Origin: Thermoproteota archaeon
Lineage (GTDB): Archaea; Thermoproteota; Thermoprotei; Gearchaeales; Gearchaeaceae
Direction of reading: 5' to 3'
NCBI GenBank assembly: GCA_021324265.1
Contig: JAJPJK010000003.1
Span: 1 to 38,798 of the forward strand
Length of the DNA stretch: 38,798 bases
This document shows, piece by piece, positions 1-38,798 of this stretch; the first letter of the stretch is position 1, and each line of letters begins with the position of its first letter. The translations under genes and the position numbers were made by a program. Under the pieces are notes generated by a model, which saw nothing but the letters and a program-made list of their open reading frames with translations, was not told where the DNA came from and made no database searches.

Positions 1-623
1 CACAAGATGCTTATTCAACGAGTCATAATGGATATACGGATGTTTTCATAGCAAAATTCAACAACAACTTAACATCACTACTATCAAGCACATATCTAGG
101 CGGAAGCGATTATGAAATTGCAAGCGATATAGCAATAGATAGCCAAGATAACGTTTATGTTACAGGATATACATATAGCTCCGACTTCCCAACAACACAA
201 GGTGCTTATTCACAGAACTATATTGCATTGCCGGATGTTTTCATATCAAAATTCAACAACAACTTAACATCATTACTATCAAGCACATATCTAGGCGGAA
301 GCAATTATGAAATTGCAACTGGTATAGCAATAGATAGCCAAGGTAATGTTTATGTTACAGGATATACATATAGCTCTGATTTCCCAACAACACAAGATGC
401 TTATTCAACGAGTCATAATGGATATACGGATGTTTTCATATCAAAACTTAATGGCAACTTAACATCACTACTAGCAAGCACATACCTAGGAGGAAGCGAT
501 GATGATGAAGCATATGGCATTGCTTTAGATAGCCAAGGTAATGTTTATGTTACAGGATATACATATAGTACAGACTTTCCAATTGTATATGGTACTTCTT
601 CACACGCATATACTTCCGCTTTT
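1..623 (+). repeat. Tandem SBBP coding repeats, period 195 nt
   Basis: Equivalent points of the repeat lie at 39, 234, 429 and 615, giving periods of 195, 195 and 186 nt. Bases 1-50 and 391-440 are identical, including silent positions, so the copies are recent duplicates or are kept alike by gene conversion. The array continues past the left edge. Confidence 0.85.
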
Positions 624-1478
624 ATGTCTAAGCTAAGCGATGATTTAAGTAAGTTATTATATAGCACGGCATTCGGTGGATCCGATGACAATTCTGCATA
701 TGCGATAATAGTAGATAATTCCAACAACGTTTATGTAATAGGATATACAGATAGCGATGATTTCTATGCAAACGGTTACCAAACTGATTTCAAGGGTAAT
801 GAGGACGCATTTATTGTAAAATTTGTCCAAGTACCGATTTATGTCACAACGACATCAACAACAACAACTTCAATCACAATTACGCAAACCTCGACATCAA
901 CAACAACAACTTCCATTACTTTTACTTCAACGACTACGGAAACAACTACTAGTACAGTTACAACCACAAATACTAGTACCACCACAGTTACAACAACATC
1001 AACTGCAACGATAACGACTACTCAGACTTCAACTACTTCTATTACTCAAACCACCACTGTTACTAATACAAGTACAGTTACAAGTACTCAAACTACTACT
1101 GTAACAATAACTCCAACTACCACTGTAACTTCAACTACTACTCAAACAGCTACTACCACTGTAACAGCAACTTCAACACAAACCACCACTACAACCCAAA
1201 CAGCAACTCAAACTACCACTCAAACAGCAACCACTACTGTAACAGCTACTACAACGCAAACAGCAACTACTACTCAAACAGCTACTACCACTGTAACAGC
1301 AACTTCAACACAAACCACAACTCAAACCGCTACTGTTACTCAAACTGCAACAACAACACCTACCTTAACAATTACATCCACGGTACAAGCTCCCTTATCG
1401 CCAACAACGCTAGCTATAATAATTGCATCGGTGATCGTAGTTATCTCCCTAGCTGCGCTCTACCTTTTAAGGAAATAA
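1..1478 (+). CDS. SBBP-repeat surface protein with Thr-rich stalk and C-terminal membrane anchor (5' partial)
   Basis: The frame is open from the left edge (first full codon at base 3), so the true start lies outside the window. The visible 491 residues hold about four copies of a 62-65 residue unit with the pattern YLGGS...IAIDSQGNVYVTGYT, which matches SBBP beta-propeller-like repeats (PF06739). Next come about 190 residues that are almost only Thr, Ser, Gln, Val and Ala, then a hydrophobic helix of about 22 residues and a short basic tail ending LLRK. This is the usual build of an archaeal surface protein: an extracellular repeat domain, an O-glycosylated stalk and a C-terminal anchor in the membrane. 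The first three repeats are nearly identical in DNA. The ligand is unknown; adhesion or an S-layer-associated role is an inference. Confidence 0.85.
   Translation, partial: QDAYSTSHNGYTDVFIAKFNNNLTSLLSSTYLGGSDYEIASDIAIDSQDNVYVTGYTYSSDFPTTQGAYSQNYIALPDVFISKFNNNLTSLLSSTYLGGSNYEIATGIAIDSQGNVYVTGYTYSSDFPTTQDAYSTSHNGYTDVFISKLNGNLTSLLASTYLGGSDDDEAYGIALDSQGNVYVTGYTYSTDFPIVYGTSSHAYTSAFMSKLSDDLSKLLYSTAFGGSDDNSAYAIIVDNSNNVYVIGYTDSDDFYANGYQTDFKGNEDAFIVKFVQVPIYVTTTSTTTTSITITQTSTSTTTTSITFTSTTTETTTSTVTTTNTSTTTVTTTSTATITTTQTSTTSITQTTTVTNTSTVTSTQTTTVTITPTTTVTSTTTQTATTTVTATSTQTTTTTQTATQTTTQTATTTVTATTTQTATTTQTATTTVTATSTQTTTQTATVTQTATTTPTLTITSTVQAPLSPTTLAIIIASVIVVISLAALYLLRK
837..1375 (+). repeat. Low-complexity Thr-codon stalk repeat
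   Basis: Irregular ACN-rich repeats (units such as ACT-CAA-ACA-GCA and ACC-ACT-GTA-ACA) encode the Thr/Gln/Val stalk of the surface protein. Blocks recur almost exactly around 1141-1180 and 1260-1310, so length variation by slippage or unequal recombination is likely. Confidence 0.75.
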
Positions 1479-1482
1479 TTTT

Positions 1483-2178
1483 TTATCTTTGTTTATTTTT
1501 TAGCATTATAAAGCCATAGATCAAAGAAGCTATAATACCTCCGATTATCGGTCCTATCCAGTAAATATACCAATAACTAAAGTACATCGAAGCGATCTCT
1601 GGACCCAATGCCCTTGCTGGATTCATCGCTGCACCCGTAAAAGGTCCTCCTACAAGAGCATTAGCTGTAACTGCAAGTCCTATTCCAAAGCCGCCAATTT
1701 TTGGGCCCCTTTTATCTATTGCAGTTCCGAAAACTACGAATACGAGCAAGAATGTCATGATTGCTTCGAGTAATATTCCTTGTGCTACAGTAATTTGAGA
1801 ACTTAAAGTCGGAGCGCCATAATTCACAAGTTTCGCATAAGAATTTGGCATCGATGCAACTAGCAAATATGAAGCGAGAATAGATCCTAGCAGCTGAGAA
1901 ATTATGTACATTATTGCATTAGAGCCTTTGATCTTTCTTGCAATGAGCACAGCTATAGTTACGGCTGGATTTATGTGTCCACCAGATATGTTCATTGTAG
2001 CTGATACTGCAAGAGCTAGTGCAAGACCATTTGCAAGCGCAGCTACGATTAGGCTAATTGAAGGGTTAGCATAGCTTACTGCTACACTCGAACCTGCACC
2101 AGCGAAAACTAGGAAAAAAGTCCCAATGAACTCTGCCAAAAGCCTTTGAGATAACGGCGGAATTTTTTCGGATTCCAT
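1483..2178 (-). CDS. Aquaporin/glyceroporin family (MIP) channel
   Basis: A MIP channel of 231 residues counted from the ATG at 2178. An in-frame TTG 51 nt further up would add 17 residues, but the ATG fits the family N-terminus better and has a TATA-like box 20-28 nt upstream. Both half-helix motifs are present: NPA at about residues 70-72 and NPAR at 186-189, with six hydrophobic spans. The spacing matches E. coli AqpZ, so the aromatic/arginine filter can be read by position: Asn50, Ala174, Ala183 and Arg189 stand where AqpZ has Phe, His, Thr and Arg. That predicts a wider pore than a strict water channel, perhaps for glycerol, ammonia, acids or metalloids (inference). It converges with the surface-protein gene, with only 4 nt between stops. 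Confidence 0.9.
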   Translation of the reverse strand: MESEKIPPLSQRLLAEFIGTFFLVFAGAGSSVAVSYANPSISLIVAALANGLALALAVSATMNISGGHINPAVTIAVLIARKIKGSNAIMYIISQLLGSILASYLLVASMPNSYAKLVNYGAPTLSSQITVAQGILLEAIMTFLLVFVVFGTAIDKRGPKIGGFGIGLAVTANALVGGPFTGAAMNPARALGPEIASMYFSYWYIYWIGPIIGGIIASLIYGFIMLKNKQR

Positions 2179-2197
2179 GTTATAGTTTATTCCTGCA

Positions 2198-2206
2198 TAA
2201 TAAAAA
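2198..2206 (-). promoter_or_regulatory. TATA-like box of the aquaporin gene
   Basis: Minus-strand TTTTTATTA lies 20-28 nt before the ATG at 2178, the spacing of a leaderless archaeal promoter. It supports the ATG over the upstream TTG. Confidence 0.45.
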
Positions 2207-2634
2207 TTGTTATTTCTATTTTGGAGCAAATATGATTTTAGTCTACCCTAGTAAACTTAGCTTAACATCTCAAAGATGTTTTCTGTATGGAGTTCCTTTA
2301 TGCATGTAATCTTGTAGGTCAAGATTTGATTCCTAAATTGTTGATCTATAGCTATTTTCGTGTTTAGGAGTATCACAATGATATAAAAATCTATTATACC
2401 AAAAAATTTCTATATTACAGACTATTTACGATTTTTCTGCAATTGAATTTTTGGGGCATTTTAAAAAATTTTGTTTAGCATGAAAACTTAAGTTTTTCTA
2501 ATTGATTAATATTTTTTGAGATATATTATTGGTTTTCGATAACATGAAAAACTAAAATATAGAATGAATTGAATAATAATTGAAGGGAAATTATAGATTT
2601 GATTTGTAATATTAAGATATTGTTGCTAAATAAC

Positions 2635-2642
2635 ATTTAAAT
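2635..2642 (+). promoter_or_regulatory. TATA box of the MHS transporter gene
   Basis: ATTTAAAT is centred about 25 nt before the ATG at 2664, typical of leaderless archaeal transcripts. Confidence 0.6.
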
Positions 2643-2663
2643 AGATATAGTAGATTATAACGT

Positions 2664-3962
2664 ATGCATAGTGTACATAAACTAAATTTAGGTTTGCTTC
2701 TATTTGCAACAGGTGCGGGGATGAGTATTGAAGTATATGATTTCTTAATATATGGATATTTGGCAAATATTTTGGGAAAAGTTTTGTTTCCACCTACTGC
2801 GAATCCGTTAGTAGCTACATTACAGGCATTGCTTGTATTCGGTGTCGGTTTTTTAATGCGACCTGTAGGCGCAGCTGTCTTTGGGCATGTTGGTGATAAA
2901 TATGGTAGGAAGATATCCTTTATTATCACAATAGCCCTTATGGGGGTTGCTTCGCTAGGAATAGGGCTTCTGCCTACTTATTCACAAATTGGCATATTAT
3001 CAACAATTTTTCTGGTTATTTTTAGATTACTACAAGGTTTAAGTTTGGGTGGAGAGCTGGGGGCAGCGGCTACTTATATAATTGAACATGCACCATCTTC
3101 AAAAAGGACACTCTATGGTAGCTTAGTTCAGCTAGCCTGGCCTGCAGGACTTCTGGGAGCAGTTTTAACCCTTTACGCTGCAGTATCGATAATTGGAAGC
3201 GATGCTATGGCCGTTTGGGGTTGGAGGGTTCCTTTCTTTATAGCTGCTGGATTAGTTGTAATAGCACTAGTTTTGAGATTTTGGCTCGAAGAGACTCCAA
3301 TCTACAAGGATTATGCTGTAAAAGGTGAAGTCGCAACTTCGCCTGTAGTTGATGTATTTAGGAAAGCATGGAAGCCTTTTGCTATAATTCTTATTATTCA
3401 AAGCGGTCAAGCTGCAGTTTGGTACACAGGCTATATTGCGACATTTACCACGTTTTGGCTTAACATTGCAAAAATTCCCTATATAACTACTCTCACTATG
3501 TTTGCTTTAATTTATTTTGTCGTGGCTTTTCTGTATCCTCTAAGCGGAATATTAGGTGATAGGTATGGCAGAAGAAGTTTATTTACATGGCCTCTAACAA
3601 TAGCAGCAATTACAATTGTTCCTCTTCTATACTTATTTGCGATGACCAAAAATCTAGCCGTTTTAAGTTTATCAACAATCTTCATTTTAACACCGGCTGT
3701 AATAACAAATGCCGCATGGGCAGCAGCTTATTTAGAGTTATTGCCAGCAAACATTAGAATTAGTGGGTTTAATATTGCTTATCAATTAGCCACGGCAGTT
3801 TTCGGAGGTTTCTTGCCTTATATCATAACAGCACTTCTACAGATTACAAATAACGTAGCTATCTCAGCTAGTTACATTGCCGCGTTAGCTGCTATGAGTG
3901 CGATCGTATCTTGGAAGTGGCTTCCTGAGACTAAGAATGTTGATTTAAGAAAAACTGTATAA
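2664..3962 (+). CDS. MFS transporter, metabolite:H+ symporter (MHS) family
   Basis: A 432-residue, 12-helix major facilitator. The loop 2-3 signature (G-HVGDKYGRK) is at about residues 73-83, and its second-half counterpart (GDRYGRRS) follows helix 8. The N-terminal stretch with E-x-YDF and the LQGLSLGGE motif are typical of the MHS subfamily (ProP, KgtP, ShiA, citrate and tricarballylate carriers), which imports organic acids or compatible solutes with protons. Start is the ATG at 2664, with a TATA box at -25 and no leader. Nearby genes encode an SDR, a TcuA-like flavoprotein and an amidohydrolase, so an organic acid or cyclic amide is a plausible substrate (inference). The substrate cannot be read from sequence. 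Confidence 0.88.
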   Translation: MHSVHKLNLGLLLFATGAGMSIEVYDFLIYGYLANILGKVLFPPTANPLVATLQALLVFGVGFLMRPVGAAVFGHVGDKYGRKISFIITIALMGVASLGIGLLPTYSQIGILSTIFLVIFRLLQGLSLGGELGAAATYIIEHAPSSKRTLYGSLVQLAWPAGLLGAVLTLYAAVSIIGSDAMAVWGWRVPFFIAAGLVVIALVLRFWLEETPIYKDYAVKGEVATSPVVDVFRKAWKPFAIILIIQSGQAAVWYTGYIATFTTFWLNIAKIPYITTLTMFALIYFVVAFLYPLSGILGDRYGRRSLFTWPLTIAAITIVPLLYLFAMTKNLAVLSLSTIFILTPAVITNAAWAAAYLELLPANIRISGFNIAYQLATAVFGGFLPYIITALLQITNNVAISASYIAALAAMSAIVSWKWLPETKNVDLRKTV

Positions 3963-4020
3963 AGTAAATTTTATATTTCAGTTTTGATTTTTTATAATTC
4001 CATCTTAAAATAATAATAAT

Positions 4021-4779
4021 TCAAATGCTATGACTTAAGTAATCAAAATTTCCTCCATCTGCTACTAATATATGTCCTGTAATATAACTCGCTTTATCTG
4101 AAGCTAAGAAAGCCACGATTTCAGCTATATCTTCTGGTTCACCTATTCTTCCCAACACTGTTCTTGATTTGTAGAATTCCTCAAGTTTTTTTGCTTCTTC
4201 ACCAATCTTTCCCTGCATGCTCATCGGTGATCTTATTACACCAGGCGCAATAGCATTAACACGTATCCCATATTTGCCAAATTCAAAAGCTAGACGTTTA
4301 GTTAACACCATTATGGCAGCTTTAGTAACCGCATAAAATGTTGCTCCAGGTAACGTATTTCCGAAACCTGATGTGGATGCAATGTTTATAATGTTTCCTT
4401 TCGTTATTTTAAGATAAGGTAGGGTTGCCAATGTTACATATAGTGTTCCCATAAAATTAATTTTCCACATTTCCAAAAATTTTTCTTCATCATATTCTTC
4501 AGTCGGTATAATATATCTGACCCCTGCGTTATTAATTACTACATCAATTCTTTTCCATTTCTCAATAATTTTTTTAACCATTGATTTTACATCTGCAAAA
4601 TTTGTTATATCTATTTTAAAAAAAAGAGAGTTTTCATCTCTATTATTATATTCCAAGTTCCTTTTATCACACATTGCAACTAAATATCCAAGTTCTAAAA
4701 ATTTTTGACTTATTGCTTTACCTATACCTCCAGCTGCACCAGTAATTATGACAACTTTTTTACGAGTTCTCTTAGCCAT
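4021..4779 (-). CDS. Short-chain dehydrogenase/reductase (SDR)
   Basis: A classical SDR of 252 residues. The nucleotide-binding TGAAGGIG is at 13-20, NNAG at 83-86, the catalytic Ser near 137 and the YAVTK catalytic pair at Tyr149 and Lys153. It ends with the usual ITGHILVADGG segment. The acidic residue after beta-2 (MCDKRN, about 37-41) suggests NAD(H) rather than NADP(H) preference, though Lys and Arg follow it. Members oxidise alcohols or reduce ketones; the substrate is unknown. The gene is divergent from the flavoprotein gene, with 32 nt between start codons, so the two are probably expressed together. Its stop lies 58 nt from the convergent transporter stop. Confidence 0.9.
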   Translation of the reverse strand: MAKRTRKKVVIITGAAGGIGKAISQKFLELGYLVAMCDKRNLEYNNRDENSLFFKIDITNFADVKSMVKKIIEKWKRIDVVINNAGVRYIIPTEEYDEEKFLEMWKINFMGTLYVTLATLPYLKITKGNIINIASTSGFGNTLPGATFYAVTKAAIMVLTKRLAFEFGKYGIRVNAIAPGVIRSPMSMQGKIGEEAKKLEEFYKSRTVLGRIGEPEDIAEIVAFLASDKASYITGHILVADGGNFDYLSHSI

Positions 4780-4782
4780 AAT

Positions 4783-4790
4783 TTTATATA
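4783..4790 (+). promoter_or_regulatory. TATA box of the flavoprotein gene
   Basis: TTTATATA is centred 25 nt before the ATG at 4812 and starts only 4 nt from the start codon of the divergent SDR gene (4779). Confidence 0.65.
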
Positions 4791-4800
4791 AATCAAATAT

Positions 4801-4808
4801 AATATATA
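4801..4808 (-). promoter_or_regulatory. TATA box of the SDR gene
   Basis: A minus-strand TATATATT-type box is centred about 25 nt before the ATG at 4779 and ends 4 nt from the divergent ATG at 4812. The two promoters are interlocked. Confidence 0.5.
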
Positions 4809-4811
4809 TGC

Positions 4812-6260
4812 ATGTCTAAAGTAAAAAAATCTCAAGAAGTTGATTACGATATTGTCATTGCAGGAGCAGGCATAGCTGGTATGGCAGCGGCTGCAAGTGC
4901 AGCCGAGTCAGCTGAAAAAATTGGAGAAAAAATTAGTATTCTTGTGATAGATAGAGCCGATGAGAAAAACTATGGCGGACTTTCAAGGTGGACAGGAGCG
5001 TTTTTCCAGCTCGAAAATGACTTCTCTATTTCGCCCATGCTAGAGAAAGAGTTCATCGAGTTTTCGAAAGGAAAAGTAGATCTTAAGCTTTTAAAAACTT
5101 TTTTAGGAAATGCGAGGGAAACGATTGAATGGCTTAAAGAAAAAGGAGTTGAATTTGAGACAAATATAATGGATAAGACGCCATATATTGCTTGGAGATA
5201 TAATTTTATTCATCCTAAGTTGGGAGGCTTTGGTATTCTTTCAGCTCTTGAATCTACTGCTAGAAGACTAGGCGTTAATTTCGCTTTCGAAACAACAGCT
5301 TTGAAACTTATGCTTTCAGAGGATGGTTCTATTAACGGTTTGTTTGTTCGTGTTAAGGATGGGTCTTTGATCAAACTTAGAACTTCTGCAGTTATATTGA
5401 CTACTGGCGGATGCGAAGGGGATCTTGGGAAATTAGCACAATACTTGGGCGCCAATGCATACTTACTAGGAATGTATTCACCTGGCGAATACTACAATAA
5501 AGGAGAAGGCATAAGAATGGTTGAAGAAATCGGTGGAAAATTAGCTGGTCAATTTGGGCTTATTCATGTGGGAGTAGGTGATGCAAGAAGCAATGCGGTG
5601 ATGCCTGTAGTAAATATCTTCCCTTACGGTATTTTGGTTAATAAACGTGGGAAAAGGTTTATTGATGAAGGGGCGGATTATCTTCCAGATCATTCCAATA
5701 CTGTTGGACTGGCCATTTTACAACAGCCAGATAATCTGGCATATGTAATTTGTGATCAAAAAATCAACAGTATACCGAATTGGAAACGAGCAATCCTTAG
5801 CGATCATCCTCCCATTATTTGCAATACAATTGAAGAAATTTCAAGAATAATAGGATGCTCTTTCTCTGACCTCAAGAAAACAATCGACGATTACAATTCT
5901 TCAATAAAGGAAGGCGAATTTAATCCTTACCGTCTTGATGGAAAAGGCACATCAGGATTAGAACCTCCAAAGAGCAATTGGGCTTTACCTTTAGATACAC
6001 CTCCATTCATTGTTTACCCAGTTAGAGCTATACTTTCGCATACATGTTTTGGTGTAGCTATAGATGAGCGTTGCAGAGTATTGAATTCAGATGATAAACC
6101 TATTAATGGGCTGTACGCTGCAGGGGAAATAATAGGAATGGAATATTTCAGATATGTAATGGCGACATCAGTATTTAGGGCTTGCGTATTCGGCAAGATC
6201 GCAGGGAAGGAAGCGGTGAATTATGTTTTGAATAAATTGGGAGAAAAAGGTAAAAATTAA
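4812..6260 (+). CDS. FAD-dependent oxidoreductase, TcuA/fumarate-reductase flavoprotein type
   Basis: A 482-residue soluble flavoprotein of the FAD_binding_2 family (PF00890). The dinucleotide fold GAGIAGMAAAASAA is at about 17-30, the GGLSRWTGA segment near 55-63, and the C-terminal FAD contacts (INGLYAAGEIIG) and ATSVFRACVFGKIAG helix close the protein. This layout is shared by tricarballylate dehydrogenase (TcuA), fumarate reductase flavoproteins and 3-ketosteroid dehydrogenases, which add or remove hydrogens across a C-C bond next to a carboxylate or carbonyl. No heme or FMN domain and no export signal are seen, so it is cytoplasmic. An MHS carrier nearby recalls the tcu genes of enterobacteria, but the exact substrate is not shown. 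Its stop overlaps the convergent amidohydrolase stop by 4 nt. Confidence 0.85.
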   Translation: MSKVKKSQEVDYDIVIAGAGIAGMAAAASAAESAEKIGEKISILVIDRADEKNYGGLSRWTGAFFQLENDFSISPMLEKEFIEFSKGKVDLKLLKTFLGNARETIEWLKEKGVEFETNIMDKTPYIAWRYNFIHPKLGGFGILSALESTARRLGVNFAFETTALKLMLSEDGSINGLFVRVKDGSLIKLRTSAVILTTGGCEGDLGKLAQYLGANAYLLGMYSPGEYYNKGEGIRMVEEIGGKLAGQFGLIHVGVGDARSNAVMPVVNIFPYGILVNKRGKRFIDEGADYLPDHSNTVGLAILQQPDNLAYVICDQKINSIPNWKRAILSDHPPIICNTIEEISRIIGCSFSDLKKTIDDYNSSIKEGEFNPYRLDGKGTSGLEPPKSNWALPLDTPPFIVYPVRAILSHTCFGVAIDERCRVLNSDDKPINGLYAAGEIIGMEYFRYVMATSVFRACVFGKIAGKEAVNYVLNKLGEKGKN

Positions 6261-7696
6261 GAATAAAAGTAAGATGCGGGCCTTTTTATGAATTCGCCGT
6301 ATCCATATCTTTCTTTTACTTGACCTTCTTCAAAGATGACCTCACCTCTTATTATTGTAAATATAGGCCAACCCTTTACCTCAAGACCTTCAAAAGGTGT
6401 GTATTCCTGAGCCGAATTTAAAATTTCAGGCGTGACCTTTCTCGTAATCTTTAGATCGATTACAGTAAAATCAGCATCCGAATTCAGCATTATGTTACCT
6501 TTTCTAGGATAAAAGCCGTGAATTTTAGCTGGATTATAAGATATCAGTTCTGCAATTTTTTCCAATGGAATTTTCCTTTTGTGGTATCCTTCGCTGATCA
6601 TAATTGGGCAAAGCAATGTGTTACCTCCAAAGCCGAACATCGCTTTCCATACGTCTGCCTGTTTTAACTTAATAGGCGTAGCAGCATGATCCGATGCTAC
6701 AACGTGAATTGTACCTTCCATAATTGCATCCCATAAGTCCTCCACATCTTCTTTTTTTCTTATCGGCGGGTTAACTTTTCCAAACACCCCAGCATGTGAT
6801 TCTGTGGTTAGAGTCAAATGGTGAACTGTTGCCTCAGTTGTAAGATCAATCTCGAAAGATTTTATCAAGTTTCTAATTGTTTCTATAGCAAGCTTACTTG
6901 TTACGTGCAAAATATTAATTGGGCAAGTTGTTTCTTTTGCCATTAAAATGGCTCTAGCTACGGCTATGGCTTCCGCTAAAGGAGGTCTAGCCTCGTGATA
7001 AAGTTCAAGAGGATTGGCATCTTCCCTAAGTCCTTCACTATTTTTTTCTTCCAAGACTATTCCGTAGCCTGTCCTACCCTTGACTCTTATGATCTCAGGA
7101 TCCTCACAATGAAGGCTTACTCTTACTCCTTTTGTTGATTTGTTGATTTCTGCAACTTTTTCCATGATTTTCAGAAGAAAACCAGTGTCATAAGGTTCAT
7201 CTGAAAACTTATAGTCTCGATAGTGCATGAAGTATTTGAACGTCGCGACCCCGTTTTTAACAAGCTCGTCTAATTCATTTAGGTGTGGAGCTTCAACAGG
7301 TGCAAGCGCATAACCGTAATCTGTAAGATAATTGCCCTTTGATAGATTGAGCAATTTGGAAAGAAGATCTGTTAGAGGACCAGTATGGTTTAAGTAATAA
7401 GGCCTAGGTCTAATTATGTTCAAAACTGTGGTTATGCCTCCTGTAACTGCTGCCTTTGATTCAGATCTTACATCCTCTTCAAATGGTCTGTATATGCCGA
7501 AATGAGAATGGGCATCAACTATACCAGGCAGAATAACATTTCCCTTTACGTCCAGTGTCTTGTTGAAAGCGGAAGCGGAAATTTCTTTTGCAATGGCTTT
7601 TATTTTTCCGTCTTTTACTCCAATTTCTGCATCCAGTACTCCAATCCTTGGTATTACTACTTTTCCATTTTTTAAAATTAAATCATATTCAGTCAT
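6257..7696 (-). CDS. Dihydropyrimidinase/hydantoinase-like cyclic amidohydrolase
   Basis: A 479-residue metal-dependent amidohydrolase. All binuclear-site ligands are visible: HSH at 63-65, the Lys carboxylated in this family at about 154 (ATFKYF), His in LHCED, His in LHVTSK and the Asp in VASDHAATP. The N- and C-terminal beta-sandwich pieces (LILKNGKVV; DADFTVIDL) are intact. The order and length fit dihydropyrimidinase, hydantoinase, allantoinase and type III dihydroorotase, which open cyclic amides or ureides. No pyr genes are near, so a catabolic role is more likely than pyrimidine synthesis (inference). The ATG at 7696 has an AT-rich TATA-like element about 23 nt upstream. It overlaps the flavoprotein gene by its stop codon. 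Confidence 0.88.
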   Translation of the reverse strand: MTEYDLILKNGKVVIPRIGVLDAEIGVKDGKIKAIAKEISASAFNKTLDVKGNVILPGIVDAHSHFGIYRPFEEDVRSESKAAVTGGITTVLNIIRPRPYYLNHTGPLTDLLSKLLNLSKGNYLTDYGYALAPVEAPHLNELDELVKNGVATFKYFMHYRDYKFSDEPYDTGFLLKIMEKVAEINKSTKGVRVSLHCEDPEIIRVKGRTGYGIVLEEKNSEGLREDANPLELYHEARPPLAEAIAVARAILMAKETTCPINILHVTSKLAIETIRNLIKSFEIDLTTEATVHHLTLTTESHAGVFGKVNPPIRKKEDVEDLWDAIMEGTIHVVASDHAATPIKLKQADVWKAMFGFGGNTLLCPIMISEGYHKRKIPLEKIAELISYNPAKIHGFYPRKGNIMLNSDADFTVIDLKITRKVTPEILNSAQEYTPFEGLEVKGWPIFTIIRGEVIFEEGQVKERYGYGEFIKRPASYFYS

Positions 7697-7711
7697 ATGA
7701 ATATACAGATC

Positions 7712-7723
7712 ATATATTTAAAT
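7712..7723 (-). promoter_or_regulatory. TATA-like element of the amidohydrolase gene
   Basis: A palindromic ATATTTAAATAT-like run lies about 16-27 nt before the ATG at 7696, consistent with a leaderless promoter. Confidence 0.45.
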
Positions 7724-7883
7724 ATTTGTGAATCTAATTTTTTTAAAAATTTTACTATGGATGTAAAAAATACATCTATAAAATATACCATGCTTCTTTT
7801 TTTCAGCCATGATTAATTAGATGTTTCACAATCTCCAGTCTTACTTTCTTCGCTTTATAATTAAGTATTCAGCTCGTTTGCTC

Positions 7884-9650
7884 TTATGCAGAAATCAAGA
7901 GTCTGTCTATATTCTTCCTCGTACCTATATCTTCAAAGAAAACAAATGTTCCTCTTATTCCTCTTGTAAGCATAATATAATATCTATTCAAAAGTAGCCT
8001 TAGCGCTTTCTTTCTGTCTTTCTTAGCCAAACTTTTCAGTGAATTCCTATTCCCTACGTTATCAGTGATTACCTCCGGCCTAATTTCCCAGCGAAGGTCA
8101 TTATTCAATACAAGATCTCTACCCCATATTAGCCCAACATAGTCAGCCTCGAAACCCTGTGATCCATATACAGATGCACATCGCTTAAGTGGATTCATTT
8201 CTCCAGCCCAATATTTAGGATATTCTTTTTTCTCATCCATTAGCCAGTATATGTCAACATTTAGTCCTTTGTATAGATCAAAGCCAGATTGCAAAGGATA
8301 TCCAACCCTTCTGTTCTTGAGCTTCCATTCCTCTTCTGATTTGGCTGCATCGAATTTAACCCCTTCGCTTTCAGTGAAAGCGCAAATAAGAGCTATCTTG
8401 TGATTTCTTTTCCATGTTGATTCAAGTTCCATAAGCATCTCTATTATGTTATCGAATATCCTGAAGTCATATTTACTGAGCTTAGCTGGTCTTAGATCTA
8501 ACAACGCTTTTACAAACTCAACATATTCAACAGGTATCCTATATCTTCCTTCGAGCTTAGCCTCTTCGTAATTAGAAGCATATTTTAGGAAGTTCTCTCT
8601 TGTCCCTTCTTCATCTCCTATTAGAATTTGATTAGTATCATAAAAATAAACGCATATTCTTGCTCTTTTCGTAGCGTTCATGATCACTTCTTCACGCATT
8701 CTCTGTGCTTCATCGCATATTAACAAATCAATATCATCCTTTATGGGGAAGTTTTTCTCGCCTACTCCATTATAAGCAGGCGGTCCTGTTGAATAGAACA
8801 TAATTGGCAAGCTTTCCTTTAAAGTAAATCTTAGCGTGTTCAATAGCCTATTGTTTCTGTATGCGAGAATTGTCCTATAACCCTTACTTAGTGCTTCAAG
8901 GAAAAGTGTGATAGCTACCAATGTTTTACCTGAACCAACTTCGCCATGCACTAGATAAACCTTGTTTTCATTTCTTTCAAGAGAATCCATAACTTTTTTC
9001 ACAATGTTCATCTGATCATGTGTTAATCCGTATCCATTTTGAAGAAGCGTTTTTATTGCACTCTTAATAAGCTCTTCTTTTCTTTCTTTTATTAGGGCAA
9101 TAAGATCCTTGGATATCATGAATCTTCCGTTTACTATTGCTTTTATTTCTTCCAAACTCGCAGGCTCACCGAGCTTTTCAATTTCTGCCCTAAGCTCTTT
9201 TTCATTTCTTATTATCTTGCATCCATCGCTAATTTTGTCGTTATATGCCAATACTAAGCCGTGTATTTCATACTCCTTGTTTAAAGAATAGAAGTACCTA
9301 AGTTTGTTAACATAATTCATTAATTGATAGCATGGATGTAAGAATTCTTTCCCTTCACTGCTAACCCAGAGCGCATCAATTAGATTTGCTTCTTTCCAAG
9401 CTTTCGCTTCGATTACAAGTATTTTATCTTTGCCTACTATGAGGAAGTCGCAGCGCTCGTTAAATATTGGGAACTCAGCAAAGATTGGATACCCATTGGC
9501 GGCCTTTAGGATTATGTTTAGTGAACCTCGCCAAGAATTTATGAGTTCGATGCTAGGGTATTCTTGCTTTTCGACGCGATATTCTTCCTTAAGTTTATTG
9601 AGTATTTGTTCAGGATCTTTTTCATTGTAAATGAGAACAGGAAGTCCCAC
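7884..9650 (-). CDS. NERD nuclease-like domain fused to DUF2075-type helicase/ATPase
   Basis: A 588-residue fusion. Residues about 35-130 form a nuclease-related (NERD, PD-(D/E)xK-like) domain with Asp68 and the EAK pair at Glu81/Lys83. The rest is a superfamily 1-like P-loop ATPase of the DUF2075/Schlafen-related type: Walker A GEVGSGKT at about 236-243, Walker B LLICDEAQ with DE near 313-314, the sensor-like YFYDTNQ, and the C-terminal motifs VYGSQGFEADYVGLIWGRD and YYIMLTRGIRGTFVFF. Such proteins are predicted to remodel and cut DNA or RNA in repair or defence. Start is a GTG at 9650 with GGAGG 11 nt upstream, inside the end of the preceding 40-codon gene, so translation is coupled. A damaged second copy of its 3' end lies at about 11973-12160. 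Confidence 0.85.
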   Translation of the reverse strand: MGLPVLIYNEKDPEQILNKLKEEYRVEKQEYPSIELINSWRGSLNIILKAANGYPIFAEFPIFNERCDFLIVGKDKILVIEAKAWKEANLIDALWVSSEGKEFLHPCYQLMNYVNKLRYFYSLNKEYEIHGLVLAYNDKISDGCKIIRNEKELRAEIEKLGEPASLEEIKAIVNGRFMISKDLIALIKERKEELIKSAIKTLLQNGYGLTHDQMNIVKKVMDSLERNENKVYLVHGEVGSGKTLVAITLFLEALSKGYRTILAYRNNRLLNTLRFTLKESLPIMFYSTGPPAYNGVGEKNFPIKDDIDLLICDEAQRMREEVIMNATKRARICVYFYDTNQILIGDEEGTRENFLKYASNYEEAKLEGRYRIPVEYVEFVKALLDLRPAKLSKYDFRIFDNIIEMLMELESTWKRNHKIALICAFTESEGVKFDAAKSEEEWKLKNRRVGYPLQSGFDLYKGLNVDIYWLMDEKKEYPKYWAGEMNPLKRCASVYGSQGFEADYVGLIWGRDLVLNNDLRWEIRPEVITDNVGNRNSLKSLAKKDRKKALRLLLNRYYIMLTRGIRGTFVFFEDIGTRKNIDRLLISA

Positions 9651-9656
9651 ACGATA

Positions 9657-9779
9657 TTAATCCTCCCAATAATATATTCGATACTCTCCTTCTTTTAATC
9701 CATATTTTCTTATGAATTCGAGGAAATCACTTTTCCCTTTAAAGAAAATCAGCTTACCTTCAATTTCCAATATAATCAT
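9657..9779 (-). CDS. Small 40-residue protein upstream of and coupled to the NERD-helicase
   Basis: An ATG frame of 40 residues (MIILEIEGKLIFFKGKSD...YRIYYWED), charged and without a membrane span. It ends 6 nt before the helicase GTG, and its last codons carry the GGAGG ribosome site for that gene. A TATA-like TTATAATAT at 9796-9804 lies about 21 nt before the ATG, so it is the first gene of the transcript. The IEGKLIFFKGKSDFLEFI pattern looks like a real small alpha/beta protein, but I recognise no family. It may be a regulator or subunit of the helicase (inference). Confidence 0.6.
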   Translation of the reverse strand: MIILEIEGKLIFFKGKSDFLEFIRKYGLKEGEYRIYYWED

Positions 9780-9795
9780 ATATCATATTATGAAG

Positions 9796-9804
9796 ATATT
9801 ATAA
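9796..9804 (-). promoter_or_regulatory. TATA box of the 40-residue gene and NERD-helicase operon
   Basis: Minus-strand TTATAATAT is centred 21 nt before the ATG at 9779. The further 258 bases up to 10062 contain no gene I can support. Confidence 0.45.
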
Positions 9805-10062
9805 GGCCTCACATTTACTAGTTGCTTACTAGCGAGTTAAATAGATCTAATTAAGAGGGACATCAATTCATTAACACTTTGGGAATATGAATTGTTTCTC
9901 GATATTCACATTTAAGAAGGTTCATTTATCTGCTTATTTTTAAAGTTAATGTTAGCTACGTGATGGTTTAAGAATTCTTTATAAAATTTTATTATGCCTT
10001 ATTTAATCGGCATTGTATTTCTATTATATATTAAAGAGATAAGTTGTATAGAAATAAAAAAA

Positions 10063-10611
10063 TTAAATCCTTGTTTTCCAAGCTTTAATTATTTCCTCAC
10101 TGTTCGTTATCTCAGCTCCATAAATTCTTTTCAAATACTCAAGTCCTTCCAAATGGTCTTTCTCAGTAAATGAATCTACGCAGTCTTCAGGTATCTTTAT
10201 TTTGTATCCTCTGAAATAAGCATCTGCAGCGGTGTGCCTATCACAAATGTTCGTATGTAAACCTGTTATTATTACCTTTTTTACGTTGAGTTGTCTGAGA
10301 AGCAAATCTAATCCAGTTTCATGAAAAGCACTATATGTCCTTTTTTCTAATACGAAATCTTTAGCCTGTGGTTCAAGCTCAGCTATTGTCTTCGATCCTT
10401 CAGTTCCTTTCATTGCATGCTGCCCCCATAGCTCTATTTCAGGATCCTTCGGCAAATGTGCATCGCCAACGTATATAACAGGAACACCATGCTTCCTAGC
10501 CTCTTCAAGTAATCTTTTAATGTTGGGTATGATTCTCTTTGCTCTGTCACATCTCAGCGAACCATAGACGAAGTCGTTGAGCATATCTATGACCAAAACT
10601 GCTTCATCCAT
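10063..10611 (-). CDS. Isochorismatase/nicotinamidase-family cysteine hydrolase
   Basis: A 182-residue cysteine hydrolase with the family triad Asp9 (VIDMLNDF), Lys90 (VLEKRTYSAF) and Cys123 (TNICDRHTAADA). The cis-peptide region precedes the Cys, and a possible metal pair Asp50/His52 is in GDAHLPKD. The metal pair and length fit nicotinamidase-like members better than isochorismatases; nicotinamide to nicotinate for NAD salvage, or another amide, is possible. It stands alone on the minus strand with short spacers on both sides. Start ATG at 10611 is the first in frame and matches the family N-terminus. Confidence 0.88.
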   Translation of the reverse strand: MDEAVLVIDMLNDFVYGSLRCDRAKRIIPNIKRLLEEARKHGVPVIYVGDAHLPKDPEIELWGQHAMKGTEGSKTIAELEPQAKDFVLEKRTYSAFHETGLDLLLRQLNVKKVIITGLHTNICDRHTAADAYFRGYKIKIPEDCVDSFTEKDHLEGLEYLKRIYGAEITNSEEIIKAWKTRI

Positions 10612-10727
10612 GTGTGATAATTAAGTTAACTATTAATTTCTTTTACTGAGAGAATGCAGGTGTATAGCTGCCTTACCTAAGTTTGCAATCAACTATAGTA
10701 AATAGGTTAACTTAAATTATAATTGGT

Positions 10728-11120
10728 ATGAGTATCGAAGAGTTGATTAAGGATGCGCAAGATTTCATCGATCTTGCCTTTATGGAGTTTGAAAAGGGAA
10801 TTGAGGAGAAATCATCTGCAAAGCTAAGGGATTCTGCAGAAAAAGCATGGAATGCTGTTGTTCAAGCTGTAAATGCGCTCATATTTAAATATGAGGGCTT
10901 TTTGCCTAAAAGCCATTATGAAAGGAGGCTAGCGCTTAAAGAGCTGGAGAAGAAAATACCTAAACTAAAGGATTTTGGTATTTATGATAGGTACGCTGCT
11001 AGAAGCAGGCTTCTCCATGGCGAGGTCTTTTATGAAGGAATATTGGATGTCGAGTTATTGAAGCTTGAGCTTGAAAAAGCTAAGGAATTAGTAGAATACA
11101 TATCTAAGGAACTTAAATGA
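10728..11120 (+). CDS. PaREP1-family HEPN-like protein
   Basis: A 130-residue all-alpha protein. The pattern DSAEKAWNAVVQAVNALI (about 36-53) and the later ARSRLLHGE are typical of the archaeal PaREP1 family (PF05942), expanded in Pyrobaculum and other crenarchaea. RSRLLH fits the R-x4-6-H motif of HEPN ribonucleases. Proteins of this kind are often stand-alone or paired with nucleotidyltransferase-like partners, and a toxin or RNase role is suspected. No partner gene is adjacent. The ATG at 10728 follows an AT-rich tract without a clear box at -26. Confidence 0.75.
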   Translation: MSIEELIKDAQDFIDLAFMEFEKGIEEKSSAKLRDSAEKAWNAVVQAVNALIFKYEGFLPKSHYERRLALKELEKKIPKLKDFGIYDRYAARSRLLHGEVFYEGILDVELLKLELEKAKELVEYISKELK

Positions 11121-11269
11121 CGCTTTAAACATTGAATCTCAGTCATACAAATAAGCATAAGATTTCAGTCATTAATATCTCATTACTCGAGTGGTAGAAT
11201 TCGAAAAGGATTAAGGTATTAAAATTTGCCTGAAAGCTATCAAATGGTGTAATAATTAAATTGAGAATA

Positions 11270-11277
11270 TTTATATT
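11270..11277 (+). promoter_or_regulatory. TATA box before the 61-codon frame
   Basis: TTTATATT is centred about 26 nt before the TTG at 11299. It is the main reason to believe that this small frame is a gene. Confidence 0.45.
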
Positions 11278-11298
11278 CATAGATCGATAATAATTAAT

Positions 11299-11484
11299 TT
11301 GTCGTCTTTAATTCTCAATGAACATGAATTGTTTGATTTGTTAATCAATGTAAGGGAATTTTCTAGACTTTGGTATAAAAGAAGAACTGAGAAGCTTACA
11401 AAAGATGAAAAAGAAAGAATGAAAAAAGCATTCCAATATATTGTGAAAAATGTCAAAATTCTGCCATTTAAAGGGAAAATATAG
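11299..11484 (+). CDS. Small hypothetical protein, 61 residues
   Basis: A TTG-initiated frame of 61 residues with a TATA box at -26 and no leader. It is helical and strongly basic in its second half (LWYKRRTEKLTKDEKERMKK). I recognise no family. The composition and good promoter spacing argue for a real gene or the head of a decayed one; its position in a zone of gene remnants argues for caution. Confidence 0.45.
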   Translation: MSSLILNEHELFDLLINVREFSRLWYKRRTEKLTKDEKERMKKAFQYIVKNVKILPFKGKI

Positions 11485-11972
11485 CAGATATCTTAAATTT
11501 AAGGGGGCGTTATTGCCAAGGATGTTGAGGCCAGGAATTCCTGAAGTATAGATATAAAAAAAGATTTTATAGATAAACTACTCTAATTATATATATGAAG
11601 TAAAATTAATAGAATAACAGCCTTACTTATAGATAATTTGTGGTTTTGGGCGTTATCGCTTAGTGTGAACTCTATTTCTCTTGGGATGATCTTTGGTAGC
11701 TCAGCGATAAACCATTCTTCAATGACCTCCCTGAACAGGCTTTCGTTACCACTCATGGTTTATAAGAAACACTTTACGGTTAAGAGTGTTTCCTCTGTGA
11801 CACCATTTCATGAAGCATTTGTATTGAATGTTTGTAGCTGATGTGGTATTTGTCATATCAAACGTAAGTCAAACGGGTATATTCGAATCCTTCCTTAAAT
11901 AATTTCATGATATCCTGAGATTATGTGAAGATAGTCCACTTTGCATTTCCAAACCTCATAAATGGGTTTATG
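11485..11972. other. Gene-poor stretch with an ATPase-like fragment
   Basis: Only the minus-strand frame at 11583-11756 looks gene-derived. The rest is AT-rich with scattered stops on both strands. The plus-strand frame across 11638-11841 is the antisense shadow of that fragment. Confidence 0.4.
11583..11756 (-). pseudogene. N-terminal fragment resembling an archaeal AAA ATPase
   Basis: An ATG frame of 57 residues begins MSGNESLFREVIEEWFIAEL and continues PKIIPREIEF. An opening of the form 'LFREVI..WF...LPKIIPREI' resembles the leader before the P-loop in archaeal AAA ATPases of the AAA_14/PF01637 kind. Here the frame runs into a hydrophobic non-homologous tail and stops before any Walker motif, so it is read as a truncated remnant. 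The family assignment is from memory of the pattern and is weak. Confidence 0.3.
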
Positions 11973-12160
11973 TTCAGCTCTTTCTTAGTTAGAAAACAGA
12001 AGTCTATTGATATTCTTCCTCGTATCAGCATCCTCGAAGAATACAAATGCCCCTCTTATTCCTCTTGTAAGCATTATCTATTAAAAAGTAGCCTTAGCGC
12101 TTTCTTTCTATCTGTTCTTGACAAACTTTTCAATGAGTTCTTATTTCCTACGTTATCAAT
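11973..12160 (-). pseudogene. Decayed 3' end of a second NERD-helicase gene
   Basis: About 190 bases align base by base with the 3' end of the NERD-helicase at about 7870-8075. Shared runs include CTCTTATTCCTCTTGTAAGC and GTAGCCTTAGCGCTTTCTTT. The copy has a 7-nt deletion near 12081, which breaks the frame, and many substitutions. Homology ends near 12160, just before the promoter of the next gene. It is a remnant of a lost paralogue or of a duplication and deletion event. Confidence 0.8.
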
Positions 12161-12183
12161 AATACAATCTTTGTAATATTGAA

Positions 12184-12193
12184 AAAATATATA
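12184..12193 (+). promoter_or_regulatory. TATA box of the DUF5519-like gene
   Basis: AAAATATATA is centred 28 nt before the GTG at 12217 but only about 10 nt before the in-frame TTG at 12199. It therefore favours the GTG as the start of a leaderless message. Confidence 0.45.
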
Positions 12194-12216
12194 CTGAATT
12201 GTTGACTTATATCGAT

Positions 12217-13017
12217 GTGGCTTATTATTTGGTTAAGGCTAGAGCTGTGAAGGATAAGTTTTACGAGCTGGAGGAAAAGCTGTTTTCCGGCCATATTTCT
12301 TCGTTAAGACCTTTCGGTAGGGCAATGGATCTCAGCCTGAGAAATGCAAAATATGATCTTGATGGTTATCTGGTATGGGAGGAAGAAGACTACTGTTCTC
12401 CTCCATTGGCTATGGAAAGGCAAATGGTATTGGATCACTACTTTTATGACTTATCTATTGTGAGGGTGAACGAAGGAGAAGGATGGAATCAAATAAGCCA
12501 TTTTCCTAATGTATGGATTATTCATAAAGGTTTGCCTTATAGAAATGGAGAAAAGCCATTGACCAGGAAAGGAATTCCACATCAGCAATTAACACAAAAT
12601 CCTGATATAGAGGTTTATAAAAGGTTTTCAGACAAATTATTTAGACTTCCTGATACAGTAAAAGCATCGAGCCTTATCTCCGTTCCAGGCGCAATTGCAT
12701 TATGGCTTAATAGCGATAAAGTTAATGTTGTTAGCGATGCTTTCATGATAGCTAATGAATTTGCCCATCTTCATCCAGCTTATGACGGAAGTCTTCACAT
12801 CATGGCGCCACCCAATTGGGTAGATGAGATCATAGAAAAAGGATGGGGCGAAAGACATCCCTTAGCAGGCGATATGATAGCAAGCAATGCACTCATGATT
12901 TATGCTCCAAGGAATGATGTGGAGATCGATATAGCATACAATATCTTGCTTTTATCTTATTGGAGAGCCAAAGGGAAAATCATTCCTTCACCAAAGAATC
13001 TTTTAGGAACGCCTTAG
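12217..13017 (+). CDS. DUF5519/luciferase-domain-like protein
   Basis: 266 residues from the GTG at 12217; an upstream in-frame TTG at 12199 would add six. The C-terminal third (about 180-260) has the run AHLHPAYDGSLHIMAPP, then GWGERHPLAG and YAPRNDVEIDIAYNILLLSY. This matches the small domain called luciferase-like or DUF5519 (PF17648), with its conserved HP and APR. The N-terminal two thirds are not familiar to me. The domain name comes from a family link and does not imply light emission; the function is unknown. The gene sits in a decayed accessory zone but is intact. Confidence 0.65.
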   Translation: MAYYLVKARAVKDKFYELEEKLFSGHISSLRPFGRAMDLSLRNAKYDLDGYLVWEEEDYCSPPLAMERQMVLDHYFYDLSIVRVNEGEGWNQISHFPNVWIIHKGLPYRNGEKPLTRKGIPHQQLTQNPDIEVYKRFSDKLFRLPDTVKASSLISVPGAIALWLNSDKVNVVSDAFMIANEFAHLHPAYDGSLHIMAPPNWVDEIIEKGWGERHPLAGDMIASNALMIYAPRNDVEIDIAYNILLLSYWRAKGKIIPSPKNLLGTP

Positions 13018-13242
13018 CTTTCGCAATAGATCTAAGATCGACTTATTTTTTATAGGAGTAACTTGGAAATAATGTTCTTCAAGCAAAGGAAAGGCAATGA
13101 GGAATGATAAAAGATCGAGTTGATTAACTAATAAGAAGATTCGACGAATGTTAGATAAGTTTGAAGATATAATTTAAATATTTCGTGAATATGATTGAAG
13201 AATAACAAATCAGTTGGATCGAGATTGAATTCATGAAGTAAT

Positions 13243-13250
13243 TTTATAAT
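13243..13250 (+). promoter_or_regulatory. TATA box of the aminotransferase gene
   Basis: TTTATAAT is centred about 26 nt before the ATG at 13272, giving a leaderless start. Confidence 0.6.
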
Positions 13251-13271
13251 ATTCTACTTTTTAGTTGAATT

Positions 13272-14447
13272 ATGGCAGATTATGAGGCTGAAAGGATAAA
13301 GAAAATTATAAGGATGACGATGGCTGACATAGCAGAGCTAGCTGATAGCATTCCCGGTTCGATAAGATTGGAAAATGCGGATTCGGACTATACTGTACCC
13401 AAAAGAATAATAGATGCAACAAAGCAGGCAGTTGGTTTAGACGAGTTCAATAGTTATTTACCGCTTAGAGGGCTCAAAATTCTCCGTGATGCAATAGCGA
13501 AGAGATACAAGGAAGATTATGGCATTGAATACGATGCTAATAATGAAATCGTCGTTACTTCTGGCGCGGGCGAAGCAATCCTTGATGTGCTTTTAAGCTA
13601 TGTTAACGCAGGTGATAGGGTGCTAATGACAAACCCAACCTATAATGGTATGGTTCAAAGAGTGAAGCTAGCAGGTGGAATACCTGTCTTCATAGAGTTG
13701 GACGAAAAGAACGGTTGGCATATAGACTTATCTACTCTTGATAAGCTGGCTAGGTCATGTAAAATGATTTTCTTTGCTTCTTCTTCTCTGCCTACAGGAA
13801 CGGTATTTACATATGAGGAAACTAAGGCCTTGGTTGAAGCCGCAGAAGACAATGATTGTCTCATACTCTTTGATGGAGCTATGGAAAAGATCGTTTATGA
13901 TGGTAATGTGGTTGTAAATCCTGCCTCGATTGGGAAAGCAAAAGAAAGAACTATATGTGTTAGCTCGGTCAGCAAAAACTATAGTATGATGGGATGGAGG
14001 ATAGGCTGGGCCGCCGGGCCTGCTGAACTGATTAAAAACGTTGAGAATGTTCATATTTTCAATGGTCTCATGCCCAGCGGTATAACTCAGGCTGGTGCAG
14101 CGGAGGCACTGGCTGGCGATCAGCGATGGCTCTCTGATATGTTAGCTTCGTTTATGCGAAGACGAGACATCCTAATAGATGGGCTATCAAGCATTCCCGG
14201 TTTGGAATCCGTTAAACCCGAGGGTGGCTATTCTTTCTTGGCTAATATAAGAAAATTGGGAATCGATTCGAGGAAATTCTGCATCGATCTGTTGAAAAAG
14301 AAGAAAGTTGCCACTACGCCAATGATAGCATGGGGCAGAGATGATTTCGGTCATGAGCATGTAAGATTTGTGTTCACAAATGAAAGAGAGGAGCGTCTTC
14401 AACAGGCTGTAAGCCTAATTGCTGAGTTCGTCAAAGAGCTCAAATGA
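13272..14447 (+). CDS. Class I/II PLP-dependent aminotransferase
   Basis: 391 residues, fold type I. Visible sites are the substrate loop NPTYNGM at 121-127, Asp201 with Tyr209 (LFDGAMEKIVYDG) that contact the cofactor, the PLP lysine Lys235 in SSVSKNYSMMGWRIGW, and the carboxylate-binding Arg in HVRFVFTN near 370. The usual NNPTG loop reads SLPTGTVF here. The overall pattern fits the broad aspartate/alanine/aromatic aminotransferase group; the amino donor and acceptor cannot be told from sequence. Monocistronic, leaderless, with a clear TATA box. GC content and codon use look a little higher than the flanking relics. Confidence 0.9.
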   Translation: MADYEAERIKKIIRMTMADIAELADSIPGSIRLENADSDYTVPKRIIDATKQAVGLDEFNSYLPLRGLKILRDAIAKRYKEDYGIEYDANNEIVVTSGAGEAILDVLLSYVNAGDRVLMTNPTYNGMVQRVKLAGGIPVFIELDEKNGWHIDLSTLDKLARSCKMIFFASSSLPTGTVFTYEETKALVEAAEDNDCLILFDGAMEKIVYDGNVVVNPASIGKAKERTICVSSVSKNYSMMGWRIGWAAGPAELIKNVENVHIFNGLMPSGITQAGAAEALAGDQRWLSDMLASFMRRRDILIDGLSSIPGLESVKPEGGYSFLANIRKLGIDSRKFCIDLLKKKKVATTPMIAWGRDDFGHEHVRFVFTNEREERLQQAVSLIAEFVKELK

Positions 14448-14549
14448 TCATTCTATAGACACTTCACGAGAGAGTTAAAGTTTTATGCAATCAATTAGAA
14501 ACCTCATTTTGCTTCCCCATCATCATACTTATATGTTAATCAGTCATGT

Positions 14550-14675
14550 CTATCCTGTTGCAGCTAGGGTCATCATGATTACTGTGAGTATCATGATCTC
14601 ACCTATTATGAACGAAATCAATGCGAATATTGCCCCAGCGCTAAATATAGTAAGAAATAAATCTCGGACTAAGGT
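14550..14675 (-). pseudogene. Possible remnant of an archaeal pilin N-terminus
   Basis: A 41-codon minus-strand frame without a start codon ends FIIGEIMILTVIMMTLAATG and stop. The order (VIG-E-ILM-hydrophobic-T-V-LAAT) recalls the conserved N-terminal helix of archaeal type IV pilins (Pilin_N). It stops exactly where the mature body should begin. The stretch could instead be a chance hydrophobic frame. Confidence 0.25.
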
Positions 14676-14719
14676 TCATGTATTGAGTTTAGTCGCTATA
14701 GATTAATTATTTTGGCTGG

Positions 14720-15057
14720 ATGGTGCAGGCGGAAGAGGATATAGTATAGCGGAATTACTGCTTAATAATGGAAAGTATTTCGCCTCTGCTTACTATTCCC
14801 TGCAGGCTGCTGAAAAGGCGTTAAAAGCCTATTTAATTTATCTTGGCAAAGGCGTCAATAAAACTCACTCCTTAACACCTTTAATATCGTACTTGGAGAA
14901 AGAAGGTGTTTATATTTCTAATGAAATAAAAGAAGATGCCATGATCTTTTCCCCATTTCATCATCCTAAGATATCCAAATGCAGCAAATGAAATCCTGCA
15001 AGGCAATACAGCATCTCTATAGCTGAAGAGCTCTTTAAAAAGCTAAGGGAGGTGTGA
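14720..15057 (+). pseudogene. HEPN-domain protein gene, frameshifted
   Basis: Joining three frames restores a typical HEPN protein (PF05168): MVQAEEDIV, then AELLLNNGKYFASAYYSLQA and AEKALKAYLIYLGKGVNKTH with HSL, then RYPNAANEILQGNTAS and finally IAEELFKKLREV. Breaks lie near 14750 (early stop TAG), near 14960 and near 15020. Three independent shifts mean it is inactive unless the sequence is poor. It ends 1 nt before the MNT gene, the standard HEPN-MNT toxin-antitoxin order in archaea. The usual RYPN segment is present, so it was once a normal copy. Confidence 0.75.
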
Positions 15058-15058
15058 A

Positions 15059-15404
15059 ATGGGTAAAGGGAAATCTGCACTAGAAAGTCAAAGAAAAATG
15101 CTGGAACTTGCCCAGGAAATCATCGAGAAAATATGGGAGGAGCTTCCTTTGACTGAAGTATATACCTTTGGAAGCAGGGCTAGATGGGATTATCTCGATA
15201 CAAGCGATTTAGACCTAGTATTCGTCTTGAAGGGAACAAGAGAGAAGAATGTGATAGAGAGGATGTATTTGCTGGACAAGTATGTTTGGGGGAAATGTTG
15301 AGTATATCGTTCTAGACGAAGAGGAAAAGAATAGAATGCCAAAGGAATCCAAGCTAATATGGAAAAGAAATGCTGGGTTCGTAGATTTGGAAAAACTTTT
15401 ATGA
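15059..15404 (+). pseudogene. MNT nucleotidyltransferase (HEPN partner), frameshifted at a G run
   Basis: The first 80 codons encode a minimal nucleotidyltransferase with the catalytic pattern YTFGSRARWDYLDTSDLDL (GS-x-R...DxD). After the GGGGG run at 15288-15292 the frame hits a stop, but the +1 frame (from 15282) carries on as VEYIVLDEEEKNRM...LIWKRNAGF and ends at 15404. One extra or missing G explains the break. In HEPN-MNT systems the MNT protein AMPylates or otherwise blocks the HEPN RNase. GGGAGGTG just before the ATG is a good ribosome site. The upstream HEPN partner is also broken, so decay is more likely than a sequencing error. Confidence 0.75.
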
Positions 15405-15419
15405 ATCTTTACGATTCAT
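15401..15419. other. Small hairpin at the end of the MNT gene
   Basis: ATGAATC-TTTAC-GATTCAT forms a perfect 7-bp stem with a 5-nt loop over the MNT stop codon. It has no T tract, so its role is unclear. Confidence 0.3.
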
Positions 15420-15574
15420 GAATAGGATAGCTCGCCGAGCCAGCAATTTTGTGTTCATTAATCATCGATGTTCGAGTTCACTTGCTGGCAGAAGAGTACT
15501 TTTCAGAATCATCCAATCATGTTGTGTTGATTCATGCATCGAGGCAAGGCCTAGTTGGTAATCAGAGATATTAG

Positions 15575-15859
15575 TTAGTGATTGATGACTTTGAAAAGGA
15601 AAATTATCGCAATAAGCTGCATTAGGTTTATGGGGATAAGTGGGATGGCTATATCTGGTCCGTATTGAAATGAGAAAATCGTATAGACAAAGACTGATAT
15701 GATATTTGAGAATAGAAACAATATGGAAAAAATTAGAAGATAGGATGTCAACCTCGATTTGATAATCTTTCTATTCTTGAACAATATGTAAGCTATCCAA
15801 ATTGAAAGTATGGCATTAATCACAGCCAGGCCTATGACCGTGGGCCAGAAAACCATCAT
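15575..15859 (-). CDS. Three-helix membrane protein partnered with an ArsR-type regulator
   Basis: 94 residues with three hydrophobic spans (about 5-26, 38-60 and 70-92) joined by a short basic loop (KNRKIIKSR). It starts inside the stop of the winged-helix gene (4-nt ATGA overlap), so the two are translated together. Small membrane proteins following a winged-helix gene are common in archaea and may sense a membrane state or sequester the regulator; that role is an inference. A broken gene of similar build lies at 18398-18611. Confidence 0.7.
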   Translation of the reverse strand: MMVFWPTVIGLAVINAILSIWIAYILFKNRKIIKSRLTSYLLIFSILFLFSNIISVFVYTIFSFQYGPDIAIPLIPINLMQLIAIIFLFKVINH

Positions 15860-16155
15860 ATTTCCTCACCGGCCATCTTAAATATCTTTTCAAGGATTTT
15901 AATTTTAAGTAGGGCAATGTTTGTTGGAAAGTATAAAGAACCATATTTATTTTTTATGGGGTTTTCAACAAGTTTATTCTCTTCCAATACTCTTATATGG
16001 TGTTCAACAGTCTTATAATCAAGGCCTAATTTATATGAAATTTGATTTATATTCATCGGTTTATTTAAAAGCTCTTTCATAATTTTCATCCTGTTGACTC
16101 CACCTCTACTACCAATGAATACCCAAAACCAAATTTTTTCATATTCATCATGCAT
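15856..16155 (-). CDS. ArsR-like winged-helix transcription regulator
   Basis: 99 residues. The GSRGGVNRMKIMKELL start, followed by MNINQISYKLGLDYKTVEHHIRVLEENKLV, is a textbook winged helix-turn-helix of the archaeal ArsR/HTH_20 type, with the recognition helix at about 45-60. No metal-binding cysteines are present, so it is not a metal sensor of the classical kind. It overlaps the downstream membrane-protein gene by 4 nt. An AT-rich element (TTTAATATAA) lies just upstream of the ATG. It probably regulates its own operon and perhaps the adjacent SnoaL-type gene (inference). Confidence 0.85.
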   Translation of the reverse strand: MHDEYEKIWFWVFIGSRGGVNRMKIMKELLNKPMNINQISYKLGLDYKTVEHHIRVLEENKLVENPIKNKYGSLYFPTNIALLKIKILEKIFKMAGEEI

Positions 16156-16216
16156 TAAGGTCGAGCATTATATTAAATTTTAGGAAAATAAAAAATTGTT
16201 TGTTTTTAAATTTCAT

Positions 16217-17230
16217 TTAAGGTGCAGCGACTTGGCTCAAAGGACCGGTTTTATCTACCTTGAATGTTTCAGACATGATGCTAAGTTGGTACTGTCCTGT
16301 ATGAGCGTTGAAGGTTACTTTGTAAACTATTGTATAGCCCACGTTTATGTAGAAGAACTGGCTCTGATTTGTTGCTCTTTGTACAACGAACTGAATTGTG
16401 GAATTTACAGTAACGGCGTTGCCGTTTATCGTAACCAGTGGAGTGTAGGCCGAATAGAACCAGACCGCGGACCATATACTGAAGAACTTGTTCCAAACGC
16501 CTTCTATTGAAGTGTAACCTGTATAGGTACCATTTAGCGCACCCCCTATCCAGTATAAGACGGAATTATTGGCATACTGCTGCATTACTAAAGAGATATT
16601 TTCTATTGAAATCGCATTCCAGTGGGAGTATGCGTTATTGAGAGCAGCATTGATTAAGGCATCATTCTGGTTTTCGCTTGAGAATCCTGCACCTTTAACT
16701 GCCCATACTTCGTGGTCTATCAGCCATTGGCCTCCAGTATTAATGTAGTCCAATTTATAATCTATATTCAGGTATTGTACCTGATAGTTTTCTTTCGCTG
16801 GAGTAACCACGAACTGAACTAATGCACTAACATTGGCAGTATTCTCATTCACGGTTACGGAAGGATTTATGGCATAGAACCAGACCGCGGACCATAGGCC
16901 AAAGAACTTGTTCCAAACGCTTTCTATCGATGAGATGCCGTTGTAAGTTCCACTGAGCGCTCCACCTACCCAGTCTAATGTTGCATTTGTTGTATACTGT
17001 TTGGCTAGTAAAGAAAGATTTTCTATTGAAATATAGTTCCAGTGTGACAAAGCATCGCTAAGTACAACGTATGATTGCTGGTTAGAATATTGGGAATTTA
17101 GTGTTTCGTAGTTTGTATTTACTGTAGAATACTGCATGTAATAATATGCTGTAAGCCCCGCCAACACCAGGGTCAATGCTATAAAGGCAATCGCTACATA
17201 CATCCAAGCAGGGTTTTTTGCTTGAGACAT
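16217..17230 (-). CDS. Membrane-anchored protein with two tandem SnoaL-like domains
   Basis: 337 residues from the ATG at 17230 (a TTG just before it is less likely). Residues about 8-32 form an N-terminal anchor helix, and the rest faces outward. Two copies of a roughly 120-residue domain follow, with matching blocks SHWNYISIENLSLLAKQY / SHWNAISIENISLVMQQY and SVWNKFFGLWSAVWFYA / GVWNKFFSIWSAVWFYS. The fold pattern (helix, W-x-GG, SIE-x-VWNKFF, beta strands) suits NTF2/SnoaL-like proteins. Many N-x-S/T sites fit a glycosylated exterior protein. No catalytic residues are certain. A TATA-like CTTAAATT lies at about -27. Confidence 0.75.
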   Translation of the reverse strand: MSQAKNPAWMYVAIAFIALTLVLAGLTAYYYMQYSTVNTNYETLNSQYSNQQSYVVLSDALSHWNYISIENLSLLAKQYTTNATLDWVGGALSGTYNGISSIESVWNKFFGLWSAVWFYAINPSVTVNENTANVSALVQFVVTPAKENYQVQYLNIDYKLDYINTGGQWLIDHEVWAVKGAGFSSENQNDALINAALNNAYSHWNAISIENISLVMQQYANNSVLYWIGGALNGTYTGYTSIEGVWNKFFSIWSAVWFYSAYTPLVTINGNAVTVNSTIQFVVQRATNQSQFFYINVGYTIVYKVTFNAHTGQYQLSIMSETFKVDKTGPLSQVAAP

Positions 17231-17252
17231 CAATCTTATTCCCTTTATGAAC

Positions 17253-17262
17253 GAAATTTAAG
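17253..17262 (-). promoter_or_regulatory. TATA-like box of the SnoaL-type gene
   Basis: Minus-strand CTTAAATTTC is centred about 27 nt before the ATG at 17230, which supports that start. Confidence 0.4.
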
Positions 17263-17541
17263 ACTTTTCCCAGTTTATTCCCAAATCTATACATTTTTAA
17301 ATCTATTTCACTGGCATTATTTAGCCTTCGAATAGTGTCAGAATGGATAATCTCATTGATTTTTGATTTAGCACGCTTAGCAACGAATTTTAGGAACCCT
17401 TGCGAATTCAATGAAAAAGTTAAGAACAGAATTAGTTCCATATGCTTTCCTTGAGCTTCATTTTAGCTATCGTTTCAAAGTAATTTATAAAGAATAATAT
17501 CAGCCTCAATTTGAGCCATTTCAATTGATAAGCTTTAGATT
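17263..17541. other. Spacer without recognisable gene
   Basis: Minus-strand frames here give short basic peptides broken by stops, and a longer frame across 17082-17441 overlaps the SnoaL gene in another phase. They may be worn remains of a gene, but I recognise nothing in them. Confidence 0.35.
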
Positions 17542-18015
17542 TCAAAGATATTTTTTACAGTATGTCTTTATTAAATTATCAGTTATATTATATTCTCCAT
17601 TTATTTTCTCAGCGATACTTAAATCAACGAGGCTATTCAAGATTCTAGAAAGCGTTGAGTTTGTTATGCTTATAGAAATTCCTGTTGTAGATAACTCTAA
17701 CCCCTTATATTCTTAATGTAATCTAGCAATTTCTTCCATTTTGAAATTGCGTTGGTTAAAGATTCTGTGAAAGTTCTGTAAAAGGATTTTATTGGAATAT
17801 CCTTCTATTTCGAACTTTCTAGCATCGATATATAAGTAAGGGTTTTCTAGCTCATTCAAGCATGTTTTCAATAAAGAAGTCTTTCCTATTCTCCTTATGC
17901 CTAGAATAGTTATAATGGGCAAAGGATAGTTCAAAGTTTTTAAGATTTTGCTGAGTTCCTCTTCTCTATCGAAAAGCTTAGACCTTTTCTCTTTTGGCCT
18001 CAAATCAAATAGCGT
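17542..18015 (-). pseudogene. Archaeal ATPase (PF01637-like) with large internal deletion
   Basis: The 5' half encodes the usual opening of these ATPases: LFDLRPKEKRSKLFDREEEL, then the P-loop GIRRIGKTSLL and YLYIDARKFEIEGY. After about 115 residues the sequence jumps to a C-terminal winged helix, with WKKLLDYIKNIRG in one frame and ISITNSTLSRILNSLVDLSI then NGEYNITDNLI in the original frame after an in-frame TAA at 17713. The segment with Walker B and the sensors, several hundred bases in intact relatives, is missing. The gene is therefore dead. Two copies of a 16-bp palindrome lie just upstream. The exact start is unclear because no ATG precedes LFDLRP closely. Confidence 0.75.
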
Positions 18016-18016
18016 A

Positions 18017-18051
18017 GTATCACCCCTGATACTAAGTATCACCCCTGATAC
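18017..18051. repeat. Twin 16-bp palindromes (operator-like)
   Basis: GTATCACCCCTGATAC occurs at 18017-18032 and again at 18036-18051, with a 3-nt spacer. Each unit is an inverted repeat GTATCA-N4-TGATAC, and the centres are 19 bp apart. They sit immediately before the coding part of the ATPase pseudogene, where an operator or transcript hairpin would be expected. Confidence 0.6.
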
Positions 18052-18154
18052 AGAGTTTGCACAGCCTCCTGAGAATTGGAAAGAGATCCTCATGAACTTT
18101 AAAAAAGCATTAGAGAATGAGGCGAAAGATTTTGAAAATTACTTAAGGGATTAA

Positions 18155-18995
18155 GAAGAATAGCTATCTGAAATCCGCTTTCCTCTTTCATGGTGTTATT
18201 AGAGTTACTCAGATATCACATATTTTTGATCATGAACTTAATTTTTAGAAAATTTCTCAAGTGGAAGGGCCAATTTTAAATATACTTACTGGGCTTGTGC
18301 GACGACGGTAAGAAGTCTAATTCCTGTTATACTAGTCACCAATAACATGTTGGGAGTATTCTAACTTTACACTTTTTGTTAAGCGTATCCTTATGTCTTA
18401 TCGTATTGTCCTTATGACGAGAATGGCAAGGGGACAGATAATGTATAGAGCAATATCTGTTGGATCTAACAATCCTGCTACATCAAATAATACAAATACC
18501 GAAAAGAAACTCAAGGTGTTTACAGAGTAAGATATTCCGGTCATTTTATCCACACGAACTACGAAGAATGCTTAGTATACTAAGACCTGATAAGCTAATT
18601 CCTATCCACACAAAAAAATCCTAAACTCGTCTCCAGTTTTGCGAAATCGATCAATTTTTCCTCTTAATCTTCAACCTTATAATAAGCACTTAATCGCATA
18701 ATTAATACACTTACATAACTACTTATCTAAACATTTAGAACTTTTTGGGCCTATATTTTATAAAATTCAAATTGAATTCTAAAAAAGATATTAACTTTTA
18801 TCTTCTTAGAAATAATAAGCTGTATAGAAATACCGCACCTACTTAATATTCTTAAGGAAATATGAATATATGCGGTTAGAATCTTTTAACGTCCGAGGAA
18901 AATGCCCATGGTGCAAAGGGGGAGTTATAATATTATTCTAGGTATTCTGGGAAGTAATATAAAAAACAAGTAGCTTTGATATGTTAAACTTTAGG
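18155..18995. other. Long gene-poor region
   Basis: Apart from the membrane-protein relic at 18398-18611, no frame here has good coding character. The stretch is AT-rich, and stops are frequent on both strands. No tRNA or obvious structured RNA was found by eye. Confidence 0.4.
18398..18611 (-). pseudogene. Frameshifted small membrane protein
   Basis: A minus-strand GTG frame gives WIGISLSGLSIL, then a shift near 18570 moves to a frame reading AFFVVRVDKMTGISYSVNTL, LSFFSVFVLFDVAGLLD and IALYIICPLAILVIRTIR before the stop. Together they make a protein with about three spans. Its shape (a span, a basic loop, F-SVFV, D-ALYII and a basic end) resembles the ArsR-partner membrane protein at 15575-15859. 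Another T-run shift may join a short basic leader upstream. It looks like a decayed member of the same kind of family. Confidence 0.35.
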
Positions 18996-19427
18996 TTAGT
19001 ATTCTAGCTTTAATACTTTATATTCCACTCTTTTATTTAATACCGCATCTCTTACGGCTTCTTCAGCCTTGTTAGTTCTGCTCTTTCCGCTCTTTACTTC
19101 CAAAAATATTATGTTTATCTTGTCTCCGCCCTCCAAGTTGCTATAACCATCGAATATTATATAATCTATAGGAGTACCGATGAATCTTGCATCAGAAGCG
19201 TTATATTCAAAGCCCGGTAACAACGGTGCTAATTGCTCACTTATTTTGCCTTTTAGGGTACTCCTACTTCTTTCTAAAGTTTCTTTCTTTATCTTCTCTT
19301 TCTCCTGTTCAATCCTTTCCTTAAGTTCGACGCTAAACTCTCTTTTGACTATTTCCCTAAGTAAAATATAACCTATAACAATTCCTGCAAAAAAGCTTAC
19401 AATTATGCCTATTAATATTTCTAGCAT
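18996..19427 (-). CDS. Membrane-anchored Hjc-like endonuclease (Endonuc_Holl family)
   Basis: 143 residues. An N-terminal span (about 3-24) is followed by a charged coiled coil (about 28-65), then a PD-(D/E)xK-type core: the Asp in GTPIDYIIFDG and the ExK in IIFLEVKSGKSR. This order matches the archaeal/bacterial family annotated as endonuclease related to Holliday junction resolvase (PF10107). The real substrate is not known. Leaderless from the ATG at 19427, with the TATA box ATTTAAAT at -27. Confidence 0.8.
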   Translation of the reverse strand: MLEILIGIIVSFFAGIVIGYILLREIVKREFSVELKERIEQEKEKIKKETLERSRSTLKGKISEQLAPLLPGFEYNASDARFIGTPIDYIIFDGYSNLEGGDKINIIFLEVKSGKSRTNKAEEAVRDAVLNKRVEYKVLKLEY

Positions 19428-19449
19428 GCTACATTGTATTTTATTCTCT

Positions 19450-19457
19450 ATTTAAAT
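19450..19457 (-). promoter_or_regulatory. TATA box of the Hjc-like nuclease gene
   Basis: ATTTAAAT is centred about 27 nt before the ATG at 19427. Confidence 0.6.
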
Positions 19458-19558
19458 ATTACTTAACATTTTTAATTGATAACAAAGATAACATGCCTTA
19501 TATTATTTTATAGTTGGAACTTCGATGAAAAAATTTAATCCCCCGATCGAGGCTTAGC

Positions 19559-19574
19559 ACCGAATCTTTTCGGT
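19559..19574. promoter_or_regulatory. Inverted repeat upstream of the ferredoxin TATA box
   Basis: ACCGAA-TCTT-TTCGGT is a perfect 6-bp inverted repeat ending 5 nt before the TATA box at 19580, next to the BRE position. It could be an activator or repressor site. It lies outside the leaderless message, so an RNA hairpin role is unlikely. Confidence 0.35.
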
Positions 19575-19579
19575 ATACC

Positions 19580-19587
19580 TTTATATT
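19580..19587 (+). promoter_or_regulatory. TATA box of the ferredoxin gene
   Basis: TTTATATT is centred about 27 nt before the ATG at 19610. Confidence 0.65.
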
Positions 19588-19609
19588 CGATTCAAAGGAT
19601 CTTGAGCTT

Positions 19610-20053
19610 ATGACGAGGCCCGTAGATTACAAGCCAAAGCCGATAGATCCAGATGTGCTAAATAAGCCCGATGAATATCCTGTAACGGGCGAATACATGG
19701 GCATAAAGATAAGAGCGGGAGGAATGCAGAGGCTCGATGCGGATGGAAAGCCATATCCGACACAGCTTGGGATTTATGGAACTATTGTCATGGTGGATTT
19801 CGAGGCATGCGTGGCAGATGGAGTATGCATGGATGTCTGCCCCGTAAATGTTTTCGAATGGTTCCTGAATCCAGGGAAGGCAGGAACGAATAATGATCGC
19901 ATCATAGATCCCAACAAGCCCGAGGATAAGGAGCTCTGGGAGAAATACAGAACAGATAAGGCATTTCCGATAAGAGAAACGAACTGTATATATTGTTTGG
20001 CGTGTGAAGTTGGTTGCCCTACGAAAGCTATAAAAATCAACCAACCTGTATAA
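19610..20053 (+). CDS. 7Fe-type dicluster ferredoxin, zinc-ferredoxin family without Zn ligands
   Basis: 147 residues, longer than the roughly 103-residue Sulfolobus protein. Cluster motif 1 is C67-x2-D70-x2-C73-x3-C77-P, where Asp replaces the second Cys, predicting a [3Fe-4S] centre. Motif 2 is C126-x2-C129-x2-C132-x3-C136-P for a [4Fe-4S] centre. The N-terminal extension aligns with the zinc-binding segment of Sulfolobus ferredoxin (VTGEYMGIKI against VVGEH-GHKV; LGIYGTIV against LGIHGTIV), but all three zinc His are Tyr, Ile and Tyr here. About 30 extra residues lie between the motifs (NPGKAGTNNDRIIDPNKPED onward). The likely role is electron acceptor for 2-oxoacid:ferredoxin oxidoreductases in the cytoplasm. 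Confidence 0.93.
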   Translation: MTRPVDYKPKPIDPDVLNKPDEYPVTGEYMGIKIRAGGMQRLDADGKPYPTQLGIYGTIVMVDFEACVADGVCMDVCPVNVFEWFLNPGKAGTNNDRIIDPNKPEDKELWEKYRTDKAFPIRETNCIYCLACEVGCPTKAIKINQPV

Positions 20054-20441
20054 ATATTAAAACTTTTTCTTGTATTTTTCCAATTAAATTAAGATAAGAG
20101 CTACTTTATTTTATATTTAAGAAAATTCATACTAATCCCAAATGAGTATTAAGATTAAAATTCAAGCGCGAAGTTTTTCAGGATTTAGTTTAGTTTATTC
20201 TTTTAATTTTTTAATGACATTTGGTTAGATTAATTCTTATTGAGATTAGGAACTTATATAATGATTTTAGGGTTTTGTGGTAAGGTTTTTGAGTGTTGCT
20301 TTGATTTATTGTCTAGTGAGCAATATCGGTATATTGTCTCCATTCTAAACTTTTGCAAATGGCTTTTGCAGTATTTCCTATCTAGACCAGAGCAATTCAT
20401 GGCGGAAATATATTTAAGATCCAATTTTAACTCTATTATTT
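20054..20441. other. Intergenic region after the ferredoxin gene
   Basis: It begins with a T-rich tract (ACTTTTTCTTGTATTTTTCC, about 20060-20080) that may end the ferredoxin transcript. A plus frame at 20240-20467 has poor coding character and runs into the next gene, so I see no gene in the rest. Confidence 0.4.
20410..20418 (+). promoter_or_regulatory. TATA-like box of the AAA_14 ATPase gene
   Basis: TATTTAAGA is centred about 28 nt before the ATG at 20442, consistent with a leaderless start. Confidence 0.5.
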
Positions 20442-21680
20442 ATGGAGTATTATCCAAGATTAATTGAAGAAAAATTGGAAAACATGATTGGCAGAAAAGA
20501 ATACTTGATAATAAAAGGCCCAAGACAGGCCGGAAAAACTACGCTTATGCTTCACCTTAAGAATAAGTATGGTGGTCATTATATCACGCTTGAAGATTTC
20601 GATATTCTTGATACGTTTGAGAGAGATACTAAAGCCTTCGCAGAGCGCTTTCTTGATAAGAGATTGCTCTTCATAGATGAGATACAATATTCACAAAATG
20701 CTGGCAAGAACTTGAAGCTTTTATATGATCTCTATTCAGACAGATTGAAATTAGTTTTGAGCGGTTCTGGGTCTTTCGATATAAAGGAAAACATTGGCAA
20801 ATATCTCGTAGGCCGGTGCCTTTATTTTGAGCTTTTCCCTTTGTGCTTCGAGGAGTTTGTTTTATGGAAGAAAAAGGATCTTTACAAGATATATCGAGAA
20901 GCTAAGCAGGCTTTGATTGATTTCATAATGGGTAACAGAGCTGAGATACGAATAGCTTTCGCCAAGGAGTTTCAGAGTTTATTCGAGGAATACTTGATCT
21001 ATGGAGGTTTTCCTGCAATTGTAAAAGAGCCTAGCATAGAATTGAAGGAAGAGCTATTGAAAAATCTCGCGAGGACCTATTTGGAAAAGGATGTCTTCTT
21101 CTTTTTCGATATAAGGCATCTCGAAAAGTTTCGCATGTTAATGAGATATCTGGCCTTTAATATCGGCTCAATCATAGAGTATTCTTCTCTTGCTCAGGAG
21201 GCTCGTGTGGATTATAAGACTCTTGTGAATTACATTTCTATCTTGAACAATACCTACATCATATTTCCCGTAAGTCCTTATAGAAGAAATTTAGCCACAG
21301 AGCTCAAAAAAGCCAAAAAGCTGTATTTCGTGGATACAGGTTTAAGAAATTCCATTATAGGTGATTTCAGCGAGATAAGCAAGAGGGAGTATGATAAGTC
21401 TAAACTTTATGAGAATTTCGTTTTCAACGAGCTTAGAATGATCTTCAAGGATATTCATTACTGGAGAACCACAGGAAAAGCGGAAGTTGATTTCGTTTTA
21501 AATATAAACAGCGATGTAGTTCCAGTAGAGGTGAAGTCAAAACCCAAGCTGGAACGAAGCCTATATAGTTTCTTTGAAAGTTACAAACCTAAAAGAGCGT
21601 TGATATTAAACGAGAGTGAACTTGGCATGGAAACAATAAAGGGCGTTGATGTTCTCTTTGCTCCAATATATCTGATTTAG
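20442..21680 (+). CDS. AAA_14 / DUF4143 family ATPase
   Basis: 412 residues, a common archaeal and bacterial ATPase. Walker A GPRQAGKTT is at 26-34, Walker B LLFIDEIQ near 84, the sensor LVLSGSGS near 113 and the ELFPLCFEEF signature after it. The C-terminal DUF4143 half carries a nuclease-like strand pair (AEVDFVLN...PVEVKSK, near 355-375) shaped like a PD-(D/E)xK core. The family is linked to mobile or selfish DNA and toxin-antitoxin contexts, but its action is not established. The desaturase-like gene starts 48 nt downstream. Confidence 0.88.
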   Translation: MEYYPRLIEEKLENMIGRKEYLIIKGPRQAGKTTLMLHLKNKYGGHYITLEDFDILDTFERDTKAFAERFLDKRLLFIDEIQYSQNAGKNLKLLYDLYSDRLKLVLSGSGSFDIKENIGKYLVGRCLYFELFPLCFEEFVLWKKKDLYKIYREAKQALIDFIMGNRAEIRIAFAKEFQSLFEEYLIYGGFPAIVKEPSIELKEELLKNLARTYLEKDVFFFFDIRHLEKFRMLMRYLAFNIGSIIEYSSLAQEARVDYKTLVNYISILNNTYIIFPVSPYRRNLATELKKAKKLYFVDTGLRNSIIGDFSEISKREYDKSKLYENFVFNELRMIFKDIHYWRTTGKAEVDFVLNINSDVVPVEVKSKPKLERSLYSFFESYKPKRALILNESELGMETIKGVDVLFAPIYLI

Positions 21681-21728
21681 AGGCTTACAAAAATAATAGT
21701 AGGCTAGTCCTTAGAAAGTATAGAAATT

Positions 21729-23018
21729 ATGAAGGAATTCGATGTTGTAATAATAGGTGCAGGCCACAACGGCCTTGTTGCAGCGAACTATTTGGCAAAG
21801 CATGGTCTTAACGTCGCAGTCTTTGAGTACAGGAGCAAGCCTGGCGGTCTAGTCGAGACTGCTGAATATAAGGGCGTTAAATATTCAAGATTATCATATT
21901 CGCTTGGTCTTTTCCCTAAAAAAATAAAGGATGAGCTAGGGATAGATTTCCCTACTTTTGAATCGAATATTACAGAAATTTTTGTTACTGATGATGGAAA
22001 GGTAGTAAAGATATGGAGGGAAAGAAGTAAAAGAATTGAGAGCTTCGTATCTTTAGGGCAAACTAGATATAAAGAGCTCGAGAATCTCATTTCGTCCTAT
22101 AAGCTTTTCTTAGAGAAAGAGGTACTCTTTAGAACGTATCCAATGAGCTTTGAGGATTTCAAGTATAAGCTTGAATCAAAAGGTCTTAGCATTTTCCTAG
22201 AAAATACAAGAAAATTTCTTCATGAGTTTATAGACGAAACTTATCATCCTTTTTTTCATCAATGGTTCCTAATGGATTTCCCTGCATATATAATGGGCTA
22301 TTATTTCAGCTGGGACTGGAAACTTGTAAAGGGAGGTATTGGAACAGTTGCAAATATACTTTACAAGAGAGCAAAAGAGTTCGGCACTGAATTCTTCTTC
22401 AACGAAAAAGTAGAGGAGATAGTTTTTGATGAGAAAGTCAGAGGAATAAGAACTAATAAAGAATACATACATGCAAGAAATGTGCTCCATGCAGCAAGTC
22501 CTGTGCTTTTAAATGACCTAACAAGGGGAGCACTCAAAGTTCATCATCCTGGCTTCAGATATGGTTGGGTGAAGACAAACGTAATATTAAGAGAATGGCC
22601 AAAGCTACCAGAATATATGAAAGAGCATCCTGAGATATTGCATTGCTTGCCAATCGGTGAGGTTGCGATCTCATCTATGATCGATGATATGGGAGGTAAA
22701 GTGATGAGTGTTATGGGAAGCTTAGAAGAAACAAAGGAATTTTTCCCCGACATAGAAAAGAATGCGATCTTCATAGAAGAGTTAACCGCTAAAGATATTG
22801 AGAAAGAATTCAATCTTCCTTTCGGAGATATGAATCACCTGCCTATGTCTCAAAAATATCTGTTTGATAATAGGCCTGTTAAAGGCTGGGGTTACACTAC
22901 GCCCATTCAAGGATTATACATTACAGGTTCAGGCACGCATCCAGGGGGTCAAATAACAGGGATACCTGGAAGAAATGCAGCGCTAAAGATTTTAGAAAGT
23001 TTCAAAAAAGTTCTTTAA
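21729..23018 (+). CDS. Phytoene-desaturase-like FAD oxidoreductase
   Basis: 429 residues with the Rossmann FAD motif VIIGAGHNGLVAANYLAKHG (about 7-26) and the dinucleotide follow-up KPGGLVET. The C-terminal FAD segment GLYITGSGTHPGGQITGIPG is typical of the phytoene dehydrogenase/CrtI and PYROXD2 group. The protein is shorter than standard CrtI (about 490-510), so a related desaturase, isomerase or amine-oxidase-like activity is possible. No other carotenoid gene is in the window. It follows the ATPase gene by 48 nt and has no clear TATA at the usual distance, so read-through is possible. Confidence 0.8.
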   Translation: MKEFDVVIIGAGHNGLVAANYLAKHGLNVAVFEYRSKPGGLVETAEYKGVKYSRLSYSLGLFPKKIKDELGIDFPTFESNITEIFVTDDGKVVKIWRERSKRIESFVSLGQTRYKELENLISSYKLFLEKEVLFRTYPMSFEDFKYKLESKGLSIFLENTRKFLHEFIDETYHPFFHQWFLMDFPAYIMGYYFSWDWKLVKGGIGTVANILYKRAKEFGTEFFFNEKVEEIVFDEKVRGIRTNKEYIHARNVLHAASPVLLNDLTRGALKVHHPGFRYGWVKTNVILREWPKLPEYMKEHPEILHCLPIGEVAISSMIDDMGGKVMSVMGSLEETKEFFPDIEKNAIFIEELTAKDIEKEFNLPFGDMNHLPMSQKYLFDNRPVKGWGYTTPIQGLYITGSGTHPGGQITGIPGRNAALKILESFKKVL

Positions 23019-23132
23019 ATTTGGCGAAAACATATGTAATTTAAGAAATAGTCCGATTAAACAGAAAGTGAATTTTGTATTAATGAATTGCAAAATTAAG
23101 ATAAAGCTTAGCATTCAAATCTAGGAGAAAAA

Positions 23133-23140
23133 TTTATAAG
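23133..23140 (+). promoter_or_regulatory. TATA box of the beta-helix protein gene
   Basis: TTTATAAG is centred about 25 nt before the ATG at 23161. Confidence 0.55.
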
Positions 23141-23160
23141 TATAAATAACTAATAATTTC

Positions 23161-24972
23161 ATGGAAAAAGATAAAGTATTGCTGACACTTGTAATTATTA
23201 GTTTACTAATTGGTTTATTAGGACTTTTTGAAGGTTTAATGGCCTCAATTCATTATTCAAATATTGTAAATGTTAATACCCAGACTTCGAGTTATTCGGA
23301 TTTAAACCAAAAGGTCATAAATTTGACGAATATAGTAACCCAGCTCCAAAATAAAGTTTCGAATATCGAGAATATTGAAGTTTCAAATATTTCTGCCATG
23401 ATTACTCAAATCCAAAACAGTCTTAATTCTATAACTACTATGCCGTCAGTTTTCGACTATTTAATATTTCCTGGTACTAATGGTGAAATCAACGCTTATA
23501 GTTACTATAAAAAGGAGGTTGTATATTCAAATATAGATGCCAGCTCGGTATTCAATTATGCCATCAATAATACTCCGATAGGTGGTAAAATCTTCGTTGA
23601 GAATGGGGTCTATTTCATATCTTCACCTATATTGATAGATAAGGGCCTTTCTTTGATAGGGGAGCAAAGTAGCAACACGATACTCAAAGCCAAATCTCCA
23701 AAAAGTGTTATTATTGAAGTAAATCCAACAATACTGAACATCAATATCAATTCGCCTTCAATTGAATATTTCACAATTGATCAAAATACTTCGGTAAACA
23801 ATTTTTCAGTTCCAAATGGGGATTACGATCCAAACTCAATTGTTGTTAATAACTCAGATAATGGCAATGTTCCAGCTGTTGTCATATATGCAAGTGACAA
23901 GAATTCGGTAAGCGATATTGAATTAAGGGGGCTTGTTATCTCAAATGCCCAAAGTGCAATCCAGTTTGTTGGCCCCTCAGACAAGCGTTATTTATATAGA
24001 GGCGAAATAAATGATCTCTTCCTTAATAACACTGGTGAGGGCATTAGGATAGACGGTGGTAACCTTTTAAATATCGAAAATGTTTTCTCGTTGAATACAC
24101 ATTCAAGTTTCCTGAAAATACTCAATGTAAGTGTAGGAGAACAGTTAGATAACATTTTAATCGGGACTCATATAACTGTACCCAATCTGCAATTTACCTC
24201 ATATCCTTGGTTGAAACAAACGGGTATTTTCGATTCAATGGGCGCTGACTTAAATATGCATTACGTGAGTTATTTCGATTTCGTATCTGCGCCGAATGTC
24301 ATATTTAATATGACAGCCTCTTACTCAGCAGGATCTGCAAGTATAAGTGATATATTTATTCAACAGAGTTCAAGTTCACCTGTTATCTCTTTCGCGATAT
24401 ATAACAATTTTAATGATGCAAATACCATTGTTAGGGTAGAGAATGCAAAAATACAAGGCGGTGGTCCTGGAACAGTTTGCTTTAGAGTTGGATCTAGAGG
24501 ATTTAATTTTCATGTTTTCATAAATGATATCTCATTTGATGCTAGCGGCCCTGGTTTCTTTTACGTTCCGAATGTACATTTCATAGACAGCTATAATACA
24601 CCCTTAGGCCAGAGCCCGATTATTTTTATATCAAACATAATTAGCGATAATTCCCCACTCATACTAAAATCCGATCCTAAATATTATGAGGGGCTAATAG
24701 GGAATCTATTTGTAACGAATGCAGTAACCAATGCCACAATAACAACTTTACCTATAACATCTTCTCCATTTATATATCAAAATCTAGATGGCATTTCAGA
24801 ATATATTGCAATATCTGGGGGAAGTAATGTCGTTATTGAATGGAGCAAGGATGGATCGAATTGGTATAATATAGGCCTTACTTCAGGAGTAATAAGATTA
24901 GAAGCCTTCGAGTACGTCAAAATAACTTTCACTTCACCCCCAAATTTGACTGTAATTCCAATATACATTTAG
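23161..24972 (+). CDS. Membrane-anchored right-handed beta-helix (pectate-lyase-like) protein
   Basis: 603 residues. A signal anchor (about 7-28) is followed by a short coiled coil (LNQKVINLTNIVTQLQNKVS, 49-68, repeating to about 92). Then comes a long region of short strand repeats from about 115 to 540, beginning with the pattern GGKIFVENGVYFISSPILI that opens many pectate-lyase superfamily folds. A small C-terminal beta domain (EWSKDGSNWYNIGL) may bind ligand. Numerous N-x-S/T sites fit an exterior glycoprotein. No catalytic Asp or His cluster is recognisable, so polysaccharide cleavage or binding is only a possibility. It stands alone with its own promoter. Confidence 0.7.
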   Translation: MEKDKVLLTLVIISLLIGLLGLFEGLMASIHYSNIVNVNTQTSSYSDLNQKVINLTNIVTQLQNKVSNIENIEVSNISAMITQIQNSLNSITTMPSVFDYLIFPGTNGEINAYSYYKKEVVYSNIDASSVFNYAINNTPIGGKIFVENGVYFISSPILIDKGLSLIGEQSSNTILKAKSPKSVIIEVNPTILNININSPSIEYFTIDQNTSVNNFSVPNGDYDPNSIVVNNSDNGNVPAVVIYASDKNSVSDIELRGLVISNAQSAIQFVGPSDKRYLYRGEINDLFLNNTGEGIRIDGGNLLNIENVFSLNTHSSFLKILNVSVGEQLDNILIGTHITVPNLQFTSYPWLKQTGIFDSMGADLNMHYVSYFDFVSAPNVIFNMTASYSAGSASISDIFIQQSSSSPVISFAIYNNFNDANTIVRVENAKIQGGGPGTVCFRVGSRGFNFHVFINDISFDASGPGFFYVPNVHFIDSYNTPLGQSPIIFISNIISDNSPLILKSDPKYYEGLIGNLFVTNAVTNATITTLPITSSPFIYQNLDGISEYIAISGGSNVVIEWSKDGSNWYNIGLTSGVIRLEAFEYVKITFTSPPNLTVIPIYI

Positions 24973-25145
24973 TTTATCTCCTATTCATTAGCTATTACCA
25001 CTCTTAGTTGATATAAGCAGAGTAAGATCTACTTCAATCAACGTAATACTTTAGGAATTTTTTATTCATATGAAAGAGGAATCGAAGATATTTTCCACAT
25101 TACTTTTTTCTTTGATATGATTATCATGATTTTTAATTACTAAAG

Positions 25146-25153
25146 AATTTAAG
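25146..25153 (+). promoter_or_regulatory. TATA box of the thrC-like/moaD/thiF operon
   Basis: AATTTAAG is centred about 28 nt before the ATG at 25178. Confidence 0.55.
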
Positions 25154-25167
25154 CGAAGTGCTTTAAG

Positions 25168-25183
25168 TTGCATTTCAATGCAA
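25168..25183. promoter_or_regulatory. Palindrome over the operon start codon
   Basis: TTGCATT-TC-AATGCAA is a perfect 7-bp inverted repeat with a 2-nt centre, and it includes the ATG at 25178. In a leaderless promoter this is also the transcription start, so a bound repressor would block initiation. Confidence 0.45.
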
Positions 25184-26425
25184 ACGACTTCTTTGATTAA
25201 ATCCAGTCCAAATATAAAGGGATTAGCCTGCAGAGACTGCGGAAAGTTCTTTGAAATTAGCCTAAACCATGCATGTGATGAATGTTTCGGTGCCCTTGAT
25301 GTCATATATGACTTTGAAAAAGCAAAACCTAGCAAGGATAGGATTGCTTTACGTGAGAAAAACATGTGGAGATATAGGGAACTCTTACCTTTCGATCCAG
25401 TTGATGCGATATATGATATTCAAGCTGGTTATACTCCTTTAATAAAAGCTAAGAAACTTGGTGAAAAACTTGGGCTTAAAGAACTTTACATAAAAAATGA
25501 TTCAGTTAATCCCACTTTTTCGTTCAAAGATAGGCCTGCTGCTGTAGGCGTAAATGCTGCCATTCACTTTGGGCTCGATACTGTTGGTTGCGCTTCAACA
25601 GGTAATCTTGCCAGCGCCACTGCTGCGTATGCAGCAAGAGCTGGTCTGAATTGTTTAGTATTTGTTCCAGCAAATACTGAGAGAACAAAGGTTGCGCAGG
25701 CTAGAGCCTATGGGGCAAAGCTTATAGAAGTCGATGGTACATATGATGACGTAAACAGGCTTGTATCACAGGCCGCAGATCTCTACAACATTGGGGTAGT
25801 CAATGTGAATTTAAGGCCCTATTATGTAGAAGGATCCAAGACTTTAGCTTTCGAAGTAGCAGAGCAAATGAACTGGGAGGCACCTGATGCATTTATAGTT
25901 CCAACTGCAAGCGGTGCTATGTTCAATGCAATTTGTCGTGGCTTCGAAGAGCTTAGGCAGCTAAATCTTATAAATGAAGAGCCCTCTAATCCCATCGTAG
26001 CTCAGGCAGAAGGCTGTAATCCTATCGTCAAAGCTTTTAAGAAGAATTCAGATCATATTGAAGTCATAGAAAAGCCCAAAACAATTGCTCTAAGCTTGGC
26101 GATTGGGAATCCTGGGGATGGAGTTTATGTTCTCAAAAGATTGAAGAAAAAAGGTTTCGCAGAGGATGCAAGTGATGATGAAATTGTTGAGGGCATTTGC
26201 TTACTCGCAAAATATGAAGGTATCTTTACTGAACCTGCAGGAGGTGTAGTGATAGCTGTATTGAAAAAGCTTGTCGATGAAGGAAAAATAGATAGAAGTG
26301 ATAAAGTAGTTTGCTATATAACCGGCAATGGTTTAAAAACGTCTGAGGTCATTAGCGATAAGCTTGAATCCGTCACGTTGATAAAACCTAATTTAAAGGA
26401 ATTGGAGCGTGTTATAAATGGCTAA
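25178..26425 (+). CDS. thrC: Threonine-synthase-like fold II PLP enzyme
   Basis: 415 residues. An N-terminal zinc ribbon has Cys18, Cys21, Cys33 and Cys36. The PLP lysine is Lys117 in NPTFSFKDRP, followed by the phosphate loop region (STGNLASATAAYAARAG) and EPAGG near the C-terminus. These are the marks of archaeal threonine synthase, which turns O-phosphohomoserine into threonine. The gene overlaps a MoaD/ThiS-like gene by 8 nt, and an E1 gene follows. A fold II PLP enzyme beside a sulfur carrier and its activator recalls mycobacterial CysM-CysO-MoeZ, so an O-phospho-amino-acid sulfhydrylase is an alternative. SFKDRPA, rather than the common SFKDRG, also recalls CysM (SIKDRPA). The symbol is provisional. 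Confidence 0.8.
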   Translation: MQTTSLIKSSPNIKGLACRDCGKFFEISLNHACDECFGALDVIYDFEKAKPSKDRIALREKNMWRYRELLPFDPVDAIYDIQAGYTPLIKAKKLGEKLGLKELYIKNDSVNPTFSFKDRPAAVGVNAAIHFGLDTVGCASTGNLASATAAYAARAGLNCLVFVPANTERTKVAQARAYGAKLIEVDGTYDDVNRLVSQAADLYNIGVVNVNLRPYYVEGSKTLAFEVAEQMNWEAPDAFIVPTASGAMFNAICRGFEELRQLNLINEEPSNPIVAQAEGCNPIVKAFKKNSDHIEVIEKPKTIALSLAIGNPGDGVYVLKRLKKKGFAEDASDDEIVEGICLLAKYEGIFTEPAGGVVIAVLKKLVDEGKIDRSDKVVCYITGNGLKTSEVISDKLESVTLIKPNLKELERVING

Positions 26426-26684
26426 GGTAGAGGTCTTTTTACCCGCATTACTTAGAAAAGATAAGGCGAAATCCAAAATAATCGTAGAGGCCTCAAATCT
26501 AAAGGAGTTAATAGATTGGTTAGGTAGAAACGGAATTGTAGATAACGATAAATTGTTTGATAGCAATGGTATGTTGAGGAAATTGATAAACGTATTCATC
26601 AATGGAAAGTTACAAAATGATTTAAATGCTGTATTGAATGATGGAGATGAGGTTAGTTTCATTTTAGCTGTTGCAGGTGGTTAG
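26418..26684 (+). CDS. MoaD/ThiS-like ubiquitin-fold sulfur carrier
   Basis: 88 residues with the beta-grasp pattern and the exact C-terminal Gly-Gly (SFILAVAGG then stop) that is adenylated and thiocarboxylated in MoaD, ThiS and CysO or conjugated in SAMPs. It starts inside the stop of the PLP-enzyme gene, and the E1 gene begins 1 nt after its stop. The partner set is therefore clear: carrier and activating enzyme in one operon. No MoaE, ThiG or other cofactor gene is near, so molybdopterin or thiazole synthesis is not specially supported. Confidence 0.85.
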   Translation: MAKVEVFLPALLRKDKAKSKIIVEASNLKELIDWLGRNGIVDNDKLFDSNGMLRKLINVFINGKLQNDLNAVLNDGDEVSFILAVAGG

Positions 26685-26685
26685 C

Positions 26686-27753
26686 ATGCAGGACTTCAAA
26701 AGGTATGCTCGTCAAATAGTGCTCTGTGGCATAGATTTCGAGGGCCAAGCTAAACTAATGAAAGCAAAAGTTGCACTAATAGGCTTGGGTGGACTTGGTT
26801 CCCCTGTTGCGTATCAACTCGCAGGTATGGGCATAGGCCATATAAGGCTTATAGATAGAGATATTGTATCCTTGAGTGATCTTAACAGACAATACCTTTA
26901 CAATCCTAGCAATGTTGGTGAATTCAAAGCCGAGGTCGCCGCAGCTAGGCTCAGTGAATTCAATCCAGAAATTGAGATTGTGCCCTATCCTCTTGCAGTA
27001 ACTGAGTTCAATATCGAAGATCTAATAAAAGGTTGTGATGTGGTTTTAGATACAACGGATTCGATAGCTGCGAGATATATTGTTAATAGAGCATGCTTGA
27101 AGTTAGGCATACCTTACATATATGGAGCTGGAATTGAGAATAACGGCCTCGTTTTTACAGTAATCCCCAATAAAACGGCATGTCTTGAATGCTTATTTCC
27201 TGGCCTTAAGGATGAGGATCTCCCGAAATGTTCAAATGTAGGCGTCAATCCTCCAATCCTTAGTCTTGTTGCAGGTATTCAAGTAAGCGAGGCCACCAAG
27301 ATAATAATGAAAAAAGAGCCACAACTTGCGAACAGGATTTTGATACTCGATTTACAGAATCTTTCTTTTGATTTCATGGATGTAAAACAAAGAGAAGATT
27401 GCAGTGCTTGCAGGAATCCAGAGCTTCACAGCGAAAACAAGCATATTCATATCTTCGAGGAATCAAAGGGTATTTTCTATATTTATCCTCCAAGTAAAAT
27501 CGATCTTGATTTATCGAAGATTGAGAACGAATTAAGATATGAAGGTATGGAGAATATTATAAGAACTAAATATTCAGTTCGATTTAAAGCATTAGAAGGG
27601 GCGCTATTCAATATAAGTAAGTACGGTTTCGCTGTTGTTAGATACGATGTGAAGAATAGTGGCAAAGAGAACATGAAGGATCTTTATCTTTCGATTTACG
27701 AGAAAATTTTGTTCAAAGAAAGGAAATTGGAGGGCGCTGCAGCAAAGCTCTAA
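26686..27753 (+). CDS. ThiF/MoeB-type E1-like activating enzyme with extra C-terminal domain
   Basis: 355 residues from the ATG at 26686; an in-frame TTG at 26671 would run into the MoaD gene. The opening FKRYARQIVLCGIDFEGQ, the nucleotide fold GLGGLGSP (33-40), Asp57 and NRQY are standard for MoeB/ThiF. Two Cys pairs (CLEC and CSAC) would hold zinc. These residues adenylate the carrier's Gly-Gly. From about residue 250 on there is a roughly 105-residue tail, not a rhodanese domain, of a type I do not recognise; the sulfur donor must be another protein. Tight spacing suggests a complex with the carrier. Confidence 0.88.
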   Translation: MQDFKRYARQIVLCGIDFEGQAKLMKAKVALIGLGGLGSPVAYQLAGMGIGHIRLIDRDIVSLSDLNRQYLYNPSNVGEFKAEVAAARLSEFNPEIEIVPYPLAVTEFNIEDLIKGCDVVLDTTDSIAARYIVNRACLKLGIPYIYGAGIENNGLVFTVIPNKTACLECLFPGLKDEDLPKCSNVGVNPPILSLVAGIQVSEATKIIMKKEPQLANRILILDLQNLSFDFMDVKQREDCSACRNPELHSENKHIHIFEESKGIFYIYPPSKIDLDLSKIENELRYEGMENIIRTKYSVRFKALEGALFNISKYGFAVVRYDVKNSGKENMKDLYLSIYEKILFKERKLEGAAAKL

Positions 27754-27775
27754 TAATTCACAATCATTATATCTT

Positions 27776-28126
27776 GTGCAAATCTTTAGATATTCTATTG
27801 AGGGAGACGGTATAAAGGATTTCATTGATTTATTGAAGAGGGAATTCATGACCTCTTATAGTTACATGAATCAAGGAAAAGATACTATCATATTAGTTTC
27901 TGAAAGATATTCTTTTCTTCAAAACTCTGATATGGCCGCAGTGATAGTAGTAGATATTCTCAATGATCGAGCTTGTAATCTAGAACTTATTGTAGCTGGA
28001 GGCAGGACAGGAATTTTTAGGCTAGATATTTACGGTCGTGAAAAAGCTACGCTTAAAAGCATAAAAGAGCTTGTAGAGAAACTATGCAATGAAAAAGGTT
28101 TAAGGATAATTAGTTTCGGTCCTTGA
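27776..28126 (+). CDS. DUF6054-like small protein, last gene of the sulfur-carrier operon
   Basis: 116 residues from a GTG 22 nt after the E1 gene. The order DTIILVSERYSFLQNSDMAA, then LELIVAGGRTGIFRLDIYG and a final helix, resembles the small DUF6054 family, a fold with a GG turn near residue 79. No catalytic site is obvious. Its 3' end overlaps the convergent thioredoxin-like gene by 27 nt. Membership of the operon is shown by spacing; a role in sulfur transfer is an inference. Confidence 0.6.
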   Translation: MQIFRYSIEGDGIKDFIDLLKREFMTSYSYMNQGKDTIILVSERYSFLQNSDMAAVIVVDILNDRACNLELIVAGGRTGIFRLDIYGREKATLKSIKELVEKLCNEKGLRIISFGP

Positions 28127-28492
28127 TTCTTTGGCCTTGATGAGATCAAGCGCCTCTAGAGCAAGCTTTTCTGGATCCTCAATAGAACCTTGAGAAATCT
28201 TTTTGCCGTTGACAGCGATGATAGGTAGCTTTCCTGAACGGTATTTGATCATTTTGAATATCCCTCTTAACGTCAAAGCTTCTGTGATTATTACCTTCGC
28301 ATATATTTCTTTAGAGATTGCATTTATGAAATCAGTAATCTTCGCTGAAGTTTCAAGCATTTCCTGAGGATATTCTTTGAGTTGTATTTTTTTATGATCA
28401 AATTTGAAAGATTGCCATACTATTTCACAATGTTCACAATGTCCTAGCATTATTGGATCAAGCGTTAAAATCTCGATTTTAATTTCTTTCAT
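28100..28492 (-). CDS. Thioredoxin-like protein with CxxC, last gene of the ArsA-pair operon
   Basis: 130 residues from the ATG at 28492 (an in-frame TTG lies two codons upstream). HCEHCEIV near 19-26 gives a CxxC at the place of a thioredoxin active site, and LPIIAVNGKKISQG near 90-103 resembles the cis-Pro strand of small archaeal thioredoxin-like proteins. The middle is longer than in glutaredoxins. It overlaps the preceding gene, so it belongs to the paired-ATPase operon and may reduce or bind a thiol or metal ligand for it (inference). Confidence 0.6.
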   Translation of the reverse strand: MKEIKIEILTLDPIMLGHCEHCEIVWQSFKFDHKKIQLKEYPQEMLETSAKITDFINAISKEIYAKVIITEALTLRGIFKMIKYRSGKLPIIAVNGKKISQGSIEDPEKLALEALDLIKAKESRTETNYP

Positions 28493-28985
28493 CTTCAAGA
28501 TGGCATTGGCTTTCTCTTAGCGTAGCAAGCACACTATTGACCCATTCTTCACCTCCAATGAATTCAAGCAAAATTGTTCTTTCTGTAATTTCGCAATAGG
28601 TATAAACTGCCAACACGTTATAGTCACCTTTTCTGAAGTATCTTCTCCTAAACTTGTAATATATTGCTTTGTGTTTACCTACATTTGTATTACCTTCTTC
28701 AAACTGTTTGCTATAATCTTTAATTTTGTTAAGAGGTCTCACTCCTGGCCAAATCTTTATTCGCATCGATATATTTCCAAGCGGTGTAGATACGAAATGC
28801 TCTATTTCCCCATCTCTTACCCATTTCACTTTACCCTGTGAAGTCGATGATAGAACATCAGAGGTCATTGGTGTATTTATTACCCTCCATGATTGCGGTA
28901 TTGAAATAACAAGAAAGTTGTATACCCCGAATAGAGCATTCCCTACTGCTAATGTGACCTTAAGTGGTTCTTCAGTGTAGGTCAT
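28479..28985 (-). CDS. Uncharacterised 168-residue protein in the ArsA-pair operon
   Basis: A soluble alpha/beta protein with alternating strands (SWRVINTPM; ISMRIKIWPG; AIYYKFRRRYF; VLAVYTYCEITERTILLEFI). No signal peptide or known motif is seen. The strands with KFRRRYF and the final EEWVNSVLATL helix suggest a small folded domain, perhaps of the LpqN/PsbP or SRPBCC type, but I cannot name it. It overlaps both neighbours by 14-20 nt, so it is made together with the ATPases. Confidence 0.65.
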   Translation of the reverse strand: MTYTEEPLKVTLAVGNALFGVYNFLVISIPQSWRVINTPMTSDVLSSTSQGKVKWVRDGEIEHFVSTPLGNISMRIKIWPGVRPLNKIKDYSKQFEEGNTNVGKHKAIYYKFRRRYFRKGDYNVLAVYTYCEITERTILLEFIGGEEWVNSVLATLRESQCHLEDERN

Positions 28986-29277
28986 ATTCAGCCAATTCTT
29001 CGAATATATCTCTTTCTCTAACCATATTTTTCTTGAACAAATCTAGGCCTCCTATGAAATATGGCAAAAGTCTAAGAGTATAATAGTTCGCAAGAAATGG
29101 TATGCCCAAGAATTCGCCAACAATCAAGAAATACATTAGGTTCTCATAGGCTTTTGATATTTTTATTGTTTCTTTATAAAGCTCAAAAGTTGAGAGGCCA
29201 AATATAAAGTCCTTTATAGCCTGTTTTGAGGGGATGAGCGAAGATAATCTTTTCCTAGCCTCCTTTTTCGAGCTCAT
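28972..29277 (-). CDS. Small hydrophobic partner protein of the ArsA pair, copy 2
   Basis: 101 residues. Its C-terminal half, MYFLIVGEFLGIPFLANYYT then LRLLPYF and VRERDIFEEL, matches the protein at 31251-31520 (FMIMTMGDMLGMPLLPPYYS, LRLLPYM, LRDRDVTDI). The shared core is G-hydrophobic-GxP-YYxLRLLPY-R-RD. One amphipathic or membrane-inserting helix is likely. It overlaps the ATPase gene before it by 23 nt and the next gene by 14 nt. Presence of one such gene on each side of an ATPase pair suggests one partner per ATPase. Confidence 0.7.
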   Translation of the reverse strand: MSSKKEARKRLSSLIPSKQAIKDFIFGLSTFELYKETIKISKAYENLMYFLIVGEFLGIPFLANYYTLRLLPYFIGGLDLFKKNMVRERDIFEELAEYDLH

Positions 29278-30238
29278 TAATCACCTTCCTCAAGTCCTCA
29301 AGTCCTATAACATCGTTAGGATATAAGTGGATTTTTCCGATTATTTGATTTCCAAAATATTTATTGATGAGCTCAAGATTCATGTTCTGTTCATTCACCT
29401 TCGACTTCAAAAATCCTGTCTCGTCTCTTATCGCTTCATCCTCTGGTATGAGCATGTTTATGATTACACCGCTTGATGGAATTTCGTAAGCGCTTACCAT
29501 CTCCATGAATCGTTTGACCACTGATATAGATAAAACAGTAGGAATCGTGACGAAGATGAAACTTGTTTTGCTTGGGTCTGTTATTATGTTCCTTGCGTTT
29601 GTATATTTGTTGTAGATGTTAAGTAGATTTAGGAGGACTGGATCCTTCTTGATTTCTTCCTCCACTTTATCCTTTCTCCAGCTCAATTGTTTTCTCAATG
29701 AGAGCGTTTCTTGTCTTGATTTTATTACTCTTTGTAGCCAAAGTCCATAAATTTTCGAAAGGCCTATTAGCCTTATTGCATTAGCCACAGCAGCGGTATC
29801 GAATATAATTTTATCATATTGATTTCCTTCAATAAGTATTATATCCATCATTTTATCGAAACTTGCCGCCTCTTGGAATGCAGGATTCGTGGTGGCGATG
29901 TCGATGAAAGGCTTAGGATCCACAGGTATTTCAGCCCACTTTAAAAATTCTCTTAGTAAATTCGAAATTTGATCTCTGTATTTTTCTACAGCTTCATCAA
30001 TTTCTACTTCAAGTGCATAAAGATTTTCAATGCCCGCAATAGGTTTTATCGTTCCTCCACTTAGGTCTTGTTGAAATATAGTAGATAAAGAATGAACTGG
30101 GTTGAAGCTAGCAAGCAATGTCTTCATACCTTTTTCAGCAAGTCTTAGCGCTAGCGCAGAGGCTACTACAGTTTTACCTACTCCTCCCTTCCCTCCTACG
30201 AATATAAACTTTGAGCTAAGTTTATTTTCCATGTTCAT
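29255..30238 (-). CDS. ArsA/Get3-family ATPase, subunit 2 (switch I Asp replaced by Asn)
   Basis: 327 residues. The deviant Walker A GGKGGVGKT is at 15-23, including the signature Lys17. The switch I segment that normally reads TDPAHS is FNPVHSLS here, with Asn46 where the catalytic Asp (Asp57 of yeast Get3) should be; the codon is AAC. Later motifs (IIFDTAAVANAIRL for switch II, near 140-153) are altered too: PTGHTLR-like residues are missing. It overlaps subunit 1 by 4 nt. The likely role is a regulatory or slow partner in a heterodimer, comparable to the mycobacterial ArsA-like pair Rv3679/Rv3680. No arsenic genes (ArsB, ArsD) are near. Confidence 0.85.
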   Translation of the reverse strand: MNMENKLSSKFIFVGGKGGVGKTVVASALALRLAEKGMKTLLASFNPVHSLSTIFQQDLSGGTIKPIAGIENLYALEVEIDEAVEKYRDQISNLLREFLKWAEIPVDPKPFIDIATTNPAFQEAASFDKMMDIILIEGNQYDKIIFDTAAVANAIRLIGLSKIYGLWLQRVIKSRQETLSLRKQLSWRKDKVEEEIKKDPVLLNLLNIYNKYTNARNIITDPSKTSFIFVTIPTVLSISVVKRFMEMVSAYEIPSSGVIINMLIPEDEAIRDETGFLKSKVNEQNMNLELINKYFGNQIIGKIHLYPNDVIGLEDLRKVINELEKGG

Positions 30239-31254
30239 TTTCCTATAAGGCTTTCTAAATCAATACTTGATTCCCAGAGTTCCGAGGAAACTTTGCTCAG
30301 CATTTCTAGGCCCTTTGGTTCCCTATTATACATGGGTATGAGACCTACAATCAAATCCTTGAACTTATCCACGATTTCCTTGAGAAGTGGCTTTTGAGAA
30401 ATAACTTTCTTTTTCAGATATTCTGAAGCCTTTGGATCGCTCAAAATCCAAGGCGGGTATACTTGATTTATGACTATACCTCCAACTCTTAGATCTAGGC
30501 TCTCGAACATCTTTATGGCCCTTTCGGTATCTAGGATCGACATTTTCTCAGGAGTCAAGACCATTAGGAAAGCAGTACCATTGGGATCGACGACTAAATT
30601 TCTGAAACTCATGATCTTGTTTCTTATATCTTCTAGTTCATTCAACATCAAATCTTCCCTTTCAGTAACCTTTTGCCTCTTCATTGCTGCTGCAGCTGCC
30701 TCATATTCATAAGCTTGTCTCCTTGCTTCTGTGATCTTATCAACCCATTTGCTCAAAAGATCAGCCATTGCTATCATCCTTATACCATGTCCAAAAGGAG
30801 GCATATCGAAAATATAGTAATCATACTTACTTTGGGTTACGACTTCGAGCATTGCATCATAGACCGCGGATTCATACATTGCAGGCTCAGCTATAGTTGA
30901 TTCGATGTAATCTTCTACTTCTTGGGGTATTTCTTCTATCTTATACATGTCTCTGATTTTCTGCCTAATCCCTTCAACATATTCTTTGATCCTTTTGTCT
31001 GCATCTATCTCTAATACATATAGGTTGTTTGCTATTGGTATTTCGCCCTTGCCAAATAGGTCTCTTTCGAATACATCACTTAGCGATGCCTGCGGATCTG
31101 TGGAAAAACATAATACCCTTTTGTTCAGTTTATTGGAAATAAGATAAGATAAAGCAGCGCTACAAGTTGTTTTGCCTAATCCTCCTTTGCCAGCAAATAT
31201 AATTACTTTTACATTGGGTTTTCTTTCGAAGAGATATTTCAGCCCTACTTTCAT
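30235..31254 (-). CDS. ArsA/Get3-family ATPase, subunit 1
   Basis: 339 residues with Walker A AGKGGLGKTT at 21-30 (signature Lys23), switch I FSTDPQASLSDVF with the catalytic-type Asp53 kept, and switch II IFDMPPFGHGIRM near 148-160. The segment between (RIKEYVEGIRQKIRDMYKIE and EVEDYIESTIAEPAMYESAV) is the helical client- or anion-binding region. It has no CxxC for the Get3 zinc dimer, so an unlike dimer with subunit 2 is more likely than a Get3-like homodimer. It starts at the stop of the small protein gene (ATGA) and overlaps subunit 2 by 4 nt. Confidence 0.88.
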   Translation of the reverse strand: MKVGLKYLFERKPNVKVIIFAGKGGLGKTTCSAALSYLISNKLNKRVLCFSTDPQASLSDVFERDLFGKGEIPIANNLYVLEIDADKRIKEYVEGIRQKIRDMYKIEEIPQEVEDYIESTIAEPAMYESAVYDAMLEVVTQSKYDYYIFDMPPFGHGIRMIAMADLLSKWVDKITEARRQAYEYEAAAAAMKRQKVTEREDLMLNELEDIRNKIMSFRNLVVDPNGTAFLMVLTPEKMSILDTERAIKMFESLDLRVGGIVINQVYPPWILSDPKASEYLKKKVISQKPLLKEIVDKFKDLIVGLIPMYNREPKGLEMLSKVSSELWESSIDLESLIGK

Positions 31255-31520
31255 CCTACAACGATGTCTGTTACATCTCTATCTCTAAGCATCCTTAGCT
31301 TCCAAGACTTGATGTTAGGCACCATATATGGAAGCAAGCGAAGCGAATAATAAGGAGGTAAAAGAGGCATGCCGAGCATATCTCCCATTGTCATGATCAT
31401 GAATAGATACTCTGTATATGTTTTCATCTTCAATAAAGACGTAACATGGCTGTGCACCATAAAACCCATCAAAGTATCTTTTAAAGCGCCTAAAGGATTA
31501 TCTTTCTTTTCTTTCTTCAT
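31251..31520 (-). CDS. Small hydrophobic partner protein of the ArsA pair, copy 1
   Basis: 89 residues, first gene of the six-gene operon. A basic start (MKKEKKDNPLGALKDTLMGF) precedes a hydrophobic stretch (FMIMTMGDMLGMPLLPPYYS) and the shared LRLLPYM and MLRDRDVTDI. It is a paralogue of the protein at 28972-29277 in sequence and in place next to an ATPase. A membrane adaptor or client-like binding helix for the ATPases is conceivable; I know no named family. A TATA-like TTTTTTATAC at 31552-31561 lies about 36 nt before the ATG. Confidence 0.7.
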   Translation of the reverse strand: MKKEKKDNPLGALKDTLMGFMVHSHVTSLLKMKTYTEYLFMIMTMGDMLGMPLLPPYYSLRLLPYMVPNIKSWKLRMLRDRDVTDIVVG

Positions 31521-31576
31521 AAAACCATCTATGTTAAGAATGAGAAAAATAGTATAAAAAATTTTAATTAAATATT

Positions 31577-33271
31577 TTAGGCTGATTTGGCCTTTTCTCT
31601 TCTATATCTGAAATAACCCAATATCAGATAAGTTGTCATTATAACGCCTAATACCGCCAGTACTGCGCCCAAGACTGCAGAGAATCCGTTTGATATTTGA
31701 ACTGCAGTCTGGCCAAATACCTTGGCCACGTTTGTCTGAGGTCCCAATGGTTTATTTGCAAAGAGGAAGTTTGCATAAACATAAGTCTCCCAGACCAGAG
31801 CAGCAACCGTGGTTATAGCCATGAATATACCGGGTATGAATACGTATGCCGTAGGCCTTTTCTGGCTAGCCAAATAAACAGCTACTAGCAATAAAGCTAA
31901 GCCTGCTAGTAATTGATTTGTTCCTCCGAAATATATCCATAAGTTCGTCCAGCTACCTGTAAATGCCAAGAATATCATTACAATTAACATTACAATGATT
32001 GCAACGTGTTTATTACCAAAGATCGATTTCTCAAAGAGCTCCGCAGCTACATTCCTCCATACCCTTACAAAGAGCATCGAAGTTATTAAACCCATAACTA
32101 CTATGAATACTGAATAGAAGAGTGTCATTCCTGTTGAACTTATCCCTATAAGAGCACTTGTTAGTTTACCTGCACCCTGTGCGTAATTCGTCGCTGCACC
32201 TATGCTACCTGCTAATATAGCTACTGCTGCAACAGAAGATAGCCCAACAATACCTTCAGTTATCATGGCTCCACCTCCAACAGGCCTGGCATCAGTTTCA
32301 TACTCTAGCTGCTTTGATGAAAGACCGCTAGAAATTAAGCTATGCCATCCTGAAATAGCGCCACATGCTATGGTAACGAAAAGTATAGGCCATATTGGTC
32401 CAGATTGGAATACTGAAGGATCTGTGATCCATAGATTCTTAACTGCTGCTTGCGCCATGGAAAGTCCTGTTAATGGAGTAAATAGTGCTGCTATGATAAC
32501 TAATATCAAAGCGATAATCGTAGGTAAGAAACCTACGAATATTGTAGGAAGAAGAAATCGCGGCATCGGTGTGGATGCTGCTATATAATAGATTATCGCC
32601 AATAAGAATAACCAGAAAAGAACGGTTAAGCTTCCTGGCCATGTAGTTGTCGTTCCTAACTTTGGATCTAGAAAATTAACAGGAGGCACTTGAATCTGTG
32701 GGAAAGTAGCTACCAATATTATACCTGCAAAAACAACTATTATCGCTATTATTGTCGCAATCAGTATATCAACTTTTAATCTGAATACTAAATGTCCAAA
32801 TATAGCTCCCATAAACAATATGAAAATCACTGGAATAAATGTACCGACTATTCTATTTAATGTATCTACAATCACCCAAGCAAACACTGCTGTTATTATT
32901 ATCAAATATATCATTATGTATACAAGCAGAATCTTCCTCACTCTATCGCCCATCAGGTTATATGCAATGGGACCCATGGAGCGGCCTTCATTTCTAACCG
33001 ACATCATCATTGCAGAGTAATCCTGTACCCATCCAATGAAGAAGTTTCCTACTATCAACCAAATCAGAGCAGGAAGCCATCCGTAGAAAGCCGTCGCGAC
33101 AATTGGGCCTACGATGGGGCCTAGTGCAGCTACACTTTTGAATTGATAACCATATAGTACATACCTGCTAACGGGGAAATATTCTACACCATCAGTATAT
33201 AGCTTGGCAGGCGTTGGCCTATTTGGATCGGTTGCCCATATTTTCTTATCAACGTATTTAGAGTAAATCAT
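31577..33271 (-). CDS. cstA: CstA-family carbon starvation protein (peptide/pyruvate carrier), N-terminus uncertain
   Basis: 564 residues from the first standard in-frame start (ATG at 33271), with 14 or more spans. Typical CstA pieces are FPVSRYVLYGYQFKSVAALG, GPIVGPIVATAFYGWLPALI and ACGAISGWHSLISSGLSSKQ. CstA proteins take up pyruvate or peptides. The family's first helix is missing in this frame but is encoded just upstream in the same phase (AIGLVVYLIAYM), without ATG, GTG or TTG. A GTG at 33350, 28 nt after a perfect TATA box, is one base out of phase across an A5 run. The true protein therefore probably starts at 33350 with a single-base indel, or at an ATA or ATT codon. It is co-directional with the ArsA operon. 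Confidence 0.88.
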   Translation of the reverse strand: MIYSKYVDKKIWATDPNRPTPAKLYTDGVEYFPVSRYVLYGYQFKSVAALGPIVGPIVATAFYGWLPALIWLIVGNFFIGWVQDYSAMMMSVRNEGRSMGPIAYNLMGDRVRKILLVYIMIYLIIITAVFAWVIVDTLNRIVGTFIPVIFILFMGAIFGHLVFRLKVDILIATIIAIIVVFAGIILVATFPQIQVPPVNFLDPKLGTTTTWPGSLTVLFWLFLLAIIYYIAASTPMPRFLLPTIFVGFLPTIIALILVIIAALFTPLTGLSMAQAAVKNLWITDPSVFQSGPIWPILFVTIACGAISGWHSLISSGLSSKQLEYETDARPVGGGAMITEGIVGLSSVAAVAILAGSIGAATNYAQGAGKLTSALIGISSTGMTLFYSVFIVVMGLITSMLFVRVWRNVAAELFEKSIFGNKHVAIIVMLIVMIFLAFTGSWTNLWIYFGGTNQLLAGLALLLVAVYLASQKRPTAYVFIPGIFMAITTVAALVWETYVYANFLFANKPLGPQTNVAKVFGQTAVQISNGFSAVLGAVLAVLGVIMTTYLILGYFRYRREKAKSA

Positions 33272-33372
33272 GTATGCTATTAGGTATACAACAAGGCCTA
33301 TAGCAACATATGGAGCAGGGGTATTTAGAATGTCTACGATTATTTTTCACCCCTAAAATTCTAATTTTTTAC

Positions 33373-33383
33373 ATTTATATAAA
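33373..33383 (-). promoter_or_regulatory. TATA box of cstA
   Basis: TTTATATAAAT (minus strand) is centred about 28 nt before the GTG at 33350 and over 100 nt before the ATG at 33271, so it points to the GTG as the real 5' end. Confidence 0.65.
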
Positions 33384-33527
33384 CATTTCTTTTATTGAGA
33401 TCATTATTTAATCCATGATTAATGATATTTAATAGGATGTAGTATACAAATATTTTAAAAGCTTTTCTCTATCCTCAATCTTAAGGAGTGGATTAATCTC
33501 TCGTCTTATATTTCAGAATTAAGGATT

Positions 33528-34307
33528 TCAATTCAGATATTTTTTAAAGAAAGAAATTGTTCGTTGCCATGCATCTTTAGCTGCGTCTTCGTTATAATTT
33601 AATCCTCCTTCTGTTGCAAATGCATGATTTGTATAAGGATAAAGTTTCACTTCGAAATTTATTTGGTATTTTACCATTTTTCTAATTAGATCGGGAAGTT
33701 CTTTATTAATCGCAGTATCATTTCCTGCATAAATACCTAGAACGGCTCCTTTGAGATTTTTTATGTTATCTAAAGGTCTTGGCGCATGTCCATAGTATAT
33801 TACACTAGCATTGATCTCTTCAATTGTCGAAAATTGAAAAGCAAGCCCTCCTCCCATACAAAAACCTATTACTCCAATCTTCATTGGCGCATAATTTTCC
33901 TTGATTAATTTATAGATAGAGGATAGATCCTTTACCATCTCTTCTTCTGCCTTTTCTCTATTCGTTACGAGCTTTTCGAAGATGATTTTTTCACTATCAT
34001 TTAATTCAGCATAGAGTTTCTCTATATTTCTTTTATTCCTTCTTGAAGCAGGACTAAGGCTCCAGAGTCTTTTCATAACAGAAAATATATTCGACTGTGT
34101 AAACACTTCCTTTTTTCTCGAATACAAGTTAGGAGCTAATACCAAAAAGGATTCGTTACTCAATCTTCTCGCTACATTCTTTATATAATCCGTTAAACCC
34201 CAAATCTCGTGTATAACGATTATCGCAGCTTTGTAATCCTTTGGTTGAGATATGAAAACCTCGATTTCGCTTCTGTCATAAGAAAGAAACTTCGATTCGC
34301 TTTCCAT
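33528..34307 (-). CDS. Dienelactone hydrolase family protein
   Basis: 259 residues of alpha/beta hydrolase fold with the dienelactone hydrolase triad Cys150 (GFCMGGG), Asp197 (GNDTAI) and His228 (TNHAF), and the Glu34 of HEIWGL that holds the Cys. Between about 65 and 140 is a longer charged helical insert (SRKKEVFTQSNIFS onward) not found in the short bacterial enzymes. The substrate in archaea is unknown. It follows the radical SAM gene by 12 nt, so they form one transcript. Confidence 0.9.
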   Translation of the reverse strand: MESESKFLSYDRSEIEVFISQPKDYKAAIIVIHEIWGLTDYIKNVARRLSNESFLVLAPNLYSRKKEVFTQSNIFSVMKRLWSLSPASRRNKRNIEKLYAELNDSEKIIFEKLVTNREKAEEEMVKDLSSIYKLIKENYAPMKIGVIGFCMGGGLAFQFSTIEEINASVIYYGHAPRPLDNIKNLKGAVLGIYAGNDTAINKELPDLIRKMVKYQINFEVKLYPYTNHAFATEGGLNYNEDAAKDAWQRTISFFKKYLN

Positions 34308-34319
34308 GAATAATTTAGT

Positions 34320-35906
34320 TTAAAGACTCTTAAAGCCTAATCGGAATAGCCAAGTAAGAGCTCTTATTACTCCTATAGTATTGTTAAGATTGATATTTCT
34401 ATAATTTAGGGAGCTTAGACCTTTTGTCTCTTTGAGTTGCAAGAATACCCACTCAATGTTATCAAATATTTTATCTATCATGAATTTTGCAAGTCTATTT
34501 ATCATCTTGTTTTTAATGTTGCTTGTAAGTGCAGGCACAAGCTTTCTTGTTATTTTGAAGTTATATTTCCAGCTAATGTATAACAAGTCCCAATAGTTCC
34601 TTGGCATTTTCTTCAATGTGGGGAAAGGGTTCTTTCTAATCCTCGAAGTTTCCATTGGTATTACAGGTAGGGGAAAAACCCATGCCGTCAATTCATGATC
34701 TATGATATCCTGAACCAATTTTATGCTTAACTCAACATCTTCTTCAGTTTCATCGAAATAGCCTATAGTCATCGTGTAGCATGGATAAATGTAGTTCTCA
34801 TTCATGATAGTTGTAGCATCTATTATTACGTCTCTCCATTGCCTCGGCTCATATGGGAAAGATTTCGCTCTCATATACTTAGTGAAAATCCTCTCGCTTC
34901 CAGTTTCAAGTCCTACAACAGGGGCATCTGCTCTGTCGAAGCTATAATGGGCTATTTCAGCCATTTCTCTTATTGTTTTAGGGCTCTCTTTAACTGGTGG
35001 CGCCGATATATGCGGGAACCATATTCCATCTACGCCCATAACCATCACATCTTTGTAAAGTTTTGTTATGGCATCATGATTTACGCGAAGCCTTTGAGAA
35101 CCATAGAGCATTATATCGTCAGTTATAAATTCTACTCGGTCTATTCCTCCCTTTAGGTTCACTTCAATTTCTTTTTTTATGATATCAAGGGGAATGGATC
35201 TGAAGGTTTCTGGCGTAATGCTGCAAAAAGAGCATCCACGAGGGCAACCACGGGTTATTTGAACTTCACCGAGTCTAGCAGGATAAAGTATGGGTGGGAT
35301 TTCATCTATCTTTGCATCTTTTCCATATATTAACTTGGGTACATCTTTTCCATTTAACATTTCATTTACCAAGCTTGGAAGCGTATGTTCAGCCTCTCCT
35401 ATGTAAAGTACATCCAGCCAGTCAGGTCTTTCTTTTATAAGCTCCCATGCAGCCGGTCCTCCTACGATGACTTTGAAATTATACTTCTTTTTAAGTCTTG
35501 AGACCTTTTCACCCAATTCTTCAAAAAATCTCGCAGTCCAGCTAGGGCCGCCTCCAAAGAGCATGCATAACTTTGTGCTTACTGGATCAATGCCTAGTGG
35601 ATCATGTGCTGTTAAGCCGAGAATTTTTGTCTCATTATTTACAACCCTTTCCAAGTATTCAGGAGGTGTTACAATTACATCCTTTATTCCTGCATAATAT
35701 AGAGCAGCTTCAACTTTTCTCAAGGCATATGGTGCGAAGTATGCCCTTCCTTCATTATCAGCAGGAATTGGCGGCGTAAATATTCTATCCATAAAAATCC
35801 TAGGGACTAGCCTGTAAGGCATGCAGGCTACATAACCTAAGGCACTTGACCCGCCATAATCAGTAAAAGATCCCCTATCTGCCGTGAGAACAACACAGTG
35901 TCTCAC
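34320..35906 (-). CDS. Radical SAM protein with N-terminal B12-binding-like domain
   Basis: 528 residues from a GTG at 35906. Residues about 60-190 have the shape of a B12-binding-like Rossmann domain (KVIVGGPAAWELIKERPDWL and YIGEAEHTLPSLVNEML) but without the DxHxxG motif, so cobalamin binding to His is doubtful. The radical SAM cluster C221-x3-C225-x2-C228 sits in RGCPRGCSFCS. The later VVGLETGSERIF and TIGYFDETEEDVELSI are usual for MiaB-like and BchE-like members. The product is unknown; methylthiolation or radical ring chemistry are options. It is in an operon with a dienelactone hydrolase. No strong TATA box was found. Confidence 0.85.
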   Translation of the reverse strand: MRHCVVLTADRGSFTDYGGSSALGYVACMPYRLVPRIFMDRIFTPPIPADNEGRAYFAPYALRKVEAALYYAGIKDVIVTPPEYLERVVNNETKILGLTAHDPLGIDPVSTKLCMLFGGGPSWTARFFEELGEKVSRLKKKYNFKVIVGGPAAWELIKERPDWLDVLYIGEAEHTLPSLVNEMLNGKDVPKLIYGKDAKIDEIPPILYPARLGEVQITRGCPRGCSFCSITPETFRSIPLDIIKKEIEVNLKGGIDRVEFITDDIMLYGSQRLRVNHDAITKLYKDVMVMGVDGIWFPHISAPPVKESPKTIREMAEIAHYSFDRADAPVVGLETGSERIFTKYMRAKSFPYEPRQWRDVIIDATTIMNENYIYPCYTMTIGYFDETEEDVELSIKLVQDIIDHELTAWVFPLPVIPMETSRIRKNPFPTLKKMPRNYWDLLYISWKYNFKITRKLVPALTSNIKNKMINRLAKFMIDKIFDNIEWVFLQLKETKGLSSLNYRNINLNNTIGVIRALTWLFRLGFKSL

Positions 35907-35962
35907 GACTGATATGATAATGTTTATTCTTGAATATATCCGTTTATCTAGCCTTCGAAGAT

Positions 35963-36448
35963 TTATCTAAGTATTTCAAGAATTATATCCCTTATTGTGG
36001 TGCCAGTTAAAGGCATAGGCGGCCTTCTGATGTTTCCTGTAGCTTGTGTCATGAAATATGAATAAAAGGCGGAAAGGCTCATAGGAACTACTATGATTGC
36101 GAATATTGCAAAGAGCAAGGGAGATACATCTAAAGAGAAGAAAATTTCGAAGGTATAGACGTTCAGATTGTAATTTAGCATGCCCACGTTAAGTGTTATT
36201 ACAGTATAAAAGAAGCTGTAAATATATGCCAAGGTTATGAGAATTGGTGATATTATATACATCCTAAATGCAGATGCAGCTATGCAAATGATGGTGATAT
36301 CCAAGAACGTCCGCGTTATTACTATGGGTTTCATGAGAACGATTGCAGGTATAAGAATAAGCAATAAGTAGATCAAGATCGTCCTTAATAGGCCTTCAAT
36401 TACAGTAATGATCAAATAAGATTGTATAAACTTCAAGCTATCTTTCAT
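35963..36448 (-). CDS. Multi-span membrane protein, fifth gene of an envelope operon
   Basis: 161 residues with about four hydrophobic spans (12-40, 45-68, 75-95 and 108-130) and a proline-rich basic cytoplasmic-looking tail (NIRRPPMPLTGTTIRDIILE). No family recognised. It overlaps the preceding gene by 4 nt (ATGA), so it is the last member of a five-gene membrane operon. The pattern of several integral proteins plus two exported ones suggests a membrane complex. Confidence 0.65.
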   Translation of the reverse strand: MKDSLKFIQSYLIITVIEGLLRTILIYLLLILIPAIVLMKPIVITRTFLDITIICIAASAFRMYIISPILITLAYIYSFFYTVITLNVGMLNYNLNVYTFEIFFSLDVSPLLFAIFAIIVVPMSLSAFYSYFMTQATGNIRRPPMPLTGTTIRDIILEILR

Positions 36449-36831
36449 CCTCTTTTTACCTCGAAAGAGAACCTATAGAGGCCATTTATAGTAGCAGCTA
36501 ATTTAAGATCTATATTTACAATTAATGTACTAGGAACCTTTAAGGGTATGGTTATACTTATTTGGTCACCTTTTTGAAAAGTATCTATCTTGCCGCTTTT
36601 ATTATATATGTTACCGAATATGTCTTGGGCTGTAGCGTTATAAACTATATCTTTTAGATAACTTGTTCCTTCATTGACTAACGTGAGAATGATTTCATTT
36701 TGATGTGCTTCAAATTTGAAATAAATATGTCCTTTTGCAAGGTCTTGCAGAAAAAGCGTCAGGGGGCTAAAGATCAGGAAGATAACGAATATGGAAAACA
36801 CTGATATGAGGAATTCGTGTCTTAGAGTCAT
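36445..36831 (-). CDS. Single-anchor exported protein, fourth gene of the envelope operon
   Basis: 128 residues: an N-terminal anchor (about 8-28) and an outside beta-rich domain of about 95 residues (HQNEIILTLVNEGTSYLKDI onward) like an immunoglobulin-type fold. Its layout recalls small cell-surface proteins of archaea, but no family is recognised. It overlaps both neighbours by 4 nt. Confidence 0.65.
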   Translation of the reverse strand: MTLRHEFLISVFSIFVIFLIFSPLTLFLQDLAKGHIYFKFEAHQNEIILTLVNEGTSYLKDIVYNATAQDIFGNIYNKSGKIDTFQKGDQISITIPLKVPSTLIVNIDLKLAATINGLYRFSFEVKRG

Positions 36832-37112
36832 TTTCTACTCTCCTTAAGAAACTCTAAACCGTATCTCAAGAGGATAGAGCTAGCTGCAATTACGACACCC
36901 AAGAATGCGACCTTTACTATAAGTACGAGAAGCTCGCTAGCCATGAAGCCTAAAATTGAAGGTACATTTGATACTTCTCCTATTGAAGCTCTGTAGAAGA
37001 AATATTCTCTTAGTGCAAGCCCTGAGGAAATTATGAGAAGGCCGAACCCCAATAAAATGAAGATATATCCCATTCTCCTTTTTTTAAGCTGTTCTTCCAT
37101 AAGATTGTTCAT
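36828..37112 (-). CDS. Two-span membrane protein, third gene of the envelope operon
   Basis: 94 residues. A basic leader (MNNLMEEQLKKRRMG) is followed by span 1 (about 15-34), a short outer loop and span 2 (about 58-85), with a charged tail. No family recognised. It overlaps the fourth gene by 4 nt and begins 18 nt after the second gene. Confidence 0.65.
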   Translation of the reverse strand: MNNLMEEQLKKRRMGYIFILLGFGLLIISSGLALREYFFYRASIGEVSNVPSILGFMASELLVLIVKVAFLGVVIAASSILLRYGLEFLKESRK

Positions 37113-37130
37113 TTATATATCATATTAAGA

Positions 37131-37385
37131 TTATCTTCTGAAAACCCAAAGTATATAAAAACCAAAATAGCAAAGTATTATCCCACATGCACCGAATATG
37201 CCCATGAAGATCACATCGTTAATACTCCTAAATGTTTCTCCAAAGTAATATCTTATGAATTCACTTATCGAGGTAGGTAATATCATGTGATAATTAAAAA
37301 TGGTTAGTATTATACTGTAAATAGCATAGACAAGCATTAAACCTCCTGAAATCGCTAATAATAACGCTATAATTTCAGGCCTCAC
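37131..37385 (-). CDS. Two-span membrane protein, second gene of the envelope operon
   Basis: 84 residues with spans at about 5-28 and 58-81 and a middle loop rich in aromatic residues (FIRYYFGETFRSINDV). The tail ends in RR. It overlaps the first gene by 11 nt. No family recognised; the build resembles the third gene (two spans, similar length), so an old duplication is possible. Confidence 0.65.
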   Translation of the reverse strand: MRPEIIALLLAISGGLMLVYAIYSIILTIFNYHMILPTSISEFIRYYFGETFRSINDVIFMGIFGACGIILCYFGFYILWVFRR

Positions 37386-38094
37386 GTCTTCTTCTTCTTC
37401 TCATAGCAATGAATAGCGCACCTACTGCTATGGCCGCAACTACTATACCCGCTATAATATATATTAAATATTTATCCAACCAATTTTCTGTAACTCTGAA
37501 TTGTATCTTTAGAGGAGGCGAAAGATCAATTTTTCCTATATTAATTAATGAGCTAGGAATGGGCTTTGTAAGTGAGAAGAATATTTGGATTGAAAAGGGT
37601 AAAGTTACGTTGACCAATTCACCTGCATTTGCGTTATCATTGACCTTTATTCTAACAGTTTGTTGTCCTTCGTTTTCAAAGCTTACGCTAGAGGTTGCTG
37701 CAGTTGCATCCCCTTGAACATTAACAGGTGCCTCTGCCTTTAGAGTTATCGCAAATTCAAATATGCCAGCGTTTATAGTGAGTTGTTCTCCAAGTTTAAG
37801 CGTCCTGTTGTAGGAAACTGTGTTGTTCGCTATATTAAACGTAATGTTTGCTTCTCCTCCTTGTAGCGTTACCTTTACATCATTGTAATCGCCCTTCGTA
37901 GTTTCATCATTGTAGTTGATTGAATAGTTTATTTTATAGTCTATGGAAACTGCAAAATTCAAATTCTGGAATTTATAGCTAATTAGGCCTGAGGCTTGAA
38001 GTGTTCCTTGTTCACCCTTGGATTCTACGTTGTATATAGAGAAGGTCATTATGAGGAAGCTAAATGCTATGATGAATACTATTTTCCTTAACAT
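37375..38094 (-). CDS. Secreted, C-terminally anchored beta-rich protein, first gene of the envelope operon
   Basis: 239 residues: signal peptide (about 1-25), an outer domain of about 180 residues rich in beta strands and Asn (YKINYSINYNDETTKGDYND and others), a C-terminal span (about 210-230) and a strongly basic end (RRRRRREA) that stays inside. Archaeal surface lipoprotein-like or pilus-associated proteins share this form. No family recognised. The TATA-like CTTATATAG lies about 25 nt before the ATG at 38094, and the divergent methylase gene begins 32 nt away. Confidence 0.7.
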   Translation of the reverse strand: MLRKIVFIIAFSFLIMTFSIYNVESKGEQGTLQASGLISYKFQNLNFAVSIDYKINYSINYNDETTKGDYNDVKVTLQGGEANITFNIANNTVSYNRTLKLGEQLTINAGIFEFAITLKAEAPVNVQGDATAATSSVSFENEGQQTVRIKVNDNANAGELVNVTLPFSIQIFFSLTKPIPSSLINIGKIDLSPPLKIQFRVTENWLDKYLIYIIAGIVVAAIAVGALFIAMRRRRRREA

Positions 38095-38099
38095 ATTAT
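38091..38099 (+). promoter_or_regulatory. TATA-like element of the methylase gene
   Basis: ACATATTAT is centred about 32 nt before the GTG at 38127 and covers the start codon of the divergent gene (38092-38094). It is weaker than the opposite box. Confidence 0.35.
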
Positions 38100-38114
38100 T
38101 TTTCTTCTGTTAAA

Positions 38115-38123
38115 CTATATAAG
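38115..38123 (-). promoter_or_regulatory. TATA box of the envelope operon
   Basis: Minus-strand CTTATATAG is centred 25 nt before the ATG at 38094 and ends 4 nt from the divergent GTG at 38127. Confidence 0.6.
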
Positions 38124-38126
38124 ATT

Positions 38127-38645
38127 GTGGACTGTTATACTCCTTCCGAAGATAGTTATATGTTAGTTGATTCTATCATGAATGAATCAGGCGAGATTGC
38201 AATTGAAGTTGGAACAGGAACAGGTTATATCGCCTTATCTGTAAGAGCAAAATTCAATCTTATAGTCGCATCAGATATATCTTTTGACTGCCTTAGGATA
38301 TTCAAAGATAAAATTAAGAAATTAAATATTTGGAATATAGATCTTATTGTTTGCGATCTCTTAAGCGCATTTAGAGGCATGAAAATAGATTTAATATTTT
38401 TTAATCCTCCATATTTACCAGATGATGGAATAAAGACTGATATTGATGAAAGTACAATATATAATAGAAATAATAAGAATATTATAGATAATTTTTTAGA
38501 TCAACTAAGGAATTTCAAAACAAAATGCTATATAGTAGTCTCAAACTTAACAAATCTTGATTTAAAAAATATAAAGTATGAAATTGTTAATGCCAGGAGA
38601 TTCTTTTATGAAGAATTATCTGTTTTGAAATTATCTACTTTTTAA
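38127..38645 (+). CDS. HemK2/Mtq2-like SAM-dependent methyltransferase
   Basis: 172 residues from a GTG. YTPSEDSYML at 4-13 is the sign of the archaeal/eukaryal HemK2 (Mtq2/N6AMT1) group. The SAM loop EVGTGTGYIALS follows at about 27-38, and the catalytic NPPY near 94-97 would methylate a Gln (or Lys). The usual target is release factor aRF1 (GGQ motif), with Trm112 as partner; no Trm112 gene is visible. It is somewhat shorter than relatives of about 190-200 residues. Its 3' end overlaps the convergent glutamate dehydrogenase gene by 15 nt. Confidence 0.85.
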   Translation: MDCYTPSEDSYMLVDSIMNESGEIAIEVGTGTGYIALSVRAKFNLIVASDISFDCLRIFKDKIKKLNIWNIDLIVCDLLSAFRGMKIDLIFFNPPYLPDDGIKTDIDESTIYNRNNKNIIDNFLDQLRNFKTKCYIVVSNLTNLDLKNIKYEIVNARRFFYEELSVLKLSTF

Positions 38646-38798
38646 TCTATAAGCTTCCGCTACTCTTTCAAGGGCAAGAACTAAGGCTGCCTTTCTCATA
38701 TCTACTTTAAGTCTTTCGCTTGTGTTATATACTTCGTGGAAAGACTTTATCATCTTCTCCTCCATTCTATGTAGCACTTCTTCCTTTGTCCATTTGTA
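38631..38798 (-). CDS. gdhA: Glutamate dehydrogenase, C-terminal 55 residues (partial)
   Basis: The minus-strand frame enters from the right edge and ends at a TAA at 38631-38633. It reads YKWTKEEVLHRMEEKMIKSF, then HEVYN and VDMRKAALVLALERVAEAYR. This is the conserved end of archaeal glutamate dehydrogenase (Y-x-WT-EEV...AA-x-ALERV). The rest of the gene lies outside the window. It overlaps the methylase gene by 15 nt tail to tail. Such enzymes interconvert glutamate and 2-oxoglutarate. Confidence 0.85.
   Translation of the reverse strand, partial: YKWTKEEVLHRMEEKMIKSFHEVYNTSERLKVDMRKAALVLALERVAEAYRLKSR

Follow-up and report, generated by a model that had tools for sequence, protein, structure and literature searches.

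A CstA-linked pair of ArsA-type ATPases divided by Asp and Asn at the catalytic position in a Thermoproteota archaeon

RESULTS

A CstA gene precedes six overlapping genes

The window, a 38,798-nucleotide stretch from a Thermoproteota archaeon of the Gearchaeales (assembly GCA_021324265.1, contig JAJPJK010000003.1, positions 1 to 38,798), carries six overlapping open reading frames on its minus strand between positions 28100 and 31520, as an earlier note on this DNA had described. In gene order they encode a small protein, S1 (CstX-1; 31251 to 31520, 89 aa), the ArsA-type ATPases A1 (30235 to 31254, 339 aa) and A2 (29255 to 30238, 327 aa), a second small protein, S2 (CstX-2; 28972 to 29277, 101 aa), the putative Mog1/PsbP-like protein U (28479 to 28985, 168 aa), and the thioredoxin-like CxxC protein T (28100 to 28498, 132 aa from a TTG start). 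From S1 to T the overlaps are 4, 4, 23, 14, and 20 nt, in agreement with the reported range of 4 to 23 nt; the last becomes 14 nt if T starts at the ATG at 28492 instead of the TTG. The gene set does not, however, begin at 31520 as had been proposed. A gene for a CstA-family transporter (31577 to 33271, minus strand; 564 aa from the first ATG; PF02554, E = 2.4e-95) belongs to it and ends 56 nt upstream of S1. The CstA reading frame extends upstream of its first ATG to approximately 33346; this extension resembles a first membrane helix, and the PF02554 match already starts at 33307. The transporter has 15 hydrophobic segments and matches NF011590, the model for the pyruvate/proton symporter CstA, at 5e-44, which is under the cut-off.

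The 56-nt gap between CstA and S1 (31521 to 31576, minus strand) is T-rich with a TATA-like stretch and possibly holds a separate promoter for S1 through T; given this gap, CstA may be transcribed separately from the six genes. A putative TATA-like element, tttatataaatg, is located upstream of CstA (33351 to 33390, minus strand). Scanning the locus for promoters and terminators with models of bacterial sites gave results at chance in this archaeal host.

The locus is a paired form of the CstA-CstX-ArsA system

The set had been taken for an undescribed archaeal one. However, a CstA-CstX-ArsA system was described in 2010 by Castillo & Saier, including an ArsA pair and two CstX paralogues in Pyrobaculum (PMC2963123), and the locus is therefore a new member of a known system. 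As in that system, CstA lies beside ArsA, a CstX of about 90 aa directly precedes ArsA (S1 overlaps A1 by 4 nt), and the ArsA proteins are single-domain and of about 330 aa, with no ars genes among the neighbors. Size, position, and partner genes were the grounds for equating S1 and S2 with the CstX proteins described in 2010. The closest case is cluster 15, of Pyrobaculum arsenaticum and Symbiobacterium, a paired cluster without CstY (PMC2963123). CstY of the archaeal form has about 210 aa and one membrane helix (PMC2963123); it was not detected in the present genome, which is 95% complete, and the CstY family (groups c5/c6/c9/c19) occurs in most relatives. The identification is well supported: the six genes are very probably the accessory ATPase part of a paired-form CstA-CstX-ArsA system, with two ArsA and two CstX proteins.

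Linkage across genomes agrees with this. Among 300 Thermoproteota genomes, 47 of the 49 that carry an S protein also carry CstA (Fisher P = 1e-41, a value that treats as independent genomes that are not). Both exceptions keep a partial CstA, truncated at a contig end in one (L090) and present as a fragment beside S-ArsA in the other (L246). At the locus level, CstA is present at 34 of the 39 S/ArsA loci of the phylum. Most CstA genes initially scored as lacking S do in fact adjoin S-ArsA, with or without CstY, and the linkage persists where CstA lies on the opposite strand (L077, L113, and L123). As to whether the small proteins are regular neighbors of ArsA, an ArsA gene was adjacent almost everywhere that they occurred. 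Two haloarchaeal plasmid CstA genes have no CstX or ArsA annotated beside them. In RefSeq-annotated bacteria the gene order is CstA, cory-CC-star protein, ArsA ATPase, and the same gene set is carried by Chloroflexota, Myxococcota, Thermodesulfobacteriota, and other bacteria. The idea of an archaeal specialty is rejected, because the bacterial loci hold the same ATPase pair. When CstA was grouped in a tree by accessory type, the groups were clustered yet mixed, with the "single" label confounded by truncated loci.

One ATPase of each pair has Asn at the catalytic Asp position

Both ATPases are ArsA-type, as the earlier note had recognized (PF02374, 1e-67 for A1 and 3e-62 for A2), and both reach the subfamily score of TIGR00345 (GET3/ArsA). 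A P-loop of the form GKGGxGKT is present in each. In Switch I, A1 has STDPQAS, retaining the aspartate, whereas A2 has SFNPVHS, with Asn at the catalytic Asp position; this Asn aligns with the Asp of archaeal Get3 (3ug6) and of other solved relatives. The NPVHS motif was found in all 96 second ATPases recovered, while every A1 and every single ArsA retains the Asp, and the paired genes are ordered D and then N. The 2010 description notes only that the D may be N (PMC2963123); the strict division between the members of a pair is added here. A1 and A2 form sister clades that arose by one old duplication (support 98/100), and their trees are largely congruent. In Get3, D57 is needed for hydrolysis, and the D57N mutant traps ATP (PMC12506534). 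By sequence comparison, A1 is the predicted hydrolyzing subunit, and A2 a predicted ATP-binding, nonhydrolyzing subunit that would be a natural counterpart of Get3 D57N.

The arsenite pump ATPase ArsA has two domains, arsenite-site cysteines, and a place in an ars operon, whereas A1 and A2 are single-domain, have two cysteines and none, respectively, and score below the cut-off of TIGR04291. Get3/TRC40 belongs to the same ArsA/Get3 family, but A1 and A2 lack its zinc CxxC and have CstA and CstX as partners; the Get3 switches DPAH and DTAPTGH are here DPQAS/NPVHS and an altered Switch II, DMPPFGHG/DTAAVANA. Mycobacterial BagA/BagB (Rv3679/Rv3680) is likewise a pair of unlike ArsA/Get3-family proteins, but the best scores here against its models, NF053622 and NF053621, are 46 and 34 bits, with cut-offs of 400 and 521. 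Arsenic resistance and a tail-anchor pathway were considered and rejected: as reported previously, no such genes were found among the neighbors examined, and the ATPases have no cysteine or zinc site.

The CstX proteins are paralogues with a predicted hairpin

S1 and S2 are true paralogues (35% identity; E = 2e-11 when one is used to find the other in the genome). The motifs earlier pointed out in them, YYxLRLLPY and R-[ED]RD, were confirmed, and relatives conserve both; in S1 they read GDMLGMPLLPPYYSLRLLPY and RDRD. The small proteins divide into S1, S2, and single-unit groups, consistent with the A1/A2 duplication. Of the proposed duplication of a small-plus-ATPase unit as a mirror pair, the single ATPase duplication stood, but the mirror order is one arrangement among several. 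The second small gene follows A2 in 34 loci, precedes S1 in 28, lies on the opposite strand in 6, and was not found in 31.

AlphaFold2 gave S1 helices at residues 9 to 49 and 56 to 88 (pLDDT 84, pTM 0.55), so CstX is predicted, with moderate confidence, to be a featureless helical hairpin. It has a hydrophobic tip and a charged WKxxxLRERD end, and its hydrophobicity is modest (best 19-residue mean, 1.1 to 1.5). A fold search with this model against the PDB returned no match. The bacterial CstX family, cory-CC-star (NF041419), has the same gene position and a homologous sequence, and 86 of 89 S proteins match its model. That family requires a C-terminal Cys-Cys and at least 80 bits, whereas S1 (E = 5e-10) and S2 (E = 7e-7) score 39.3 and 29.2 bits and end in VVG and DLH. 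In the E. coli cstA-ybdD and btsT-yjiX-yjiA loci, too, a small-protein gene comes after that of a CstA-family transporter, and YbdD is required for pyruvate uptake by CstA (PMC5847655). YbdD and YjiX end in Cys-Cys, as bacterial cory-CC-star proteins do but S1 and S2 do not. Profile comparison detected no homology of CstX to YbdD/YjiX (PF04328), with hhalign probabilities of about 1% and 0.4%.

U and T track the paired form

Full-length U occurs in 25 genomes, 23 of which have the paired system, and the paired system is present in 21 of the 24 genomes with T; U and T thus track the paired version. U had no Pfam or PDB match by sequence. Its model (pLDDT 91.9) has a predicted beta fold, and Foldseek related it to MOG1, PsbP, DcrB, and EagT6 (E of about 1e-3, TM 0.37 to 0.48). 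H105, C131, R136, C161, and H162 are invariant. A comparison of U with CstY was negative. The thioredoxin-like assignment of T is supported by its family, of which 6 of 35 members match Thioredoxin_3 (best, 1.5e-4) and which matches PDB thioredoxins at E of about 0.004, but is weak for T alone (PF13192, E = 0.14). U and T are possibly auxiliary, with a thiol- or metal-related role.

DISCUSSION

To the known system our analysis adds the Asp/Asn division, one old ATPase duplication, the tracking of the paired form by U and T, and a CstX hairpin model; the earlier description (PMC2963123) does not list U and T among the components, nor does it state the breadth found here. The open literature since 2010 yielded no experiment connecting any ArsA to CstA. 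The coupling of ArsA and CstX to CstA is a proposal in the literature (PMC2963123).

The earlier note had suggested a membrane-linked client; this was right in outline, and the adjoining gene that it overlooked, CstA, names the client. On balance, we consider it slightly more likely than not that the genes form an accessory module of CstA in which A1-A2 acts as a one-site clamp that assembles or gates the transporter via CstX. An obligate A1-A2 heterodimer is likely because Asp and Asn are divided between the pair. Both subunits have the P-loop and would bind ATP, binding would close the dimer, and hydrolysis at the sole working site, in A1, which alone has the Switch I Asp, would reopen it. 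The CstX hairpins would connect the ATPase to CstA, which by analogy with E. coli may carry pyruvate or peptides. Counting against this explanation, about one-third of paired loci have no second CstX nearby, the predicted CstX hairpin is featureless and without a PDB match, and the 56-nt gap may separate the transcripts.

The strongest rival is targeting in the manner of Get3, in which the ATPases would escort the hydrophobic hairpins of CstX, or else segments of CstA, across the cytosol and insert them into the membrane, with CstA as no more than the final partner. The TIGR00345 matches, archaeal Get3 among the closest solved relatives, the hydrophobic tip of CstX, and a possible likeness in fold of U to EagT6/SciW, which are chaperones of membrane segments, are in keeping with it. 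However, the missing zinc site, the modest hydrophobicity of CstX, and the lack of an insertase gene nearby speak against it, and general tail-anchored clients are not implied; we regard it as unlikely. Still less probable is that ArsA powers transport directly, turning CstA, by way of CstX, into a pump that runs on ATP, just as it does with ArsB. Such powering would suit the strict CstA/CstX/ArsA linkage and has both the ArsA-ArsB precedent and the original proposal behind it (PMC2963123), but the arsenite-site cysteines are missing, A2 is without any Cys, and in all pairs one catalytic site of the two is disabled. Transporters of the CstA type are widespread, and their pairing with ArsA-type ATPases in many lineages was noticed in 2010. 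The pyruvate importers CstA and BtsT of E. coli are proton symporters that function without any ArsA, so an ATPase cycle that directly powers uptake is less likely than one that assembles or gates CstA. We counted the YbdD requirement in favor of the assembly-or-gating module and the ArsA-less E. coli transporters against it. That a general ArsA/Get3 heterodimer akin to BagA/BagB merely sits beside CstA by chance is very improbable, despite one genome (G003) in which about 40 kb separates CstA from S1-A1-A2-S2, given near-perfect genome-wide co-occurrence with CstA, conservation across domains, and the low BagA/BagB scores.

The E. coli btsT locus also encodes a P-loop NTPase, the CobW GTPase YjiA, of a different family from ArsA; this arrangement suggests that the CstA family has recurrently resorted to a small protein combined with a P-loop NTPase. 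The invariant Asp/Asn split points to a naturally hydrolysis-dead partner that is fixed in both archaea and bacteria. U and T join the system as new candidate components. More tentatively, and at rather less than even probability, CstA would be controlled by a dedicated ArsA heterodimer with one permanently nonhydrolyzing subunit, an ATP switch with one site that acts through two CstX hairpins, with T and U adding thiol or metal control. If true, this would be a new way of coupling ATP hydrolysis to a secondary carrier, across archaea and bacteria.

A CstA-family transporter gene precedes the ArsA operon

The six overlapping minus-strand genes given in an earlier note were confirmed, namely those for the small proteins S1 (31251-31520) and S2 (28972-29277), the ATPases A1 (30235-31254) and A2 (29255-30238), the 168-residue protein U (28479-28985) and the CxxC protein T (28100-28498). 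Both ATPases are members of the ArsA_ATPase/GET3 family, and the small proteins are true paralogues, one retrieving the other in its own genome (E = 2e-11); both match the NCBIfam model NF041419 "cory-CC-star," with scores under its cut-off. The thioredoxin-like assignment of T is backed by its family and is weaker from T alone. Directly upstream of S1, on the same strand, lies a gene for a CstA-family transporter (31577-33271; PF02554, E = 2.4e-95). The seven-gene order CstA-S1-A1-A2-S2-U-T is identical in Desulfurococcaceae AG1 (locus L124), the nearest equivalent outside the order. The CstA frame is open 5' of its first ATG (33271), and this extension (33272-33346) encodes an apparent first membrane helix, VDILNTPAPYVAIGLVVYLIAYM. 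It contains no in-frame ATG, GTG, or TTG, and a GTG upstream, at 33350, is one base out of frame; a rare start codon is one explanation for this, and an indel in the assembly's A-run is the other.

The set belongs to the system described by Castillo and Saier (2010; PMC2963123). Those authors reported that ArsA homologues share operons with CstA, CstX, and sometimes CstY. They found neighboring ArsA genes as pairs in Pyrobaculum arsenaticum and in Symbiobacterium, as well as two paralogous CstX proteins in Pyrobaculum, and in their proposal CstA is energized by ArsA through CstX. No experimental follow-up was found in a search of the openly available literature.

Elsewhere in the window, a small ThiS/Urm1-like protein with a Gly-Gly C terminus and an overlapping ThiF/E1-like enzyme gene (26418-27753) are a sulfur-carrier or ubiquitin-like pair. 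A DUF6054 gene (27776-28126) is convergent with T, with a tail-to-tail overlap of 27 nt. At 34320-37112, a radical SAM gene follows three overlapping or closely spaced small genes (161, 128, and 94 aa), for which no Pfam match was found.

S and CstA co-occur across the phylum

Searching relatives and 300 genomes of the phylum with S1 and NF041419 yielded 38 loci; with the window counted, gene clustering showed that 34 of 39 loci carry a homologue of CstA, a constancy equal to that of the ATPases. Genome-wide, a broad S profile detected S in 49 of the 300 genomes, 47 of which encode CstA at E <= 1e-20 (Fisher p = 1e-41, descriptive as the genomes are related). The two exceptions carry a truncated CstA at a contig end (L090) and a CstA fragment adjoining S-ArsA (L246). 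A candidate 50th genome (G140) was rejected as a chance-level match inside a 718-aa frame. Most of the inspected CstA genomes scored as S-less by NF041419 have an adjacent S-ArsA under the better profile, usually accompanied by a third gene, whose family (about 200 aa, one membrane helix) is consistent with CstY as published. The genomes still left with CstA alone come chiefly from one family (f16), in which CstA is divergent.

Full-length U was found in 23 of the 27 paired genomes and in none of the single-unit genomes, and T was found in 21 of the 27. Two genomes have U without S; in one (G061), U adjoins CstY close to where the contig stops, and the assembly may therefore lack the other genes of the set. 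The high-confidence model of U (pLDDT 92) resembles MOG1, PsbP, DcrB, and the EagT6/SciW chaperones (TM 0.37-0.48), and residues H105, C131, R136, C161, and H162 are invariant. The S1 model, of moderate confidence, has two long helices (9-49 and 56-88) meeting at a conserved GMPLLPP turn, on which its modest hydrophobicity is centered; a structure search found no PDB match to it.

The ATPases of each pair differ at a catalytic Asp

Switch I of A2 reads NPVHS in all 96 sequences recovered (some being the same locus fetched twice), placing Asn at the catalytic Asp position, whereas all A1 sequences (DPQAS or a near variant) and all single ArsA proteins (DPAH or a near variant) keep the Asp. In alignments with solved archaeal and algal relatives, their Asp occupies the position of this Asn. 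In yeast Get3, hydrolysis depends on the same residue, D57, and the D57N mutant is trapped in its ATP state (PMC12506534). Asn is the sole replacement noted for this Asp by Castillo and Saier, who did not note a split between partners (PMC2963123). Within pairs, the Asp ATPase precedes the Asn ATPase; the one apparent exception (L130) was an artefact of an extended ORF.

In a tree of 75 ATPases, A1 (support, 98) and A2 (100) form sister clades separate from the single ArsA proteins, and the subtrees of the two largely correspond, indicating one old duplication after which the pair was inherited together. A weak small-protein tree (91 columns) agrees, separating single-unit S from both S1 and S2. 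The position of the second S differs between loci, so the "mirror pair" proposed earlier describes one arrangement only. At three loci (L083, L089, and L095), a CstX-2-like protein is encoded far from the ATPases; CstX-2 can thus be unlinked from the main locus. In L071 and L076, A1 is split into two ORFs, by frameshift or assembly error, and A2 is intact. The two same-family genomes encode a more distant 389-aa ArsA-like protein (GKGGVGKS, DPAHT) near the operon, on the opposite strand and outside the set (L061:18158-19327; L062:8730-9899).

Distribution in bacteria and comparison with E. coli

Scanned once with the S pattern, 84,980 species genomes yielded 370 confirmed relatives, the best 80 of which include Chloroflexota, Myxococcota, Thermodesulfobacteriota, Spirochaetota, Methylomirabilota, Acidimicrobiales, Bathyarchaeota, and others. 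Most of these show the order CstA ... S ... A1-A2, and a second S as well as T and U are often present. Archaeal-looking sets on three Chloroflexi MAG contigs (L116, L117, and L109) reflect either transfer or misbinning; A1 and A2 of L116 nest within archaeal clades, an apparent case of at least one transfer between archaea and Chloroflexi.

RefSeq-annotated plasmids of Cytobacillus, Paracoccus, and Pseudochrobactrum carry CstA, cory-CC-star, and ArsA family ATPase genes in that order. These cory-CC-star proteins share a Cys-Cys C terminus with E. coli YbdD and YjiX, although profile comparison detected no homology between them. Pyruvate uptake by E. coli CstA requires its small neighbor YbdD (PMC5847655), and downstream of btsT lie yjiX and yjiA, the latter encoding a GTPase; a small protein together with a P-loop NTPase is thus a recurrent neighbor in this transporter family. 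YbdD (L210:6183-6380) matches NCBIfam NF033934 "KCU-star family selenoprotein," the model of a CstA-linked small-protein family; its name suggests a C-terminal Cys-Sec in some members.

Possible role of the asymmetric pair

From gene content and sequence, we infer that an asymmetric A1-A2 dimer would provide ATP-controlled assembly or gating. The main rival, drawn from the same evidence, would be Get3-like delivery of CstX. Direct pumping of transport by ArsA is less favored, since E. coli CstA and BtsT are proton symporters that work without ArsA; for that reason, the A1-A2 dimer would more plausibly control assembly or gating than drive transport itself.
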